Positions 1 to 59,684 of a stretch of 59,684 bases of DNA are shown in pieces. Position 1 is the first letter of the stretch. Each line of letters starts with the position of its first letter. The translations under genes were made by a program, and so were the position numbers. Below the pieces are notes generated by a model. It was not told the origin of the DNA, did no database searches, and saw nothing but the letters and a program-made list of their open reading frames with translations. Source of the DNA: an uncultured Bacteroidales bacterium (GTDB lineage: Bacteria > Bacteroidota > Bacteroidia > Bacteroidales > Paludibacteraceae); NCBI GenBank assembly GCA_900321005.1, contig ONUF01000022.1, positions 1 to 59,684 of the forward strand. Direction: 5' to 3'.

Positions 1-872
1 TCGTATTCGCGCAGGAACAGGTCTTCGTAACGATCCACGAGGTCTTGAACGTCCTGATAACTCTCTTCGGGAATAGTGATCACCGCTGCCGCCTCACGCG
101 GGATAGCGTTGCGCAGCGACCCTCCTTCTACATATGCCAGACGCGCCTCGTAGTTGGTAACTGCATCCTTAAGGAAACGGAACAGCAGTTTGATGGCATT
201 GGCGCGCTGCAAATGGATATCGCAACCCGAGTGACCGCCCTTGCAGCCTTTTACCTCTACGCGTAGCGCAATATCGCCATTCTCGGTCTCTACCTCCTGA
301 TAGGCGAACGTAGCGTTGATATCGATACCTCCGGCGCATCCAACATATAACTCGCCTTCGGTCTCGGAGTCGAGATTCAGCAAGTATTTGCCTTTGAGCC
401 AACCGGACTTGAGGTCATTGGCTCCGTACATACCGGTTTCTTCGTCGATGGTGAAGAAGGCCTCCAAAGGAGGATGCACGGCATTCTTGTCGGCGAGAAT
501 GGCCATAGCTGTTGCAACGCCGATACCGTTGTCAGCACCGAGGGTCGTGCCGTCGGCTGTTACCCATTCGCCGTTGTCTTCGATATATGCCTCAATCGGA
601 TCTTTCTCAAAGTCAAAGACTTTGTCGGAGTTCTTCTGAGGTACCATGTCCATGTGTCCCTGAAGGATGACACCCGGATGGTTCTCGTAGCCCGGCGAGG
701 CGGGTTTGCGAATAAGAACGTTTCCTATCTCGTCCTGGAGGGTCTCCAGACCGAGCGATTTACCGTAGTTCACTAAGAAGTCCGCGATCTCTTTGCGCTT
801 GCCGCTTGGACGCGGGATTTGGGTAAGGCTGTAGAAACTGGACCACAGGCCTTGGGGAGAGAGATTTTTCAT
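1..872 (-). CDS. pepD: Aminoacyl-histidine dipeptidase (Xaa-His dipeptidase), 3' end outside window
   Basis: Cytosolic zinc dipeptidase of the M20 family, expected to cleave Xaa-His and other dipeptides. The start codon is at 872-870 and the frame stays open to the left edge, giving about 290 of roughly 480 residues. Visible family motifs are QGHMDMV (first metal histidine), TLGADNGIGVA (bridging aspartate) and TIDEETGMYGA (catalytic and metal-binding glutamates). The N-terminus MKNLSPQGLWSSFYSLTQIPRPSG is split here only for reading: MKNLSPQGLWSS then FYSLTQIPRPSG, the usual helix and the conserved IPRPSG of this family. It lies 34 bases downstream of ansA on the same strand, so the two probably form an amino-acid salvage operon. 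The C-terminal part cannot be judged. Confidence 0.92.
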   Translation of the reverse strand, partial: MKNLSPQGLWSSFYSLTQIPRPSGKRKEIADFLVNYGKSLGLETLQDEIGNVLIRKPASPGYENHPGVILQGHMDMVPQKNSDKVFDFEKDPIEAYIEDNGEWVTADGTTLGADNGIGVATAMAILADKNAVHPPLEAFFTIDEETGMYGANDLKSGWLKGKYLLNLDSETEGELYVGCAGGIDINATFAYQEVETENGDIALRVEVKGCKGGHSGCDIHLQRANAIKLLFRFLKDAVTNYEARLAYVEGGSLRNAIPREAAAVITIPEESYQDVQDLVDRYEDLFLREY

Positions 873-879
873 ATTAGTT

Positions 880-911
880 ATCAGTAATCAGTATTCAGTT
901 CCGTTTTCAGT
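880..911. repeat. Degenerate 7-base tandem word between ansA and pepD
   Basis: The junction reads as repeated TCAGTAA/TCAGTAT/TCAGTTC/TTTTCAG words and runs into the end of ansA (stop at 907-909). It is one of about a dozen such junction repeats in this window, each built from its own word. Confidence 0.6.
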
Positions 912-1929
912 CGATGGTCATTTCGCCGCAGAGGTCTTGGGAAAGCAGTTCTTTGGCATTCTCGGGTTGTTCGCCGAGAAGAAGCATCATCTTGGTGAGC
1001 AGCGCTTCGGTCGTGATATCATGGCCAGAGAGTACGCCGGCTTTCATGAGGTTGAGCGAGACGGCATAGAGTCCCATCTCCACGGAACCGGTGTTACACT
1101 GCGTCTTGTTGACGATGATGATGCCGCGGTCCACCGCTGCTTTGAGTTCGCGGTACAGCCATTTGTCGGAAGGTGCGTTTCCTGCGCCGAAAGTCTCGAG
1201 AACTACTCCTTTAAGACCGCGTGTACGCAAGAGCGCGCGCACGACGGAAGGCTGGATGCCCGGAAAGAGTTTGAGCACCGCCACGTTCGTATCAAAGGCC
1301 GTGTGGAGCGTGAGGGGTTTGGACGGATCGGAATAACGCACGAGGTGCGGCAGGTACGTGATATGCACACCGGCTTTCGCGAGCGCGGGATAGTTATAAC
1401 TGTTGAACGCCGAGAAATGCTCGGCATTACGCTTGGTAGTACGGTTGGCACGGAAGAGCCGATCCTCAAAATAGATGGTCACTTCAGGCACAATCGGATT
1501 GTCTTCTTCATCTTTTGCGGCCGCTATCTCGATAGCCGTCAAGAGGTTTTCCTTCGCGTCCGAACGAAGTACGCCGACCGGCAGTTGCGAGCCGGTAAAA
1601 ACGACGGGTTTACCGAGGTTCTCGAGCATGAACGAGAGGGCAGAGGCAGAGTAAGACATGGTGTCGGTGCCGTGCAGGATGACGAAGCCGTCGTATTCGG
1701 CATAATGGTCATAGACCGTGCGCGCCATCTGTTCCCAACTGGCGGGACCGATATCCGAGGAGTCAATGAGTGGCGCGAAGGCCAGGATCTCCACTTGGAA
1801 ATCCCCGGCAGAGAGTTCGGGCATAAAGGCCTTAAAGGTCTCCATATCCGCCGGAACGAGCGCGCCCGATGCCGTGTCACGAACCATCGTAATGGTTCCG
1901 CCCGTCGATATTAAAAGAATTTTACTCAT
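907..1929 (-). CDS. ansA: L-asparaginase, type I (cytoplasmic)
   Basis: Hydrolyses asparagine to aspartate and ammonia. From the ATG at 1929 the protein is 340 residues, the usual type I length, and has no signal peptide. The two catalytic threonine motifs are present: STGGTIT (Thr12) and HGTDTM (residues 86-91, with Thr88, Asp89). The longer frame from 1953 only adds eight residues (MKTFATRT) across the promoter-proximal leader, and the MSKILLISTGG start matches the family. pepD follows 34 bases downstream on the same strand. The start faces the divergent response-regulator gene across about 100 bases of AT-rich DNA. Confidence 0.93.
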   Translation of the reverse strand: MSKILLISTGGTITMVRDTASGALVPADMETFKAFMPELSAGDFQVEILAFAPLIDSSDIGPASWEQMARTVYDHYAEYDGFVILHGTDTMSYSASALSFMLENLGKPVVFTGSQLPVGVLRSDAKENLLTAIEIAAAKDEEDNPIVPEVTIYFEDRLFRANRTTKRNAEHFSAFNSYNYPALAKAGVHITYLPHLVRYSDPSKPLTLHTAFDTNVAVLKLFPGIQPSVVRALLRTRGLKGVVLETFGAGNAPSDKWLYRELKAAVDRGIIIVNKTQCNTGSVEMGLYAVSLNLMKAGVLSGHDITTEALLTKMMLLLGEQPENAKELLSQDLCGEMTID

Positions 1930-1979
1930 GGTACGAGTTGCAAATGTTTTCAATTTTGCGCTGCAAAATTACATTTTTT

Positions 1980-2011
1980 TTTGGACATATGCAAATTTTT
2001 TTGTACCTTTG
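1980..2011 (+). promoter_or_regulatory. Bacteroidota-type promoter of the response regulator
   Basis: TTTG at 1980-1983, a 20-base spacer, then TACCTTTG at 2004-2011. The ATG of the next gene is at 2028, so the leader is very short (about 10 bases). Confidence 0.75.
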
Positions 2012-2027
2012 CAGCGAATTTGTTGGT

Positions 2028-2711
2028 ATGAATGCGAAAATTCTCATCATAGACGGCGATATCAGCCTCTCCACGGTGCTGAGCGACTACTTTTGTAGTC
2101 GCGGCTATGCGAGTGAAGCGGTCAGTTCAGGCAAAGAGGGATTGGATTTTCTCTCGGCGACGTACGCCGATCTCGTGCTGATGGAGATTCAGGGCGTCGG
2201 GATGAACGGGTATGATTTGTTACGCGAGATTCATCATCGCCAGCCAGAGTTGCCAATCGTCGTTTTGACGACGCGCACCGACCGCGAGAGTCAGATGCGG
2301 GCGTTCCAGTTAGGTTGCGACGACTATCAGTTCAAGCCCTTCTCTATGGATATTTTGATTTATCGCATAGAGGCTATTCTGCGCCGTGTGAGGAAGCAGG
2401 AAGAAAGCAAACAGCGGATTTTCAACCTCAACGGACATGCTTTCGATGCAACGCGTCAGACCTTCGACGGAGCGCATCTGTCGGGACGCGAAAGTGACCT
2501 TTTATTGATGCTCTGCCGGAACGAAGACGAGGTGGTGGACCGACACCGTATTTTAGCCTCGTTATGGAAGGAGGACAATGCCTTCACTTCGCGCTCTATG
2601 GGCGTGTATATCAATCACTTACGCCGATTTGTAGAACCCGCCGGATACACGATTGCGGCGGTGAGAGGCAAAGGATACAAGCTCGTTCGTAACGAGCAGT
2701 TGAACGTTTAA
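2028..2711 (+). CDS. OmpR-family response regulator with Glu at the phosphorylation site
   Basis: DNA-binding response regulator of 227 residues: receiver domain (about 1-120) and winged-helix domain (about 130-225, with the RGKGYKL end typical of OmpR/PhoB). The phosphoacceptor aspartate is replaced by Glu53 (context LVLMEIQGVGMNG; codon GAG), and the acidic pair that binds Mg2+ reads D9-G10-D11 rather than two adjacent acids at the canonical place. Thr81 and Lys103 (KPF) are kept. No histidine kinase gene is adjacent. I chose the ATG at 2028 because the promoter -7 element ends at 2011, so a start at 1938 would lie upstream of transcription. It may work without phosphorylation; that is inference. 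Confidence 0.88.
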   Translation: MNAKILIIDGDISLSTVLSDYFCSRGYASEAVSSGKEGLDFLSATYADLVLMEIQGVGMNGYDLLREIHHRQPELPIVVLTTRTDRESQMRAFQLGCDDYQFKPFSMDILIYRIEAILRRVRKQEESKQRIFNLNGHAFDATRQTFDGAHLSGRESDLLLMLCRNEDEVVDRHRILASLWKEDNAFTSRSMGVYINHLRRFVEPAGYTIAAVRGKGYKLVRNEQLNV

Positions 2712-2728
2712 AGTTTAGCGTTTAAAGT
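2705..2728. repeat. Degenerate 7-9 base tandem word at gene junction
   Basis: Words GTTTAAA, GTTTAGC, GTTTAAA in a row, overlapping the last codons of the response regulator and filling the gap to rpe. Confidence 0.55.
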
Positions 2729-2735
2729 AAAAAAT

Positions 2736-3386
2736 ATGAGACTGATTGCACCGAGTGTCTTGTCGGCCGATTTCGGTCATCTGGCACAGGATTTGGAAAT
2801 GATTAACCGCAGCGAGGCAGACTGGTTGCATGTGGATGTGATGGACGGCACGTTTGTGCCGAATATCTCGTTTGGTTTTCCGCTGATGGAACCGATGCGC
2901 AAGTATTGCACGAAGCCGCTGGACGTGCATCTGATGATCATTCATCCGGAGAAATACGTGGAGCGATTTTGCGATGCGGGTGCCTGGTCGGTAGGTTTTC
3001 ATTTGGAAGCCGTGGACGATCCGTTGCCTATCCTGGATCTGATCAAGGCGAAGGGCGTGAGGACGTGTCTGACCATCAATCCGGATATCGATGTGAAGCG
3101 TTTAGTCCCGTATCTGGACAAGGTTGATATGGTATTGCTGATGTCCGTTTTTGCGGGTTTCGGAGGTCAGAAATTCATTCCCGAGACGATGGATAAGATC
3201 CGCTTTATCAAGGCGGAGATCGACAAGCGGGGACTGAAGACTTTGATTGAGATTGACGGAGGTGTGAATGCAGAGAATGCCCATGCCTTGTTCGATGCCG
3301 GCGCAGATGTGCTGGTAGCCGGAAGCGCCGTCTTCGGAGCGCCAAACCCCGAAGAGATTATCCATAAAATGAAAATCACAGAATAA
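2736..3386 (+). CDS. rpe: Ribulose-phosphate 3-epimerase
   Basis: TIM-barrel epimerase of the pentose phosphate pathway, interconverting ribulose 5-phosphate and xylulose 5-phosphate. The length, 216 residues, is standard. The metal and catalytic motifs are visible: SVLSADF near the N-terminus, HVDVMDG (His32, Asp34, Asp37), DVHLM (Asp63, His65), and the C-terminal IDGGVN and GSAVFG phosphate-binding loops. It lies 24 bases after the response regulator on the same strand; no separate promoter is evident, so co-transcription is likely. No odd residues noticed. Confidence 0.96.
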   Translation: MRLIAPSVLSADFGHLAQDLEMINRSEADWLHVDVMDGTFVPNISFGFPLMEPMRKYCTKPLDVHLMIIHPEKYVERFCDAGAWSVGFHLEAVDDPLPILDLIKAKGVRTCLTINPDIDVKRLVPYLDKVDMVLLMSVFAGFGGQKFIPETMDKIRFIKAEIDKRGLKTLIEIDGGVNAENAHALFDAGADVLVAGSAVFGAPNPEEIIHKMKITE

Positions 3387-3445
3387 TATACTTTGTATAT
3401 TATAAGGAGGGGTAGGATACGTGATTACCCCGAGATGATAAGGAC

Positions 3446-4768
3446 ATGCTAAGCAAAATACGTGCATACCCGATGGTTGTATTGCTGTTGCCGCTGGTAG
3501 CAGCAATACTTCTTTTCGACCATTTTCGATCCTTTGTGCCGCAGACAGAAGAAACGGGTACAGAAGCGCAGCGGGAAGAGGTTAAGACGTACGGATTTGT
3601 GATCGAGAGCGCGCCGAAATCCACGGCGAAGTGCGAGCGATTTGAGACGAAAGTGATAGGGGTTAGAGGGTTAGAAGTTAGAGGGTTAGAGGTATATTTA
3701 TATCTGCTGCGGGACAGCACGCGGGCTTTGCCGAGTTGGGGTGATACGGTGGTAGCCAAGACGCAGATCGAATGGTCGCGAAGGACGGGCAGAGCGTTCG
3801 CGGCGCGGTACACTATTTTGTCGGCAAAGGGACATCCAATACCGCTGCAAGTGCGATTGTACCGGCGTTTGGCTGATGCAGGATTGAGCGGGGATGAGTT
3901 GGCGACGACGGGTGCTTTGACCTTGGGTTACAAAGATGACATTGACCCGGAAGTGAGGCGGCATTTTCAGGTTTCCGGCGCGGCGCATGTACTGGCTGTG
4001 AGTGGTTTGCACACGGGTATTTTATACGGGTTGGTGTTGTGGCTTTTGACCTTAGGCGGGCGCTTCAAGCCGCTGTACGAGAACCGATTCGGGCGATGTG
4101 CGATTAGTGGGGTGGTCATTGCGGTCATGTGGGGGTATGCGTGGTTGACGGGCATGACACCTTCGGTAGTAAGGGCGGTGACGATGGTAACTATTTTTGA
4201 AGTAGGGCGAATGGTATACCGGCAGGCCTTCAGTCTGAATACGATTGCCGCAGCGGCGGTACTGATTTTGGCGGTACGTCCGACGGATTTATGGAGCGTC
4301 AGTTTTCAGTTGAGTTTTGCGGCCACGACAGCGATAGTAATAACGGCCAGAGAAAGCGAGAAATATATTCACAGCAGAGATTTCGACCATAAATGGTACG
4401 GGCGAGTTTTTAGTTGGTTAATAGGAACCATTATTATCTCTTTAGCGGCGCAGATAGGGACTTTACCTATCACGATGTACTATTTCGGGCAGATCAGTTG
4501 CTATTTTCTGCTGACGAATCTGATTGTTTTGCCACTCGCGACGTTGTTGGTTCCATGCGGGTTGGCGACAATCGTTTTGGGCGGTAGTTTGTTGGGAACA
4601 ATGATGGGCAAAATCACGTACGGTTTAGCCTGGGCAATGAATCATTCGACAGGATGGATAGAGAGTCTGCCGGGCAGTACCGTCTCAGTGCATATCGGCC
4701 TCGGAATGGTGGTTGTATATTTCCTGTTTTTTATTCTTTTTAGTACTTTTCTTATAAAAAATCGTTAA
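3446..4768 (+). CDS. comEC: ComEC/Rec2-type DNA uptake membrane protein, short form without hydrolase domain
   Basis: Polytopic inner-membrane protein of 440 residues. It shows an N-terminal membrane segment, a short soluble region (about 40-140) and the Competence domain with its hallmark stretches: SGAAHVLAVSGLHTGI, TGMTPSVVRA and LWSVSFQLSFAATTA, then further membrane helices to the end. Family members form the channel for single-stranded DNA in natural transformation. The metallo-beta-lactamase-like C-terminal domain found in many ComEC proteins is absent. Residues about 72-84 are encoded by a short tandem DNA word (3659-3693) and give the repeat RGLEVRGLEV, apparently a neutral insertion in the soluble region. 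A ComEA-like HHH protein is encoded at 13632. Whether the cell is competent is unknown. Confidence 0.85.
   Translation: MLSKIRAYPMVVLLLPLVAAILLFDHFRSFVPQTEETGTEAQREEVKTYGFVIESAPKSTAKCERFETKVIGVRGLEVRGLEVYLYLLRDSTRALPSWGDTVVAKTQIEWSRRTGRAFAARYTILSAKGHPIPLQVRLYRRLADAGLSGDELATTGALTLGYKDDIDPEVRRHFQVSGAAHVLAVSGLHTGILYGLVLWLLTLGGRFKPLYENRFGRCAISGVVIAVMWGYAWLTGMTPSVVRAVTMVTIFEVGRMVYRQAFSLNTIAAAAVLILAVRPTDLWSVSFQLSFAATTAIVITARESEKYIHSRDFDHKWYGRVFSWLIGTIIISLAAQIGTLPITMYYFGQISCYFLLTNLIVLPLATLLVPCGLATIVLGGSLLGTMMGKITYGLAWAMNHSTGWIESLPGSTVSVHIGLGMVVVYFLFFILFSTFLIKNR
3659..3693. repeat. Degenerate 7-8 base tandem word inside comEC
   Basis: GGTTAGA/GGGTTAGAA/GTTAGA/GGGTTAGA repeated in frame inside comEC, of the same style as the junction repeats elsewhere in the window. 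Confidence 0.6.
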
Positions 4769-4792
4769 AACGGCATAAAAATTGTATTTTTA

Positions 4793-4824
4793 TTTGTGTA
4801 GATGCAAAATTATTTATATCTTTG
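4793..4824 (+). promoter_or_regulatory. Bacteroidota-type promoter of the IgGFc-like protein gene
   Basis: TTTG at 4793-4796, 20-base spacer, TATCTTTG at 4817-4824; the start codon follows at 4852. Confidence 0.75.
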
Positions 4825-4851
4825 CGCCCTAAACGAAATTATTAGACGAAT

Positions 4852-7800
4852 ATGAGACACACACGTCAATTATTAGTAATGATATATGCCCTTTGTTTGG
4901 CTGTTGTAATGCAAGCCCAAACAACGGTATCGCCGGTAACGAGTACAGAGGGTTATGATTTCTATGCAACTTTCTTGCCGAACGGTACTGCCCAGCGAAA
5001 CGCTCTAGACTTGAAGTTGCAGTTTTTGGTCAGTTCCCGTGCTGTTCCCGGTCATCCTGAGATTACCGAGAACGTTGTCACTGTGCAATGCGGTACGTTC
5101 CGTTATGATTATCATGTGCCGGTTAACAGTACGCTGCCTATAGAGATCAAACCGGACCTTGCGTATTGGGACATCGCTAACGAGAAAGAACAGGTAGAAA
5201 AGCCGCTCACTTTGGGTGTGCATATATACAGCAAGAACGGCGTGAAGATGACCGTTTATGCCCTCAACCAAATCGGTACCGATAAGACGACACTCTCTTT
5301 GGACGGTTCACATCTGCTACCTAAGCAAGCGTTGGGACACGAGTATATCGTAGCATGTAACCGCGAAGACAATATCGCTACCGAGTTTGTGATTATGTCC
5401 ACAGCGGCCGGCACAGAGGCCAAAATCCAGTTGCCGGACAATGTAAAGACAAGTTTGGGCCACACCGGTACCATCACAGCCAAGTTTAACCAAGCTTACC
5501 AAATTTATATCGTTCGTGCGTCAGCCGATCCGGAGAAACCGAACAACCCGATTGATTTGTCCGGAGCAAAGATTTGTTCTGACCGTCCGATAGCCGTATG
5601 GAGCGGTAACCAAGCCGCACGTTTTACCACCGACTTAGGTAACGCAACGGCCGATCATGCGTTTGACCAGTTGTTGCCTATCGACCGTTGGGGTTCGCAA
5701 TTCATTGTGCCGATGACGGGTCTTAGTACGCGACTCAACAAACTCGATATCATCGCACGAGAGGAAGGAACGAGCGTAACGATCACGAGTTCCAAAGGTC
5801 CACAAACTCAAACTTTGGGGTCCGGAGCAAAATGGGAGAGATTGGTCGATGCGTACCACGGACAGGAAAGCAGTTTCCAGACCCTGGCAGACAGTGTGCT
5901 TCTTGTAAAAGCGAACAAGCCGGTGGAAGTATATCTCCACAGCTCCAGTGCGGTATATAACCTTGACAGAAATATCCAGTATCACGGCGATCCTTCCATG
6001 ACGATGATTTCGCCGTTGGAGTTTTTGACAGACACAGCGGTGTTTACGACATACGCCAATCAGTTAAAGGACGTTGATCCGATGAGTTATGAGTTGGTTC
6101 TTTGGGCTAAGGAATCCGCTATCTCAACGCTTCAACGCAACGGGAAAGTTATTCCTGCGAGTTCATTCAAGAACCTACCGGGCAATGTATATCCCGGCTA
6201 TAAGTACGCCCGTATTTCTATCCCGAAAGCGGAAGAAGGATACCAAATCATCACATCTAAGGTAAAGGGCTTCGGCGGATATATATGTGGAATGGAAAAT
6301 GGTCAAGCTGTTCTCTATCCGATTGGCTACGACTTCCAACCGGCAGAGGACTCGCTGTTCCTGTCCAAGAAATACGAGCCGAAGGAAGTGCACGGCGGCG
6401 AGTTTAATGCCAAGTATCCGGATAAGGCTAACGGCGGAGGTTGGTATTTGGACAAAGTAGAGTTGCCGAATCAACCGACGCAATACGATACGATTTTCAT
6501 TTGCGACAGTACCAAGTTGCGTTTCCCAGCTATTCTCCACAACAAATGGAATGATATCAAGTGGGAAGTGATGCGTATTGACCCGAGCAACAAGAAGCGC
6601 ACGGAATACACGGATGACGGCACTGCGCGTCAGACAGGCACGCTGTCCAACCCATTCCTTGAGACGCAGTTCTTTGTATTACCGGAGAAAAATCTGGCAG
6701 CTGGAAGACGTCATCCGTACGAGGACTTTGAAGTGCGTGCTATTTTGTACCGCGAGCCTGTTATGTGCCAGGAGACAAACCAAGAAAAATGGCAGAAAGA
6801 TACGTTGAGTACTATCGTGCGCACGTACCGCAGTTACAATGACACGACGTGGCTTATCCGTTGTACAAATGACACCAAAGACATTGTCGCGAAAGACGGC
6901 AAGTATTATATCAAATTCTTCAAAAATCCCGGAGCGACCGATTGGGAGCTCACAGAGATAACGGTAGGCGAGAACATGACTATTCCGACGCACAAGTACA
7001 ATACCGTCAAGGGCTGTGAGAATGACTCGATTGTCACGCTGCGTGTACTGCTTTGTGAGAGCGATGTAAAACCTACAAAAGAATTTTATCTTTGCGAAGA
7101 CGAGTTGGAAGGCATCCATAGCGAACTCGACGGATTCTTCCCAAATACTGATTTCTATGGCACGCTCCAAACCTGCAAGGACAATCAACAAGGAGACGGA
7201 AAATGGTCATGGAATTCGGTCCAACGGCGCTGGGACTTCACGGATACCGATACCAGGCGCACGACGGATTGTAACAGCGAGATGGAGAGGTGGCATAATA
7301 CGTACGGCGCTACTTACCCGCGTGCTACGGTAGGTTGCGACCGCACGCTAACAGTCAAACTGCACGTATTGCCTATCACCACGTACCCATACTCCGCGGT
7401 AGTATGTAAGGATAGTTATACCTGGACATTCACCGTTAACAACGATGACAACCCGACCCCCCGTACGGTGGTCGTCACGAGAGCGCAATATGGATACGGG
7501 TCTCACGACATACCGTATCCTTATACACCAAGTGGTCGTGTACCCCAGAATTTCACTCATCATTGTCAGCGCGAGCTGCATATCCTGCATATCAATTTCA
7601 TTAAAGCCAATGAAACCAGCCCCAAGGTTGTTGAGTTATGCCAAGACGGCGCCCCGTTAGTAGTGAACAAGACATCCGATCCCGATATCGCAGACGATGA
7701 ATTCGAATGGATTTTTGATCCGAAAGAGCATGAACCGGGTGAATATTACAGCGAAAAGATTGAATGTACCAACAGTGATGACTGTCCGTACTATATGCAG

Positions 7801-10800
7801 TATAAGATAATAGTCAACCGGGTGGAGATGCATCGCGACACCGTTGTATATTGCTATGATAACGGTTCACGCGTAGAGCACAAATGGGAAGGTCACGCTT
7901 CCTTCTGGGCGCGCGACAAAAGCAAGCCGAACGAAAAGCCAAAACATTATAATGCGAACACTCCGTTGCGAATAGATCGTCCGAAGGCTGATAAAACGAA
8001 AGATACCCGTGTTATCTATGAGTTGGCAGATACCATTCCGGGCAATCCTTGCCATATTGTTTACAGTCAGACGGTTATTCTTCTGCCGCCCTACTCCACT
8101 TCGGAGAAAGGCGAGCCTATCTCGACCGAGCAATGGTTTGAGTGGCATAACGTGATCTGGGCAGGAGAGAGAGTGGATACAGATACGGTTCCGAGTGGCG
8201 GCAAGCAAGTGGTTGTGCTTCAAGAATACGGTCAACAAGTACCGGAAGGATGGAAGGTGACATATGTCAAAGGCGACAACCTCTTTGCGCTGACAACCAC
8301 TACGACTACCCGCCAGTACCAACGTGACGACGGCTCGTTGACTACTCCTTGCGACTCGACCGTGGAGTTAGCAGTTCGAGTGGCGGATGTACAAAGAGAG
8401 CATACCTACGCATGGGTCTGCAGCAACGAAACGCCCTATGAATGGAAGGCCGGCGATACCATCATCTATATCAACTTGGAGGACCACTACCAAATTGTTG
8501 ATGGAAAACCTCAAGGACTGCCCAAAACCATTTATTTAGAGGAGCATCGTAAGACTGTGGAAGACCCCAAGCGGACTACAAGTCCTTGGCCGGTAGCAGG
8601 TATTGATGCCTATTTCTATCGTGACTTGACGATTTATCCGGCTTATGTTACGACGGAAGATTCCGCTGCGTGCCAAGATCCGGGAAAAACAGTAGTATTC
8701 AAAGGCAAGACCTTCTCGTTGGACAAAGACACGACACTGGTGGCCGGCAACAAATTAAAGACCCAACCGAAGTATTGGACGAAGCCAGATGCCGGTCCCG
8801 ATGAGGACCCGCTGGTCAAAGTAGAATGCGACAGTATCGAGGGTGTACGCCTATTCGTACGTCCTATCTACACGGAGGCTGTTAACAAAGAGCGTTCTAC
8901 CTACAAACATGAGTTCTACTCGCATGACACGGTATCCTTCTTTACGAACCCGAGAGTCCTGTTTGTAGGCAGAGATTTCATGGACGTTCATCCGGATATC
9001 AAGAGCCTTGAGGAACTCAAGCGGATTGCGAAAGTGGATTCTGCACTTGTTATTGATGAGACCTTAGTACCGGAATTAGGAGACGAAGGTTCCAGAGGCG
9101 GCATCTATCATGGTATACAAATCTCTGACGGAACACATGCGCTGTCTTGCGACAGTACGACCTTCTTGGATTTAACGATTTTCAAGACAAAAATCATACC
9201 TCCTATAGATCTCGGCGATAACGGCGATGTATTAGACGGAAGTACAACCGATGAGTGGAAGTTCGGCGGCGATACCACGGTAGCACGCGAAGATGGCACC
9301 CGCTACCACACCTGCCCGTATATGACAGGAGATTATTTCCATTTCTACTACGACGCGAACGGGAACGTCATCGGTGAAGTTGACTATTACGATCCTGACG
9401 ACGATCCGAACAACAGACGAGCCAGTCATGACTATCACTATAGCGAAAACAATGACGGTACTCGTACGTATCTACTGATTGACACCGTGCTCAATGCCGA
9501 TGGTACGCAAGACGTCTATGTACAACACGTGATTGTCTATCCTACCTATTTGGTAGATGCGAACGTAAGCGAAAGTCTTGGAACCGTTGAAGTGTGCGCG
9601 AGCGACACCTATCATTGGGAAGGGCACAAAGATGTTGTCGTTAGCGAACTCCCCTTAATCAACCGTCAAGCGAGAGTAGAACACCCCTTGTGTGCCAAAC
9701 GTTATGAGAATCGCGGTATCTGCGTGGACTCGATCTGTATATTGGAACTAACGGTCTTCGGCAACGCGAACGTCCCGCAGGAACGCCACCATTGTTTCAA
9801 CGACACCGTGTGGAAATGGAGGAATAAGGACTCTATTTATTACGATGCCGATGCGCCTATTTCCGGTCAGATACGCGATACCATCAGGCCGCACGATTCC
9901 GATGAGCACAATTGCTATGATGTATATACGCTCGACGTGATTTTCAACCCTGCGTATGGAGTTCGACCGTACAAAGGTTATAATAATCAATACCATTATA
10001 CCTACGTAGAACCGTATATATACAACGACGTGGTTGCTTGCTATAAAGAGGAGAATTTCGAATGGGTGCGGAGCGACGGCAAGGCACAGGATCCGAAAAA
10101 GAGCAACTTATACTTATATAAGTATGACGGGAACAAAAACGATGTACCAGACAACATCTATCCCGACCCAGATGGAAATCTGACCAATAAGATACCGGAC
10201 AACAAAGTTCCGACCGACTTAGACTTCGGATTCCACACCGTTCGCGACAGTTTACTGACCGTAGGCTGTTTCTGCGACTCCGTGCTTACGCTCAACTATG
10301 AGATTATTGAAGCTATGCCGGAACAAACGATTACACGAACGATATGCAAGGGCGAGACATATGAATTCGGCGACACCACTATAACCGATCCGGGGACCTA
10401 TGTAAGATTTATTCAGGAGGAAGGTAAACCGTGTAAGACCCGGACCACGCTTTATCTCACGGTAGATGAGAAAGCGACAACGGTCAAGGTTGACTCTGCG
10501 CTGGTATGTTTCGGCGAGGCTGACATCGATGCCACCTACGCACTACGCTATTCGTATAAAGGTAATCATCCAAAGAGTTACAGTGTGTCTTACAAGGAAG
10601 ATGCACAGGCGATAGGCTTTGTGGATATCGAAGAAAGACCTATCAATCGTCCGGAGAGCGAATGGAAAGCAGATTCTGTCTATGTGCTCAACCTGCCACT
10701 CCCACGACTTGACACACGCAAGGATTATCCGACGCCGGGTGAATATCATGCATCCATCAGCTTCAAGAACGAGGTTTGCACCGGAAGCAGTCTGATGACC

Positions 10801-11436
10801 TACGACTTCAAAATGAAGGTGAACTACCCCGCTTGGGTTATGGAGCAGCGTCATAACGACCTGATTGTATTGTTGGATGCCGATTATAATGGCGGTCACG
10901 CATGGAATCGCTTCGAGTGGTTCAAAAACGGAGGCAGGTTACCTGGTTATACCAAACCCTATCTCTATATACCGGAAGGTCTTCTGGTTGGAAACGAGCA
11001 AACTGCCGAATACCATGCTGTGCTCACCGAGACAGATGCCTTGGGCAATGTTATCAGTTCAGCGCCTACCTGTCCGATTGTAGTTAAAGCAGGTCTGCCG
11101 AACTCCCCGACAAATCCCGATAAGGACCATGGTCCATCGAGTGACTATCTATCCGTAACGCCGACCTGTGTTCCGCGCGGAGGTTCCATACACATCCTCT
11201 TCCTCAATGAGAGTAGCAACATCGAGTACCGCATCACCACCGTGGACGGTCAATTCATCTCCAAAGGCGACAATCACGAGCACATAGGAACGTCCTTACC
11301 TGCATCTTTGCCTTCCGTAGAAGGAATGTACATCGTTCAGGTATGGTCGTCGGATAAAGAGTCAAAAGAATCATATAGAGCTATTAAAGTAATCGTAAAA
11401 GACACATGTCCAAACTGCGACAAATCATCGTTCTAA
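4852..11436 (+). CDS. Giant secreted protein with IgGFc-binding-like N-terminal domain
   Basis: A 2194-residue exported protein. Residues 1-23 form a signal peptide ending in VVMQAQ. Roughly residues 30-480 match the IgGFc-binding domain pattern: IDLSGAKICSDRPIAVWSGN, then DQLLPIDRWGSQFIVP. The rest is a long series of modules, each opening with a cysteine and an aromatic cluster (CKDSYTWTF, CSNETPYEWKAGD, CASDTYHWEG, CFNDTVWKWRNKD, CYKEENFEWVRSDG, CKGETYEFGD). The last about 90 residues (VEGMYIVQVWSSD, then KVIVK) resemble a type IX secretion sorting domain, although the protein ends DTCPNCDKSSF. It is therefore probably a surface adhesin or matrix protein. Its own promoter precedes it, and the next gene starts inside its last 31 bases. 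The ligand cannot be deduced. Confidence 0.85.
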   Translation: MRHTRQLLVMIYALCLAVVMQAQTTVSPVTSTEGYDFYATFLPNGTAQRNALDLKLQFLVSSRAVPGHPEITENVVTVQCGTFRYDYHVPVNSTLPIEIKPDLAYWDIANEKEQVEKPLTLGVHIYSKNGVKMTVYALNQIGTDKTTLSLDGSHLLPKQALGHEYIVACNREDNIATEFVIMSTAAGTEAKIQLPDNVKTSLGHTGTITAKFNQAYQIYIVRASADPEKPNNPIDLSGAKICSDRPIAVWSGNQAARFTTDLGNATADHAFDQLLPIDRWGSQFIVPMTGLSTRLNKLDIIAREEGTSVTITSSKGPQTQTLGSGAKWERLVDAYHGQESSFQTLADSVLLVKANKPVEVYLHSSSAVYNLDRNIQYHGDPSMTMISPLEFLTDTAVFTTYANQLKDVDPMSYELVLWAKESAISTLQRNGKVIPASSFKNLPGNVYPGYKYARISIPKAEEGYQIITSKVKGFGGYICGMENGQAVLYPIGYDFQPAEDSLFLSKKYEPKEVHGGEFNAKYPDKANGGGWYLDKVELPNQPTQYDTIFICDSTKLRFPAILHNKWNDIKWEVMRIDPSNKKRTEYTDDGTARQTGTLSNPFLETQFFVLPEKNLAAGRRHPYEDFEVRAILYREPVMCQETNQEKWQKDTLSTIVRTYRSYNDTTWLIRCTNDTKDIVAKDGKYYIKFFKNPGATDWELTEITVGENMTIPTHKYNTVKGCENDSIVTLRVLLCESDVKPTKEFYLCEDELEGIHSELDGFFPNTDFYGTLQTCKDNQQGDGKWSWNSVQRRWDFTDTDTRRTTDCNSEMERWHNTYGATYPRATVGCDRTLTVKLHVLPITTYPYSAVVCKDSYTWTFTVNNDDNPTPRTVVVTRAQYGYGSHDIPYPYTPSGRVPQNFTHHCQRELHILHINFIKANETSPKVVELCQDGAPLVVNKTSDPDIADDEFEWIFDPKEHEPGEYYSEKIECTNSDDCPYYMQYKIIVNRVEMHRDTVVYCYDNGSRVEHKWEGHASFWARDKSKPNEKPKHYNANTPLRIDRPKADKTKDTRVIYELADTIPGNPCHIVYSQTVILLPPYSTSEKGEPISTEQWFEWHNVIWAGERVDTDTVPSGGKQVVVLQEYGQQVPEGWKVTYVKGDNLFALTTTTTTRQYQRDDGSLTTPCDSTVELAVRVADVQREHTYAWVCSNETPYEWKAGDTIIYINLEDHYQIVDGKPQGLPKTIYLEEHRKTVEDPKRTTSPWPVAGIDAYFYRDLTIYPAYVTTEDSAACQDPGKTVVFKGKTFSLDKDTTLVAGNKLKTQPKYWTKPDAGPDEDPLVKVECDSIEGVRLFVRPIYTEAVNKERSTYKHEFYSHDTVSFFTNPRVLFVGRDFMDVHPDIKSLEELKRIAKVDSALVIDETLVPELGDEGSRGGIYHGIQISDGTHALSCDSTTFLDLTIFKTKIIPPIDLGDNGDVLDGSTTDEWKFGGDTTVAREDGTRYHTCPYMTGDYFHFYYDANGNVIGEVDYYDPDDDPNNRRASHDYHYSENNDGTRTYLLIDTVLNADGTQDVYVQHVIVYPTYLVDANVSESLGTVEVCASDTYHWEGHKDVVVSELPLINRQARVEHPLCAKRYENRGICVDSICILELTVFGNANVPQERHHCFNDTVWKWRNKDSIYYDADAPISGQIRDTIRPHDSDEHNCYDVYTLDVIFNPAYGVRPYKGYNNQYHYTYVEPYIYNDVVACYKEENFEWVRSDGKAQDPKKSNLYLYKYDGNKNDVPDNIYPDPDGNLTNKIPDNKVPTDLDFGFHTVRDSLLTVGCFCDSVLTLNYEIIEAMPEQTITRTICKGETYEFGDTTITDPGTYVRFIQEEGKPCKTRTTLYLTVDEKATTVKVDSALVCFGEADIDATYALRYSYKGNHPKSYSVSYKEDAQAIGFVDIEERPINRPESEWKADSVYVLNLPLPRLDTRKDYPTPGEYHASISFKNEVCTGSSLMTYDFKMKVNYPAWVMEQRHNDLIVLLDADYNGGHAWNRFEWFKNGGRLPGYTKPYLYIPEGLLVGNEQTAEYHAVLTETDALGNVISSAPTCPIVVKAGLPNSPTNPDKDHGPSSDYLSVTPTCVPRGGSIHILFLNESSNIEYRITTVDGQFISKGDNHEHIGTSLPASLPSVEGMYIVQVWSSDKESKESYRAIKVIVKDTCPNCDKSSF

Positions 11437-12584
11437 GCCTCTGCCTCGCCTCTGTTGCGACATGGGGGCAGAACCGCTATTCCGCTACATCCAAAGCGGA
11501 GAGAAGCCTCTCGAAAGTGAAAGGTTTCTCCAATAAGGATGCCAATAAGTCCAAGAACGCCCTTGGTCTGCATTCCTCGACCTACACGGGTTCAGGCCAC
11601 TACCTCGGTCTCTCTGTGGACGGAGGTTGGAGCACGTTCCTATCCAATATCCAAGGAGTACAAAGTACGCCTGGCGGATGGACCGCTAGCGGCAAGTTTC
11701 TATACGAGTACCACAATGGTAACTTCTTCCTGCAGACCGGTGTCGGTGTCGGTATCCAACAGGTAACGACACCACTTAAGTCGAGTTCTACGACGGATCG
11801 GGCATCGACGTTCCTCAATGGATACTCGGATCCGGAGTTGGGACGCCAACATCCTATGACCGACCCGTATGACGGTATGAAGTTCCACATGAAGCAAGTA
11901 TTCAGCGACCGCAGCGATATGGCGGAACTCTATTATGCCCAACTGCCCATCAACTTCGGCTATTATATCGCCGGTCAGGGTGGCGTTGGATATGTGATGC
12001 TCGGTGCGCAAGTCAACTATGCCTTCGGCGGTAAGACGCGCTCTAATGCCACCTGTACCTCCCGTGCTGTTTTTGAGAAATATATCGGTATTTTCGAAGA
12101 GATGGACAATCATGGCTTCCGCAAGGATGTACCTATTTCCTCCACAGGAGGCCAGTTGCCGATTCGCCTGGGTAATACCGGTGTCAAAAATCTCGATATC
12201 ATCGGTCATATCGAAGGCGGCTACGAGTTCAACACCTTCGAGGCTATTCAGCAATACCGTACCAGCAAACTCGATAATACGGATTGCCGAATGCGTATCT
12301 CGGCCTTTATAGACATCAGTCTGCCCAATATTGCCCCCAAAGGTGCGAACAAACTCTACGATCTCAACTTCAACGAAGCCGAGAACGATCAGTCAAAGAT
12401 AGAGATACAGCAACGCGGATTGTATGACTTCCATACGTTTAAGATGAGTCATGCCTTTACGACAGATGTCGCTAACGGTAGCAAACTCTGGGTGCGCAAT
12501 TTCACGATCGGAGTACGCTTTACGATTCTCTTTAGTCTACGACCCCAGCAGCGTTGTATCCTTTGTGACCCGTGGCGACACTAA
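11406..12584 (+). CDS. Outer-membrane protein, probably partner of the giant surface protein
   Basis: A 392-residue exported protein with a signal peptide (MSKLRQIIVLSLCLASVATWGQ). It has no named domain that I recognise. The many short amphipathic segments rich in Gly, Tyr and Phe (HYLGLSVDGGWSTFLSNI, FFLQTGVGVGIQQV, LPINFGYYIAGQGGVGYVML, FTIGVRFTILFSL) suggest a beta-barrel. It ends with a CxxC tail (QQRCILCDPWRH), like the unrelated barrel-like protein at 34558. The start overlaps the giant-protein gene by 31 bases and its end overlaps xseA by 13, so it is translationally coupled. A role in export or anchoring of the giant protein is inference from context. Confidence 0.75.
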   Translation: MSKLRQIIVLSLCLASVATWGQNRYSATSKAERSLSKVKGFSNKDANKSKNALGLHSSTYTGSGHYLGLSVDGGWSTFLSNIQGVQSTPGGWTASGKFLYEYHNGNFFLQTGVGVGIQQVTTPLKSSSTTDRASTFLNGYSDPELGRQHPMTDPYDGMKFHMKQVFSDRSDMAELYYAQLPINFGYYIAGQGGVGYVMLGAQVNYAFGGKTRSNATCTSRAVFEKYIGIFEEMDNHGFRKDVPISSTGGQLPIRLGNTGVKNLDIIGHIEGGYEFNTFEAIQQYRTSKLDNTDCRMRISAFIDISLPNIAPKGANKLYDLNFNEAENDQSKIEIQQRGLYDFHTFKMSHAFTTDVANGSKLWVRNFTIGVRFTILFSLRPQQRCILCDPWRH

Positions 12585-13639
12585 CCCTCTCTGAACTATG
12601 CGCCCTGATTGGTGAAGCGCTGGACGATAGTCTGGCTGCTTCCTATTGGGTGAAAGCCGAGATAAGCAGCCTCAGCGAACGCGGGGGGCATATGTATCTG
12701 GACCTCATCGAAGGAAAGTCCGCGAAGATGCGAGCAACCTGTTGGGCCGGAACAAAAGAGCTACTCACTGCCTATTTCGAGTCGGAGACAGGTCAGTCCC
12801 TGCAACCGGGCATGTCGGTGCTTGTGGAAGCGGAGATACAGTACCACGCGGTATATGGGTTGAGTTTGTCCATCATCGGCATCGACCCGAGTTACACGCT
12901 TGGAGACCTCGCGCGGCAACGTCAACAGACGATTGCCCAATTGCAGAAAGACGGACTCTTAGATGCCCAGCAGTTACTGCCCTTACCCACTCTTATCCGT
13001 CGTATTGCCGTCATTTCTTCGCCGAAGGCGGCAGGTTACGAAGACTTCAAGCATCAGTTAGAAGCATCTCCTTATACGTTCCGTCTTTCCCTTTTCGGGG
13101 CTACGATGCAAGGAGAGGGCGCTGCGCCCTCTATCATCGCCGCGTTGGATGAAATCGACAGTCAGGCCTTCGACGCGGTGGTTATCATTCGCGGCGGTGG
13201 AGCGACAGCAGACCTCAGTTGTTTTGACGACTACACCCTCTGCGCCGTGTGTGCGCAATGCGAACTGCCTGTTCTCACCGGAATCGGGCACACGCGCGAT
13301 ATATCGGTATTGGATCTCGTAGCGCACGAAGCGCTCAAGACGCCTACGGCTGTAGCCGAATGGCTTATCCATCGGATGGACGCACAAATGGATCGCCTCG
13401 CGGACCTGTTGGTTCGCTTGCATCGCACAGCCGAACGACAGATTCTCGTTCGCCAACACCGCGTAGAACTCTTAGAGCAACGCCTGACGGCATGCAACCC
13501 GGAGCGAATCTATCAACGCGGCTACAGTCTCTTGACCAAAGATGGAAAAATCATTCGTTCTGTCGCGGAACTGCAACCGGGAGACAGTGTCACTTCGCAT
13601 CTCGCGGATGGCACGGCAGAAATGACAGTCAATGGTTAA
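12572..13639 (+). CDS. xseA: Exodeoxyribonuclease VII large subunit
   Basis: Large subunit of the nuclease that degrades single-stranded DNA to oligonucleotides. It has an N-terminal OB-fold (about 1-100, including SYWVKAEISSLSERGGHMYLDL), then the catalytic domain with IAVISSPKAAGYEDF, VVIIRGGGATADLSCFDD and TGIGHTRDISVLDLVAH. At 355 residues it is shorter than the about 400-450 usual for the family, because the C-terminal coiled-coil region is abbreviated. The start is GTG at 12572; no in-frame ATG lies nearby, and the MATLTLSELC start fits the family. It overlaps the upstream OMP gene by 13 bases and the next gene by 8. No xseB small-subunit gene is adjacent. Confidence 0.92.
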   Translation: MATLTLSELCALIGEALDDSLAASYWVKAEISSLSERGGHMYLDLIEGKSAKMRATCWAGTKELLTAYFESETGQSLQPGMSVLVEAEIQYHAVYGLSLSIIGIDPSYTLGDLARQRQQTIAQLQKDGLLDAQQLLPLPTLIRRIAVISSPKAAGYEDFKHQLEASPYTFRLSLFGATMQGEGAAPSIIAALDEIDSQAFDAVVIIRGGGATADLSCFDDYTLCAVCAQCELPVLTGIGHTRDISVLDLVAHEALKTPTAVAEWLIHRMDAQMDRLADLLVRLHRTAERQILVRQHRVELLEQRLTACNPERIYQRGYSLLTKDGKIIRSVAELQPGDSVTSHLADGTAEMTVNG

Positions 13640-14402
13640 GAAGGACCGACATATTCTGGCCAAAGAGCAACGCATCGGCGCGTTTATTCTCTTCGGTATA
13701 TTCCTGATCATTTGGTTGACCGTGGCTTTGTGGCCTTCGCAGGAACCGGATCTGCAAGCTCCGCAAGAACCCGTCAAACGTACGTGGGAACAGCGCAAGG
13801 ACTCGATGCGGCGTGTCGATTCGTTACGATATGCGCAGTGGTCCAAAGAACGCGAACAGCGCTATGACTCCTTTCGCTTGGCAGACTCGATGCGTCGCGA
13901 CGAATGGAAACGCGAGCGGCAACTGGCCTATGACTCGTTTCGCGTAGCCGACTCTCTCTGGCGCGACTCCGTAGGTTGGCGCTATGCGCGGCATATCAAG
14001 AAAGATACCGTCTTGGATCTCAACCATACGGACACTGCCGAGCTGCAACTCATTCGCGGCATCGGCCGATATACCGCCATGCAGATTATCCGATATAGGG
14101 AGCAGTTAGGCGGGTATATCAGTCCGACCCAACTGACAGACGAAGAGTTTGCCAAACTGCGTTTGGATACCTTATTAAACCATTTCACGGCGGATAGCAA
14201 CGAGGTACAGCAGATTCCTGTTAACAGCAGCTCAGCAGAGCGACTTCAACGTCATCCGTACATCCGCTACCAGCAGGCAAAAGCTGTTTATACACTGCGC
14301 AGAAAGCGCACACGGCTAAACGGCATAGAGGACTTGCAACACCTTCCGGAATTCACGGAAACGGAACTCAAACGCCTCGCTCCTTACCTCTCTTTTGAAT
14401 AA
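13632..14402 (+). CDS. Membrane-anchored helix-hairpin-helix (ComEA-like) protein
   Basis: A 256-residue protein with one membrane segment (about residues 16-34, FILFGIFLIIWLTVALWP) and a charged coiled region with repeats (WEQRKDSMRRVDSLRYAQWSK, split as WEQRKDSMRRVD and SLRYAQWSK; repeated motifs YDSF-R-ADS). Helix-hairpin-helix segments follow: LDLNHTDTAELQLIRGIGRYTAMQIIRYRE and, near the end, NGIEDLQHLPEFTETELKRL (given as key stretches LIRGIG and LQHLPEF). Such proteins bind DNA non-specifically and include the competence receptor ComEA; a comEC gene is at 3446. It is the last gene of the cluster begun at 4852. Its role in DNA uptake is inference. Confidence 0.8.
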   Translation: MVKKDRHILAKEQRIGAFILFGIFLIIWLTVALWPSQEPDLQAPQEPVKRTWEQRKDSMRRVDSLRYAQWSKEREQRYDSFRLADSMRRDEWKRERQLAYDSFRVADSLWRDSVGWRYARHIKKDTVLDLNHTDTAELQLIRGIGRYTAMQIIRYREQLGGYISPTQLTDEEFAKLRLDTLLNHFTADSNEVQQIPVNSSSAERLQRHPYIRYQQAKAVYTLRRKRTRLNGIEDLQHLPEFTETELKRLAPYLSFE

Positions 14403-14416
14403 AAATTCAAAAATAT

Positions 14417-14448
14417 TTGCATAATTCAAAAAAAAGCAGTAATTTTGC
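14417..14448 (+). promoter_or_regulatory. tmRNA promoter
   Basis: TTTG at 14417-14420, 20-base spacer CATAATTCAAAAAAAAGCAG, TAATTTTG at 14441-14448. The spacer is almost identical to that of the tRNA-Cys promoter at 21624 and of a third copy at 24246. Confidence 0.8.
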
Positions 14449-14467
14449 GCTCGCTTTTAGCAATCAA

Positions 14468-14525
14468 GGGGTATAATGCCCCTTCCGGCGGAGGCCGGTT
14501 TCCCCGATTAACGGGGACACCTCCG
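14468..14525 (+). other. Hairpin-rich leader of the tmRNA precursor
   Basis: Between the promoter and the mature tmRNA lie three GC hairpins: GGGG/CCCC (14468-14482), CCGGC/GCCGG (14485-14498) and CCCCG/CGGGG (14502-14515). An alternative outer stem, CGGAGG (14488-14493) with CCTCCG (14520-14525), would enclose the last one. These would be removed when the 5' end is processed. Confidence 0.55.
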
Positions 14526-14918
14526 GGGGCTATTTGGTTTTGACAGCAGGTAGAATGGTTGTGTAAGCACGCCGAGCAATGAGGCAACGCTCGTAAATCT
14601 CGCTTCGAAACATAACTGGCAACAACTATGGTTATGCTCTCGCTGCCTAATCGAAGTATAGTAGATTAGCTTTTTTCGGGCGCAAGGCGCCTGAACGAGA
14701 CATCGCTCCAAGCCGAGTCTGTGGGCTGAAAGGATATAGCGGTGCGGGAATTCACAGAATAGATAGCGCAGGCTGCGATGCGGTATCGAAACTTTAGCAG
14801 CTAAGCCGGTAGTTGGTGGCTTGGGTCTTGCTACCGGACGAAAACGAAGGCCAAGATAAGCGTGTAGAAAGCGGAATTGTTCCTTGTTTGGACGCGGGTT
14901 CGAATCCCGCTAGCTCCA
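14526..14918 (+). ncRNA. ssrA: Transfer-messenger RNA (tmRNA)
   Basis: Rescues stalled ribosomes in trans-translation. The 5' end GGGGCTATTTGGTTTTGACA and the 3' T-arm with acceptor (GGTTCGAATCC, TAGCTCC, then A) pair into a seven-base acceptor stem with a G3-U70 wobble, the alanine identity element. CCA is not encoded. The tag frame starts at GGC 14618-14620 and encodes G-N-N-Y-G-Y-A-L-A-A, stop TAA 14648-14650. The usual Bacteroidales tag is about nine residues (GETNYALAA or close), so this one is slightly longer with an extra GY. SmpB is not encoded nearby. tRNA-Ala follows 7 bases later. Confidence 0.95.
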
Positions 14919-14925
14919 CTAAAAA

Positions 14926-14998
14926 GGGGTATTAGCTCAGTTGGTAGAGCGCAACGTTCGCAATGTTGAGGTCAGGGGTTCGACTCCCCTATGCTCCA
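14926..14998 (+). tRNA. tRNA-Ala, anticodon CGC
   Basis: A complete cloverleaf. Acceptor GGGGTAT pairs with ATGCTCC and contains the G3-U70 alanine identity pair. The anticodon stem CAACG/TGTTG carries loop TTCGCAA, anticodon CGC. The T-arm is AGGGGTTCGACTCCCCT. CCA is not encoded. It lies 7 bases after tmRNA, and a protein start codon follows only 4 bases after its 3' end. Confidence 0.96.
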
Positions 14999-15002
14999 CT
15001 TA

Positions 15003-16133
15003 ATGGCAATAGAAATCAGACAAATCAACACAAAGCGCGAACTGAAACAATTCATTCAGTTCGCTAATGATTTGTATGCCGATTGTCCGTACTATTGCCC
15101 TCCCCTCTTCTTCGATGAGATGAACTGCTTCAACGCGGAGAAAAACCCTGCGTTGGAGGTGTGTGAGTATCAGTTATGGATGGCTTTCCGTGACGGACAA
15201 GCCGTCGGGCGTGTCGCCGGTATCATCAATCATCGAGCCAATGAGAAATGGGGCTACAAGCATGTCCGCTTCGGTTGGTTCGATTTCATTGATGACCTCG
15301 AGGTGAGCCGCGCACTGTTGGATACGGTGGTAGCTTGGGGCAAAGAACGCGGCATGGATGCACTGAATGGTCCGGTAGGATTTACGGATTTCGACCACGA
15401 GGGTCTGTTGCTCGAAGGATACGACCACTTGGCGGTCATGGCTTCGCTCTATAACTATCCGTATTATGTGAAGCATGTGGAGGCATATGGGCTGACCAAA
15501 GAGGTGGACTGGATTGAACTGCAGGTATTCCCGCCCAAGACCTGTCCGGAGCGCATAGAGCGCTTGGCAGAGATGGTCAAGCAACGCTATCATGTACGCA
15601 CGGTCAAAGTGAAAAACTCCCGCGAGGTAGTGAAACGCTTCGGCATCGAGTACATGGACGTGATTGATGCAGCCTATCAGAAGTTGTATAACTTCCAACC
15701 CATGACCGAAAAGCAGAAGAACTACTACAAGGACATGTATTTCCAGTTCCTGAACTTCGATTTCGTGACCCTGGTGGTAAACGAGAACGAGGAACTGGTG
15801 GGCGTCGGTTTGGGCATGCCGGATTTGGCACCGGCGTTACGCAAGTGCGGCGGCAAACTCTTCCCCTTCGGCTGGTATTACCTGCTGCGCGCGCTGAATG
15901 CAAAGAAGATGGACTCCTTCAGTTTCCTGCTTATCGCGGTGCGCCCGGATTATCAGGACAAAGGCATCAATGCACTCTTCTTGCAGGACCAGATACCTAT
16001 CATCAACCGCTACGGGATTCGCAAATTAGAGACCACCAATATGCTGGAGACCAACACCAAAGTGCTGTCGTTCTTCATGCAATTCGACCATAAGCAACAT
16101 AAGCGTCACCGCGCGTACATAAAAGCGATCTAA
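15003..16133 (+). CDS. GNAT-like acetyltransferase family protein, unknown substrate
   Basis: A 376-residue soluble protein, conserved in appearance across Bacteroidales (MAIEIRQINTKRELKQFIQF and the NGPVGFTDFDHEGLLLEGYD core). The C-terminal half has the layout of an N-acetyltransferase fold (ELVGVGLGMPDL, FLLIAVRPDYQDKGINALF), but the substrate is not predictable. The frame could open at 14991, inside tRNA-Ala; I chose the ATG at 15003, which starts 4 bases after the tRNA end. Transcription probably comes from the tmRNA promoter through tRNA-Ala, so RNase processing of the tRNA would leave a nearly leaderless mRNA. The next gene overlaps its stop by one base. Confidence 0.75.
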   Translation: MAIEIRQINTKRELKQFIQFANDLYADCPYYCPPLFFDEMNCFNAEKNPALEVCEYQLWMAFRDGQAVGRVAGIINHRANEKWGYKHVRFGWFDFIDDLEVSRALLDTVVAWGKERGMDALNGPVGFTDFDHEGLLLEGYDHLAVMASLYNYPYYVKHVEAYGLTKEVDWIELQVFPPKTCPERIERLAEMVKQRYHVRTVKVKNSREVVKRFGIEYMDVIDAAYQKLYNFQPMTEKQKNYYKDMYFQFLNFDFVTLVVNENEELVGVGLGMPDLAPALRKCGGKLFPFGWYYLLRALNAKKMDSFSFLLIAVRPDYQDKGINALFLQDQIPIINRYGIRKLETTNMLETNTKVLSFFMQFDHKQHKRHRAYIKAI

Positions 16134-16612
16134 TGAGTAAGGTCTTTAAAATCTTCGGTGCAGCCCTGGAGCGTATGAATACCTACCTGCAGGAGCACGG
16201 AGGTCGCTATTCGGCCGTCCGAGAAAGGGTGTTAGAGCAAGCGTGCTTGTTACCCCAACCCTTCACAGCAGAAAAATTGGAGGAGGCGTGTCAGTCGGAA
16301 AGTATATCGTCGGGAACGATTTATAACTGTTTGAAACTTTTTCTGGATGCCAATATCATCCATGCCACCAAGCGCCAAAAAGGACATCAGGCAACAGAGT
16401 ACGAACTGATTACCGGCAATCCAATCCGAATGCAACGCATATGCCAGAAATGCGGGCGTACTACCAATTTCCGCTCACCGGCCATCGACTATATGATCCG
16501 AGAGCAGAAGACACAGAGTTTTTTCATGCAGCACTATACGCTCTTGATTTATGGCGAATGCCGCAGATGTAAAGTGTTGGAAGCAAAAGCAAAAAAGAAA
16601 GCAAAAGCATGA
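16133..16612 (+). CDS. Fur-family transcriptional regulator lacking the His-rich sensor motif
   Basis: A 159-residue protein with the Fur layout: N-terminal winged helix (RYSAVRERVLEQACLLPQPF, ISSGTIYNCLKLFLDANII) and a C-terminal dimer domain with two zinc CxxC pairs (CQKC, CRRC). The HHHxHxxC stretch that normally precedes the first CxxC and forms the regulatory metal site reads GNPIRMQRICQKCG, so those histidines are missing. The structural zinc site is kept. It therefore may not sense iron or zinc in the usual way. ATG overlaps the stop of the acetyltransferase gene (TAATG), which suggests translational coupling. The C-terminus is a lysine/alanine tail. Confidence 0.85.
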   Translation: MSKVFKIFGAALERMNTYLQEHGGRYSAVRERVLEQACLLPQPFTAEKLEEACQSESISSGTIYNCLKLFLDANIIHATKRQKGHQATEYELITGNPIRMQRICQKCGRTTNFRSPAIDYMIREQKTQSFFMQHYTLLIYGECRRCKVLEAKAKKKAKA

Positions 16613-17295
16613 GTACAATGACTATATATTGGATCATCTTCATCGCTATCGCCTTGGCGAGTTGGCTCGTTTCGTATTCGCTCAAGCGTAAGTTCGAGCA
16701 ATACAGCAAAGAAGCCTTGCCGATGAACGGTCGGGACGTGGCGGCAAAAATGCTGCGCGACCACGGCATCACCGATGTGCAGATTACGCATATCGACGGT
16801 CAACTCACCGATCATTATAATCCCGCTACCAAGACCGTCAATCTGTCGAGAGACGTGTATTACGGCACGAACGTAGCAGCCGCAGCGGTGGCAGCTCATG
16901 AATGCGGTCACGCCGTACAACATGCTACCGCTTATGCGCCGCTGAAGATGCGTTCGGCCTTGGTGCCCGTCGTGTCTTTTGCCAGCAACTGGATGACATG
17001 GATCTTGCTGGCAGGAATGCTGATGATAGAGACCTTCCCGCAGATATTATTGGCAGGAATATGCCTCTTCGCACTGACGACCCTCTTCTCCTTTATCACC
17101 TTACCGGTGGAGGTCAATGCCAGTCAGCGTGCTGTGAACTGGTTGCAAGAATCAGGTCTCACCGATCGCGAGACTACTGAGATGGCGTCCGATGCGCTGC
17201 ATAGCGCCGCCTACACTTATGTGGTAGCAGCCCTCTCGTCACTTGCCACCCTGGTGTATTACATATTGATATTTTTAGGAGGAAATCGCAGATAA
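16609..17295 (+). CDS. Membrane zinc metallopeptidase, YugP-like
   Basis: A 228-residue integral membrane protein with the zinc-binding motif HECGH at residues 97-101 (AAHECGHAVQH), a first membrane helix at about 5-24 and two to three more in the second half (FASNWMTWILLAGMLMI, ILLAGICLFALTTLFSFI, VVAALSSLATLVYYILIFL). This is the neutral zinc metallopeptidase (YugP) family, of unknown substrate, probably cleaving membrane proteins. It overlaps the Fur-like gene by 4 bases and ends 7 bases before tRNA-Arg, so the run from the acetyltransferase to tRNA-Arg is likely one transcription unit. Confidence 0.88.
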   Translation: MSTMTIYWIIFIAIALASWLVSYSLKRKFEQYSKEALPMNGRDVAAKMLRDHGITDVQITHIDGQLTDHYNPATKTVNLSRDVYYGTNVAAAAVAAHECGHAVQHATAYAPLKMRSALVPVVSFASNWMTWILLAGMLMIETFPQILLAGICLFALTTLFSFITLPVEVNASQRAVNWLQESGLTDRETTEMASDALHSAAYTYVVAALSSLATLVYYILIFLGGNRR

Positions 17296-17302
17296 CCTCA
17301 TC

Positions 17303-17376
17303 GGCCCCGTAGCTCAATTGAATAGAGTGTCAGATTCCGGTTCTGAAGGTTCTGGGTTTGAGCCCCAGCGGGGTCA
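17303..17376 (+). tRNA. tRNA-Arg, anticodon CCG
   Basis: A complete cloverleaf: acceptor GGCCCCG with CGGGGTC, anticodon stem TCAGA/TCTGA with loop TTCCGGT (anticodon CCG), T-arm with GGTTTGAGCC. CCA is not encoded. The 3' end of this gene is the first unit of a tandem repeat. Confidence 0.94.
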
Positions 17377-17478
17377 CAGAAGCTCGCACCGCCAGGTGCA
17401 AGGTAGAACCCGCCCAGCGGGGTCACAGAAGCTCGCACCGCCAGGTGCAAGGTAGAACCCGCCCAGCGGGGTCACAGA
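17367..17478. repeat. Tandem 49-base repeat carrying the 3' end of tRNA-Arg
   Basis: The last bases of tRNA-Arg (AGCGGGGTCACAGA) occur three times, at 17367, 17416 and 17465. They are separated by two identical 35-base segments, so the unit is 49 bases and is present twice plus a partial copy. Each unit contains the hairpin GCACC-GCCA-GGTGC. The layout resembles stacked attachment-site duplications at a tRNA 3' end, but no integrase gene is adjacent. Confidence 0.85.
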
Positions 17479-17507
17479 AAGAGCAGTCGCGAAGACTGCT
17501 CTTTTCT
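17478..17507. terminator. Bidirectional terminator after tRNA-Arg
   Basis: Hairpin GAGCAGTC (17481-17488), loop GCGAA, GACTGCTC (17494-17501), flanked by AAA on the left and TTTT on the right. It serves tRNA-Arg from the left and the nuclease gene (stop at 17507-17509) from the right. Confidence 0.8.
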
Positions 17508-18799
17508 TATTGAAGTTTGATATCTACGATAATAGGTTCGTGGTCCGCGTAGCGGTGAAGACTCTTGTCTTTCAACTTATAAGCGCCATGCTGGTAGTAC
17601 CAATCGGCATTGACATGCCAGGGTTGCACATGTACGACCTGTGTTTCCATAGACGGCGAAGCGAAACAACGGTCCAGATATCCCATCTCGCCTTTGAAGA
17701 TATACGAGTAGTCGTTTGGACAGAAGCGCATCAGTTGGTCCGGATAACCACCGCGCACGATGGTCTGAATCGGCAACTCCTGCGTATAGCAGTTATAATC
17801 GCCCAACAGCAACACATCCGAATCGCCATAAAGCGCAACAGCTTGCGGCAACATCGCCAACAGCGAATCCACATTCGACATACGTTTCAGGTGCGTATCA
17901 TAGTTCCCGCGGCCAGCGCGTTTGGACTTCAAATGATTCAGACTCACAATGAAACGCTCACCGGAAGGTTGACCTTTCTTATCAATGCATTCAAACCCCT
18001 GCGCGAACATACGCGAATGGTAATGACTGCTCGTATCGGCATAAGCGGATAGCGGCGCTTCATAGGGTTGCACGCGGTCCGTACGGTAGATAAAGCAACC
18101 GCCTATACGGTCGATATTCTCCATCGGCATCGAGACATACGCATATTTCTTACCGCCTTTATTCAATGCCTCTAAGAGCATCTGCGGCGCTTTGTCGCCC
18201 ACCTGCACTTCGCATAAGGCATAGAGATCTCCCTTCATCGCCTTCAGTCCTTTCGCCACTTTGCTCACTTTCAGCGCGTTCTGCTCCGGCGTCGTTCTCC
18301 GCGTAGCGTATCCGCCGAGATCCGCAAACATATTCTCCACATTCGCGCCTACTACGCGTAATGCTCCTTTCGCTTTTCGTTGGAGAGGAGCGACGCGGGT
18401 ATGCGTAGTCTTCACACCTGCCCCCGTCACAAAATGACGCTCACTCGCCACGCGCGCCTGAAACCCGCGTACGCGGTCGCCCGTGCGAACCTTATAATAA
18501 TTGTTTCGGCAATGCACGCAGATAGAATTGGCACGATTCGAGGCTACTATCTGCCAATAGTTCGTACTGTCGCCGTCCGCCAAACCCACCGCGCGTTCTT
18601 CCGGACAATAGAGGCGTTCGGGCGCAAGGATTAAAGAGTCGTAGAAACTACCGCACACCACGAGCGGCGTCGTGAGTTGAACCATTTGATTGGTATAGCG
18701 CGACCAATCAGCCTGTAACTGCTCTAACGAAACACGCTCCACCGCCGAAACGGAGAGCGTGTAAAGAGCAATGAGTAGTAATAAATAGTGCTTTCTCAT
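17507..18799 (-). CDS. Exported endonuclease/exonuclease/phosphatase-family protein
   Basis: A 430-residue protein with signal peptide MRKHYLLLLIALYTLSVSAV. An N-terminal domain (about 20-160) resembles that of secreted ExeM/NucH-type nucleases, followed by an endonuclease/exonuclease/phosphatase domain: VVGANVENMF, ALCEVQ, SLNHLKSK, LLGDYNCY, GYLDRCF and the terminal ADHEPIIVDI. The Asn, Glu, Asp and His ligands of the family are present, so it should cleave DNA or phosphoesters outside the cytoplasm. The frame also runs upstream through the tRNA-fMet gene (to 18907), but the signal peptide fixes the start at 18799, 5 bases after the tRNA 3' end. It is probably co-transcribed with that tRNA. 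Confidence 0.88.
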   Translation of the reverse strand: MRKHYLLLLIALYTLSVSAVERVSLEQLQADWSRYTNQMVQLTTPLVVCGSFYDSLILAPERLYCPEERAVGLADGDSTNYWQIVASNRANSICVHCRNNYYKVRTGDRVRGFQARVASERHFVTGAGVKTTHTRVAPLQRKAKGALRVVGANVENMFADLGGYATRRTTPEQNALKVSKVAKGLKAMKGDLYALCEVQVGDKAPQMLLEALNKGGKKYAYVSMPMENIDRIGGCFIYRTDRVQPYEAPLSAYADTSSHYHSRMFAQGFECIDKKGQPSGERFIVSLNHLKSKRAGRGNYDTHLKRMSNVDSLLAMLPQAVALYGDSDVLLLGDYNCYTQELPIQTIVRGGYPDQLMRFCPNDYSYIFKGEMGYLDRCFASPSMETQVVHVQPWHVNADWYYQHGAYKLKDKSLHRYADHEPIIVDIKLQ

Positions 18800-18804
18800 A
18801 GTAG

Positions 18805-18876
<72 letters not shown>

Positions 18877-18904
18877 ATATATCTTCTCTTTCGAAAAGCG
18901 GGTG

Positions 18905-18936
18905 CAAAGGTACTACAAATTTTTCAAATGTGCAAA
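18905..18936 (-). promoter_or_regulatory. Promoter of tRNA-fMet and the nuclease gene
   Basis: Read on the minus strand: TTTG (18936-18933), 20-base spacer CACATTTGAAAAATTTGTAG, TACCTTTG (18912-18905). The spacer is nearly that of the murI promoter. Confidence 0.78.
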
Positions 18937-18964
18937 TATTTATGCGTTTTTCTTTGTTTTTTCA

Positions 18965-19837
18965 CTAAAAAAGGCTTAAATCGGCGTCCGTAATGATTCC
19001 TTTGGAGCGTTTTTTGCCTCGCGAAGAAGGCTTTGCTTGATTCGCGCCCGTCGGCATGAAAGGCGATACATACCGACCGATATAAGGGTTAATGATGGCG
19101 CGTGTCTGGTCATCCGTCGTAGGACATTTATCGACGATCCACTCCAGGTACGAACGGTCGATACGCAGCATCGACTCAATCGACTCATTACGATGCGCAC
19201 CCTGATTCAGGTAGAAATAATCGCCTTTTTTCACCAACCAGCGATCGAAGGAGATAAACCCGAATTCCGGGCGTTGCGCCCATTCCCATCCGTGCGTCGC
19301 CACTTGTGCTTTGAACACCTCTATCGTCGCCATCACATCGTCCAAGGAGTTATGTGCTCCCTCGAAAGGATGACCGTAATAACGGGTATAAGCCGCCGTC
19401 AGGTTATTGTGCAACTTCTCGCCGTTCTCGTCCACCTGCCCTGCCGTATGAATGCGTTCCAGCAACAAGGCATCGTACCATGTTCGACCGTCAAAATCGA
19501 AGTTCAGCCCCAAGCGTGCCAGGTTATAATGTAATATCGGCGCATCATACCCGTTGCCGTTATACGAGAGGATGTCGCAACCCTCCGTGAAGGCCTTCAA
19601 GTCGTCGTATACGTTGCGCAGCGACACACCGTGCTCCAACAGAAAATCCTTGGAAATATGATGCACCGCTTCCGCCTCAGCAGGAATCGTGAACTCTCCT
19701 TCCGGAAGAATATACCAATCGCGCTGATCGACGATTTGCCAATCGGCGGTGTCCACTTTGACTAACGACAACTGAATAATGTGCTCTTTCTGCACATCCA
19801 AACCGGTGGTCTCGGTATCAAAACAAACGAGTTTCAT
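18965..19837 (-). CDS. DEDDh-type 3'-5' exonuclease (DnaQ-like)
   Basis: A 290-residue protein. The exonuclease domain fills about residues 1-180: CFDTETTGLD (Asp7, Glu9), SYNGNGYDAPIL (second aspartate region) and AHNSLDDVMAT (catalytic His and last Asp). It resembles the proofreading epsilon subunit and related free exonucleases. The C-terminal 110 residues (EFGFISFDRWLVKKGDYFYL, then a basic tail ending TDADLSLF) are not a fold I recognise. It overlaps rlmI by 4 bases and is the last gene of the minus-strand run that begins at 21554. Confidence 0.88.
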   Translation of the reverse strand: MKLVCFDTETTGLDVQKEHIIQLSLVKVDTADWQIVDQRDWYILPEGEFTIPAEAEAVHHISKDFLLEHGVSLRNVYDDLKAFTEGCDILSYNGNGYDAPILHYNLARLGLNFDFDGRTWYDALLLERIHTAGQVDENGEKLHNNLTAAYTRYYGHPFEGAHNSLDDVMATIEVFKAQVATHGWEWAQRPEFGFISFDRWLVKKGDYFYLNQGAHRNESIESMLRIDRSYLEWIVDKCPTTDDQTRAIINPYIGRYVSPFMPTGANQAKPSSRGKKRSKGIITDADLSLF

Positions 19838-21063
19838 TCTATATAAAGCACTAAACCCTTGAGGTATTCCCCTTCGGGGTGGTAAATATTTATCGGGTGA
19901 TCTTGCGGTTGATGCAACTGATGCAAAATCCGCACTTTTCTTCCTACGGAAGCCGCAGCACTGAAGACCGCCAAACGGAAGGCTTCTTTATCCACGGCCT
20001 GCGAACAGGAGAAGGTGAATAAAATGCCTCCGGGACGAATCATCTCTATTGCCTTCGCGTTGATGCGTTGGTAACCGCGCAGCGCATTTTTCACCGCGTC
20101 TCGGTGCTTGGCAAAAGCCGGCGGATCCAAGATAATCAAATCGAAAGTCCTGCCGGCATTCTTCTGCGCCGTGAGGTATTCAAACGCATCAGCCGTGACA
20201 GCCGTGTGGTTCTTCGCTTTCGGGAAGTTATGCGCCACATTTGCATTGACAAGGTCAATCGCTTTCTGACTCACATCGACGGAGTCCACACGCTTCGCCC
20301 CGCCGCGCAAGGCATACAAACTGAATCCACCGGTGTAGCAGAACATATTCAGCACTTCCTTACCGGCCGCATAACGCTCCACCAACGCGCGGTTCTCGCG
20401 CTGATCCACAAAGAACCCCGTCTTCTGACCCTTCAACCAATCAATGCGAAACTCCAAACCGTTCTCTGTGCTCCAAAACTCTTCGGCATCTCGGGATGAC
20501 GGGATATCGGTATTCCGAATCAGGTATCCTACCTTCTCTCCTTCGATAGCCGCCTTAAACGGCAAGGTATCATCGGACTTATAATATACGTTTTCTACTT
20601 GCGGAACAACGGTCACGATTGCCTCTGCAACCGCTTTGCGGCACAAGTGCATACCAACCGAATGGGCTTGTACCACCGCCGTATCGGCATAGACATCCAC
20701 AATCAGTCCCGGCAACCAATCGCCTTCGCCATGAACCAACCGGAAAGTATCATTTAGATTGCTCACCAATCCCAAACTCTCTCTCACCTGGTACGCTGCG
20801 CGGATACGCTTTTCCCAGAAATCGGCGGGCAGTGCCGACACGCCGAACTCCAAAATGCGCACGGCTATCGAACCCACCTGCCAATGACCGACACCGAGCG
20901 TCTCACCATTCGCACTCTCCACACAAACGAGTTCGCCTTCTTCCGGCGCAGCAGCCTTATGCGCCGCGTCCAAAACGATGCGGGCGATTGCGCCGCTGAA
21001 CACCCACGGGTGAAAACGCTTCAGCGACTCTTCCTTATGCGGTTTTAGAATAATCGTGGTCAT
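19834..21063 (-). CDS. rlmI: 23S rRNA (cytosine-C5) methyltransferase, RlmI family
   Basis: A 409-residue SAM-dependent RNA methyltransferase. The N-terminal PUA-like domain (about 1-75, LKPHKEESLKRFHPWVFSGA) is followed by an RlmI-type central domain with FWSTENGLEFRIDWLKGQKT and a Rossmann methyltransferase domain: VLNMFCYTGGFSLYALRGGA for cofactor binding and LIILDPPAFAK as the catalytic DPPxF motif. In E. coli the enzyme makes m5C1962 of 23S rRNA. It overlaps its downstream gene by 4 bases and starts 1 base into the stop of its upstream gene. Exact target base is inferred from the family only. Confidence 0.9.
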   Translation of the reverse strand: MTTIILKPHKEESLKRFHPWVFSGAIARIVLDAAHKAAAPEEGELVCVESANGETLGVGHWQVGSIAVRILEFGVSALPADFWEKRIRAAYQVRESLGLVSNLNDTFRLVHGEGDWLPGLIVDVYADTAVVQAHSVGMHLCRKAVAEAIVTVVPQVENVYYKSDDTLPFKAAIEGEKVGYLIRNTDIPSSRDAEEFWSTENGLEFRIDWLKGQKTGFFVDQRENRALVERYAAGKEVLNMFCYTGGFSLYALRGGAKRVDSVDVSQKAIDLVNANVAHNFPKAKNHTAVTADAFEYLTAQKNAGRTFDLIILDPPAFAKHRDAVKNALRGYQRINAKAIEMIRPGGILFTFSCSQAVDKEAFRLAVFSAAASVGRKVRILHQLHQPQDHPINIYHPEGEYLKGLVLYIE

Positions 21064-21554
21064 TACTCTACTCCTCTCGTATGTTCGTGATAAGTGTGCA
21101 ACGAAAGGTTGTCGCTCACGTATTTGAGGCTATGCAAGTGCTTGAAACCCAGCGCCGCAATGAACGCCAGCTCCATGTCGAACACGCAATCCTTGTAATC
21201 CGACGCCAGCACAAAATCGCAATTCGAATAACAAACGGCTTGCTTGACAACGGAAAGCGGATTACTGATTGCGGACAACTTCAACTCGGGCTCCGCATAG
21301 GTCACATTCGGGTGATTCAACCGTACTTCGGTCACTTCTACCCAACTGCCCAAATCAAAGTTCGCACTACCGGCATAACCGATATTGTACAACTCCGCAT
21401 CGCGGTCGAGATGTTGCAACGAACGAATGATATTGATTGCGCCGACACCGGTAAAGAGAACTTCCGCATCGCGCAAATCCAAACCCAATTCTTCGCGGGC
21501 TTTGTCAATCAGCGGTCGTTCGCCCTCTTCGGCCATAATGATGTATTTTGCCAT
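21063..21554 (-). CDS. Nucleoside phosphorylase-superfamily protein, short
   Basis: A 163-residue protein with features of methylthioadenosine/S-adenosylhomocysteine nucleosidases: VLFTGVGAINI, YNIGYAGSANF and a VFDMELAFIAA stretch that matches the conserved DMExA substrate-binding region. The family is normally about 230 residues, so this version lacks parts of the fold, mainly in the first third. Activity is therefore uncertain. It is the promoter-proximal gene of the run with rlmI and the exonuclease. If it removes methylthioadenosine or S-adenosylhomocysteine, it would fit beside a SAM-using methyltransferase; that is inference. Confidence 0.7.
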   Translation of the reverse strand: MAKYIIMAEEGERPLIDKAREELGLDLRDAEVLFTGVGAINIIRSLQHLDRDAELYNIGYAGSANFDLGSWVEVTEVRLNHPNVTYAEPELKLSAISNPLSVVKQAVCYSNCDFVLASDYKDCVFDMELAFIAALGFKHLHSLKYVSDNLSLHTYHEHTRGVE

Positions 21555-21576
21555 ATATCACAAACTTTAGCGGGTG

Positions 21577-21608
21577 CAAAGTTACTCTTTTTTTCCCATA
21601 TTTGCAAA
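21577..21608 (-). promoter_or_regulatory. Promoter of the nucleosidase-rlmI-exonuclease run
   Basis: On the minus strand: TTTG (21608-21605), 20-base spacer, TAACTTTG (21584-21577). It lies back to back with the tRNA-Cys promoter. Confidence 0.72.
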
Positions 21609-21623
21609 AAAAATGCCCAAAAA

Positions 21624-21655
21624 TTTGCGTAATTCAAAAAAAAGCAGTACTTTTG
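21624..21655 (+). promoter_or_regulatory. Promoter of tRNA-Cys and sufB
   Basis: TTTG at 21624-21627, spacer CGTAATTCAAAAAAAAGCAG, TACTTTTG at 21648-21655. It differs from the tmRNA promoter in one spacer base and one base of the -7 element. Confidence 0.8.
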
Positions 21656-21674
21656 CACCCGCTAAAACAAAAAC

Positions 21675-21749
21675 GGCCGGTTGGATGAGCGACTTAGTCA
21701 GCGGTCTGCAAAACCGTTTAGAGCGGTTTGACTCCGCTACCGGCCTCCA
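21675..21749 (+). tRNA. tRNA-Cys, anticodon GCA, CCA encoded
   Basis: Acceptor GGCCGGT pairs with ACCGGCC, discriminator T, then an encoded CCA (21747-21749). Anticodon loop CTGCAAA gives GCA. It is the only tRNA of the window with genomic CCA. It is followed directly by a terminator hairpin and then sufB. Confidence 0.95.
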
Positions 21750-21750
21750 A

Positions 21751-21779
21751 GCCGCCCGAGAAAAGGGCGGCTTATTTTT
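21751..21779 (+). terminator. Terminator-like hairpin between tRNA-Cys and sufB
   Basis: GCCGCCC, loop GAGAAAA, GGGCGGC, then TTATTTTT. The T-run ends immediately before the sufB ATG at 21780, so any sufB transcript from the tRNA-Cys promoter must read through it, and the hairpin also sits on the ribosome landing area. Confidence 0.8.
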
Positions 21780-23216
21780 ATGGATAGCGTCATTAAGGAC
21801 ATAACAGAACAAGAGTACAAGTACGGCTTCACGACCGATGTGGAAACGGATATTGTACCGGCGGGACTGAACGAAGATATCGTTCGGCTCATTTCGGCGA
21901 AGAAAAACGAACCGGAATGGTTGCTGGAGTTCCGCCTGAAGGCCTTCCGTAAATGGCAGACCATGCAAGTGCCGACATGGGCGCACCTCGATATTCCGGA
22001 GATTGATTTCCAGGCCATTTCGTACTTCGCCGCGCCGAAAACCAAGAAAGAGCAAGGACCGAAAGATGAGATTGACGAAGAGATCATGAAGACCTTCGAC
22101 AAACTCGGCATTCCTTTGGAAGAGCGTGAGGCGCTGGCGGGAAACATGGCGGTGGATGCCGTCATGGACTCTGTATCCGTGAAGACCACTTTCCGCGAGA
22201 CTTTAGCCGAAAAAGGCATCATCTTCTGTTCTATTTCCGAGGCAGTGCGCGAGTATCCGGAATTGGTAAAAAAGTATCTTGGCAGTGTTGTTCCTCCGAC
22301 GGATAATTTCTATGCAGCGCTCAATTCCGCGGTGTTTAGTGACGGCTCTTTTGTCTATGTGCCGAAGGGCGTTCGGTGTCCGATGGAGTTGAGTACTTAT
22401 TTCCGCATCAACGCCGGTAAAACGGGTCAGTTCGAACGCACATTATTGGTAGCCGACGAAGGCGCTTATCTCAGCTATTTAGAGGGTTGTACGGCGCCTA
22501 TGCGCGATGAGAACCAGTTGCACGCAGCGATTGTGGAGATCATTGTTCATAAGGACGCAGAGGTCAAGTATTCAACCGTGCAGAACTGGTATCCGGGCGA
22601 TAAAAACGGCAAAGGCGGAATATATAATTTCGTCACCAAACGCGGGATCACGCATGAGAATGCGCGGCTCTCTTGGACGCAAGTGGAGACGGGAAGTGCG
22701 ATTACTTGGAAATATCCGAGTTGTATTCTAAGAGGCGATAACTCCAGCGCAGAGTTTTACTCGGTAGCGGTGACCAATAACTACCAGCAGGCGGATACGG
22801 GCACGAAGATGATTCATATCGGTCGCAACACGCGCTCGCGTATTATATCAAAAGGTATCTCGGCGGGTCACAGCCAGAATGCGTACAGAGGATTGGTGAA
22901 GATGGGAACCAAGGCAGAAAACGCACGCAACTACAGCCAGTGCGACAGTCTGTTGCTGGGCGACAAGTGCGGCGCTCACACTTTCCCGGACATGATTATC
23001 TCCAACCCTACGGCAACCGTAGAGCACGAGGCCACAACGAGTAAGATCAACGAAGATCAGCTGTTCTATTGCCGTCAACGCGGTATCGGCGTGGAAGATG
23101 CAGTAGGTTTGATTGTGAACGGTTACGCCAAAGAAGTGATGGACAAACTTCCGATGGAGTTTGCCGTTGAGGCTCAAAAACTACTGCAAGTTTCGCTGGA
23201 AGGATCTGTTGGATAA
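21780..23216 (+). CDS. sufB: Fe-S cluster assembly scaffold protein SufB
   Basis: Part of the SufBCD scaffold on which iron-sulfur clusters are built from sulfur supplied by SufS. The protein is 478 residues, the normal length, with the family stretches [18 protein letters not shown] near the N-terminus, [38 protein letters not shown] and [20 protein letters not shown]. The start at 21780 is the only ATG that leaves the conserved EYKYGF segment at the right distance. Unusually, sufC, sufD and sufS are not adjacent: the next gene, murI, is on the other strand. Upstream is tRNA-Cys with a terminator in between. Confidence 0.96.
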
Positions 23217-23218
23217 TT

Positions 23219-23255
23219 TAGTTTCCTAGGTTCCTAGGTTCCTAGTCCCCTAGTT
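23219..23255. repeat. Degenerate 8-base tandem word at the sufB/murI junction
   Basis: Words TTCCTAGG/TTCCTAGG/TTCCTAGT/CCCCTAGT in a row. The murI stop codon (23244-23242) and its last codons are made from these words. Confidence 0.65.
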
Positions 23256-24123
23256 GAATCGTCTTCGCGCAGATAGGCGCGGACAAGAAGTTCGATGCGG
23301 ATTGTGAGAAACGATCCGCATTTTCTGTAGTCAGATAGGTGCATGTGCCGCCTTGCGAGAGTTGTTCGCGGTATTCGGGATGACGCTTCAGATAATCCGC
23401 GAGAGAATCGGCTTCCAATTCGCCCTGTGCGATAGTCGTCACCTTTGGTGAGTCCGTCGGTTGCGGGAATTCCGACTCGTCCAACTCATGACGGAACTCG
23501 AGCCAGTTATCTATTCTCTCTTTCATCAGTGGATAGTGGGTACAACCGAGCACGAGGGTGTCAATCTGCGGGTCTTTGGCAAGAATCTCACGCAGGTATT
23601 TGCCGATGAAATATTTGGCTCCGGGTTCGTTGTGTTCGCCGGCTTCAATCAGGGGAACCCACATAGGACAAGCGTGCTGAACAATGGTTAACTCCGGTGC
23701 TATTTTCTCCAATTCGAGGACATAGGATTCGGAACTTACCGTAGCGGGTGTTGCGAGAATGCCTACATGACCGGTTTTGGTGATGGTTGGCACGGCTTCA
23801 ACTGTGGGACGGATTACACCCAAGACATTCACTTTTTGCGCACGGCTCTTGTTGATGAGCGGCAAGTCATGTTGCTGAATTGTTCGGAGTGCTTTTGCCG
23901 AAGCGGTATTGCAGGCCAGAATGACGAGTGCGCAATCTTGCTCAATAAGGTATTTGACAGCCTGGAGCGTGTAGCGATAGATAACATCGAACGAGTGCGT
24001 GCCATATGGCGCACGTGCGTTATCGCCCAAGTACAAATAGTCGTACTGAGGGAGTTTTTTGCGAATCGCATCCAGAATCGTCAATCCGCCATACCCACTG
24101 TCAAAAACACCTATTTTTGCCAT
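23242..24123 (-). CDS. murI: Glutamate racemase
   Basis: Makes D-glutamate for peptidoglycan. The protein is 293 residues from the ATG at 24123; an in-frame TTG at 24129 would add two residues. Both catalytic cysteines are seen: ACNTAS (Cys71) and GCTHYP (Cys194), along with FDSGYGGLT and YLGDNARAPYG for substrate binding. It contains no neighbours of its pathway here; murF is at 41069. In Bacteroides the racemase gene usually follows the bamA-skp genes; here it is elsewhere and points away from sufB's direction. Its last three residues and stop lie within the junction repeat. Confidence 0.95.
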   Translation of the reverse strand: MAKIGVFDSGYGGLTILDAIRKKLPQYDYLYLGDNARAPYGTHSFDVIYRYTLQAVKYLIEQDCALVILACNTASAKALRTIQQHDLPLINKSRAQKVNVLGVIRPTVEAVPTITKTGHVGILATPATVSSESYVLELEKIAPELTIVQHACPMWVPLIEAGEHNEPGAKYFIGKYLREILAKDPQIDTLVLGCTHYPLMKERIDNWLEFRHELDESEFPQPTDSPKVTTIAQGELEADSLADYLKRHPEYREQLSQGGTCTYLTTENADRFSQSASNFLSAPICAKTIQLGD

Positions 24124-24142
24124 GTTCAAACTTTTGCGGCTG

Positions 24143-24174
24143 CAAAAGTACTACAAATTTTCCAAATTTGCAAG
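24143..24174 (-). promoter_or_regulatory. murI promoter
   Basis: On the minus strand: CTTG (24174-24171), spacer CAAATTTGGAAAATTTGTAG, TACTTTTG (24150-24143). The spacer resembles those before tRNA-fMet and the gene at 56684. Confidence 0.7.
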
Positions 24175-24245
24175 ATTTTTAGCAAAAAAAGTAGTCTAAG
24201 CTCGCTTAAGCGTACTTTTACGTGCTAAAAAGATTGTAGTTTGCA

Positions 24246-24277
24246 CGAAAGTACTGCTTTTTTTTGAATTACGCAAA
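24246..24277 (-). promoter_or_regulatory. Third copy of the tmRNA/tRNA-Cys-type promoter, orphan
   Basis: On the minus strand: TTTG (24277-24274), spacer CGTAATTCAAAAAAAAGCAG, TACTTTCG (24253-24246). The spacer is identical to that of tRNA-Cys; the -7 element has one change. It is followed by about 60 bases with a CTTAAGC/GCTTAG hairpin and a T-run (around 24184-24215), so it could make a tiny RNA or be a relic. Confidence 0.5.
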
Positions 24278-24301
24278 TATTGCGGCATTTTTTCACTTTT
24301 A

Positions 24302-24333
24302 TTTGCATATATCATTTTTTTTCTGTAATTTTG
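24302..24333 (+). promoter_or_regulatory. Promoter of the toxin-antitoxin pair
   Basis: TTTG at 24302-24305, 20-base spacer, TAATTTTG at 24326-24333. An unusually strong ribosome-binding site, AAAGGAGG (24347-24354), follows 5 bases before the ATG; most genes in this window have none. Confidence 0.75.
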
Positions 24334-24359
24334 CAGCGCAAAATCAAAAGGAGGCCATT

Positions 24360-24590
24360 ATGAGCACTATGACATTACATATTCCTACGGAGCAAATTGC
24401 ATGGTTCGAGCAAATGGTTCGAACCATGGGCTGGTCTTTTACCCGCGAGGATAAAGCGGATACGCCGCAAGAGCAAATTACTCCTGCGATGCGTCGTCGT
24501 ATCAGCAAGGCCCGCAAGGAGTCGGCTCTTGGAGAAACCACACGCTGTAATAACAAGGCAGAAATGCAGCAATTCTTCGATAGCTTATGA
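24360..24590 (+). CDS. Antitoxin of a YoeB-like toxin-antitoxin pair
   Basis: A 76-residue protein (MSTMTLHIPTEQIAWFEQMV start; basic, helix-forming middle ITPAMRRRISKARKESALGE). It occupies the first position of the pair and overlaps the toxin by four bases (ATGA), as is usual for such modules. No strong match to a named antitoxin family is apparent; the N-terminal part could be the DNA-binding and dimer segment and the rest the toxin-binding segment. It would bind and silence the toxin and repress the shared promoter. The ATG at 24360 is chosen because AAAGGAGG precedes it; the open frame further upstream crosses the promoter. Confidence 0.78.
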   Translation: MSTMTLHIPTEQIAWFEQMVRTMGWSFTREDKADTPQEQITPAMRRRISKARKESALGETTRCNNKAEMQQFFDSL

Positions 24591-24862
24591 TGTACGCTAT
24601 TGAGTTTTCCAAGGCTGCCGGCAAGACGCTGAAGAAGTGGAAAAAGTCCAATCCGGTGCTTTTTAAGAAAGCATCGGCTATTTTAATGGACATCATGGAA
24701 CACCCACGTATAGGTTTAGGACATCCGGAGCCATTAGTTGGCGGGAAGGACATCACGTATTCCCGTCATATCACGGCGCATGATCGAATCATCTATGACA
24801 TATATGATGAGCATGTCTATGTTCTGGTAATTCAATTAGAGGAACATTACGACGATAAATAA
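24587..24862 (+). CDS. YoeB/Txe-family mRNA interferase toxin
   Basis: A 91-residue protein of the RelE/YoeB fold. These toxins cut mRNA at the ribosomal A site. The C-terminal signature is clear: GHPEPL (Glu48), YSRHITAHDRIIYDI (Arg60) and the terminal EEHY (His87), which correspond to the catalytic Glu, Arg and His of YoeB. A lysine-rich segment near the start (KTLKKWKKSNP) is typical for ribosome binding. ATG may be at 24587 or the next codon, 24590. It forms an operon with the antitoxin. The leader RNA of the following gene starts about 40-50 bases downstream. Confidence 0.88.
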   Translation: MMYAIEFSKAAGKTLKKWKKSNPVLFKKASAILMDIMEHPRIGLGHPEPLVGGKDITYSRHITAHDRIIYDIYDEHVYVLVIQLEEHYDDK

Positions 24863-24884
24863 TTAACATCCCGCTGGGCTTGAC

Positions 24885-25186
24885 AGCATAAAAAAGCAAG
24901 GACGTCGCTTACCGACGTAAAACAGAAGGACAAGCGCAAGTGTACGCTACATAGATAAAATAAGCGTTTGCTTTATTTGAGGATTCTTTCAAACTTCGAC
25001 AACTTGATATAGTGTTCCAAGAATATAGCGAAACGCTCACGCAAACGCGTGGGCTTTCTGCATATATTGGATACTATGGGAGTCGAAGCCCGAAAGAACC
25101 AATAGCAGTTGGCTCACGTTTTTTTGTGTCGTATAAACTAATTAATTAAACCCGATGAGGCGATGGGATAACAGCCAACAAACGAA
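24885..25186 (+). ncRNA. Structured leader RNA (copy A) before the lipoprotein-deiminase genes
   Basis: No known RNA family recognised. A long imperfect hairpin spans 24984-25098: TTCTTTC (24984-24990) with GAAAGAA (25092-25098), CTTCGAC (24994-25000) with GTCGAAG (25082-25088), ATAGTGTTCCAA (25009-25020) with TTGGATACTAT (25067-25077), and an apical stem GCTCACGC (25035-25042) with GCGTGGGC (25047-25054). CGTTTG (24965-24970) can pair with CAAACG (25179-25184), three bases before the ATG at 25187. A second GCTCACG (25112-25118) followed by seven T could replace the apical strand and act as a terminator. Sequence and layout are shared with the leader at 53350-53736. Boundaries are approximate. 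Confidence 0.6.
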
Positions 25187-25489
25187 ATGAAAAAAACAAT
25201 TCTATGGTCTTTATTATTGTTCTTCACAATTCTCTATGGCTGTTCGCCTCGATTGGAAGGAACATACGTCTCAGACGAAAATCCTTTTTACAAGTCATTA
25301 ACATTTAAAGGAGAGAATACAGTTGTCGTCCGAGATGCTTTCTTTGGCATGGAGCATGTATCTGAATATGTTATTGACGACAACCTTATTCGTATTAAGG
25401 CGGAGCCATCAGATTTACTGTTTGAAATCATCTCAAGAGACACCTTAAGTGGCGAAGGATTTGCTGAAGGATTATATGTAAAAGAATAA
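25187..25489 (+). CDS. Small lipoprotein, unknown function
   Basis: A 100-residue protein with a lipoprotein signal peptide (MKKTILWSLLLFFTILYGCS; lipobox LYGC with Cys19). The mature part (LEGTYVSDENPFYKSLTFKG...) looks like a single small beta-rich domain, of the kind found in lipocalin-like or DUF-type lipoproteins, but I recognise no family. It begins directly after the leader RNA, whose outer stem reaches to within three bases of its ATG, and it is followed after four bases by the deiminase-like gene, so the two form an operon. The codon use is clearly AT-richer than that of the flanking housekeeping genes, suggesting acquisition. Confidence 0.72.
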   Translation: MKKTILWSLLLFFTILYGCSPRLEGTYVSDENPFYKSLTFKGENTVVVRDAFFGMEHVSEYVIDDNLIRIKAEPSDLLFEIISRDTLSGEGFAEGLYVKE

Positions 25490-25493
25490 CATT

Positions 25494-26753
25494 ATGACAA
25501 CAGAATCAATCATCGGAATTACCAGTGGTATACTTGGTATAGCAACCGTAATTTGGGGCGTTGCACGCTATTTTTACAATCGTTATAAAAAACAACCCTT
25601 GACTGACTTGTTCAAGCAACTAGTAGATACAAACAATTCCACCAAAGTACACCGCAAGATTTTAAGAAGAATCAATCTGCGCTTAGGAGGCATCATAAAA
25701 GACGATTATATACAGAATTTTGTGTTGGCGGATCGAAAAAAGGAAGCATTGTTTCAGGATATTTGCGTTAAGAATGAGATTGAGCCAAATAAAGAAATCT
25801 GCCTAAAACTATTAGGCGCAGATAGTCCCAAATCCAGGGATTATTACTATAGCCATCGAAAACAAGATGCTACGCAACAACCTCAGGAGAAGACGGTTTA
25901 TCCTTCGGCAACCAGCAATGAGGGACAAACTGTTTATATGTCTGAATTGTTGATGGATAGACATCCGCAAACATGTAAGAACTTACTTGCTATTCTTGAT
26001 AGGCATCATGTTAACTATGCATTTTTAAAAGGCACGAAAGATATTTGGTGTCGCGATTATATGCCAGTACAACTTGAATCGGGAAAGCTCATTCAGTTCA
26101 GATATGAGCCAAGTTATCTTAAGGGCAATAAAGAATGGGAAGAATCGCGTTCGAACGTAAAAGATGTTTGCAAGAAAAATAATATCAAAGCCGAAATCTC
26201 TGACATCAACCTTGATGGTGGTAATGTTTTAATTTGTGATGGTAGAGCTATCTTATCCGATAGAGTATTTGGAGAGAATCCCGAATACGACAAAGATACT
26301 CTTGTAAAGGAATTGGCGCAGTTATTAGAATGTGAAATTATTATCATTCCTTCGCTACGGTCAAAGGATGAAGATTTCACAGGGCATGCGGATGGCATGG
26401 TTAGATTTGTAAACAGAAATACAATCGTTGGCAACAATCGAGCAGAAGAATACAAATACTGGCAAGATGGCATAAAGAAAGTCTTGGACACCTATAATCT
26501 AACTTATATTGATATGCCATGTGTCATCAATAAAAAAGACCCAAAGCACCCAGATAGCGCAATAGGGATTTATGTCAATTACTTGGAAGTTAATGACTTG
26601 ATTGTTGTTCCTGAATTTGGTGTTAAGGAAGATAAAGAAGCGGTTGCTGTTCTTCAAAAAGCTTTCCCCGACAAACAAATTGAAACTATCAACTACAATG
26701 ATGTTGCATTAGAAGGCGGATTGCTAAATTGCACTACTTGGATTGTAAAATAG
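25494..26753 (+). CDS. Membrane-anchored agmatine/peptidylarginine deiminase-like enzyme
   Basis: A 419-residue protein. A single membrane helix (about 5-25) is followed by KK, so the rest should be cytoplasmic. A linker domain (about 38-125, with INLRLGGIIKDDYIQNFVLADRKK, key part IIKDDYIQNFVLAD) is not known to me. The C-terminal domain (about 145-419) has the guanidino-deiminase motifs: WCRDYMP (185-191), LDGGN (240-244), GHADGMVRF (His298, Asp300) and the nucleophile segment EGGLLNCTTW (Cys413). The residue before the cysteine is Asn412 where the family usually has His. Family members hydrolyse agmatine or arginine side chains. The anchored form and the accessory setting suggest a specialised, perhaps defensive, role; that is inference. 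Confidence 0.8.
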   Translation: MTTESIIGITSGILGIATVIWGVARYFYNRYKKQPLTDLFKQLVDTNNSTKVHRKILRRINLRLGGIIKDDYIQNFVLADRKKEALFQDICVKNEIEPNKEICLKLLGADSPKSRDYYYSHRKQDATQQPQEKTVYPSATSNEGQTVYMSELLMDRHPQTCKNLLAILDRHHVNYAFLKGTKDIWCRDYMPVQLESGKLIQFRYEPSYLKGNKEWEESRSNVKDVCKKNNIKAEISDINLDGGNVLICDGRAILSDRVFGENPEYDKDTLVKELAQLLECEIIIIPSLRSKDEDFTGHADGMVRFVNRNTIVGNNRAEEYKYWQDGIKKVLDTYNLTYIDMPCVINKKDPKHPDSAIGIYVNYLEVNDLIVVPEFGVKEDKEAVAVLQKAFPDKQIETINYNDVALEGGLLNCTTWIVK

Positions 26754-26762
26754 GAGATGAGA

Positions 26763-26960
26763 AGCGGGCGATAGAATCGCCCTATTAATAGACGGAGACA
26801 GGCGGCGGCAGAAATGTCGCCGTTGCTATTATGCCCGATGACATCGGGCGGAAGGGATGATGCGAGCGGAGCTAAAACTCCTTGTCAGGGACGTAATCCA
26901 AAGCGGTCAATCGAATTGACCTGAAATAGAAGAAAAATGAAGAATAATGACATTTCCGAA
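26763..26960. other. Non-coding stretch with an array of short hairpins
   Basis: After the deiminase gene come, in order: GGGCGAT/ATCGCCC (26768-26784), GGCGGCG/CGCCG (about 26812-26825), GCCCGAT-GAC-ATCGGGC (26833-26849) and GGTCAAT-CGA-ATTGACC (26907-26923). A further long palindrome, GACATTTCC/GGAAATGTC (26949-26980), overlaps the next promoter. No coding frame convinces. Confidence 0.5.
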
Positions 26961-26968
26961 GACGAAAA

Positions 26969-27000
26969 TTTGGAAATGTCATTTTTTTGTTGTATCTTTG
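26969..27000 (+). promoter_or_regulatory. Promoter overlapping a terminator-like palindrome
   Basis: TTTG at 26969-26972, spacer GAAATGTCATTTTTTTGTTG, TATCTTTG at 26993-27000. The -33 element lies inside the arm of the palindrome that ends in ATGTCATTTTTTT; the same arrangement recurs at 53311-53342. Confidence 0.72.
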
Positions 27001-27075
27001 CAATTGGAATAACATTCCACGGAGTACGCCGATAGCCGAATAGTAAAGTGGAGGCAAGAAACAAATGATTTAGAT

Positions 27076-27378
27076 ATGATAACAAAATCTAGTGTAAAGA
27101 AAATGATTGAAAAAGATCCAGCATTCAGTGAATTTGTGGAAGGTAATAAAGCATATATGAGTTTTTCTATTTGCGGTGTACAGGTTCTGATTTTTAAAGA
27201 AGATGTGGGTACGAGTTATTACTATAAATTGCCTTGGCAAAATGGATTGGATTATCCTTGTGTTAAAACATTTATGAAATATGCGATTCCTGTTCTTTCT
27301 GAAATACTAGAAGAAAGAAGACTAAATAAATTGATCGCGTCGGGTAATGTCAGAAAGGCAACATTAAGAACGATTTAG
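27076..27378 (+). CDS. Small protein of unknown function
   Basis: A 100-residue soluble protein (MITKSSVKKMIEKDPAFSEF start, basic C-terminus ending VRKATLRTI). I recognise no family. The central part (ICGVQVLIFKEDVGTSYYYKL) is beta-like and the second half is helical. It has its own promoter about 75 bases upstream with a leader that contains a GGAAT/ATTCC hairpin. Codon use is AT-rich like the other genes of this island. It stands alone: the Fic gene beyond it is on the other strand. Confidence 0.6.
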   Translation: MITKSSVKKMIEKDPAFSEFVEGNKAYMSFSICGVQVLIFKEDVGTSYYYKLPWQNGLDYPCVKTFMKYAIPVLSEILEERRLNKLIASGNVRKATLRTI

Positions 27379-27530
27379 TCCGTTGGGATATATGCCCGAT
27401 AAAGACAGAGAATCCGAAAGGCAAGAAAAACCGCAGAAGAAAATAAAGAGCAACCTCACTCCGTAGCTCCCACATCTTCGACACCCAAGGAAAGATGGTG
27501 AGGTAACACAACAATCTTCTTCCTATTATT

Positions 27531-27558
27531 CCGCTTGCCATCCCCGCAAGCGGATTTT
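27531..27558 (+). terminator. Hairpin with T-run after the small protein gene
   Basis: CCGCTTGC (27531-27538), loop, GCAAGCGG (27546-27553), then ATTTT. It lies about 150 bases after the stop at 27378; the stretch between carries no convincing gene. Confidence 0.6.
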
Positions 27559-27586
27559 GGTGAACTGTAAAATACTGAAGAAAACA

Positions 27587-27616
27587 ATCAGGGTAACTCG
27601 GTGAGTCGCCCTGATT
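27587..27616. terminator. Bidirectional terminator next to the Fic gene
   Basis: AATCAGGG and CCCTGATT arms enclose an inner ACTC/GAGT stem, flanked by A-rich and T-rich runs. It ends a few bases before the Fic stop (27621-27623). Confidence 0.7.
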
Positions 27617-27620
27617 TTCT

Positions 27621-28655
27621 TTAGAAGTATTCTCTTACTGCAAATTCGTATTGATCAATGAAGATCCTTTTGAAGGCATGCAGATTATTCTGCTCGTAGA
27701 AAATCAGCATCGCTTTCTTATAATCAATTGAATCAACCGTGCGGAAGGATAAAGGACAATAGCCGTTCGCTATCAGCAACGCATTACTTGTGATACGCGC
27801 CGTGCGCTTATTTCCATCCATAAACGGCTGAATATAACTCAACAACAGGAGCGTCAGCAATGCTTTCTCAAATACATTGGTGCGGCTGTTAATCAACGCA
27901 CACGTATCACGCATCGCCTCGCGAATCTGAAACTCATTATCCAGCGGACGATATTTCGTACCCGTTATACCGACTCGTCTATGACGCAAGCCTGTGTCCA
28001 CAGATAGTTCTTTGGTCAGTAATTGATGAATATCCTCGATATGACTTATGGTCAACTCTTGTAAATAATCGGGATTATCCAATACAAACCGTAGCGCGTC
28101 TTTGTGATTTAGCAGCATTACCGCTTCCTCTTTGGTCTTACCCTCCGCGGTCTTGCTCTCGCGCAGCAACCGCTCTGTTTCAAGCAGCGAATACGTATTA
28201 CCCTCTATCTGCGAGGATTTCCAACTTAGGTCAATACCCAGCCGCTCCATCTCTTTGCGGTACTCATTCTCACTCATATCTGTCAAATGAGCACGAAACT
28301 CTTGCTGAAGTTCGTTGAGATGCTTCAACTCATCCTCTGTAAACAAAGCCACTTGCGGTAATTGCTCATTGATAAGCGCAAAGTTAAAACTCGTCTGTAC
28401 TTGACGGTCGTCCACATCTTGCGCAAAATAGGTATCCAAATCAAGCGGCATCAACAAGTGCGCACGGTTAGATAAGGAATAACGCGTCGCGCGCGCTTTC
28501 CCCGCTACATTTATATCACCATTCTCTATGCCGGCTGCAATAAGGCGTTTGAGCGTGGCATCACTCTCTTGAAAGCCAATACCTGCGCGAATGTCTTCAC
28601 GCGATGAAGACGGATGATAGTGCAAAAATTGCAGTATTTCACGAGCTGTTTCCAT
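27621..28655 (-). CDS. Fic-domain protein with Gln replacing the catalytic His
   Basis: A 344-residue protein: N-terminal winged-helix segment (about 1-65, with a helix-turn-helix look), a linker, the inhibitory motif SSQIEG (Ser147 to Gly152, the [S/T]xxxE[G/N] type, placed before the Fic core) and the Fic core. The active-site loop reads IQPFMDGNKRTAR: Gln276 stands where the family has the catalytic histidine (HxFx[D/E]GN[G/K]R). The codon is CAG. The nucleotide-binding Asp280, Gly281, Asn282, Lys283 and Arg284 are all present. Fic enzymes transfer AMP or other nucleotides to target proteins; loss of the histidine would abolish that, so this may be a binding-only or regulatory form. Confidence 0.85.
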   Translation of the reverse strand: METAREILQFLHYHPSSSREDIRAGIGFQESDATLKRLIAAGIENGDINVAGKARATRYSLSNRAHLLMPLDLDTYFAQDVDDRQVQTSFNFALINEQLPQVALFTEDELKHLNELQQEFRAHLTDMSENEYRKEMERLGIDLSWKSSQIEGNTYSLLETERLLRESKTAEGKTKEEAVMLLNHKDALRFVLDNPDYLQELTISHIEDIHQLLTKELSVDTGLRHRRVGITGTKYRPLDNEFQIREAMRDTCALINSRTNVFEKALLTLLLLSYIQPFMDGNKRTARITSNALLIANGYCPLSFRTVDSIDYKKAMLIFYEQNNLHAFKRIFIDQYEFAVREYF

Positions 28656-29108
28656 AAGCCTATTTTTAAAAATCGGTGCAAAAATACAAAAAATATTTGA
28701 ATAATCGGCTCAATTTAATCAAAAAAATGCAAAAAATCTTACTTTTTTGAGCCGATTCTGTGTTTTTTAGTATAAAATACTTCCTAATACATGCCCAACA
28801 AGGGCATTGGCTATGCGGATGCAGGTAATATCGGGGCAATCACGTATCCTGCCACACCTTATATATACTTTGTATATATCCCGTGATTTTAATTCACGGG
28901 ATATATTTTGTGGTCGTTTTGTCACTTTCAAATGCTCTCATTTGCCTCCTTCCTTGCTCATTGGACTAGACCATAGCTAGACGATAGCTAGACCATACAC
29001 ACTCTGTCTTTACTCGGATTCCGTCCTTCCATTCCATTTGTCTTTCAACTGGATTTATAGCCCTTTCGCTGAAAATCTAAAGATTTTTGGCGGATTTTTG
29101 GCCCAAAA
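28656..29108. other. Intergenic stretch between fic and dnaN
   Basis: No convincing gene. Two overlapping hairpins share one arm: ATATATAC/GTATATAT and ATATCCCGTGA/TCACGGGATAT (about 28861-28911), ending in a T-run. A 31-codon frame rich in Tyr and Ile (ATG at 28791, IGYADAGNIGAITYPATPY) precedes them, but it has no clear promoter. An 11-base tandem word (CTAGACCATAG-type) occupies 28965-28997. Confidence 0.4.
28965..28997. repeat. Degenerate 11-base tandem word upstream of dnaN
   Basis: CTAGACCATAG, CTAGACGATAG, CTAGACCATA in direct succession. Confidence 0.65.
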
Positions 29109-29140
29109 TTTGCATATGTAAAAAAAATGTTGTAATTTTG
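29109..29140 (+). promoter_or_regulatory. dnaN promoter
   Basis: TTTG at 29109-29112, 20-base spacer, TAATTTTG at 29133-29140; the ATG follows at 29247 after a leader of about 100 bases. Confidence 0.78.
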
Positions 29141-29246
29141 CGGCCTGAATTATGCGTGTGTATATGCGAGACGCGCGTATACATATGCAAGAACAAAGCA
29201 AAACAGCGACAGCAAATCGAACAAAATAATTAAAAAATATACGTAT

Positions 29247-30305
29247 ATGAAATTCAATGTTTCGAGTTCTAAACTCTTTTCGCAACTGCAGGCTGTAAGC
29301 CGCGTGATTAACAGTAAGAATGCGCTGCCGATCTTGGACGACGTGTTGTTCGACCTCGTAGGTAACGAGTTACGCTTGACCGCTTCGGACGGCGAGACGA
29401 CCATCCGTACCAGCGTAGAAGTAGAAGGCGCTGAGGGTTCGGGTAAGGTAGCTTCGGCGGCTAAACTGCTGTTGGAGACCCTGAAGGAGTTCAGCGAGCA
29501 ACCGCTGGCATTCACCATCGACGAGAACAACTTCGCGGTGAACATGATCAGCCAGAACGGTACCTATTCGTTCGTAGGCGTGAACGGCAACGAGTATCCG
29601 GAGATGCCGGCCGCAGAGGCAGAGGCACAGACGCTGGTTTTGCCGGCGATGAACGGTATCTTCTTCGACATCGCACCAGACAAAGTAACGATGGTAGCTA
29701 CCGACGCACACCGTCTCGTTCGTTACACCAACGCAGGTGTACAGGCAGGTGTGGCAGCCAGCTTCATCCTTCCGAAGAAACCGGCAGGTCTGCTGAAGAA
29801 CCTGTTGGCAAAAGAAGAGAGCGACGTGAAGGTGACCTTCGGCGCAAAGAACGCACGCTTCGAGTTCGGCAGCACGATCATCGTGTGCCGTCAGATCGAG
29901 GGTCGTTTCCCGAACTACAACGCGGTCATCCCGCAGGGCAACAACAACATCGTAACGGTTGACCGTCAAACGATCATCAACGCCTGCAAGCGTGTGGCTG
30001 TATTCGCCAACAACGGTACCGCACAACTCCGTCTGGCATTGAGCGAGAACAACATCAAAATCTCTGCGCAGGACATCGACTTCTCGACGAGCGCAGAAGA
30101 GACCATCTCTTGCGACTACAACGGCATGCCGATGGCTATCGGTTTCAAGGCGCCGTTCCTCATCGACCTGCTCAGTTCGGTAGAGAGTGCAGAGGTACAA
30201 CTCAAACTCGCTGACCCCGCTCGCGCAGGTCTCATCCTGCCGGTTGAGAACGAGGCCAACGAAGATATCGTGATGTTGTTGATGCCGATGCTGCTGAATG
30301 ATTAA
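29247..30305 (+). CDS. dnaN: DNA polymerase III sliding clamp (beta subunit)
   Basis: Ring-shaped clamp that holds the replicative polymerase on DNA. The length is 352 residues, slightly below the usual 365-375. Three repeated clamp domains are visible: the N-terminus MKFNVSSSKLFSQLQAVSRV with NALPILDDVLF, the middle with YPEMPAAEAEA and VATDAHRLVRY, and the last with IEGRFPNYNAVIPQ and the C-terminal VMLLMPMLLND (MLLMPML resembles the conserved VVMPMRL-type end). Its neighbours are not dnaA or recF, so it is separated from the classical dnaA-dnaN-recF group. It has a strong promoter and codon use typical of highly expressed genes. Confidence 0.96.
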   Translation: MKFNVSSSKLFSQLQAVSRVINSKNALPILDDVLFDLVGNELRLTASDGETTIRTSVEVEGAEGSGKVASAAKLLLETLKEFSEQPLAFTIDENNFAVNMISQNGTYSFVGVNGNEYPEMPAAEAEAQTLVLPAMNGIFFDIAPDKVTMVATDAHRLVRYTNAGVQAGVAASFILPKKPAGLLKNLLAKEESDVKVTFGAKNARFEFGSTIIVCRQIEGRFPNYNAVIPQGNNNIVTVDRQTIINACKRVAVFANNGTAQLRLALSENNIKISAQDIDFSTSAEETISCDYNGMPMAIGFKAPFLIDLLSSVESAEVQLKLADPARAGLILPVENEANEDIVMLLMPMLLND

Positions 30306-30361
30306 GCACGCTTAATCGTTTATAGGGTTTATTGTTTTTACTGTGTAAAAACGTTTTAGGA

Positions 30362-32341
30362 ATGTTTAGACAACTAACCGCGCAAGAGATCGCGCAATTA
30401 GAGGCGCAGGGTTGCAAGGCTACCGATTGGAAAGAGATCGAAGTAGCCGAGCACTTTGACGCCCGTTATGTGCGGCACTCCAACTTCTCCGGACACAACA
30501 AACTCGGTGTGTTCGGCAAAGAAATAGAGTTACCCGGCGGCATCAAAGTGCACACGGGTATCTACAACGCGATGCTGCATAACTGCGAAGTAGGCGACGA
30601 TGCGCATTTATACAATATCCACAACTACATCGCCAACTACACCATCGGCGCAGAGACCTGTATCGAGAACGTGAACGCTATCCTTGTGGACGGCAAAACG
30701 ACCTTCGGCAACGGCGTACGTGTTCCGGTGATGAACGAAGGCGGTGGTCGTGAGATACCTATCTTCAACGAGCTCTCTGCCAGCCTCGCGTATATCCTGA
30801 CGCTCTATCGCCATCGTCCGAAGATGATTGCGGAACTCGAGCGCCAGATCGATGCGTACGCCGAGGCACAGGCTTCCGACCACGGTTACATCGGCAAGCA
30901 CGTACGTATCTTGAACTGCGGAAGCATCAAGAACGTCAAGATCGGCGATTATGCCGAACTGAGTGGTGTGAGTCGTCTCAAGAACGGAACGATCAACTCC
31001 AACGAGTTCGCTCCTGTTCGCCTCGGCAGCGGCGTGAAGTGTATCGACTTCATCCTCGCTTCGGGCGTAGAGATCGGTGACTCCACCCTCGTGGACAAGT
31101 GCTTCGTAGGTCAAGGCACGATTTTCGACAAACACTACTCGGCGGGCGAGAGCCTTTTCTTCTCGAACTGCCAGGGTATGCACGGTGAGGCTTGCGCGAT
31201 CTTCGCAGGACCGTACACCGTGACCCACCATAAATCGACGCTCCTCATCGCGGGTATGTTCTCTTTCCTCAACGCGGGTTCGGGTTCGAACCAATCGAAC
31301 CACATGTACAAACTCGGTCCGATCCATCAGGGTGTGGCAGAGCGCGGCGCGAAGACGACGAGTGACAGTTACCTGCTGTGGCCGTCGAAGATCGGTGCGT
31401 TCAGTCTCGTTATGGGTCGTCATACCCACCATGCGGACACCGCCGAACTGCCGTTCTCCTATCTCATTGAGAACAACTCGGAGAGTTATCTCGTACCCGG
31501 CGCGAACCTGCGTACTGTAGGTACCATCCGTGACGCGCAGAAATGGCCGAAACGTGATAACCGCAAGGATCCGCACAAATTGGATCAGATCAATTTCAAC
31601 CTCTTGAGTCCGTACACGGTGCAGAAAATGTGGCGCGGACGGGAAGTGCTCAATGAGTTGGAGGCGCTGAGCGGCGTGAACACCGAGGTGTACGGCTACA
31701 AGAACTGCAAGATTCGCAACAGTTCGCTCAAGCACGGGCGTGAGTTATACACGATAGGTATTCAGAAATTCTTAGGCAACAGTCTCATCAGTCGATTGGA
31801 GAAATCCGAGTGGCACACCTTAGACGAAGTGCGTAAAGCCTTGCGTCCGGACAGCAAGATCGGTTCGGGCGATTGGGTAGATTTGGCCGGACTGATTGCG
31901 CCGAAGAGCGAAGTGACACGTCTGCTGAATGATATCGAGGCTGGCAAACTGAATCTGGAGGCTATCCAAGAGCGCCTTGTGGAGATGCACGCGCACTACT
32001 ACTCGTACGAGTGGACTTGGGCGCTGGAGCACCTCGAGCAGGTATGGGGTTGCGATGTAGAACATGTGACGCTTGAGCAGATTCGCAAGACGATTGAAGA
32101 GTGGAAGACCGCCGTAGTGGGTCTGGACAAGATGGTTTACAACGATGCCCGCAAGGAATTCGATATGAACAGTCAGACGGGCTTCGGTGTGGACGGCGAT
32201 CGCGACCAGGCACAAGCGGACTTCGAAGAAGTGCGTGGTTCGTTTGAATCCAACTCCTTCGTCAAGGCCGTACTCGAACATATCGAGACCAAGAGTAAGT
32301 TAGGTGATAAAGTTCTGGCAGCCCTAGGAACCCTAGAATAA
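30362..32341 (+). CDS. DUF4954 family protein (left-handed beta-helix type)
   Basis: A 659-residue protein of a family typical of Bacteroidota. The first 400 residues contain many hexapeptide-like turns (VGDDAHLYNIHNYIANYTIG, VKIGDYAELSG, GVEIGDSTLVDKCFVG), the pattern of a left-handed beta-helix as in acyltransferases and sugar-nucleotide enzymes. The conserved GPYTVTHHKSTLLIAGMFSF and NAGSGSNQSNHMYKLGPIHQ segments are present. Function is not established; a UDP-sugar-related role has been suggested by fold only. The ATG at 30362 (MFRQLTAQEI) matches the family better than the in-frame ATG at 30332. Its last codons and stop (ALGTLE) are formed by a short tandem repeat. Confidence 0.85.
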   Translation: MFRQLTAQEIAQLEAQGCKATDWKEIEVAEHFDARYVRHSNFSGHNKLGVFGKEIELPGGIKVHTGIYNAMLHNCEVGDDAHLYNIHNYIANYTIGAETCIENVNAILVDGKTTFGNGVRVPVMNEGGGREIPIFNELSASLAYILTLYRHRPKMIAELERQIDAYAEAQASDHGYIGKHVRILNCGSIKNVKIGDYAELSGVSRLKNGTINSNEFAPVRLGSGVKCIDFILASGVEIGDSTLVDKCFVGQGTIFDKHYSAGESLFFSNCQGMHGEACAIFAGPYTVTHHKSTLLIAGMFSFLNAGSGSNQSNHMYKLGPIHQGVAERGAKTTSDSYLLWPSKIGAFSLVMGRHTHHADTAELPFSYLIENNSESYLVPGANLRTVGTIRDAQKWPKRDNRKDPHKLDQINFNLLSPYTVQKMWRGREVLNELEALSGVNTEVYGYKNCKIRNSSLKHGRELYTIGIQKFLGNSLISRLEKSEWHTLDEVRKALRPDSKIGSGDWVDLAGLIAPKSEVTRLLNDIEAGKLNLEAIQERLVEMHAHYYSYEWTWALEHLEQVWGCDVEHVTLEQIRKTIEEWKTAVVGLDKMVYNDARKEFDMNSQTGFGVDGDRDQAQADFEEVRGSFESNSFVKAVLEHIETKSKLGDKVLAALGTLE

Positions 32342-32346
32342 CTAGT
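32321..32346. repeat. Degenerate 9-base tandem word across the DUF4954 stop codon
   Basis: CCCTAGGAA, CCCTAGAAT, AACTAGTTT; it encodes the last residues and the stop of the DUF4954 gene. Confidence 0.55.
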
Positions 32347-32350
32347 TTAT

Positions 32351-33160
32351 ATGAGTACAGGTAAGGTGACGATATTAGGTTGCGGCAGCGCGAAGCCGAC
32401 GAAGACCACTTCCCCTTCGGGACAGTGGGTCGAGTTGTGCGACAAGTCCTTCCTCGTGGATTGCGGAGAAGGTGTGCTGCTGACGATGCAGAAACTCGGT
32501 TTACACACCGGGCGGCTGTATAATATCTTCATCTCCCACCTGCACGGCGACCACTGTTTCGGTCTGATCGGTTTGCTGACGACGCTCGGCATGCTCAAGC
32601 GCACGCAGCCCATGCATATCTATGCCCAGCCGGACTTGGAGAAATTGCTGACGCCGCTCTTGGAGTACCATGCGAACGATCGCCAGTACGACATCATCTT
32701 CCATCCCATCAACCCGCGCAAGCACGAAGTGATCTTCGAGGACCGCACCGTTTCCGTGGAGACTATTCCATTGAAACACGGTGTGCCTACCTGCGGATTC
32801 CTCTTCAAAGAGACCCACCGTGTGCAGCAAGAAGACGGTTCGTTCGAGCGCGTGACGCGCAAGCGCTATGCCTATTGCTCGGATACGATGTACAGCGAGA
32901 AGATCCTACCCATCATCGAAGGCGTGGACACCCTTTATCACGAATCCACCTTCCTCGAGTCGATGGCCGAGCGCAGCAAAGAAGTGAAGCACTCCACGGC
33001 TGCAGACGCCGCAACGATTGCGAAGAAAGCGAATGTAGGCAAACTGATCTTAGGTCACTACTCCGCGCGGGTGGAAGACCACAACCTCTTCCTGCAAGAG
33101 GCAAAACCGATCTTCGACAACACCGTTTTGGCAGAAGAAAACGATGTAATAGTACTCTGA
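32351..33160 (+). CDS. rnz: Ribonuclease Z
   Basis: Zinc-dependent endonuclease that trims the 3' end of tRNA precursors. The 269-residue protein has the metallo-beta-lactamase core with SHLHGDHCFG (the HxHxDH motif), further ligands at LKHGVPTCGF, AYCSDTMY and the terminal GHYSARVED. It is shorter than the about 305 residues of many family members; the flexible exosite arm is reduced. Because most tRNA genes of this window do not encode CCA, a ribonuclease Z is needed to make their 3' ends, and two of these tRNAs stand directly before protein genes. The start follows the DUF4954 gene after 9 bases. Confidence 0.9.
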   Translation: MSTGKVTILGCGSAKPTKTTSPSGQWVELCDKSFLVDCGEGVLLTMQKLGLHTGRLYNIFISHLHGDHCFGLIGLLTTLGMLKRTQPMHIYAQPDLEKLLTPLLEYHANDRQYDIIFHPINPRKHEVIFEDRTVSVETIPLKHGVPTCGFLFKETHRVQQEDGSFERVTRKRYAYCSDTMYSEKILPIIEGVDTLYHESTFLESMAERSKEVKHSTAADAATIAKKANVGKLILGHYSARVEDHNLFLQEAKPIFDNTVLAEENDVIVL

Positions 33161-33190
33161 CAACTGAATACTGAACACTGAATACTGACC
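33161..33190. repeat. Degenerate 8-base tandem word between rnz and radA
   Basis: AACTGAAT/ACTGAACACTGAATACTGA: units ACTGAAT, ACTGAAC, ACTGAAT, ACTGACC in a row. Confidence 0.65.
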
Positions 33191-33193
33191 CTT

Positions 33194-34558
33194 ATGGCAA
33201 AGACAACGATTCAATATGTATGTTCATCCTGCGGCGCAAAAGCCCCGCAGCTCTTGGGTCGCTGTCCGGTGTGCGGCGAATGGGGTACTTACGAAGAGGA
33301 AGTGATTGAGAGGTCGAGCGGCTCGACACCCGGCAAAACCATTCGGAGTCTTGGCGAGAGCCATGCTCAGCGTTTGCAAGAAGTGGTAGCGTCCGAAGAG
33401 ATGCGCCTCGACATGCATAACGGCGAGTTCAACCGCGTGTTAGGCGGCGGACTCGTGCCCGGCAGTCTGGTTCTCTTGGGCGGCGAACCCGGTATCGGCA
33501 AATCGACCCTCGCACTTCAAGTGCTGATGCAGCAAGGTGAACGGAAGACGTTCTATGCCTCGGGCGAAGAGAGTGCACGGCAGATTAAGTTGCGCGCCGA
33601 GCGACTCGCAGGCAACGCAGAGAACCTGTATATCTCTTCCGAGACTTCGCTGGAGCGCATCCTTGACCAAGTCAAAGAACTCGAACCCGAGATTGTGGTT
33701 ATCGACTCTATCCAGACCATCGGTACGGAAGCCGTAGAAGCGACGATCGGCAGCATCACCCAAGTGCGCGAGTGCGCCGCACGCATCCTCGAGTTCGCCA
33801 AGACCCGCAGCATACCCTTTATCATCATCGGGCATATCAACAAAGAGGGTTCGCTGGCAGGACCGAAAGTACTCGAACATATCGTGGACACCGTGCTGCA
33901 GTTCGAAGGCGACCAACAATATATGTACCGCATCCTGCGGGCACAGAAGAACCGCTTCGGTTCGACTTCCGAGATTGGCATCTACGAGATGCGTCAGGAT
34001 GGACTGCGCGAAGTGACCAACCCTTCGGAGTTGCTGCTTTCCACGGCGCGCGAAGGACTCTCGGGTATCGCGATAGCCGCAGCGGTCGAAGGTGTACGCC
34101 CGTTTCTGATTGAGGTGCAAGCACTCGTTTCCTCTGCCGCCTACGGTACGCCGCAGCGTTCATCGACAGGTTTTGACGGCCGACGACTCAACATGCTGCT
34201 GGCGGTCTTGGAGAAACGCGTAGGGTTCAAACTGCTGCAGAAAGATGTGTTCCTTAACATCGCCGGCGGACTCAAAGTGCAAGACCCGGCAATCGACTTG
34301 GCGGTGCTCGCTGCCGTCCTGAGCAGTAACATGGACATCGCGCTCGACGCAAGCACTTGTCTCTGCGGCGAAGTGGGACTGGCCGGAGAGATCCGCTCCG
34401 TCAACCGCATCGAGCAACGTATCGCCGAAGCGCAGAAATTGGGATTCAAACGCATCCTCATTCCGGCCGAACATAAGATAGACACCAAGCGCTTCACGAT
34501 CGAAGTAGTGGGCGTAAAAAAAGTGACGGACGCCTTCCGGCTGTTAATCAAAGGATAA
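33194..34558 (+). CDS. radA: DNA repair protein RadA
   Basis: RecA-like helicase that processes recombination branches. The 454-residue protein has the N-terminal C4 zinc finger (Cys10, Cys13, Cys24, Cys27 in YVCSSCGAKAPQLLGRCPVC), Walker A GGEPGIGKST (about 96-105), the RadA signature KNRFGS (252-257) and the C-terminal Lon-protease-like domain (DVFLNIAGGLKVQDPAIDLA, CGEVGLAGEIRSV). Length and motifs are normal. Its stop overlaps the start of the next gene (TAATG), so the run radA, OMP, uppS, bamA is likely co-transcribed. Confidence 0.96.
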   Translation: MAKTTIQYVCSSCGAKAPQLLGRCPVCGEWGTYEEEVIERSSGSTPGKTIRSLGESHAQRLQEVVASEEMRLDMHNGEFNRVLGGGLVPGSLVLLGGEPGIGKSTLALQVLMQQGERKTFYASGEESARQIKLRAERLAGNAENLYISSETSLERILDQVKELEPEIVVIDSIQTIGTEAVEATIGSITQVRECAARILEFAKTRSIPFIIIGHINKEGSLAGPKVLEHIVDTVLQFEGDQQYMYRILRAQKNRFGSTSEIGIYEMRQDGLREVTNPSELLLSTAREGLSGIAIAAAVEGVRPFLIEVQALVSSAAYGTPQRSSTGFDGRRLNMLLAVLEKRVGFKLLQKDVFLNIAGGLKVQDPAIDLAVLAAVLSSNMDIALDASTCLCGEVGLAGEIRSVNRIEQRIAEAQKLGFKRILIPAEHKIDTKRFTIEVVGVKKVTDAFRLLIKG

Positions 34559-35262
34559 TGAAAAATTATAAGTACATAGTAGTTCTTATTGTTGCTGCCT
34601 TGCTCTTTGTGCCAAAAGCGCAAGCGCAAAACGAGCAACCTTACCTCTGCGAACTCGGTCTGCAGGGCGGTTGCGGATACTATGTGGGTGATGCGGCGCC
34701 GCATATCTTCATGAATGTGCGTGAAGCGTACGGCATCCATTTCCGGTATAAGTTCACCAAGCGTTGGGCGCTGCAAGTGAAAGCCTCCGGTCAACGCATC
34801 ACCGGCAATAACTTCACCATGGACGGCCAATGTCTGGATACCAAGTGGGTGAACCAAATGGTGAATGTGGACATCATGGCGGAATTTAACTTCTTCCGCT
34901 TCGGATCCGCCAACAAATACGACAAACATATTCGCCCGTACACGCCGTATATCTTCTTGGGTATCGGCGCAGGCATCTACGGCAATGATGCCAATAACCG
35001 CCCGACCTTTGGTAGCGTAGCGCCTTACATACCATTAGGTATCGGTTTCAAATGGAAATTCTATGACTGCGTGGGTCTTAACATCGCCTGGCAGCATAAC
35101 ATCTATATGGCAGATAATCTGGAGGGCCGCCCGGAACTGGACAACAAGTACCAGATGAACGGTTGGAACTGGATGAACTGCGACCTCACGGGAATGCTTA
35201 CCGTAGGTATCGTCTTTGAATTTGCCCGCGCACCCAAACCGTGCCGGATTTGCAATTGGTAA
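34558..35262 (+). CDS. Outer-membrane beta-barrel protein with CxxC tail
   Basis: A 234-residue exported protein with signal peptide ([20 protein letters not shown], then AQAQ). The body has alternating Tyr, Phe and Gly-rich strands ([76 protein letters not shown]), consistent with a small eight-stranded barrel. It ends in PKPCRICNW, a CxxC motif also seen in the tail of the protein at 11406. The ATG overlaps the radA stop. It stands immediately before uppS and bamA, as comparable OMP genes do in many Bacteroidales genomes. Function unknown. Confidence 0.8.
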
Positions 35263-35267
35263 GAACA

Positions 35268-36008
35268 ATGGATTATAAAGAACAAATAGATCAAGCGCGT
35301 CTGCCGCGGCACATCGCCATCATCATGGATGGTAACGGTCGTTGGGCCAAGAAACAAGGTCTGGCGCGTATGTTCGGTCACAAACAAGGTGTCGAAACGG
35401 TGCATAACATCACCGTCGCTGCCACCAAGTTAGGCGTGGAGTTTCTCACGCTCTATACCTTCTCTACCGAGAACTGGAACAGACCGAAAGAAGAAGTGGA
35501 TGCGTTGATGACGCTGCTCGTTGATACGATCGTCAAGGAGACGCCGACGCTCATGAACAACAACGTGCGCTTGCAGACCATCGGCGATATCGACCGCCTG
35601 CCGGAAGCAGCAAAGAAGAAATTCCTCGCGTGCATCGAGCAGACCAGTCACAACACCGGTTTGACGATGGTGTTGGCCCTCAGTTATTCGGCGCGTTGGG
35701 AGATCACGGAAGCCATGCGCAAAGCCGTGCAGGCCGCACAAGCAGGCACCGTGCGCCCGGAAGATGTCAACGAGCAAATGGTATCGTCCCTCATGACCAC
35801 CGCGCAGATTCCCGATCCGGACCTGTTGATCCGTACCAGCGGCGAATACCGCATCAGCAATTTCCTGCTGTGGCAACTCGCGTACAGCGAACTGTACTTC
35901 ACCGATTGCCTCTGGCCGGAGTTTACCGAAGAAGAGTTCTATAAGGCCATTGTCGATTATCAAAAACGAGAAAGAAGATTTGGAAAGACCAGTGAACAGA
36001 TTCATTAA
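35268..36008 (+). CDS. uppS: Undecaprenyl diphosphate synthase (cis-prenyltransferase)
   Basis: Makes the C55 lipid carrier used for peptidoglycan and other cell-surface polymers. The 246-residue protein begins [20 protein letters not shown] and has the catalytic [10 protein letters not shown] (Asp21), [18 protein letters not shown], and [20 protein letters not shown] near the C-terminus (usually SGExRLSNFxLWQ). I chose the ATG at 35268, six bases after the OMP stop; the frame from 35241 overlaps the upstream gene. bamA overlaps its end. The neighbouring skp genes complete a Bacteroidales envelope-assembly cluster. Confidence 0.96.
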
Positions 36009-38559
36009 CATATTTTTAGTCCTGCTGTTGAGCATGAACCTGTCGGCTCAGGAGATTGAATACAGCCTCACCGGCAGCAAGACCTACGAGATCGCTGATA
36101 TCAAAGTGGAGGGAGCGGACAGCTACAAAGACTTCGTGCTGATCGGTTTCTCCGGTCTGGCCGTAGGCGACAAAGTAGAAGTGCCGGGTCCGCAGATTAC
36201 CAAAGCTATCCGTCGATTCTGGAAACAGGGTCTGTTCTCGAATGTGCAGATCAAAGCCGACCGTATCGAAGGCAATAAGATATGGCTCGTCATCGTGCTG
36301 GAGCAACGCCCGCGTATCAGCGAAGTGCGCTACGACGGACTCAAGAAGAGCGAGCGCGAAGATATCGAAGTGAAAGCCGGTATCCGGCAGGGCAGTCAAA
36401 TGACGCCGAACCTCGAGGACCACGCCAAGACTGTCATCAAGAAGTACCTCGCGGAGAAAGGCTTCCATAACGCCGAAGTCATTGTGCATCAGCAGGCCGA
36501 CCAAGACCACCCGGGATATGTCAAAGTGGTCATCGCCGTGGACAAGAAAGTGAAGACCAAGGTCGGCAAGATATACATCACCGGCAACGAAGCCCTCACG
36601 GATCGCCAGATCAACAAGGCGATGAAGAAAACCAACGATAACGACATCGTCAATCTCTTCCGCACGAAGAAATTCGTCACCGAGGAATACGAGAAAGATA
36701 AAGTCGCCGTCATCGAGAAATATAACGAGCACGGCTATCGCGACGCATATATCGTTGCCGACAGTGTGGTACCCAATCCCGAAGATCCTACCCGTGTGGA
36801 TGTCTATATGACCGTCCATGAGGGCGATAAATACTATATCCGCTCTGTCAAATGGGTGGGTAATACCCTCTATCCCTACGAGTACTTGGACGCTACGCTG
36901 GGTGTCAAACCGGGTGATGTGTATAACCTCAAGACCCTCAACGAACGCCTCCAATCGGACGATGACGCGGTAAGCAAACTCTATACCGACCGCGGTTATC
37001 TCTTCTTCAACGTCGATCCCGTCGAGGTCAATGTGGAGAACGACTCCATCGACTTTGAGATGCGTATCTACGAAGGCAAACCGGCTACCATCAATGAGGT
37101 GAAGATCATCGGTAACACCCGTGTCTATGAGCATGTCGTTCGCCGTGAGTTATATACCAAACCGGGACAACTCTACTCCCAATCGGACATCATGCGTTCG
37201 CTGCGTGAGTTGGCGCAGATGGGTCACTTCGACCAAGAGAAACTCGTGCCGGATATCCAGCCGAATCCCGAAGAAGGAACGGTGGACATCGCTTATAAAT
37301 TAGAGACCAAATCCTCTGACCAGATTGAGTTCTCGCTCGGTTGGGGAGCCACGGGTATCACGGGTTCTATCGGACTGAAGTTCACCAACTTCGCCATCCA
37401 GAACCTCTTCAACAAGAAAGCCTACCGCATCGTGCCGCAGGGAGAGGGCCAGACCTTCGCTATCAACCTGCGTACCAACGGTATCTACTCCACCTCGCTG
37501 TCTCTCTCGTTCCTCGAACCGTGGTTAGGCGGTAAACGACCGAACAGCCTCAGCGCATCCTTCGCGTTCTACAACCAGACCGGTTATTCGGCGCGTTACC
37601 AGAAAGCCTACCAGAACCTGTATAACACCTATTCGAGTTATTACTACTACTCCGGCAACAGCAATTACTACCAGCAGTTAGCCGAGGCCGAGGCCGATAA
37701 GGACAAGTTCATTCGCCAGTTCTATTTCGCGCTCGGTTACGGTAAGCGTCTGCGCTGGCCGGATGACTATTTCATGTTCTACGGCGAGTTGAGTTACACG
37801 CTCTATTGGATGAAAGACTGGCCGTACTTGCTGATTGATAACGGAACGAGCCATAACCTCGCGCTCAACCTGCAGATCAGTCGTTCGTCTATCGACAACC
37901 CGATCTACACCCGCCGCGGTAGCCAGTTCGTGTTGGGTGTCAAACTCACGCCGCCGTGGTCGCTCTTCAGCAAACAAGACTACTCGCATCTCACTACCTC
38001 GGAGAAATACCACCTCATTGAGTACCACAAATGGACCTTCAAGGGCAAGGTATTCACGCCGCTCACGCCGGATAGCAAGTTAGTGCTCATGGCCCGTGCG
38101 GAGTTCGGTTACCTCGGTCATTACAACAAACACGCCAAGTCGCCGTTTGAGACCTATTACATGGGTGGTGACGGTATGTCCAGTTATTCGACGCTCTCTA
38201 CCGACTATGTCGCGATGCGTGGTTACTCGGCCGGTTCTCTCACGCCGTACGACCCCCAAACGGGACGAAACATGGGTTATGTCTATAATAAGTTCACCAT
38301 GGAGTTGCGCTACCCGCTCTCGCTGGAGCAGAGCGCTACCATCTGGGCTCTCGCCTTCCTCGAGGCCGGTAACTGCTTCGCGGAGATCAGCGATTATAAC
38401 CCCTTCAACCTCAAGCGCTCCGCAGGTGTCGGCGTACGTATCTACCTGCCGATGTTCGGTCTGCTCGGTATCGACTGGGGATGGGGCTTCGACGATATCA
38501 ACGGCAGCAAGCAGTATAGCGGAAGCCAATTCCACTTCGTCTTGGGACAAGAGCTGTAA
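35992..38559 (+). CDS. bamA: Outer-membrane protein assembly factor BamA
   Basis: Core of the machine that folds beta-barrel proteins into the outer membrane. From GTG at 35992 it has 855 residues, with signal peptide [20 protein letters not shown]. Five POTRA-like domains occupy about 20-420 (for example [59 protein letters not shown]-like stretches) and the 16-strand barrel follows ([20 protein letters not shown] ... [24 protein letters not shown]). I prefer the GTG because it leaves a clean signal peptide and a 17-base overlap with uppS; an ATG at 35950 would add 14 hydrophilic residues before it. Confidence 0.95.
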
Positions 38560-38560
38560 A

Positions 38561-38593
38561 AGTTTAGTGTTTAGTGTTTAGCGTTTAGTGATT
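38561..38593. repeat. Degenerate 8-base tandem word between bamA and skp
   Basis: GTTTAGTG, TTTAGTG, TTTAGCG, TTTAGTG in direct succession, ending at the ATG of the next gene. Confidence 0.65.
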
Positions 38594-39112
38594 ATGAAAA
38601 AAATTAGTATACTTTTATTCGCAGCCCTGCTGAGTTGTGGCACGGCTTTTGCAAAGGACCAGTCGATAGCGTATATCGACATGCAGTACATCCTGAAGAA
38701 CCTCGCCCAATATGAGCAGGCGAACGAACAGTTGACGATGCTCTCCAAGCGCTGGCAGAAAGAGATCGACGCCGCGCAGCAGGAAGCGCGTGTCATGGCG
38801 ACCAACTATCAGACCGAGCAGATCTTCCTCTCCGAGACCATGCGGGCGCAACGCGAGGAAGAGATTGTAAAGAAAGAGCAAGAGGTACTTGAACTCAAGC
38901 GCAAGTATTTCGGTCAGGAAGGAGAACTGTACAAGAAGCGCGAAGCGCTGATCAAACCCATACAGGATGAGATATACAATGCCATCCAGGACCTGGCGAA
39001 CGAGAAACGCATCGAGATCGTCAAAGACCGCTCCGCCGACCCGGCATTGATATACATGTCCTCCAAACTCGATATCTCCGACCAGGTACTACGGAAACTT
39101 GGTGCCAAATAA
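38594..39112 (+). CDS. Skp/OmpH-family periplasmic chaperone (first copy)
   Basis: Holdase that carries unfolded outer-membrane proteins to BamA. It has 172 residues from the ATG at 38594, with signal peptide MKKISILLFAALLSCGTAFA, the family start QSIAYIDMQYILKNL, long alpha-helical coiled coil (about 45-130, rich in Glu, Lys, Gln) and a C-terminal strand segment (IVKDRSADPALIYMSSKLDI) ending in VLRKLGAK. It follows bamA on the same strand after a repeat-filled gap of 34 bases. A cysteine at position 16 lies within the signal peptide but no clear lipobox follows. Confidence 0.92.
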   Translation: MKKISILLFAALLSCGTAFAKDQSIAYIDMQYILKNLAQYEQANEQLTMLSKRWQKEIDAAQQEARVMATNYQTEQIFLSETMRAQREEEIVKKEQEVLELKRKYFGQEGELYKKREALIKPIQDEIYNAIQDLANEKRIEIVKDRSADPALIYMSSKLDISDQVLRKLGAK

Positions 39113-39114
39113 GC

Positions 39115-39143
39115 AAATTATAAATTATAAATCATAAATTTGA
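39115..39143. repeat. Degenerate 9-base tandem word between the two skp genes
   Basis: ATTATAAATTATAAATCATAAATTTGAA broken into units AATTATAA, ATTATAA, ATCATAA, ATTTGAA. Confidence 0.6.
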
Positions 39144-39144
39144 A

Positions 39145-39636
39145 ATGAAGAAGATTATTATCGCAATGATGCTGATCCTGCCGATGGCAGTCAGCGCACA
39201 GAAATTCGGTCACATCAACACGCAAGAACTCTTTGCGCAAATGCCTGAAGTGGCTAAGGTCAAACTGCAGATGGATACTGTTCAGGCGCAGTATGAGAAC
39301 CAATTGGCTTCGATGAACGAGGAGTTTCAGAAGAAATACCAAGATTATCAGGCTCAGGAAGCAACCATGGCTGACGCCATCAAGCAGATCCGTCAACAGG
39401 AACTGCAAGAGATGCAGCAGCGCATCCAACTGTTCTACCAGACCGCTGAGCAGGACATCCAGAAGAAGCAGCAAGAACTGCTCCTGCCGGTTCACGAGAA
39501 GATGGCTAAAGCTATCAAGGCTGTCGGCGAGCGCGAAGGCTACACCTATATCTTCGACTCCGCTGCGATGGTGCATGTCGGCGATGATGCAAAAGATGTA
39601 ACCCCGGCTGTCAAGAAAGAACTCGGAATTAAGTAA
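39145..39636 (+). CDS. Skp/OmpH-family periplasmic chaperone (second copy)
   Basis: A 163-residue protein with signal peptide MKKIIIAMMLILPMAVSAQK and the same layout as its upstream paralogue: short strand segment FGHINTQELFAQMPEVAKV, long coiled coil (Gln, Glu and Lys-rich, about 40-120), and a C-terminal segment GYTYIFDSAAMVHVGDD. Paired skp genes after bamA are usual in Bacteroidales. The sequence is clearly diverged from the first copy, so the two may serve different clients. Its stop overlaps the ATG of a tiny gene (TAATG). Confidence 0.92.
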   Translation: MKKIIIAMMLILPMAVSAQKFGHINTQELFAQMPEVAKVKLQMDTVQAQYENQLASMNEEFQKKYQDYQAQEATMADAIKQIRQQELQEMQQRIQLFYQTAEQDIQKKQQELLLPVHEKMAKAIKAVGEREGYTYIFDSAAMVHVGDDAKDVTPAVKKELGIK

Positions 39637-39761
39637 TGGCTGACGGCTATCTGGAATCCCATTATGCCGAGTACGAGAAGAAAAAGGCAGAATGGTTAAA
39701 AAAGAAAAATTCATATTCCTACAATCATGGTAGAAAAGATTCAAAAGACACTCCGCGATAG
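39636..39761 (+). CDS. Small charged protein, 41 residues
   Basis: Starts on the TAATG overlap with the second skp and ends 35 bases inside the MFS gene. The sequence begins MADGYLESHYAEYEKKKAEW and continues with LKKKNSYSYNHGRKDSKDTPR: acidic and aromatic at first, then strongly basic. Short proteins with a YLExHxxEYExxKxxWLKKK pattern are, from memory, common in Bacteroidales genomes, where they are sometimes labelled as small hypothetical proteins. The coupling to skp and the pattern argue for a real gene; function unknown. Confidence 0.6.
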   Translation: MADGYLESHYAEYEKKKAEWLKKKNSYSYNHGRKDSKDTPR

Positions 39762-41097
39762 CGCTTTCGCGCGTTGGGCCGTCCTCGTGCTCGTAGCATC
39801 GATGATGTTCTTCGCGTACATGTTCGTGGATATCCTCTCTCCGCTGGCTTCGCTTTTGGAGCAGTCCCTCGATTGGGACCGCGGTGACTTCGGAACCTAT
39901 GCGGCCGGAGAATACCTGCTAAACGTCTTCGGCTTCCTCATCCTCGCCGGCATCATCCTCGACAAGATGGGTGTGCGCTTCACCGGTCTGCTCTCCGCCA
40001 GCCTCATGGTTATCGGCGCGGCGATTAAGTTCTGGGGTATTTCCTGGCCCGAGGCGAATACGGTCGAGTGGCTCAACGCGTGGTGGCCTGCCATGCCGGG
40101 TAGCGCCAAGCTGGCGATGTTCGGTTTCATGATCTTCGGCTGCGGTTGCGAGATGGCCGGTACGACGGTTAGTAAGATTCTCGCCAAGTGGTTCAAAGGC
40201 AAAGAGATGGCGCTGGCGATGGGTCTCGAGATGGCGATTGCCCGTCTCGGCGTGTTCGCCGCGATGTGGTTTGCCCCGATGCTCAGTGAGCGTTTTGCGG
40301 TCGATGGCATCAATTCCATCGTGGCTCCGCTGCTCTTCGCGTCTGCATTGCTAGTGATAGGGCTGCTTAACTTCTTCGTCTTCACCATCATGGATGCGAA
40401 GTTCGACCAGCAACTCGTTGCTATCGGAGAGGCTACCGCAGAGAAAGACCCGGAGGATGAGTTCCATGTATCGGACCTCAAGCAGATCTTCAGCTCGAAG
40501 ATGTTCTGGATCATCGCATTGCTGTGCGTGCTATATTACTCCGCTATCTTCCCCTTCCAGCGTTTCGCAACGAACTTCCTGGAGGAGACGCTGAGCATCA
40601 CCAATACCGAAGCGGCGGGCCTCTTCAAGTGGTTCCCGATACTCGCGATGGTACTCACTCCTTTCCTCGGTGCGTTCATCGACTATAAAGGTAAAGGAGC
40701 ATCGATGATGCTTTTGGGCGCCGTCATCATGATTGCGTGCCACTGCGTCTTCGCCTTCGTTCTGCCGGCATACCCGAGCAAAACCCTCGCTCTTGTCACT
40801 ATTCTGATACTCGGCGTCAGTTTCTCGCTCGTGCCTGCATCGATGTGGCCGTCCGTGCCGAAGATCATCGATGAGAAAGTGCTGGGTTCGGCGTACTGCC
40901 TTATCTTCTGGGTTCAGAATGTAGGTCTGTGCCTCGTGCCGCTGCTGATCGGCAAACTGCGCGTGGCGACCAACGGTTACCTCGTGCCGATGATTGTATT
41001 TGCGTCCTTCGGTGTACTCGCGTTCCTGCTGAGTCTCGCGCTGAAGGTAGAAGACAAAAAGAAAAACTATGGATTGGAGCTTCCTAATAAAAAATAA
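39727..41097 (+). CDS. Major facilitator superfamily transporter
   Basis: A 456-residue inner-membrane protein with about 12 predicted helices. The MFS pattern is visible in helices 1-3 (FARWAVLVLVASMMFFAYMF, LLNVFGFLILAGIILDKMGVRF with the loop motif D-K-M-G-V-R-F-T-G) and in the central cytoplasmic loop between helices 6 and 7 (MDAKFDQQLVAIGEATAEKD). The second half shows GAFIDYKGKGASMML, another loop signature. The substrate is not predictable; such genes beside bamA-skp in Bacteroidales are simply labelled MFS. The end overlaps murF by 29 bases. Confidence 0.88.
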   Translation: MVEKIQKTLRDSAFARWAVLVLVASMMFFAYMFVDILSPLASLLEQSLDWDRGDFGTYAAGEYLLNVFGFLILAGIILDKMGVRFTGLLSASLMVIGAAIKFWGISWPEANTVEWLNAWWPAMPGSAKLAMFGFMIFGCGCEMAGTTVSKILAKWFKGKEMALAMGLEMAIARLGVFAAMWFAPMLSERFAVDGINSIVAPLLFASALLVIGLLNFFVFTIMDAKFDQQLVAIGEATAEKDPEDEFHVSDLKQIFSSKMFWIIALLCVLYYSAIFPFQRFATNFLEETLSITNTEAAGLFKWFPILAMVLTPFLGAFIDYKGKGASMMLLGAVIMIACHCVFAFVLPAYPSKTLALVTILILGVSFSLVPASMWPSVPKIIDEKVLGSAYCLIFWVQNVGLCLVPLLIGKLRVATNGYLVPMIVFASFGVLAFLLSLALKVEDKKKNYGLELPNKK

Positions 41098-42268
41098 GGA
41101 ATCGATTCATGTAACAACAGATAGCCGGAAGGTCACTTCCGGCTCTATCTTTGTTGCGCTCAAAGGCGAACATTTCGATGGCAATGACTTCGTGGACCAG
41201 GCCCGCAAGGACGGCGCAGCGTATGTGATCTGCGGCGAGAATGCCTTACGCGACTTGCAGGACCTTGCCCGTGCTTGGCGTAGAGAACTGAAAACACCCA
41301 TCCTCGGCATCACCGGCACCAACGGCAAGACGACGACCAAAGAACTCTGTGCCGCGGTGCTCTCTACGAAGTATAATATCTACTATACGCAAGGTAATCT
41401 CAACAACCAGATCGGCGTGCCCCTTACCTTATTAAGTATAACGCGCGCGCACGATATGGCGATCGTCGAGATGGGCGCTTCGCACCCGGGCGATATCAAA
41501 GAACTCGTCGAGATCGCCGAACCCAATTTCGGCCTCATCACCAATGTGGGTCGTGCCCACCTCGAGGGCTTCGGTTCGTTCGAAGGCGTCATGCGTACCA
41601 AAGCCGAACTGTACGACTGGCTCGTTCATCACGACGGTATCATCTTCCGCAACGCGGATAATCCGTATCTGGCGAAGATGGAAGAAGAGGCGATCGGGCT
41701 GCTCGAAGATCAAGAACTCTACCATACCGGCACGATGCCCGAGGGCACTCATCTCGTTGGCGCTTACAATGCCGAGAATGTGTCGGCGGCGCTGTGCGTA
41801 GGCCATTATTTCGGTGTGCCGTACGACCAAGGGCTGGCAGCTATTCGTGCCTATGTCCCGTCCAACAACCGCTCGCAACTCATGCAGACCGAGCGCAACA
41901 CCGTCGTCATCGATGCATATAACGCCAACCCTACCTCCATGACCGCAGCCATAGAGGCCTTTGATCACTCATCAATTATCAATCATCAATCATCAATGCC
42001 GAAGGCCTATATCCTCGGTGCCATGCGCGAACTCGGCGAATACAGCCATCTCGAGCACCAGAACATCGTCAACATGCTGCTCGAGCGCAAGGCCGACAAG
42101 GTGCTTTTGGTCGGCGAAGAATACAAGGCCACCACTGCGCCTTACCCCATCTACGACAACGTGGACGCACTGTGCGAAGAACTGAAAAACGCGCCTTTGA
42201 CGGGCTATATAATCCTGCTCAAAGGTAGCCGCAGCAATCAATTAGAAAAAGCTATTCCATTCCTATGA
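41069..42268 (+). CDS. murF: UDP-N-acetylmuramoyl-tripeptide--D-alanyl-D-alanine ligase
   Basis: Adds D-Ala-D-Ala to the peptidoglycan precursor in the cytoplasm. The 399-residue protein is on the short side for MurF (about 430-450). It shows the N-terminal substrate domain with TTDSRKVTSGSIFVALKGEH, the ATP loop ILGITGTNGKTTTKEL, the metal and magnesium segment MAIVEMGASHPGDIKEL and the C-terminal NANPTSMTAAIEAF and GAMRELGEYSHLEHQNI. Residues about 300-311 (SSIINHQSSM) are encoded by an in-frame tandem word (41966-41998) between two conserved blocks, probably in a surface loop. It overlaps the MFS gene and the next gene by 29 and 4 bases. Confidence 0.94.
   Translation: MDWSFLIKNKESIHVTTDSRKVTSGSIFVALKGEHFDGNDFVDQARKDGAAYVICGENALRDLQDLARAWRRELKTPILGITGTNGKTTTKELCAAVLSTKYNIYYTQGNLNNQIGVPLTLLSITRAHDMAIVEMGASHPGDIKELVEIAEPNFGLITNVGRAHLEGFGSFEGVMRTKAELYDWLVHHDGIIFRNADNPYLAKMEEEAIGLLEDQELYHTGTMPEGTHLVGAYNAENVSAALCVGHYFGVPYDQGLAAIRAYVPSNNRSQLMQTERNTVVIDAYNANPTSMTAAIEAFDHSSIINHQSSMPKAYILGAMRELGEYSHLEHQNIVNMLLERKADKVLLVGEEYKATTAPYPIYDNVDALCEELKNAPLTGYIILLKGSRSNQLEKAIPFL
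41966..41998. repeat. Degenerate 7-9 base tandem word inside murF
   Basis: ACTCATCAATTATCAATC is followed by ATCAATCATCAATG: units ATCAATT, ATCAATC, ATCAATC, ATCAATG, all in frame. Confidence 0.65.
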
Positions 42269-43164
42269 CAGAAACATCAAACACCAAACATCAAACATCC
42301 ACCCTCCTCTGGATCATTCTCGCCGTGCTGCTCGTCGCGCTCGGTGCGTTAGGCTATCTCTATTGGAACCAACATACGGAGATGAACGAACTCGTGGAGC
42401 AGATGACCATCGAGAAAGAGGAACTGCAGGAGGAATACGAAGACCTCGCTATTCAGTTTGACGGATACCAGAACATGGATATCCGCAACGACAGTCTGCA
42501 AGACTTGCTCGCGCGGGAACAACAGCGCGTACAGAACCTGCTCGAGGAACTGCGTCAGACCAAAGCATCCAATGCCCGCCGTATCGCGGAACTGAAAAAA
42601 GAACTCGCTACCGTGCGCGCGGTCATGAAAGACTATGTGCGACAAATCGACAGCCTCAATGCGACCAACGCGCGCTTAACCGTTGAGAATGAGCAAGTTA
42701 AGCGGGAAAACAAACAGGTTAAAGAGCAGAACACTCAACTCTCAACACTCAACACTCAACTTTCTGAGACCGTCACGCGCGCCGCGATGCTCGAGGTGAC
42801 ATCCTGCACCCTCACCACCCTCAACAAACGCGATAAGAAAACGCGTATGGTGGGCCAGATCCGCAAACTGCAGTTCGACTTCGTCATCGCGAAAAATATC
42901 ACCTGCGAACCGGGACTGAAGAACCTCTACGCGCGTATCACGGACCCCGTCGGCAACCTGCTCGGCGAGACCGACGAGCACCTCTTCCCCTTTGAGAATC
43001 AGGAGATTAACTATACCCTCGTGCAGCAAATAGAGTACAGCGGAGAGAACTATAGCGGCACCTGCTACTGGCCCCTCGCAGAAGCCAAAGAAGGCTATTA
43101 CACCATCGACTTCTTCTGCGACGGCAACCTCATCGGTTCCTTCCCTTTCCAACTGAAAAAATAA
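42265..43164 (+). CDS. Single-pass membrane coiled-coil protein
   Basis: A 299-residue protein with one membrane helix (about 13-33, TLLWIILAVLLVALGALGYL), a long coiled coil (about 38-170, rich in Glu, Gln and Leu) and a C-terminal beta-rich domain (about 175-299) including TMVGQIRKLQFDFVIAKNI-like and LLGETDEHLFPFENQEINYT segments. Two tandem words are coded in frame: residues 4-12 and about 156-167 (NTQLSTLNTQLS). No known family. It overlaps murF by four bases and is followed by the AAA ATPase gene, with which it may form a complex. A 31-base piece of it reappears at 47301. Confidence 0.75.
   Translation: MTETSNTKHQTSTLLWIILAVLLVALGALGYLYWNQHTEMNELVEQMTIEKEELQEEYEDLAIQFDGYQNMDIRNDSLQDLLAREQQRVQNLLEELRQTKASNARRIAELKKELATVRAVMKDYVRQIDSLNATNARLTVENEQVKRENKQVKEQNTQLSTLNTQLSETVTRAAMLEVTSCTLTTLNKRDKKTRMVGQIRKLQFDFVIAKNITCEPGLKNLYARITDPVGNLLGETDEHLFPFENQEINYTLVQQIEYSGENYSGTCYWPLAEAKEGYYTIDFFCDGNLIGSFPFQLKK
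42273..42300. repeat. Degenerate tandem word at the start of the coiled-coil gene
   Basis: ACATCAAACACCAAACATC followed by AAACATCC: units CATCAAA, CACCAAA, CATCAAA, encoding residues 4-12. Confidence 0.6.
42729..42762. repeat. Degenerate 8-base tandem word inside the coiled-coil gene
   Basis: ACACTCAACTCTCAACACTC then AACACTCAACTT: units ACTCAAC, TCTCAAC, ACTCAAC, ACTCAAC, encoding NTQLSTLNTQLS within the coiled coil. Confidence 0.65.
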
Positions 43165-43179
43165 TCGATCATACATACC

Positions 43180-46100
43180 ATGGCAAAAACGCTATATAAT
43201 AGCAAATTTATCACCTTAACGAAAGACGACGAAGGTATTGAACTGGAACTGGGCATATCCGATTCCCCGCTACGAAGCGAGTCCGAATTGGATATGGACT
43301 GTATTCTATACACCCCGGATGAGGACGAAGCGATACTCAATCTCATCGGCCGCGTCGAACTCGAGCGGAAGATGGAATGGGGCGAACCCTCCTTTGAGAT
43401 TGAGAAAGGAAAGATCAACTGTGCCTACGTCCTCAAATACCGCATGCATGTCGATGACGACACCCCTGAAGTAGCTACCTACCCGCAAAAGAAAGGCAAG
43501 GAGATCTTCTGGACGATGATGTTCGAATCCATGACAAAGGATATACCCTGCACGCTCGAGTTATACGTCTTCTTCCGCAACTCCATGGGCGATATCCAGC
43601 GGTTACATCCCCTCGATCATGAGATTCCTATCTGCATCCCGCACGAGTCCGGTCGGGGAACGTACTGCACGCTGCGTGTCGCGCGTAAGGACCGTAAGGC
43701 CTTGGACTGCGGACGCTACTATTTTGCCTTCCGTCTGCGCCAAAAGGACGGGACCTATATGGGCCAACCTAAGGTGCTATACATCAACATCGTGCCGGCC
43801 AAAGGCTATTCCGTCCAAATAGAATCGGATATGGTGGGTATGGATGCTATCTATCGTCAGATGGCCATGCTCACCAAGCAGAAGATGTTCAACGACAACC
43901 GCCTGGCAGCCAACCTCCAGCCGACGCCAATCAACCTGCACGCGGCCGTAATGGGCGAAAAGGGTTCGGGCAAGACCTCCTTCGCGCAGGTGCTGTACGA
44001 TTTCTATTCGGAGAACAAGTTGATTCCCGAAGACAGCTATCTGCATATCGCCGATGCGCGCTATTGGACGAGCGTCGTAGGCGAAGAGACGTCCCTGGAC
44101 CACGATTTCTCGATGGCCGGAAACGGCATGTTGTATGTCGAGAACGCCGCTTCGATGATTGCGTCTGATTCGCGCGGAAACAAGTACTACGCTGTGGAGG
44201 CGCTCGTGCGCAGACTGCAAAACCCGGACAACGGGCCTGCGGTCGTGCTGGTCGATACGCCGGAGAATATCACCATGCTGCTCTCCGTCGCTAACCTTCG
44301 TTCCTGCATCGGGCAGGTATATAAACTGCCCACCCTCGACATAGAGCAGATAACGGTCATCGCCGAGCGCGAATGCACGCGACGCGGATTCACGCTCACC
44401 CCGGGCGCAAAAACCGTACTCAGTTCCTATCTCTCTTCCCTGCCTTCTGCCACAACCACGGATGTGAGCGCCCTCATCGACGAGATGATCATGAACATGT
44501 CCATGCGCGTCATCAACGGCTCGCAGGAGCTGTTCCAAGACGAGAAGACCCTGAGCGAACTGCGCGAAGAGGATGTGCCGCAACCCAAGATCGGCCAGTA
44601 CGACCTCTCGCTCAAGAAACTCAATAACCTTGTCGGACTCAAAAAACTGAAATATAACATCGAGTCGCACCTTAACATGGTGCGGTTCACCCAACTGCGC
44701 CAAAAAAGCGGACTGAAGGCGACCATGCCGCCGCTCCATATGATCTTTACCGGCAACCCGGGAACGGGAAAAACCACCGTCGCCAGCCTCTTAGGCGAGA
44801 TATACGCGTCGATCGGCATACTCAAAACCGGAAAGGTCATTGCCGTGGACCGCAAGAAACTCGTCGGTCAGTTTATCGGCGACACCGAAGCCAACACACG
44901 CAATGTGCTCCAACAGGCGCACGGTAACATCCTGCTTATCGACGAAGCCTACACGCTCATCGGTGACCCGGATGACAAACGGGATTACGGACCCAAAGTG
45001 CTGGATTGCCTGCTCGAAGAACTCGGCAAAGAGCAAACGGACATGATCATCATCCTTGCCGGGTATCCCGAAGAGATGGAGAAGATGCTGAAGGTCAACA
45101 AAGGTCTCTCGTCGCGCTTCCCATTCACCTTCCATTTCGAAGACTATACGGAGGACGAACTGTTCGAGATTGCGCTCCGCACCGCCGAGCAAAGCGGATA
45201 TACTTTCTCTGACGATGCCGCCAAACGCCTGCGAACCCTCATCCATCGCGAGATGGAGCGAGGCAAGGGGCGGAACAAAGAGCATTTCGGCAACGCGCGT
45301 TTCATCACGCGTCTCATCTCGTCGCGTATCATCCCGAACATGAGTCGCCGTATCCTCTCGCCCGCTACCGTCGCTTCTTCGCCGCAGCAGCTGTCGCGCA
45401 TTGAAGCCGTCGATATCCCTACCTCCATCCAAGATGCCGACATGGCCATCGACGAAGCCGAGATAAACCGTATCCTCAAGCAGGTGGACGAGATGGTCGG
45501 ACGCGAAGAGGTGAAGCGTACGCTGCATAACCTCGTCACTATCGCGCGCGCCAAGCAGGCCAACGGCGAGGACCTGAGCGACACCATCCCGCTGCAATGG
45601 ACCTTCACCGGATCCACGGGCACAGGCAAGAGTTCGATAGGACGGCTCTTAGCCCAACTGCTCCATGCCTTCCATCTCATCGCATCGGACAAGATGACGC
45701 AACTGCGCATGCCGCAGTCCTCCACGAGCGCATGGACGCCATACGAGATAGACCATATCCTGCGCGACACGATGAAGCAGTCGGGACAAGGACTGCTCTT
45801 CATCGACCTCGACGATATCGCCAACAGCCATATCGACATCCAGTGGCTGCGCTGCAAACTGACGTCCCTCACCGCCGAGATGCCGGGTTCGTACGCCTTC
45901 GTCATCGCCGTGGACGACAACCGTCTGTCCACTTCGCCGATAGACATGCCGATCAGCACGTCCACCATCCATTTCGAGGACTACACCGCCGACGAACTGA
46001 TGGCTATCCTGCGGCAGCGACTCGACAAACACGGCTATACCGTCACCGACGAAGCGCTCGAGGAACTGAACCGGCATATCCAGGTTATTTGCAACAACCG

Positions 46101-46269
46101 CAGCAGCGGTTTCGCCAACGCGCGCACTATCAAGCACGTATATATAGCGATCACCTCCGCGGCCGAACTGCGTCAGCCGGCCTCGCTGCAACCGACGATC
46201 ACCAAAGAGGACGTGCAGTCTATCAGGTGGAAGAAACTCAACTCCAACCGCATCGGATTTGGCGCATAA
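43180..46269 (+). CDS. Triple AAA+ ATPase of the CbxX/EccA-like type
   Basis: A 1029-residue cytoplasmic protein. An N-terminal domain (about 1-230, unrecognised, beta-rich) precedes three AAA modules: Walker A sites GEKGSGKTS (259-267), GNPGTGKTT (525-533) and GSTGTGKSS (811-819). Only the middle module has a clear Walker B (ILLIDEAYTLIG, about 583-594) and the CbbX pattern (VGQFIGDTEANTRNVLQQAH); the first has MLYVENA and the third LLFIDLDD, so both are partly degenerate. Relatives include CbbX and EccA, which remodel or help export partner proteins. It starts 16 bases after the coiled-coil gene and precedes an acidic small-protein gene. Substrate unknown. Confidence 0.85.
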   Translation: MAKTLYNSKFITLTKDDEGIELELGISDSPLRSESELDMDCILYTPDEDEAILNLIGRVELERKMEWGEPSFEIEKGKINCAYVLKYRMHVDDDTPEVATYPQKKGKEIFWTMMFESMTKDIPCTLELYVFFRNSMGDIQRLHPLDHEIPICIPHESGRGTYCTLRVARKDRKALDCGRYYFAFRLRQKDGTYMGQPKVLYINIVPAKGYSVQIESDMVGMDAIYRQMAMLTKQKMFNDNRLAANLQPTPINLHAAVMGEKGSGKTSFAQVLYDFYSENKLIPEDSYLHIADARYWTSVVGEETSLDHDFSMAGNGMLYVENAASMIASDSRGNKYYAVEALVRRLQNPDNGPAVVLVDTPENITMLLSVANLRSCIGQVYKLPTLDIEQITVIAERECTRRGFTLTPGAKTVLSSYLSSLPSATTTDVSALIDEMIMNMSMRVINGSQELFQDEKTLSELREEDVPQPKIGQYDLSLKKLNNLVGLKKLKYNIESHLNMVRFTQLRQKSGLKATMPPLHMIFTGNPGTGKTTVASLLGEIYASIGILKTGKVIAVDRKKLVGQFIGDTEANTRNVLQQAHGNILLIDEAYTLIGDPDDKRDYGPKVLDCLLEELGKEQTDMIIILAGYPEEMEKMLKVNKGLSSRFPFTFHFEDYTEDELFEIALRTAEQSGYTFSDDAAKRLRTLIHREMERGKGRNKEHFGNARFITRLISSRIIPNMSRRILSPATVASSPQQLSRIEAVDIPTSIQDADMAIDEAEINRILKQVDEMVGREEVKRTLHNLVTIARAKQANGEDLSDTIPLQWTFTGSTGTGKSSIGRLLAQLLHAFHLIASDKMTQLRMPQSSTSAWTPYEIDHILRDTMKQSGQGLLFIDLDDIANSHIDIQWLRCKLTSLTAEMPGSYAFVIAVDDNRLSTSPIDMPISTSTIHFEDYTADELMAILRQRLDKHGYTVTDEALEELNRHIQVICNNRSSGFANARTIKHVYIAITSAAELRQPASLQPTITKEDVQSIRWKKLNSNRIGFGA

Positions 46270-46291
46270 TCTTAATTTTTTTATTTGACAT

Positions 46292-46702
46292 ATGTACTAC
46301 CACTTTGAATTAGAAGACCCCTATAGCGGGGAAAAAGGCCACTTGTACATCCCGGAAGAGATGAGTATTGAGGACTTCTGCCGCGAGTTGCGCTGCGAGA
46401 TGGGACTGCAATACACCGTCGGTTCGCGCTTCCACTTCATCATCGACAAGCAGAACCGCGTCTTCATGCAGGACGCAGAGGTCATCTCGACCCATGTCGA
46501 TATGCTGTGGGAAGGCGGCGACAGCGACGAAGATCCAGATAAGACGGCGCCGAAGTACCAAGAGGAGTATTATTTCCCCGAGGACAAACATACGCTGCAG
46601 GACCTCTTCCCGGAAGTCGGCACGAACATCCTGTACGCGCAGGACTACGACCGCATCTATTGCAAGTTAGTCGAGATCTCGCACGACGACGAGGAAGAGT
46701 AA
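46292..46702 (+). CDS. Acidic protein resembling the pRiA4b ORF-3 family
   Basis: A 136-residue very acidic protein. Its layout (MYYHFELEDPYSGEKGHLYI, EEMSIEDFCRELRCEMGLQY, a central acidic loop, then LQDLFPEVGTNILYAQDYD) resembles the plasmid pRiA4b ORF-3-like family, which has a start YxxxVxLxxVxPPIWRR-type strand, a helix and a later LxxLLxxGxxxxYxYDFGDxW segment. Only the outline fits, not every motif. It ends with DDEEE. It lies 22 bases after the triple-AAA gene and before a bidirectional terminator, so it closes that operon and could be an adaptor or client of the ATPase; that is inference. Confidence 0.6.
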   Translation: MYYHFELEDPYSGEKGHLYIPEEMSIEDFCRELRCEMGLQYTVGSRFHFIIDKQNRVFMQDAEVISTHVDMLWEGGDSDEDPDKTAPKYQEEYYFPEDKHTLQDLFPEVGTNILYAQDYDRIYCKLVEISHDDEEE

Positions 46703-46703
46703 C

Positions 46704-46732
46704 AAAAAAAAGAGGCGCTCGCCTCTTTTTTT
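46704..46732. terminator. Bidirectional terminator
   Basis: AAAAAAAGAGGC, loop GCTC, GCCTCTTTTTTT. It serves the operon on the left and the periplasmic-protein gene on the right, whose stop is at 46731-46733. Confidence 0.85.
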
Positions 46733-47141
46733 AATCCTTCTTCGGACAGGGTTTGCCCTCGGGTCTTGGACCTTTGCCGTCTTTGAACTCCGGTCGTGGA
46801 CCTTTGTGTTTCGGACCTTGCGGTTTCGGGCCGTGGAAATGTAGTACGCGGGCTACCTGACGCTCGTTCAGCTCCTTGCCGAACTTCGCAGCAAACTCCT
46901 TATTCAACTTCTCCTTTGCGGCGATAAACTCGCGGTATGTAACTGCGAACTTAGCGGCTTGTTCATCACTCAGATAGAGTTCGTCGGTCAGGAACTTGAT
47001 ATCCATCTCGATACGCTGTTCCTTGGTCATTTTGCACTCTTTCTTGTCCTTTTGGCACTCCGCCTTCTCGGCTTTGGCTTCCTGGGCGCTCATGTTCGCC
47101 ACCATCATGACGCTCATGGCTAAAATCAATAACTTTTTCAT
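46731..47141 (-). CDS. Periplasmic Spy/CpxP-like protein with Lys/Pro-rich tail
   Basis: A 136-residue exported protein with signal peptide MKKLLILAMSVMMVANMSAQ. A middle helical region (about 36-90, MTKEQRIEMDIKFLTDELYL and SDEQAAKFAVTYREFIAAKE) resembles the LTxxQ-type helices of small periplasmic stress proteins. The tail is a Gly/Pro/Lys-rich run (GPKPQGPKHKGPRPEF). The ATG at 47141 is chosen because of the signal peptide and an upstream GGAGG; the frame upstream to 47237 runs through the leader. The promoter-like TTTG and TGAGTTTG pair lies about 30-60 bases further upstream on the minus strand. Role in envelope stress is inference. Confidence 0.78.
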   Translation of the reverse strand: MKKLLILAMSVMMVANMSAQEAKAEKAECQKDKKECKMTKEQRIEMDIKFLTDELYLSDEQAAKFAVTYREFIAAKEKLNKEFAAKFGKELNERQVARVLHFHGPKPQGPKHKGPRPEFKDGKGPRPEGKPCPKKD

Positions 47142-47238
47142 TTTGTACCTCCATGATTTAACAGGGTTCACTACCCCGTCCGCAAGAACCATGCCAAACT
47201 CAAAAATTCGCAAATATGTCCCAAAAACAACCGACACT

Positions 47239-47268
47239 CCGTCAGACCTTAGACGTTAAATGGGGTGA
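47239..47268. repeat. First copy of a 30-base direct repeat
   Basis: Identical to 53372-53401. The sequence begins CCGTCAGACCTTAGACG and ends AAATGGGGTGA. At the second site it is part of the leader RNA of the restriction-modification gene; here it is followed by a shortened, degraded version of the same leader (AGCAAACATA near 47280). Confidence 0.85.
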
Positions 47269-47300
47269 CAACAAATGAAAGCAAACATACAATTACATAA

Positions 47301-47345
47301 ACGCGCGTATCACGGACCCCGTCGGCAACCTCATCGGCTCTTTTC
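47301..47345 (+). pseudogene. Fragment copied from the coiled-coil gene at 42265
   Basis: 31 bases (47301-47331) are identical to 42929-42959 of the coiled-coil gene (start ACGCGCGTATCACGG, end CGGCAACCT). The bases after CGGCAACCT, CATCGGCTC, instead resemble the sequence after the second CGGCAACCT of that gene (43126). The copy therefore looks as if a deletion joined the two CGGCAACCT words. It has no coding capacity of its own. Confidence 0.75.
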
Positions 47346-47387
47346 TTGTCCGGCTTACTAACCGACTGTGTTAGCAGGGGAAAAATC

Positions 47388-47415
47388 AAACGCCACCCGA
47401 TTGTGGGTGGCGTTT
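47388..47415. terminator. Terminator of the surface-protein and small-protein operon
   Basis: AAACGCCACCC (47388-47398) with GGGTGGCGTTT (47405-47415); an 11-base perfect stem just downstream of the small gene that ends at 47421 on the minus strand. Confidence 0.75.
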
Positions 47416-47420
47416 GTGGT

Positions 47421-47591
47421 TTAGAACGCCTCTGTCACGCTTCCTGATTGATCGCCTCCGTGAATAGTGACATTGGAAACGACTCTGTCTCCGCTGGCGC
47501 ACAGAACACCGCTGTGGGTGATGAGTTGCGCAGAAGTGGATGGAGAGAGATATTGCTTTTTCGCCTCAAGGGCTGTATTTATCTTTTTCAT
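47421..47591 (-). CDS. Small protein of 56 residues behind the surface protein gene
   Basis: Begins MKKINTALEAKKQYLSPSTS and ends GGDQSGSVTEAF. It starts 17 bases after the stop of the large exported protein on the same strand and ends just before a strong terminator, so it is in the same operon. Many Bacteroidales surface-protein genes are followed by similar short proteins with a KKxYxxPxxxxxxLxxxxxLCxSG pattern; the fit here is QYLSPSTSAQLITHSGVLCA. No signal peptide is seen. Function unknown. Confidence 0.6.
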   Translation of the reverse strand: MKKINTALEAKKQYLSPSTSAQLITHSGVLCASGDRVVSNVTIHGGDQSGSVTEAF

Positions 47592-47607
47592 AATCGTAAC
47601 TGTTTAA

Positions 47608-49986
47608 TCATTTAACCATTTGACCTTGGGCATTAAAGAGCATGCCGTTCTTCTCGATGACGAGTTGTCCGTCGATGATACGTTTGTGTGCAGCGTTGGG
47701 GTTCTCCACAAGATCGATTGCCTGCGTCTGTTCTCCTTTCTGCACGATGCGTGCGCGTTTAGCCACTTTGGCTGCACCACCCTTGACTTCGAAGTACGCA
47801 CGGAAAGCTTTGAGGTTACCGGTAGCGTCCGGCCAGAACAGTTCATTGCCGGCTCCGAGGAAGAGGAGGTTCTTGTTACCACCTGCAAGTTCGGTAGGAG
47901 CAAAAGTTCCGTGGAAGGAGATATTAGCGTCGCTCGTCTGATCTACCGGTGCTGTAACAGCAATCGTCACGCCCTCGAACGAGGGGTTCGCTACATCCAC
48001 GGAGGGCTGGAGCAAGTACGGTTTGCCGGCTTCGAGAGAGGTCACTTTGCTGAACTCGAGGCTCAGCACATCGCCCTCCAAAGAGGAAGACACAAACTCC
48101 TCGAGGTCATAGCCCGCGCCGAAGAGCTCCTGTAACCGGTCATCATCCAACGCGAACGGCAGACAGAAGGTGTTGAACTGCGACGAGGTCAGCGAACGGG
48201 TGAGATTAACGTCAACCATTTGACCGGAGTAGGTACCTATGGCAGTATTAGTATTATTTTCCGACAAAGAAATAACAGGATAGAATTCCGCTTCGGTCTC
48301 TCCCATTTTAATATTCAAAGAAGTGTTGGCAGACACAAAGTAGTCTTTCGGATCTGCTCCGTTCATGTTTGCCCAACCGGAAGTAATTACACTTTTTCCG
48401 CTCTTATAGACTGAATAAGGCTCAGAGTTTGTCAGCGGTTTTTCGGACTCAATCGTGATATATTTGTTAGAACCCAAATAGATGTCAGCATGATAAGATG
48501 TGAATGTCAGTGCACCGGATAATTTGAGCGTTCCGTTGTTATAAATGGCATTGGAAAGCGATTTATCATCCGGATCATCTTCTTCTTCATAAGAGCCATA
48601 CAAGTTTTGAATAGTTCCTTCGCTCAAGACCAGTGTACCGCCATTTTCAATATTAATCAATCCATATTCTGGGTAATTGGCAACAAAATATCCATAAATA
48701 CGACCTCCGCCCTCATTATCATAGATAGCGAAAGTAGCCCCATCTTTTACTTGAATACTATTCGTTTCTGTATAAACCTCATGACCATTGAGACAGAGGT
48801 TGATATTTTCAGTCACATTCCAATCAGAAGCCAATTCCACGTCAGTATTCAAGAAGTAGTTGCCGGACGTAGGCAGCGCAGCGGGATTGGACCACGGCTC
48901 AAAGGTAATACCGTCGTGGATATGCGGAGCTTGGGTAGTAAAGTAAAGAGGTTCTGACAAAGCGCTACTACCTGCGTCATTAACCGCAGCTACTTTTACG
49001 AAATAGGTGGTACTGGCGGTAAGTCCTGACCACTCGAAGGAGTTGGTTGTAGGACTTGCAAACTTGGCATAAACTCCATCAATACTTGTGCTATTATATA
49101 AATCATAACTCGTTGCTCCATCTACAGCCGACCACGAAAGGGAAGCCGAAGTAGAACCTATACTGCTTGCCGCCAAATCTTCCGGAACAGAAGGAAGCAC
49201 GGGAGCCACAGAGGGAGTAATGGTGAAGGTGGTTTTTGTGACCCACAAGTGCCCTCTAACTTGTTTCTCTTTTGCAGTGCCCGTAGAACCTGAAGGATAA
49301 GTATAAGCTTCTAATCCTGCAAGAGACGATAAATAATCTTCAGCCTTCCCTGACCCAGATGCCGTCCAATACTGATGCGCAAATCGAGCATGCTCGGTGG
49401 CTTTTAATACAAATCGTAAATTTGCTTCCGACAATGAATAAGCAGTATTTGTCACATCAAAAACTGTTAAAAGAATATTGCTGGCACCATCCCACTTAAA
49501 TGAAGATTGATTGAAGGCAATAGACAAAGGTTTAACTTCTCCTACTGCAATCGCTTCCGTTGTAATTGAGCCGTCATGAACAGGGCTTGTACCAGGATTC
49601 AAAAACTTAGCTCTATAATTAGTAACATAAGCACCGGATATTTCATGTATTGCTATAGAGTCTGCCGCTATTGATGTAATGAAAATTTTGAGAGAACGAG
49701 TAACCGAAGGAACGGCAGTAGTGTTGGATTTACCTCCATAATAAAAAGTTATTCCTGTAATATCACCAGAGGAAGCACCTAAAGCTGTTAACTCAGACGC
49801 CAAAAAAACTTGTTGAGTAACCGATGATGCAGTAGAAGTTTGCGGAACTAAAGGCAGCACTGCACTTAATACAGGCGTCGCTGGCGCAGGAATAGTTTCA
49901 ATCGTATAATCCGTTGCCGATACAGCATTGGGTAAAAAGAAAAGTGCACTGAAGGCACAAAGAAGTGTAAATAAAATTTTTCTCAT
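47608..49986 (-). CDS. Secreted surface protein with fibronectin type III domain
   Basis: A 792-residue exported protein with signal peptide MRKILFTLLCAFSALFFLPN followed by AVSA. An N-terminal beta domain (about 30-250) precedes a fibronectin type III domain (about 285-380, VPEDLAASSIGSTSASLSWS to AVNDAGSSALSEPLYFTTQ). It is followed by a repeat-rich beta-helix-like part with LCLNGHEVYTETNSIQVKDG and a domain with FNTFCLPFALDDDRLQELFG. The C-terminus, IIDGQLVIEKNGMLFNAQGQ then MVK, is the type of tail found on Bacteroidales surface proteins, also present at 53178. The ATG at 49986 fits the signal peptide; the open frame upstream crosses the promoter. Confidence 0.82.
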   Translation of the reverse strand: MRKILFTLLCAFSALFFLPNAVSATDYTIETIPAPATPVLSAVLPLVPQTSTASSVTQQVFLASELTALGASSGDITGITFYYGGKSNTTAVPSVTRSLKIFITSIAADSIAIHEISGAYVTNYRAKFLNPGTSPVHDGSITTEAIAVGEVKPLSIAFNQSSFKWDGASNILLTVFDVTNTAYSLSEANLRFVLKATEHARFAHQYWTASGSGKAEDYLSSLAGLEAYTYPSGSTGTAKEKQVRGHLWVTKTTFTITPSVAPVLPSVPEDLAASSIGSTSASLSWSAVDGATSYDLYNSTSIDGVYAKFASPTTNSFEWSGLTASTTYFVKVAAVNDAGSSALSEPLYFTTQAPHIHDGITFEPWSNPAALPTSGNYFLNTDVELASDWNVTENINLCLNGHEVYTETNSIQVKDGATFAIYDNEGGGRIYGYFVANYPEYGLINIENGGTLVLSEGTIQNLYGSYEEEDDPDDKSLSNAIYNNGTLKLSGALTFTSYHADIYLGSNKYITIESEKPLTNSEPYSVYKSGKSVITSGWANMNGADPKDYFVSANTSLNIKMGETEAEFYPVISLSENNTNTAIGTYSGQMVDVNLTRSLTSSQFNTFCLPFALDDDRLQELFGAGYDLEEFVSSSLEGDVLSLEFSKVTSLEAGKPYLLQPSVDVANPSFEGVTIAVTAPVDQTSDANISFHGTFAPTELAGGNKNLLFLGAGNELFWPDATGNLKAFRAYFEVKGGAAKVAKRARIVQKGEQTQAIDLVENPNAAHKRIIDGQLVIEKNGMLFNAQGQMVK

Positions 49987-50033
49987 AAGACTAATATCCT
50001 TTAATAGTTTGACAAAATGCACAAAAACGGCTG

Positions 50034-50065
50034 CAAAGGTAAGCATATTTTTTGGACCACACAAA
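50034..50065 (-). promoter_or_regulatory. Promoter of the fibronectin-domain protein gene
   Basis: On the minus strand: TTTG (50065-50062), 20-base spacer, TACCTTTG (50041-50034). Confidence 0.75.
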
Positions 50066-50153
50066 TATTTTTGACATTTTTCTATATTTTTTATGCGTTT
50101 TATTACTTTTCGTTAACAAAAATGCACAAATGAACAACAAGTCAAAAGAAAAA

Positions 50154-50185
50154 TTTGCTTATATCAAAAAAAGGTAGTATTTTTG
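50154..50185 (+). promoter_or_regulatory. Promoter of the frameshifted surface-protein gene
   Basis: TTTG at 50154-50157, 20-base spacer, TATTTTTG at 50178-50185; the ATG follows at 50222. Confidence 0.72.
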
Positions 50186-50221
50186 CAGCGTGATTTGAAA
50201 TTTTAATTTATTGAACAAGGT

Positions 50222-50881
50222 ATGAAAAAGATTTTCCTATTTGTTTTTGCTGCGCTGTTTGCCGCAACAATGGAAGCCAAGGTTATCCTGACCGAGAGTT
50301 TTGATCGTTCCGTCGGTACACTCTGTATCGGCGCGAACACCGACATGGGCACCAACACCGACGACTGGTGGAGTTACAGCGGTTCCAGCAACTACATCCA
50401 AGTTGCCGAAGGTACGCTTTCTTTTCCCGGCTACGCAACCTCCGGAAAAGGCAACAAAGCCTATTTAGGCACGTCCGGCGCGGATGACCTGCGCCAATTC
50501 ACCAAAGAGTACACCAGCGGCAAGGTCTATCTGGCTGCGATAGTGAATGTAGAAACCGTCAAGGGCAGCGCCACCGCGGATTACTGCCTCGCCTTGGGCG
50601 ATGCGGGCGCAAGTAACATGTACGCCCGTCTCTATACCAAGTCGGAGAAGATAGGTGACGAGTGGACAGGATTCCATTTCGGCGTCTCCAAATACAGCGA
50701 GTCCGCATCGTATGTAGGCATGACGGAGGAGGTCTATTCTCCGAACACGGATTATCTGATAGTTCTCGAATATGAGTTTGTGGACGGCGAGAAGAACGAC
50801 ACGGCGCGCCTGTATGTCAACCCGACCAAGCCGAGCAAGGAGCCAACGCCAAGAACGACGCAAGCAAGATCGCTTCCGTGA
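50222..50881 (+). CDS. Secreted surface protein, N-terminal part before a frameshift
   Basis: 219 codons with signal peptide MKKIFLFVFAALFAATMEAK and a jelly-roll-like domain (VILTESFDRSVGTLCIGANT ... VLEYEFVDGEKNDTARLYVN). The domain is cut just before its last strands: reading frame one ends in PTPRTTQARSLP after about 50838, while the next frame continues it with NAKNDASKIASVNLRQGSNT and PKIYIDEIQVATSWEELF. The shift lies around 50838-50846, near GAGCCAACGCC, and a single base change in length restores one open frame up to 53178 (about 985 residues). Either a sequencing or assembly error or a recent mutation. Confidence 0.82.
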   Translation: MKKIFLFVFAALFAATMEAKVILTESFDRSVGTLCIGANTDMGTNTDDWWSYSGSSNYIQVAEGTLSFPGYATSGKGNKAYLGTSGADDLRQFTKEYTSGKVYLAAIVNVETVKGSATADYCLALGDAGASNMYARLYTKSEKIGDEWTGFHFGVSKYSESASYVGMTEEVYSPNTDYLIVLEYEFVDGEKNDTARLYVNPTKPSKEPTPRTTQARSLP

Positions 50882-53178
50882 ACCTGCGTCAAGGCAGCAA
50901 CACACCGAAGATATACATTGACGAGATCCAGGTAGCGACGAGTTGGGAGGAACTGTTCTCCGACGAAGGCGGCGACACGCCCGGCGGCGACACACCGGAG
51001 GAAGATGACCCGCTGATAGTGGATACAGACGACAACCTGCTGCTGAACAACAGCTTTGAGGAGTACAGCTGCAACGCTGTCTTCGGTTGCTCGTTTGAAG
51101 ACTGGAACCTGCCGCTCAACACGGCAAATGCCAACAGTTCCGACAAACTGGACGGCAATAACTCCATCCAGCTCAATCCGTCCATGGCCGTTACGATCGA
51201 CCAGGGCGTGCTGCTGAACGATGCCACCTATGCGGAAGGCACGCAGTTTACCATCACGCTTAATTATAAGGTCATCTCCATGCCGGACGGCGAGTCGCTG
51301 AAGATGGATTGTTATTGGGAAGCGGCGGCAGGCGGCGATGCGGATGCTGTCAAAGCGCACGACGCAGCGATCCTCACCGGTGATCTGGGAAGTGCTAAAG
51401 CATGGAAACATAAGGTTGCCACCACCACCAAACCGGCCAAGTCCGCTTATCTGCGTGTCCGCGTGAGCGTGCCGAAGAACGCGAAAGTGCTGTTTGACGC
51501 ATGGGCCGTAGTCAAAGAGGAAGCCGATCCGGACGCTCCGTTCATCACGGCCTCGCCGCTCAAGGTGTCGCCGGTGAACACGACCATCGGTAATACCGCT
51601 ACCTTCGAGACCGTCCATGTCAAACATGGCAATGTGACGGCCAAGACGACTTTCTATATCGGCGGTGCGGACGCGAGCCAGTTTAGTCTCTCGGCTTCGG
51701 AACTGCCGGCGGACCAAACCGACATAGACCTTATTGTCACTTACGCACCTACGAGCGCAGGCACGCACACAGCTAACTTAATCTTCGATAATGCCCAGCA
51801 TACGACTATCCTGCCGGATATGATCTCGCTGAGCGGTACCTGTACCGACCCGAGCGCACAGCCGAAACTGACCGTGACGCCGAGCGAGGTGCCGGCTTTC
51901 GAAGTGCTGGAAGGCAAACAACAGCAACAGACCATCACGCTGAGTAGCGCCAACTGCACGGATTTCATCTATGCTCACGTGGACCATATACAAGGCGAAG
52001 CGTTCACCATCGACGGCACGATGTTCGGCAAGAACACCGAATCGACGGTAACCATCACCTTCGCGCCGAAAGTGGCAGGTTCGTACCAATCGACCATCAC
52101 CTTCTCCTCGACGGGCGCAGAGGACGTCGTCATCACGCTCAACGGAACGGCTACCGCCAAGACCCCGGAGACTATCGACTGGCAGACGGAGTTCGTATGG
52201 AACGATGCCAACCCGCTCAACTTGATGTTTGAGAAATTCGACGGAATCAGCCATAACGAGACCTTCGTGCTCGACCAATGGCAGAACGTAGCGGCAGCTG
52301 ACCAGCGCCCGTGGTGGGGCTTCGATGCCTCCAAGACCCAGATCATTGAGGGTGAGGGTAAGTTCGTGAAGGCATCCGCTTACCAGTTTGGTCAGGAATC
52401 CACCGGCACCTGGGAGATGTGGCTCGCTACGCCGCCGCTGGACTTCCAGAATGCCGCAAGCAAGATCTTCGCTTTCAGCGTCATGGGCCAGTACCTCGCG
52501 GGCGAAGGCAGCGAGAGCAAACTCGAGATCTATTATATCGACGCGAGCAACCCGGCCGATGTCTTCTTCCAGAACCTCACCGAGAGCTTCGACATCCCCG
52601 TCACCAGCGACCGGAGCGAGTCGTGGTCCACGTTCTATCTCGACCTCGCGCCGTTTGCCGAGACCATGGCAGACGTCTTCCATATGGCCTTCCGCTTTGT
52701 CGGTCCGAACGGCAACGAGGGCGCGGTAACTTACTATATAGATGATGTCAGCTGGGGCCGCACCGACCTGCCGTTCATCAGTCCCGACATCGCCCAGATA
52801 GCCGAGACAGCGGTGCTGAATGTGGAGAAAGAGATCGGTCAGATCAATGTCAGCACGCAATACCTCACCGTGCCGGTTAGTGTGGCTATCAAGGGCGCTA
52901 ATTACGATAAGTTCACCCTCTCTACGGAGTCCCTTCCGGCGGAAGGCGGTGTTGTCACCGTTAGCTTCAAGAGCGACGAAGTGGGCGTGCACGAGGCGTA
53001 TATCGAGTTGTCCTCTTCGGAAGCGCCGAGCGTCTTTATCCCCATCTCTGTACTCTGCCAAAATGCAGAAGGCATAGAGAGTGTGGAACAGTCAGATGTC
53101 AATTGTCAGAAAGTGATTCGCAACGGCATGTTGTTCATCGAGCGCAACGGCAAAACATACAGCGTATTAGGGCAGTGA
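50878..53178 (+). CDS. Secreted surface protein, C-terminal part after a frameshift
   Basis: 766 codons from a GTG at 50878, which is only the first convenient codon in this frame, not a natural start. The frame is open upstream to about 50838 and joins the previous entry. It contains repeated choice-of-anchor and Ig-like domains (VTYAPTSAGTHTANLIFDNA; ITFAPKVAGSYQSTITFSST), a jelly-roll domain with IYYIDASNPADVFFQNL and FRFVGPNGNEGAVTYYIDDV, and ends VIRNGMLFIERNGKTYSVLG then Q. This tail resembles that of the divergent neighbour ending at 47608. A surface adhesin or carbohydrate-binding protein is likely; the ligand is unknown. Confidence 0.8.
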   Translation: MNLRQGSNTPKIYIDEIQVATSWEELFSDEGGDTPGGDTPEEDDPLIVDTDDNLLLNNSFEEYSCNAVFGCSFEDWNLPLNTANANSSDKLDGNNSIQLNPSMAVTIDQGVLLNDATYAEGTQFTITLNYKVISMPDGESLKMDCYWEAAAGGDADAVKAHDAAILTGDLGSAKAWKHKVATTTKPAKSAYLRVRVSVPKNAKVLFDAWAVVKEEADPDAPFITASPLKVSPVNTTIGNTATFETVHVKHGNVTAKTTFYIGGADASQFSLSASELPADQTDIDLIVTYAPTSAGTHTANLIFDNAQHTTILPDMISLSGTCTDPSAQPKLTVTPSEVPAFEVLEGKQQQQTITLSSANCTDFIYAHVDHIQGEAFTIDGTMFGKNTESTVTITFAPKVAGSYQSTITFSSTGAEDVVITLNGTATAKTPETIDWQTEFVWNDANPLNLMFEKFDGISHNETFVLDQWQNVAAADQRPWWGFDASKTQIIEGEGKFVKASAYQFGQESTGTWEMWLATPPLDFQNAASKIFAFSVMGQYLAGEGSESKLEIYYIDASNPADVFFQNLTESFDIPVTSDRSESWSTFYLDLAPFAETMADVFHMAFRFVGPNGNEGAVTYYIDDVSWGRTDLPFISPDIAQIAETAVLNVEKEIGQINVSTQYLTVPVSVAIKGANYDKFTLSTESLPAEGGVVTVSFKSDEVGVHEAYIELSSSEAPSVFIPISVLCQNAEGIESVEQSDVNCQKVIRNGMLFIERNGKTYSVLGQ

Positions 53179-53182
53179 CTTA

Positions 53183-53269
53183 TTGTCAATACCCTTCATC
53201 CTCTTCGCCCTCCTCGCCGCACTCTACATTGGCTTCACCCTCCGCCGCAAGGCCAAAGTGAAAGAGTGA
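53183..53269 (+). CDS. Possible 28-residue membrane peptide
   Basis: From TTG at 53183 the frame reads SIPFILFALLAALYIGFTLR followed by RKAKVKE, one hydrophobic helix then a basic end. It sits 4 bases after the surface-protein stop. Its last codons fall in a GTGAAAG tandem word (53256-53280). TTG start and small size make this weak; it could also be the remnant of a larger protein. Confidence 0.3.
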   Translation: MSIPFILFALLAALYIGFTLRRKAKVKE

Positions 53270-53310
53270 AAGGTGAAAGGATACAAAAATCCCCGAAAAT
53301 GACATGCGTG

Positions 53311-53342
53311 CTTGCGTATGTCATTTTTTTGTTGTACCTTTG
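53311..53342 (+). promoter_or_regulatory. Promoter of the second leader RNA and restriction-modification gene
   Basis: CTTG at 53311-53314, spacer CGTATGTCATTTTTTTGTTG, TACCTTTG at 53335-53342. An ATGACAT/ATGTCAT palindrome (53299-53323) overlaps the -33 element, as at 26949-27000. Confidence 0.72.
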
Positions 53343-53371
53343 CAGCCGCAAAGGTTTGAATAACCAATATA

Positions 53372-53401
53372 CCGTCAGACCTTAGACGTTAAATGGGGTG
53401 A
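53372..53401. repeat. Second copy of a 30-base direct repeat
   Basis: Identical to 47239-47268; lies in the 5' part of leader RNA copy B. Confidence 0.85.
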
Positions 53402-53656
53402 AGGAGTGCGATGAAACGCACTCCGAGTGAAGCGCCCGAGTAGTTCCCACTACGAGGAACAAGCGCAAACATAGAATAAAAGAGCGCAAACGTGCGCCAA
53501 ACTGAAAATATTAATTAGCGTTTGCTATTTATTCGAGAATTCTGAGAAATTTGGCCATTTTAAAGAACATCTTACATCGAATAAGTTCGAAACGCCTGCG
53601 CACAGCGTGGGTGGAACTTATGTAAGATGGGTTAGGCCAAATACCTTCAGATTCAT

Positions 53657-53677
53657 AAGCGAAGCCCTCGCTTTTTT
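53657..53677 (+). terminator. Terminator-like hairpin inside the leader
   Basis: AAGCGA, loop AGCCC, TCGCTT, then T-run to 53677. It lies between the long hairpin and the ATG of the restriction-modification gene, so it could end a short RNA or attenuate transcription. Confidence 0.7.
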
Positions 53678-53736
53678 GATATAGGTATTTGACTTTCCCG
53701 TCTCTCGATAGGTAGCGAACACAAACAAACGCTATC

Positions 53737-56520
53737 ATGACTCCTATACAGCAATCCAAAGCTGCCGCTGTGTTTGTGGCACATTGGACCGGCAAAGGTT
53801 ACGAAAAAGGCGAAAGCCAACTCTTCTGGACAACCCTTCTAAACCAAATCTTCGGCATCGAGCACCCGGAGCAGTTCATCGTCTTCGAGCAACAGGTGCA
53901 ACTCGACCACACCTCTTTTGTAGACGCACGTATCCCATCGACGAAAGTGATGATCGAGCAGAAATCGCTCGGCAAGAACCTTGGCGAAGGTATCAAGCAA
54001 TCCGACGGAAGTGTCCTCAATCCTTTCCAACAGGCGAAACGTTATGCCGACACGCTGCCCAACAGCCAGCGCCCGCGGTGGATTGTGACGTGTAACTTCG
54101 CAGAGTTCTGGGTCTATGACCTTGAGCACCCCAACGATGAGCCGCAGAAGATTCTCCTTGCCAATTTGGAGAAAGAGTACGAACGCCTGTCCTTCCTCGT
54201 CGAAGCCGGTAACGAACATATCAAACGCGAGATGGAAGTGTCCGTTAAAGCCGGACAGTTGGTAGGAAAGATCTACGACTTACTGCTCAAGCAATACCTT
54301 GAACCCGACGCACCCGAGACGCTCCGTTCGCTCAACATCCTCTGCGTACGTCTCGTGTTCTGTCTTTACGCCGAAGACGCGCACTTGTTCGGTAAGAAAA
54401 CCGCTTTCCACGATTACCTCGCGCAGTATCCCGCCAAGGAGATGCGCCGCGCGCTGATAGATCTCTTTGCTGTACTTGACACACCTGTAGCCGAACGCGA
54501 CCCCTATTTGGATGATGTCCTTAAAGCCTTCCCGTATGTCAACGGTGGTCTGTTTGGCAACGACACGCGATTGATCATCCCGCAGTTCACCGATGAACTC
54601 AAAAACCTCATCCTTAAGAATGCCTCCGACGATTTCGACTGGAGCGAGATTAGTCCTACCATCTTCGGTGCGGTCTTCGAATCAACCCTCAACCCCGAGA
54701 CGCGTCGCTCCGGCGGTATGCACTATACGAGTATCGAGAATATCCATAAAGTCATCGACCCGCTCTTTTTGGATGCCCTCAAAGATGAGTTCGAAGCCAT
54801 CAAAGCTATCGCCCAAGACAAACAGCAACGCCAGAAGCTCGATGCTTTCCAAGACAAACTCGCTTCTCTCACTTTTTTTGACCCTGCCTGCGGTTCTGGT
54901 AACTTCTTGACGGAGAGTTATGTGTCGCTGCGTCGCCTCGAAAACGAGATCATCGCCCTGCGCAACAAAGGTCAGGCGGTTATCGGTGAGTTCGCTAATC
55001 CCGTCAAGGTCGATATTCACCAGTTCTACGGCATTGAGATCAACGACTTCGCGGTCTCGGTAGCCACGACAGCCCTTTGGATTGCCGAGCAACAAATGCT
55101 CCAAGAGACAGCCCGTCTCGTGCAGTTTACCATCGAACCCTTGCCGCTGAAAGCCTACCATAACATCCACGAAGGCAATGCCTTGCGTGTTGACTGGTCT
55201 GAAGTGATCGCTCCGGAGAAGCTCCACTACATCATGGGTAACCCGCCGTTTGTAGGCGCTCGCCTAATGGCACAAGAGCAAAAGGATGATTTACTGGATA
55301 TCTTCGGCAAGAAATGGAAGAATCTCGGCAACATGGATTATGTCTGCGGTTGGTATCTCAAATCGGCGCAAATGATAGCCTCCAATCCCGCAATCCATGC
55401 CGCGCTCGTTTCTACCAATTCCATCACTCAAGGCGAACAAGTCGCTAACCTCTGGAAGCCGCTCTTTGAGCAATACGGCATCCAATTTGACTTTGCCTAT
55501 CGTACCTTCCGATGGGATTCAGAAGCCGACATAAAAGCGCACGTCCATTGCGTCATCATTGGCTTTTCTTCTTTGTCAAGTGCTTCGGGCGTCAGACCGA
55601 AGAGAATCTACATCTCCGATCTCCAGTCCATCCCCGCCAAAAACATTAACGGCTATCTCCTTGATGCGCCTGATATGTGGATACAATCCCGTACAGTTCC
55701 TCTTGCTGATGTTCCCGAGATGGTATTTGGCAGTATGGCTAATGATAGCGGAAATTTGATTTTATCATCAGAAGAAAGAGATGAGTATGTAAGTAAATAT
55801 CCTCAAATAGAGCCATATATTAAATCGTTCTTAGGAGCAGAAGAGTTTATCAATAACAAGAGCCGTTATTGTCTGTGGTTAGTCGATTGCCCACCTTCAG
55901 TATTGCGAACGTGCCCGCATGTTATGGATCGCGTAGCCAAAGTGAGGGATGCGCGTGCCGCAAGCACTCGCCCCGGTACTCGTAAAATGGCTGATTATCC
56001 GACATTATTCGGCGAAAATCGTCAGCCGGAGAGCAATTATCTATTAGTGCCCCGTGTGTCTTCTGAAAAACGTCGTTATGTACCAATGGGGTTCCTATCG
56101 CCAGATATTATTGCGAGTGATGCTGTCCAAATCATCCCCAATGCCTCTCTCTATCATTTCGGCGTTCTTACCTCCAACGTCCACATGGCGTGGATGCGCG
56201 TGGTCTGTGGCCGTCTCGAAATGCGGTACCGCTACTCAAAGGATATAGTTTATAATAACTTCCCGTGGCCGACACCTACCGACGAACAAAAAGCCCGCAT
56301 TGAGGCTACCGCCCAAGCTATTTTGGATGCCCGTGCCAAATATCCGGATTGCTCTTTGGCTGACCTTTACGATGAAGTCACCATGCCGCCCGAACTCCGC
56401 AAAGCCCACCAGGACAATGACCGTGCAGTCATGCAAGCCTACAGCTTTGTGCCCGGCAAAACATCCGAATCGGAATGTGTCGCCCGCCTCTTTGAGATAT
56501 ATCAAGAATTGACCAAATAA
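53737..56520 (+). CDS. Single-chain type IIG/IIL (MmeI-like) restriction-modification enzyme
   Basis: A 927-residue enzyme, close to the length of MmeI. Domains in order: nuclease (about 1-160) with a PD-ExK site, Asp63 and Glu74-Gln75-Lys76 (FVDARIP, MIEQKS); helical spacer (about 160-330); N6-adenine methyltransferase domain with motif I DPACGSGNFL (382-391) and motif IV NPPF (502-505); and a C-terminal target-recognition domain (about 600-860). It would methylate one strand of a short site and cut when the site is unmodified. No separate methyltransferase gene is needed. The ATG at 53737 follows leader RNA copy B. Active-site residues look intact. Confidence 0.93.
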   Translation: MTPIQQSKAAAVFVAHWTGKGYEKGESQLFWTTLLNQIFGIEHPEQFIVFEQQVQLDHTSFVDARIPSTKVMIEQKSLGKNLGEGIKQSDGSVLNPFQQAKRYADTLPNSQRPRWIVTCNFAEFWVYDLEHPNDEPQKILLANLEKEYERLSFLVEAGNEHIKREMEVSVKAGQLVGKIYDLLLKQYLEPDAPETLRSLNILCVRLVFCLYAEDAHLFGKKTAFHDYLAQYPAKEMRRALIDLFAVLDTPVAERDPYLDDVLKAFPYVNGGLFGNDTRLIIPQFTDELKNLILKNASDDFDWSEISPTIFGAVFESTLNPETRRSGGMHYTSIENIHKVIDPLFLDALKDEFEAIKAIAQDKQQRQKLDAFQDKLASLTFFDPACGSGNFLTESYVSLRRLENEIIALRNKGQAVIGEFANPVKVDIHQFYGIEINDFAVSVATTALWIAEQQMLQETARLVQFTIEPLPLKAYHNIHEGNALRVDWSEVIAPEKLHYIMGNPPFVGARLMAQEQKDDLLDIFGKKWKNLGNMDYVCGWYLKSAQMIASNPAIHAALVSTNSITQGEQVANLWKPLFEQYGIQFDFAYRTFRWDSEADIKAHVHCVIIGFSSLSSASGVRPKRIYISDLQSIPAKNINGYLLDAPDMWIQSRTVPLADVPEMVFGSMANDSGNLILSSEERDEYVSKYPQIEPYIKSFLGAEEFINNKSRYCLWLVDCPPSVLRTCPHVMDRVAKVRDARAASTRPGTRKMADYPTLFGENRQPESNYLLVPRVSSEKRRYVPMGFLSPDIIASDAVQIIPNASLYHFGVLTSNVHMAWMRVVCGRLEMRYRYSKDIVYNNFPWPTPTDEQKARIEATAQAILDARAKYPDCSLADLYDEVTMPPELRKAHQDNDRAVMQAYSFVPGKTSESECVARLFEIYQELTK

Positions 56521-56548
56521 AATTCCGTCTAAAATATTTTTAGGGGTT

Positions 56549-56575
56549 TCGCAGCACAACGTGCTGCGATTTCCG
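56549..56575 (+). terminator. Hairpin after the restriction-modification gene
   Basis: TCGCAGCAC, loop AAC, GTGCTGCGA (56549-56569), followed by TTTCC; the stem is good, the T-run is weak. Confidence 0.55.
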
Positions 56576-56602
56576 TATAGTCTAAAAAATCTTTCGCTGA
56601 AA

Positions 56603-56634
56603 TTTGTACATTTCAAAAAAATGTAGTACCTTTG
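56603..56634 (+). promoter_or_regulatory. Promoter of the gene at 56684
   Basis: TTTG at 56603-56606, spacer TACATTTCAAAAAAATGTAG, TACCTTTG at 56627-56634. Confidence 0.75.
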
Positions 56635-56683
56635 CAGTCGCATTTCAAGGCCTCCAAAAACCTTAAAATTCACACATGCATTG

Positions 56684-57154
56684 ATGGATTTTGCCGTCGA
56701 TGGTGTAGTTAACACTCTCTATATCAATAAGATTCATGCCATGGATGATGCTTATTTACATACTACCAAAGACCCCGTTCCGGAGAGCCCGATAGAACTT
56801 GTGCTCCGCGGCGTGTCCGGTATTGTCCATCAAAAAGAGACCGAGAACTTTTACCTCAAAGAACGCTGTTCGCAGTACGAGCAACAGATCCAGGCACTTC
56901 CTGCTGCTTCGAACATCATAGCGGACGGCAAACAGAAAGAGGTCATTGCTATCCTTAATGCCGTCTATGAAGCCGGTCTGATAACTGGAGTGAGCAAAAA
57001 GGAGTTCATGCAGCGGATGGCTGACGCATGCGGATGCCCGGGGATAGCCAATTACAGCCAAGCGCTATACGGCATCAAAAACACGTACAAGTACGATGAG
57101 ATATTCAAAAATCTCGCGGAAGTAGCACACAACGAGATTCTAAAGAACGACTAA
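56684..57154 (+). CDS. Accessory protein of unknown function, mobile-element type
   Basis: A 156-residue protein from the ATG at 56684 (an in-frame TTG lies at 56681). The N-terminal part is irregular; the C-terminal half (KQKEVIAILNAVYEAGLITG, VSKKEFMQRMADACGCPGIA, NYSQALYGIKNTYKYDEIFK) has the look of the helical C-terminal region of RteC-like or related conjugative-element regulators, although I cannot assign it. It has its own promoter and a terminator hairpin that begins at its stop codon. It lies in a run of small accessory genes and follows the restriction-modification gene. Confidence 0.6.
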   Translation: MDFAVDGVVNTLYINKIHAMDDAYLHTTKDPVPESPIELVLRGVSGIVHQKETENFYLKERCSQYEQQIQALPAASNIIADGKQKEVIAILNAVYEAGLITGVSKKEFMQRMADACGCPGIANYSQALYGIKNTYKYDEIFKNLAEVAHNEILKND

Positions 57155-57187
57155 GCGATCGAACGAACGACCGCTTAGTTTTTTTTC
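57151..57187 (+). terminator. Terminator at the stop codon of the gene ending at 57154
   Basis: CTAAGCG (57151-57157), loop, CGCTTAG (57172-57178), then eight T. The stop codon TAA is part of the first arm. Confidence 0.75.
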
Positions 57188-57201
57188 TATATGTACAGGA
57201 A

Positions 57202-57345
57202 AAATCGGTTACTATACGTTTAGTAGCCGATTTGTTTCATGGGAAAGCAGTACTTTTGCAGCGTCTTTCGAAAGAGAGGCGTTGTAATTTTATTTATACA
57301 ACCGCGAAAGTTTGTGTGACTTGCACGTGCAATGAGTGGCCACTC
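57202..57345 (+). promoter_or_regulatory. Promoter-like element and palindrome cluster before the gene at 57378
   Basis: A 13-base stem (57202-57214 with 57221-57233) ends in TTTG; TACTTTTG follows at 57251-57258 (spacing 16, not 20). After it come CTTTCGAAAG (57265-57274), GTTGTA/TACAAC, TTGCACGTGCAA (57321-57332) and GAGTGGCCACTC (57334-57345), the last two being perfect 12-base palindromes. They could be operators or nick/transfer sites. Confidence 0.45.
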
Positions 57346-57377
57346 GCATACATGCCTAGCACAAAACTATTCGTATT

Positions 57378-57908
57378 ATGGCAACAAAAAAAGTATTAGA
57401 TGCAAAGAACTCGGGACGTAAACCAAGTAACGTAGTGGATGTTTGCGGACCGAAGAGCGGAGACGCAAGTCGCCCGTCAATTAAGCGGAGTGGTATTGAC
57501 CCTTGCGATCTTGCCGTCGAACGCGACGTTATCGACCAGTTTTTCAGTGCTCAACTGAGCGCAAACGAGAGTGAAGCAACGTTAAAAGCCCTGCGTCCGC
57601 AGGTAGAAGAGGCGGTACAAGCGCTCATCGAAGAGCGAGGACTGCCGAAGAACTACACCGGCACACTCGAGTACCACGGGTTCAAGATCGTCGTACGCCG
57701 CCCGACATCGTACACATGGGAAAAGAACACCCAGATTGAGGACTCCAACCTCGACTTCTACAAGCAGTTGCACGGCTACTACGAGCAGCTCCAGGAGAAC
57801 GTCAAAGAGGCTCGCGCGGACCTCAAGCGTACCGCCGAGAAACTCGCCAAGGCGCACCCTGACTCCGAGTCCATCAAACACGGTTTCACCATCGCGATCA
57901 CGGCGTAA
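57378..57908 (+). CDS. Accessory protein of unknown function
   Basis: A 176-residue, mixed-charge soluble protein. The first 45 residues are basic and low in hydrophobic residues (KSGDASRPSIKRSGIDPCDL), the middle is predicted beta (FKIVVRRPTSYTWEKNTQIE) and the last 70 are a long helix (NVKEARADLKRTAEKLAKAH) ending in a short strand (GFTIAITA). I recognise no family. It has a long palindrome-rich leader with a probable promoter, and the next genes on the same strand are small accessory proteins. The layout suggests a mobile or phage-derived cassette. Confidence 0.55.
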   Translation: MATKKVLDAKNSGRKPSNVVDVCGPKSGDASRPSIKRSGIDPCDLAVERDVIDQFFSAQLSANESEATLKALRPQVEEAVQALIEERGLPKNYTGTLEYHGFKIVVRRPTSYTWEKNTQIEDSNLDFYKQLHGYYEQLQENVKEARADLKRTAEKLAKAHPDSESIKHGFTIAITA

Positions 57909-57929
57909 AAAGGGCACGGGGGAAGGCAT

Positions 57930-57984
57930 AAAAAGAAAAATGTTCTTCCCCCTACAACCCCTATTATTAAAAAGAAAAATGTTC
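57930..57984. repeat. 16-base direct repeat downstream of the gene at 57378
   Basis: AAAAAGAAAAATGTTC occurs at 57930-57945 and at 57969-57984, with GGGGGAAG and CTTCCCCC words nearby that can pair. No coding frame is convincing between 57909 and 58067. Confidence 0.6.
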
Positions 57985-58067
57985 AAGTCCTTGTATCTGT
58001 AGTCCCCCTATATCCCCCGTGGACTGAAAGGGACGACAGGTACGGGACAAAACATGAAAGGATTTTT

Positions 58068-58304
58068 ATGGACTTTGAAATTTATTGGACTTTAATCGGC
58101 GGAGACGAACGTTTCGCTAACCGCAAAGAGGCGGCACGGCAATTATGGCTGGAGCATCCGGAGAAACATTTCGCCATCATCACATGGCTGCGGGCACACG
58201 GCAAATACCCCGCGCGAAACCCGTACTTCTTCATCTTGGACTTTCAATCCAAACGCCGCCAGACCCTCTCTTCATTCCCGAAGAACAGCGGACGGTGTAT
58301 GTGA
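58068..58304 (+). CDS. Small accessory protein, 78 residues
   Basis: Starts MDFEIYWTLIGGDERFANRK and continues EAARQLWLEHPEKHFAIITW. Predicted mainly helical with a basic end (SKRRQTLSSFPKNSGRCM). From memory, small proteins with a similar YWTLIGG start occur in Bacteroidales mobile elements, but I cannot name the family. It lies between two gaps that hold no other genes and precedes a pair of GC hairpins. Function unknown. Confidence 0.5.
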   Translation: MDFEIYWTLIGGDERFANRKEAARQLWLEHPEKHFAIITWLRAHGKYPARNPYFFILDFQSKRRQTLSSFPKNSGRCM

Positions 58305-58333
58305 AAACCGGCTGAAACCTCCTTCGTCCATTT

Positions 58334-58392
58334 CCCGGAATTGTATTCGGGCTCAAAAAAGTTTCGTTTATTGACGTCGGATTGTATCCGAC
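58334..58392 (+). other. Two hairpins sharing a TGT triloop
   Basis: CCCGGAAT-TGT-ATTCGGG (58334-58351, one bulge) and GTCGGAT-TGT-ATCCGAC (58376-58392) lie between the genes at 58068 and 58414. They look alike, as if one recognition motif is used twice, and no T-run follows either. Confidence 0.5.
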
Positions 58393-58413
58393 ACCCCTTA
58401 AAACAACATCATT

Positions 58414-58716
58414 ATGGCATCATGTGAATTTCCCCCTGAGTTAGGCAAAGTATCAGGGACATTATCGAAAAGAACCTATCGTACCCACGACGGTATCATA
58501 ACCAAGCGCGTGGTCGCGCAAGTACGCAACGGCAAACAGCACCTATACATTCGCATAGACAAACCCCGTCGCGCCAAACCCAATGCCGCCGAACTCCAAG
58601 CGCGTTCCGCTTTCGGAACCATCGCTTCTGAGGTCGCTCGGAGGATGAGGGAAGGAGATACGCGTCCACGTTCGGTCATCTGGAAAGAGGTTGCTGCATC
58701 ACTGCTACATCAGTAA
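58414..58716 (+). CDS. Small basic accessory protein, 100 residues
   Basis: A very basic protein (MASCEFPPELGKVSGTLSKR; SRRMREGDTRPRSVI-type end). Alternating charged and hydrophobic stretches (GKQHLYIRIDKPRRAKPNAA; LQARSAFGTIASEVARRMRE) suggest a small nucleic-acid-binding protein. It is preceded by the two TGT hairpins. I know of similar small proteins in Bacteroidales accessory cassettes but cannot assign a family. It overlaps the frame of the next gene only loosely; the gap to the ATG at 58778 is 61 bases. Confidence 0.5.
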   Translation: MASCEFPPELGKVSGTLSKRTYRTHDGIITKRVVAQVRNGKQHLYIRIDKPRRAKPNAAELQARSAFGTIASEVARRMREGDTRPRSVIWKEVAASLLHQ

Positions 58717-58777
58717 TCCACGTTTACAACATGACCATCACGGGACCATCTCCCGACAACAACCCGAGAACGACCCA

Positions 58778-58966
58778 ATGAGAGCAATGTTAAAATCCGA
58801 ACTGGCAACGGCAGCAGGAGTGAGCCGGAAAACATTGATGAAATGGCTCAAAGATCCGTACATCCAAGAGCAGATGGCTCGATACCCGCTTTCTGCGCAT
58901 CAGAAAAAACTGCCGGGAAGTTTAATTAAAATAATTTGTGAACACTATGTTATTGACTTTGATTAA
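58778..58966 (+). CDS. Small HTH-type protein, DUF4248-like
   Basis: 62 residues from the ATG at 58778: [20 protein letters not shown], then MKWLKDPYIQEQMARYPLSA and a basic end. The SELA...VSRKTLMKWL stretch fits a short DNA-binding helix-turn-helix, and the order helix, turn, KNLMRWI-like segment resembles DUF4248 proteins common in Bacteroides accessory cassettes. A frame opening at 58691 would overlap the upstream gene. It overlaps the next gene by 20-29 bases. Confidence 0.6.
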   Translation: MRAMLKSELATAAGVSRKTLMKWLKDPYIQEQMARYPLSAHQKKLPGSLIKIICEHYVIDFD

Positions 58967-59240
58967 GACGCGTGAAACGCGCTACGGCGTCCATGCCGTA
59001 CTGATAGAAACCAACCATATCTTCGGTGACAAAAAGCTGGCGGATGTCTATATCCCGCTTGACGAAGTACCGCTCGAACTCATCTACCTCGTATCCGTTC
59101 CGCGCTCCGGAATATGGCTGCAAGGCAAACGCACACGATGGCTGTGGCCCAACAGAGTCACACGAAGAGCCGTCGAAACCTACCTTCAAGTCATTCAATC
59201 CACCCGCGAAGAAATCCGTCTTGAAGTGACATCTCAGTAA
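58947..59240 (+). CDS. Small accessory protein, about 97 residues
   Basis: Starts MLLTLIKTRETRYGVHAVLI at the ATG 58947 (an in-frame GTG lies at 58938). It overlaps the HTH gene by 20 bases and so is probably coupled to it. A beta-rich first half (VYIPLDEVPLELIYLVSVPR) is followed by a tryptophan-rich basic region (WLQGKRTRWLWPNRV). Unknown family. Confidence 0.5.
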   Translation: MLLTLIKTRETRYGVHAVLIETNHIFGDKKLADVYIPLDEVPLELIYLVSVPRSGIWLQGKRTRWLWPNRVTRRAVETYLQVIQSTREEIRLEVTSQ

Positions 59241-59361
59241 AGTGAATGGCGACCAAATCCGGTCGCCTTCATTTTTTTTACTCGAAGAAACGGGAAGAAA
59301 CGGGAACATTTTGACGACCCTATTTATATTGTCCCTCGTCGAACAAAAAATCGCAACCATT

Positions 59362-59568
59362 ATGACACGGAAACAAATCATCAAAATCATCATCTCGGTG
59401 CTGATCGCGGCACTGACTGCCCTGGGCACAGCCTTCGGGCTCAGCTCCTGCAATGTAGTACGGACCGTAACCAACCGGTCGGAGTTTTACCAACGGGGCG
59501 ACACGTCCGTCACGATTCAGACCAAGACCATCGAATCGTACGACGCGAAGAAAAACCTCGCGTATTAG
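59362..59568 (+). CDS. Small lipoprotein resembling the 'smalltalk' family
   Basis: 68 residues: MTRKQIIKIIISVLIAALTA then LGTAFGLSSC (lipobox, Cys29) and a short hydrophilic tail (NRSEFYQRGDTSVTIQTKTI). The KxxIKIIISVLIAALTALGT core fits the small Bacteroidales 'smalltalk' proteins, which sit in accessory cassettes often with DUF4248 and amidase genes. The ATG at 59362 is chosen over 59242 because it gives this signal sequence. Confidence 0.65.
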   Translation: MTRKQIIKIIISVLIAALTALGTAFGLSSCNVVRTVTNRSEFYQRGDTSVTIQTKTIESYDAKKNLAY

Positions 59569-59570
59569 GT

Positions 59571-59684
59571 ATGGCGAAAGTGGAATTTGACCCGGGCATT
59601 GATTCGGTACGCGGGATCCTGATGGGAACAGACCCTTTCTATATCCGCCGCTATCCCTCCAAAGACGGCGTGATGCATATCGTT
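59571..59684 (+). CDS. Start of an accessory protein, 3' end outside window
   Basis: The frame begins MAKVEFDPGIDSVRGILMGT and continues to DPFYIRRYPSKDGVMHIV at the window edge. It opens 2 bases after the small lipoprotein stop. Unknown; many Bacteroidales cassette proteins start in a similar way, but I cannot assign a family from 38 residues. Confidence 0.5.
   Translation, partial: MAKVEFDPGIDSVRGILMGTDPFYIRRYPSKDGVMHIV

Follow-up and report, generated by a model that had tools for sequence, protein, structure and literature searches.

What relates the two structured segments that precede two different accessory genes on one contig of an uncultured Bacteroidales bacterium, and what could such leaders do for the genes behind them? 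The window, by which we mean the whole stretch of DNA analysed here (59,684 nucleotides), corresponds to positions 1..59,684 of contig ONUF01000022.1 in the Paludibacteraceae assembly GCA_900321005.1. A first-pass annotation had pointed out two segments, herein copy A and copy B, that share a series of short words, and all of the words listed are present in both: ACATAGA(A)TAAAA, AAGCGCAA, AGCGTTTGCT, GAG(A/G)ATTCT, the pair GAAACGC...GCGTGGG, and CAAACG. The last was said to lie two to three bases before the start codon, which is the case in copy A (two bases), but in copy B it ends five bases before the ATG. The two segments can be aligned with each other, and the folding energy of each lies below that of 100/100 shuffles (z of -4.8 for copy A and -5.9 for copy B). 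The conserved core runs from 53516 to 53677 in copy B and from 24962 to 25125 in copy A, on the plus strand like all other features of the leaders and of the genes they lead, and the shared word AAGCGCAA is not part of this core but lies upstream of it, in the 5' modules.

A leader family and its reach

Relatives of the two copies were sought with a covariance model, R2, whose seed of 37 diverse leaders (alignment A2) includes copy B and excludes copy A. Its structure was set by hand from a column-pair scan; RNAalifold structures on MAFFT alignments, together with the model R1, missed most of the long hairpin described below. Within the window, R2 recovers copy B (124.2 bits, E 8.2e-32), which is one of its seeds, and copy A (64.5 bits, E 7.3e-16), which is not, and nothing besides these two at E<=1. 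The window's own genome contains 18 matching places at E<0.01, 11 of them above 35 bits and seven below. With this genome counted, matches were found in at least 95 of 247 genomes of the order and at least 23 of 247 genomes of the phylum (at least 88/247 and at least 21/247 at E<=1e-6), all of which are lower bounds because only 11 or 24 candidates were scored per genome. This is the wider covariance-model search that had been suggested in the first-pass annotation, made here with the 37-leader seed, and the homologues that it returned have covarying stems. A sample of 120 genomes from the phylum of an Alteromonadales record, composed without a positive genome, gave no match (0/120). Five genomes chosen for a chance occurrence of the strand-1 pattern, three of them titled as other phyla, gave R2 matches only at that place, with 23-33 bits, and R2 matches below about 35 bits therefore need care.

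An exact 5'-element pattern, run against public genomes, gave at least 116 stretches, which RNA folding separates into 98 full-length leaders and a remainder that are unfolded chance matches or incomplete at an end; these 98 belong to the pattern-leader set (n=104) used below. For 65 of the 98, titles are available among the matches listed, and all are Bacteroidales, Bacteroidia, or families and genera therein. Viral contigs gave seven pattern matches, none a clear leader by folding energy and one (L163) at most a truncated leader. By blastn, the copy B region has matches in 25 of 61 genomes (own genome included), many of them to the upstream modules only. The results support the view that copies A and B are members of a large family of leader RNAs in front of accessory genes.

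That the family of structured leaders stands outside Rfam, as the first-pass annotation had also supposed, is borne out by three scans: the window has no core match at the gathering threshold nor at E<=0.5, the few matches to copies A and B at E<=5 are all far below threshold, and 20 related loci gave no family match at E<=0.1. We reject membership in any Rfam family on these grounds. GP20-a and GP20-b (RF02991 and RF03003) have a weak likeness to the upstream pseudoknot modules only, with the core unmatched (24.4 bits for copy A against a gathering score of 47.2, and 14.4 against 36.2 for copy B). The covariance models of 6S RNA, which had been named as a family whose match would point to a different role, found nothing in the window (gathering threshold and E<=0.5), the two copies, or the 20 related loci; like 6S RNA the leaders have a long hairpin with internal loops, but unlike it they occupy 18 places (E<0.01) in one genome, most of them ahead of a gene. 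Riboswitches and protein-binding leaders are similar in that terminator/antiterminator logic would reside in a 5' leader with many gene targets. The family differs from riboswitches in that known aptamer families have no match in the window, in either copy (E<=5) or in the 20 related loci (E<=0.1), and in that its gene targets have no obvious common pathway. One RNA-discovery paper reportedly lists many candidate RNAs, and an earlier listing of the present family in a paper on candidate motifs is possible, but no description of it was found in the accessible portions of the literature searched. Specifically, it is not described in the available parts of PMC2864571, PMC8040213, PMC9723704, and PMC7366714, of which PMC9723704, in the part available, reports structured 5' elements without Rfam matches in Flavobacterium. 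The family is apparently unnamed.

Four strands and three coevolving helices

Each core is made up of four successive strands. In copy B these are strand 1 (alpha, 53516..53535); strand 2, the 5' side of the long hairpin with P1, P2, P3, P4/beta, and the apex (53537..53601); strand 3, the 3' side of that hairpin (53604..53653); and strand 4 with the T-run, a terminator strand that is a partial second copy of strand 2 (53654..53677). Strand 1 was placed by the column-pair scan, the R2 match, and strand-swap tests, and the other three by covariation and strand swaps. In copy A, the R2 match and strand swaps define strands 1 (alpha, 24962..24979), 2 (24981..25042), and 3 (25046..25098), and strand 4 with its T-run (CCAATAGCAGTTGGCTCACGTTTTTTT, 25099..25125) forms a duplex of -22.8 kcal/mol with the beginning of strand 3. 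The leaders fall into two subtypes, an R-M type to which copy B belongs and a broad type to which copy A belongs.

The column-pair scan of A2, which is blind to structure, has as its top six helices P2, P1, the apex, the 3' part of the apex with the terminator strand (3:4), alpha with beta (1:2), and P4, and the same six rank first in 54 broad leaders that were not picked by the strand-1 pattern, in an alignment made with R2. For the long hairpin 2:3, 95.4% of cells are paired among 95 distinct sequences, a percentage that is favoured because R2 holds this hairpin and the alignment (A5) was made with it. Double changes occur in 29/29 of its pairs and in 630 cells versus 158.8 in shuffles, G-U pairs also keep the pairing, and with the partners slid by one to three columns the paired fraction is 31-42%. 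Helices 1:2 and 3:4 are not contained in R2. Pairing in 3:4 is 86.5% versus 80.2% when shuffled, with 87 versus 25.4 double-change cells, and in 1:2 it is 89.4% versus 87.3%, with 29 versus 10.3 such cells. In the strand-swap tests the own pairing was better than the mean swap for 2:3 in 56/57 broad and 41/41 R-M type leaders, for 3:4 in 55/57 and 40/41, and for 1:2 in 40/45 and 35/41, where 12 of the 57 broad rows, those without strand 1, were left out. All three helices, 1:2, 2:3, and 3:4, coevolve, with 1:2 the weakest of them. It should be noted that strand 1 looks overly constant because nearly all of the 37 seeds were collected with a strand-1 pattern, and that for three leaders of the own genome (L176, L178, and L180) the match begins at position 25 of R2, which leaves their strand 1 unrecognised.

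Since strand 4 coevolves with strand 3 in both subtypes, the competing terminator that had been proposed for copy A is supported and is general. The two-state switch proposed for copy B finds support in alternative helices that coevolve, but the GCAAACG with which it was to operate there does not belong to the architecture that is conserved. The column-pair scan gives AGCGTTTGC another, conserved alternative partner, the basal GnAAACG of the apical stem. The words shared by the two copies are short, as they would be if the copies were chance resemblances or simple repeats without function, but that reading is hardly credible next to the R2 matches in the window, order, and phylum, the covariation of 2:3, and the position of the genes behind the leaders (119/148, see below). 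A chance origin was rejected on the separation by folding, the R2 scores, the covariation, and the model-free controls.

A proposed strand-exchange switch

We now put forward a mechanism in which the family consists of cis-acting leader RNAs that attenuate transcription by strand exchange, and to which the subtype of copy B adds a translational lock. Judged from sequence comparisons, this reading has in our estimate a probability of about 0.6. The RNA would usually start at a promoter some 40-120 nt upstream, and strand 1 would pair with part of strand 2 (alpha with beta), so that 1:2 acts as an anti-antiterminator. Strand 3, on leaving the polymerase, would displace strand 1 and form the long hairpin 2:3, the putative antiterminator. 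Strand 4 is a partial repeat of strand 2 that leads into the T-run; by pairing with strand 3 it could give 3:4, a candidate intrinsic terminator, and the T-run would then terminate transcription. A factor acting in trans (protein, RNA, or small molecule) would tip the balance between these states; which of them is on is something that we infer. In the subtype of copy B, strand 3 or strand 1 would in addition cover strand 2' at the start codon, and translation would be locked too. The duplex energies in copy A are -48.6 kcal/mol for 2:3, -14.9 for 1:2, and -22.8 for 3:4, and as 2:3 is much stronger than the other two, termination would have to rely on folding kinetics or on a factor. The loop of the 3:4 hairpin is, by eye, about 30 nt, which is long for an intrinsic terminator.

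Both ends of the proposed transcript have sequence signals. TAnnTTTG, which we take to be the Bacteroidota -7 promoter consensus, is present in the 160 nt ahead of 107 of 163 leaders, with 14.2 expected and 5/162 found in control windows. Copy B has the -7 element TACCTTTG of a Bacteroidota-type promoter at 53335..53342 (sequence and position checked), 181 nt before strand 1 and hence beyond the 160-nt scan because of an inserted module, and its RNA would start near 53348; the 160 nt ahead of copy A contain no TAnnTTTG. At the other end, five or more T's close 80 of 95 model matches versus 1 of 162 control windows, a figure that is favoured by R2 because the model contains the T-run. In the model-free count, runs of at least five T's are found at positions 140-185 in 73/104 pattern leaders and at positions 50-95 in 0/104. 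The upstream promoter motif and the strand-specific T-run, together with the G-U pairs that keep the long hairpin paired, speak for an RNA and against an element that acts as DNA, for example a recombination site or the end of a mobile element that brings accessory genes. The downstream genes are indeed largely accessory and of many families, as such an element would have it, but blastn of copy B found no second full-length copy in its own genome and no phage or plasmid record, and we consider the DNA-level explanation very improbable; a mobile-element end was rejected from these blastn results, which concern copy B.

In its proposed form the attenuator resembles that of trp-type operons, with four ordered strands, the helices 1:2, 2:3, and 3:4, and a T-run after strand 4, all ahead of a gene. 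It is unlike these in that strand 4 repeats part of strand 2, in that the R-M type adds strand 2', and in that the genes found are not those of amino-acid biosynthesis. Moreover, trp-type attenuators use a leader peptide, of which the present leaders have no sign, as ATG ORFs of 5-40 codons that end at strand 1 are depleted (12/163 leaders versus 33 in shuffles). This depletion argues against ribosome-controlled attenuation, and control by a leader peptide with an ATG start was rejected.

In 119/148 leaders an ORF of at least 80 aa begins on the leader's strand no more than 150 nt downstream, compared with 17/148 at the mirror position; several of the phylum matches (L226-L230) have no gene start close by. 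The gene position argues for action in cis and therefore against a reading in which the terminated leader is a trans-acting small RNA that acts on the mRNA starts of its own and sister genes, with the downstream gene as first target. A promoter motif, a structure, and a T-run are what an independent RNA would have, strand 3 matches strand 2' of the own gene, and a genome can carry many copies (18 at E<0.01 in that of the window). Nevertheless, the pairing prefers the own leader over swapped ones, which again points to cis, and we regard a trans-acting small RNA as quite improbable.

The two subtypes of the attenuator that we favour differ in what follows the T-run. In R-M type leaders strand 2 is repeated once more between the T-run and the start codon, and in copy B this strand 2' (53678..53736) ends at the start codon and pairs with strand 3 at -36.1 and with strand 1 at -17.3 kcal/mol. 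Strand 2' pairs with much of strand 3 in this subtype, at -35.4 kcal/mol for the own versus -22.5 for swapped strands, and the own pairing is better in 56 of 58 leaders (a non-redundant subset of 62) and, in a second cut, better than the mean swap in 34/41. Strand 1 pairs with the region after the T-run at -20.2 versus -11.7 kcal/mol when shuffled, better than shuffled in 58/58; it is better than swapped in only 40/58, and 26/40 in another cut, because strand 1 hardly varies. R-M type leaders also have a local terminator hairpin (positions 135-145 with 154-164), which competes with the long hairpin because it shares part of the 3' strand of P1; in copy A, by contrast, the strand of the T-run has its partner in strand 3. 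Among broad leaders the own pairing of strand 3 with the region after the T-run was better in only 24/57, so that there is no strand-2' pairing, and that of strand 1 in only 22/45, which leaves start-site pairing unsupported in this subtype. The outer stem that the first-pass annotation had drawn over the translation start is, accordingly, possible in the subtype of copy B and unsupported in the broad one. The start-site pairings of the R-M type are also what would be seen if the leader were mainly a translational operator, with little termination at the T-run and with strands 1 and 3 hiding the region of the start codon. The broad subtype, copy A included, counts against this, having no start-site pairing and yet keeping strand 4 and mostly the T-run, and we consider a mainly translational operator rather unlikely.

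The genes behind the leaders and the modules ahead of them

Copy B leads the gene of an MmeI-type type IIG restriction enzyme-methyltransferase of 927 aa (53737..56520), recognised by the Pfam domains MmeI_N, hel, Mtase, TRD, and C and by PADLOC, and copy A leads a putative lipoprotein of 100 aa (25187..25489; read from its N-terminus, no Pfam match) that is followed by a member of the Porphyromonas-type peptidyl-arginine deiminase family (25494..26753; PAD_porph, E 2.9e-31). These are the MmeI-like enzyme and the lipoprotein-deiminase operon of the first-pass annotation, but to speak of two unrelated accessory genes understates the pattern. The strand-1 pattern was the main source of a set of leaders with 85 proteins behind them, and eight sequence clusters assigned to DNA methyltransferases or R-M enzymes hold 62 of these. 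Five of the clusters were assigned through Pfam matches of one or more members, the other three (EcoRI-type, C5, and D12) through tallies and reading, and PADLOC tallies agree with the assignment. The 85 (set A3, out of 106 ORFs) contain close relatives and are not independent; ORFs with a start outside offset 180-260 or shorter than 60 aa were left out, and some of these are also methyltransferase-like. The remaining proteins of the 85 are eight small HTH proteins (HTH_3 in six by tally) and 15 mixed singletons. The ORFs that follow in the eight HTH-led operons were read and are not obviously R-M genes. Two of these leaders, L080 and L141, stand ahead of small LQSRREFFKK... peptides, and a neighbouring protein of L141 has a CxxxCxxC motif that we assume to be radical-SAM-like, which suggests that the two may be peptide-modification operons. 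Near the copy A operon, 27621-28655 on the minus strand encodes a Fic/DOC-family protein.

A different set of 64 proteins, behind leaders found by the model in the own genome, order, and phylum, has the T9SS sorting domain in four, BspA leucine-rich repeats in three, the TonB plug in three, CarbopepD_reg_2 in three, and R-M families in one or two each, in a ranking of the first 25 of 76 Pfam families. A crude signal-peptide test, which has no background control, was positive for 10/17 proteins of the own genome, 14/28 of the order, and 12/19 of the phylum, and for 5/30 behind other, mostly pattern-found leaders; exported proteins are frequent behind leaders of the broad subtype. In the gut and the rumen, many communities are dominated by Bacteroidota, and to our knowledge the control of their many surface and R-M genes is poorly known. 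A phylum-spanning family of leaders with strongly covarying helices, no match in Rfam, a readable switch architecture, and clear targets makes this control directly testable, and a leader that locks the genes of methyltransferases and restriction enzymes at the transcriptional as well as the translational level would bear on the safe entry of such systems into new hosts. More tentatively, and with more doubt than confidence, we suggest that a Bacteroidota-wide strand-displacement switch, assembled from duplicated strands (1-2-3-4, with 2' added in one subtype), could place surface, secreted, and R-M genes under one trans-acting signal, i.e., in a single regulon.

The 5' regions ahead of the cores contain further structure. 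In copy B an H-type pseudoknot module (53373..53400) has the form CGTC-loop-GACG, with ACCTTA of the loop pairing with TGGGGT, and a separate repeated module of 85 bp within the 5' UTR (53397..53481) is multi-copy in relatives by blastn, with nine matches in one relative genome (G014). The latter consists by eye of two hairpins, the second pseudoknot-like, and stands alone in relatives. Copy A has a pseudoknot-like module of the CGCTG type (24872..24903, by eye), which the pattern missed because CAGCA replaces CAGCG, and one of the CGTC type (24903..24931) recognised by pattern match and loop pairing. Across the own genome the two hairpin patterns give 20 matches (13 and 7) compared with 5 and 1 for reversed-pattern controls, and 13 of the 20 are followed within 150 nt by an R2 match at E<0.01 (12 leaders). 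When loops were swapped between modules, the own loop paired better with the strand behind it than swapped ones did on average in 20 of 26 distinct stretches (sister loci and recurring loop sequences among them), which suggests that the modules are H-type pseudoknots. An orphan upstream pseudoknot (CGTCAGACCTTAGACGTTAAATGGGGT) is present at 47226-47268 with no R2 match after it. Elsewhere in the window, a long near-palindrome at 21564-21668 matches a microRNA model below threshold on both strands, presumably by shape only, and adjoins a tRNA-Sec match, also below threshold, at 21675-21745. Finally, the region after copy A (25126-25186) has before the start codon a conserved stretch like AAACCGATGGGGCGATGGGATATAACAGCCAA, as do L005, L031, and L176, and in L213, L217, and L220, elsewhere in the class, there then follows CACTTTGGGTTTGAGTG...AAACC-TATG or a like sequence, which may form a second pseudoknot directly at the start codon.
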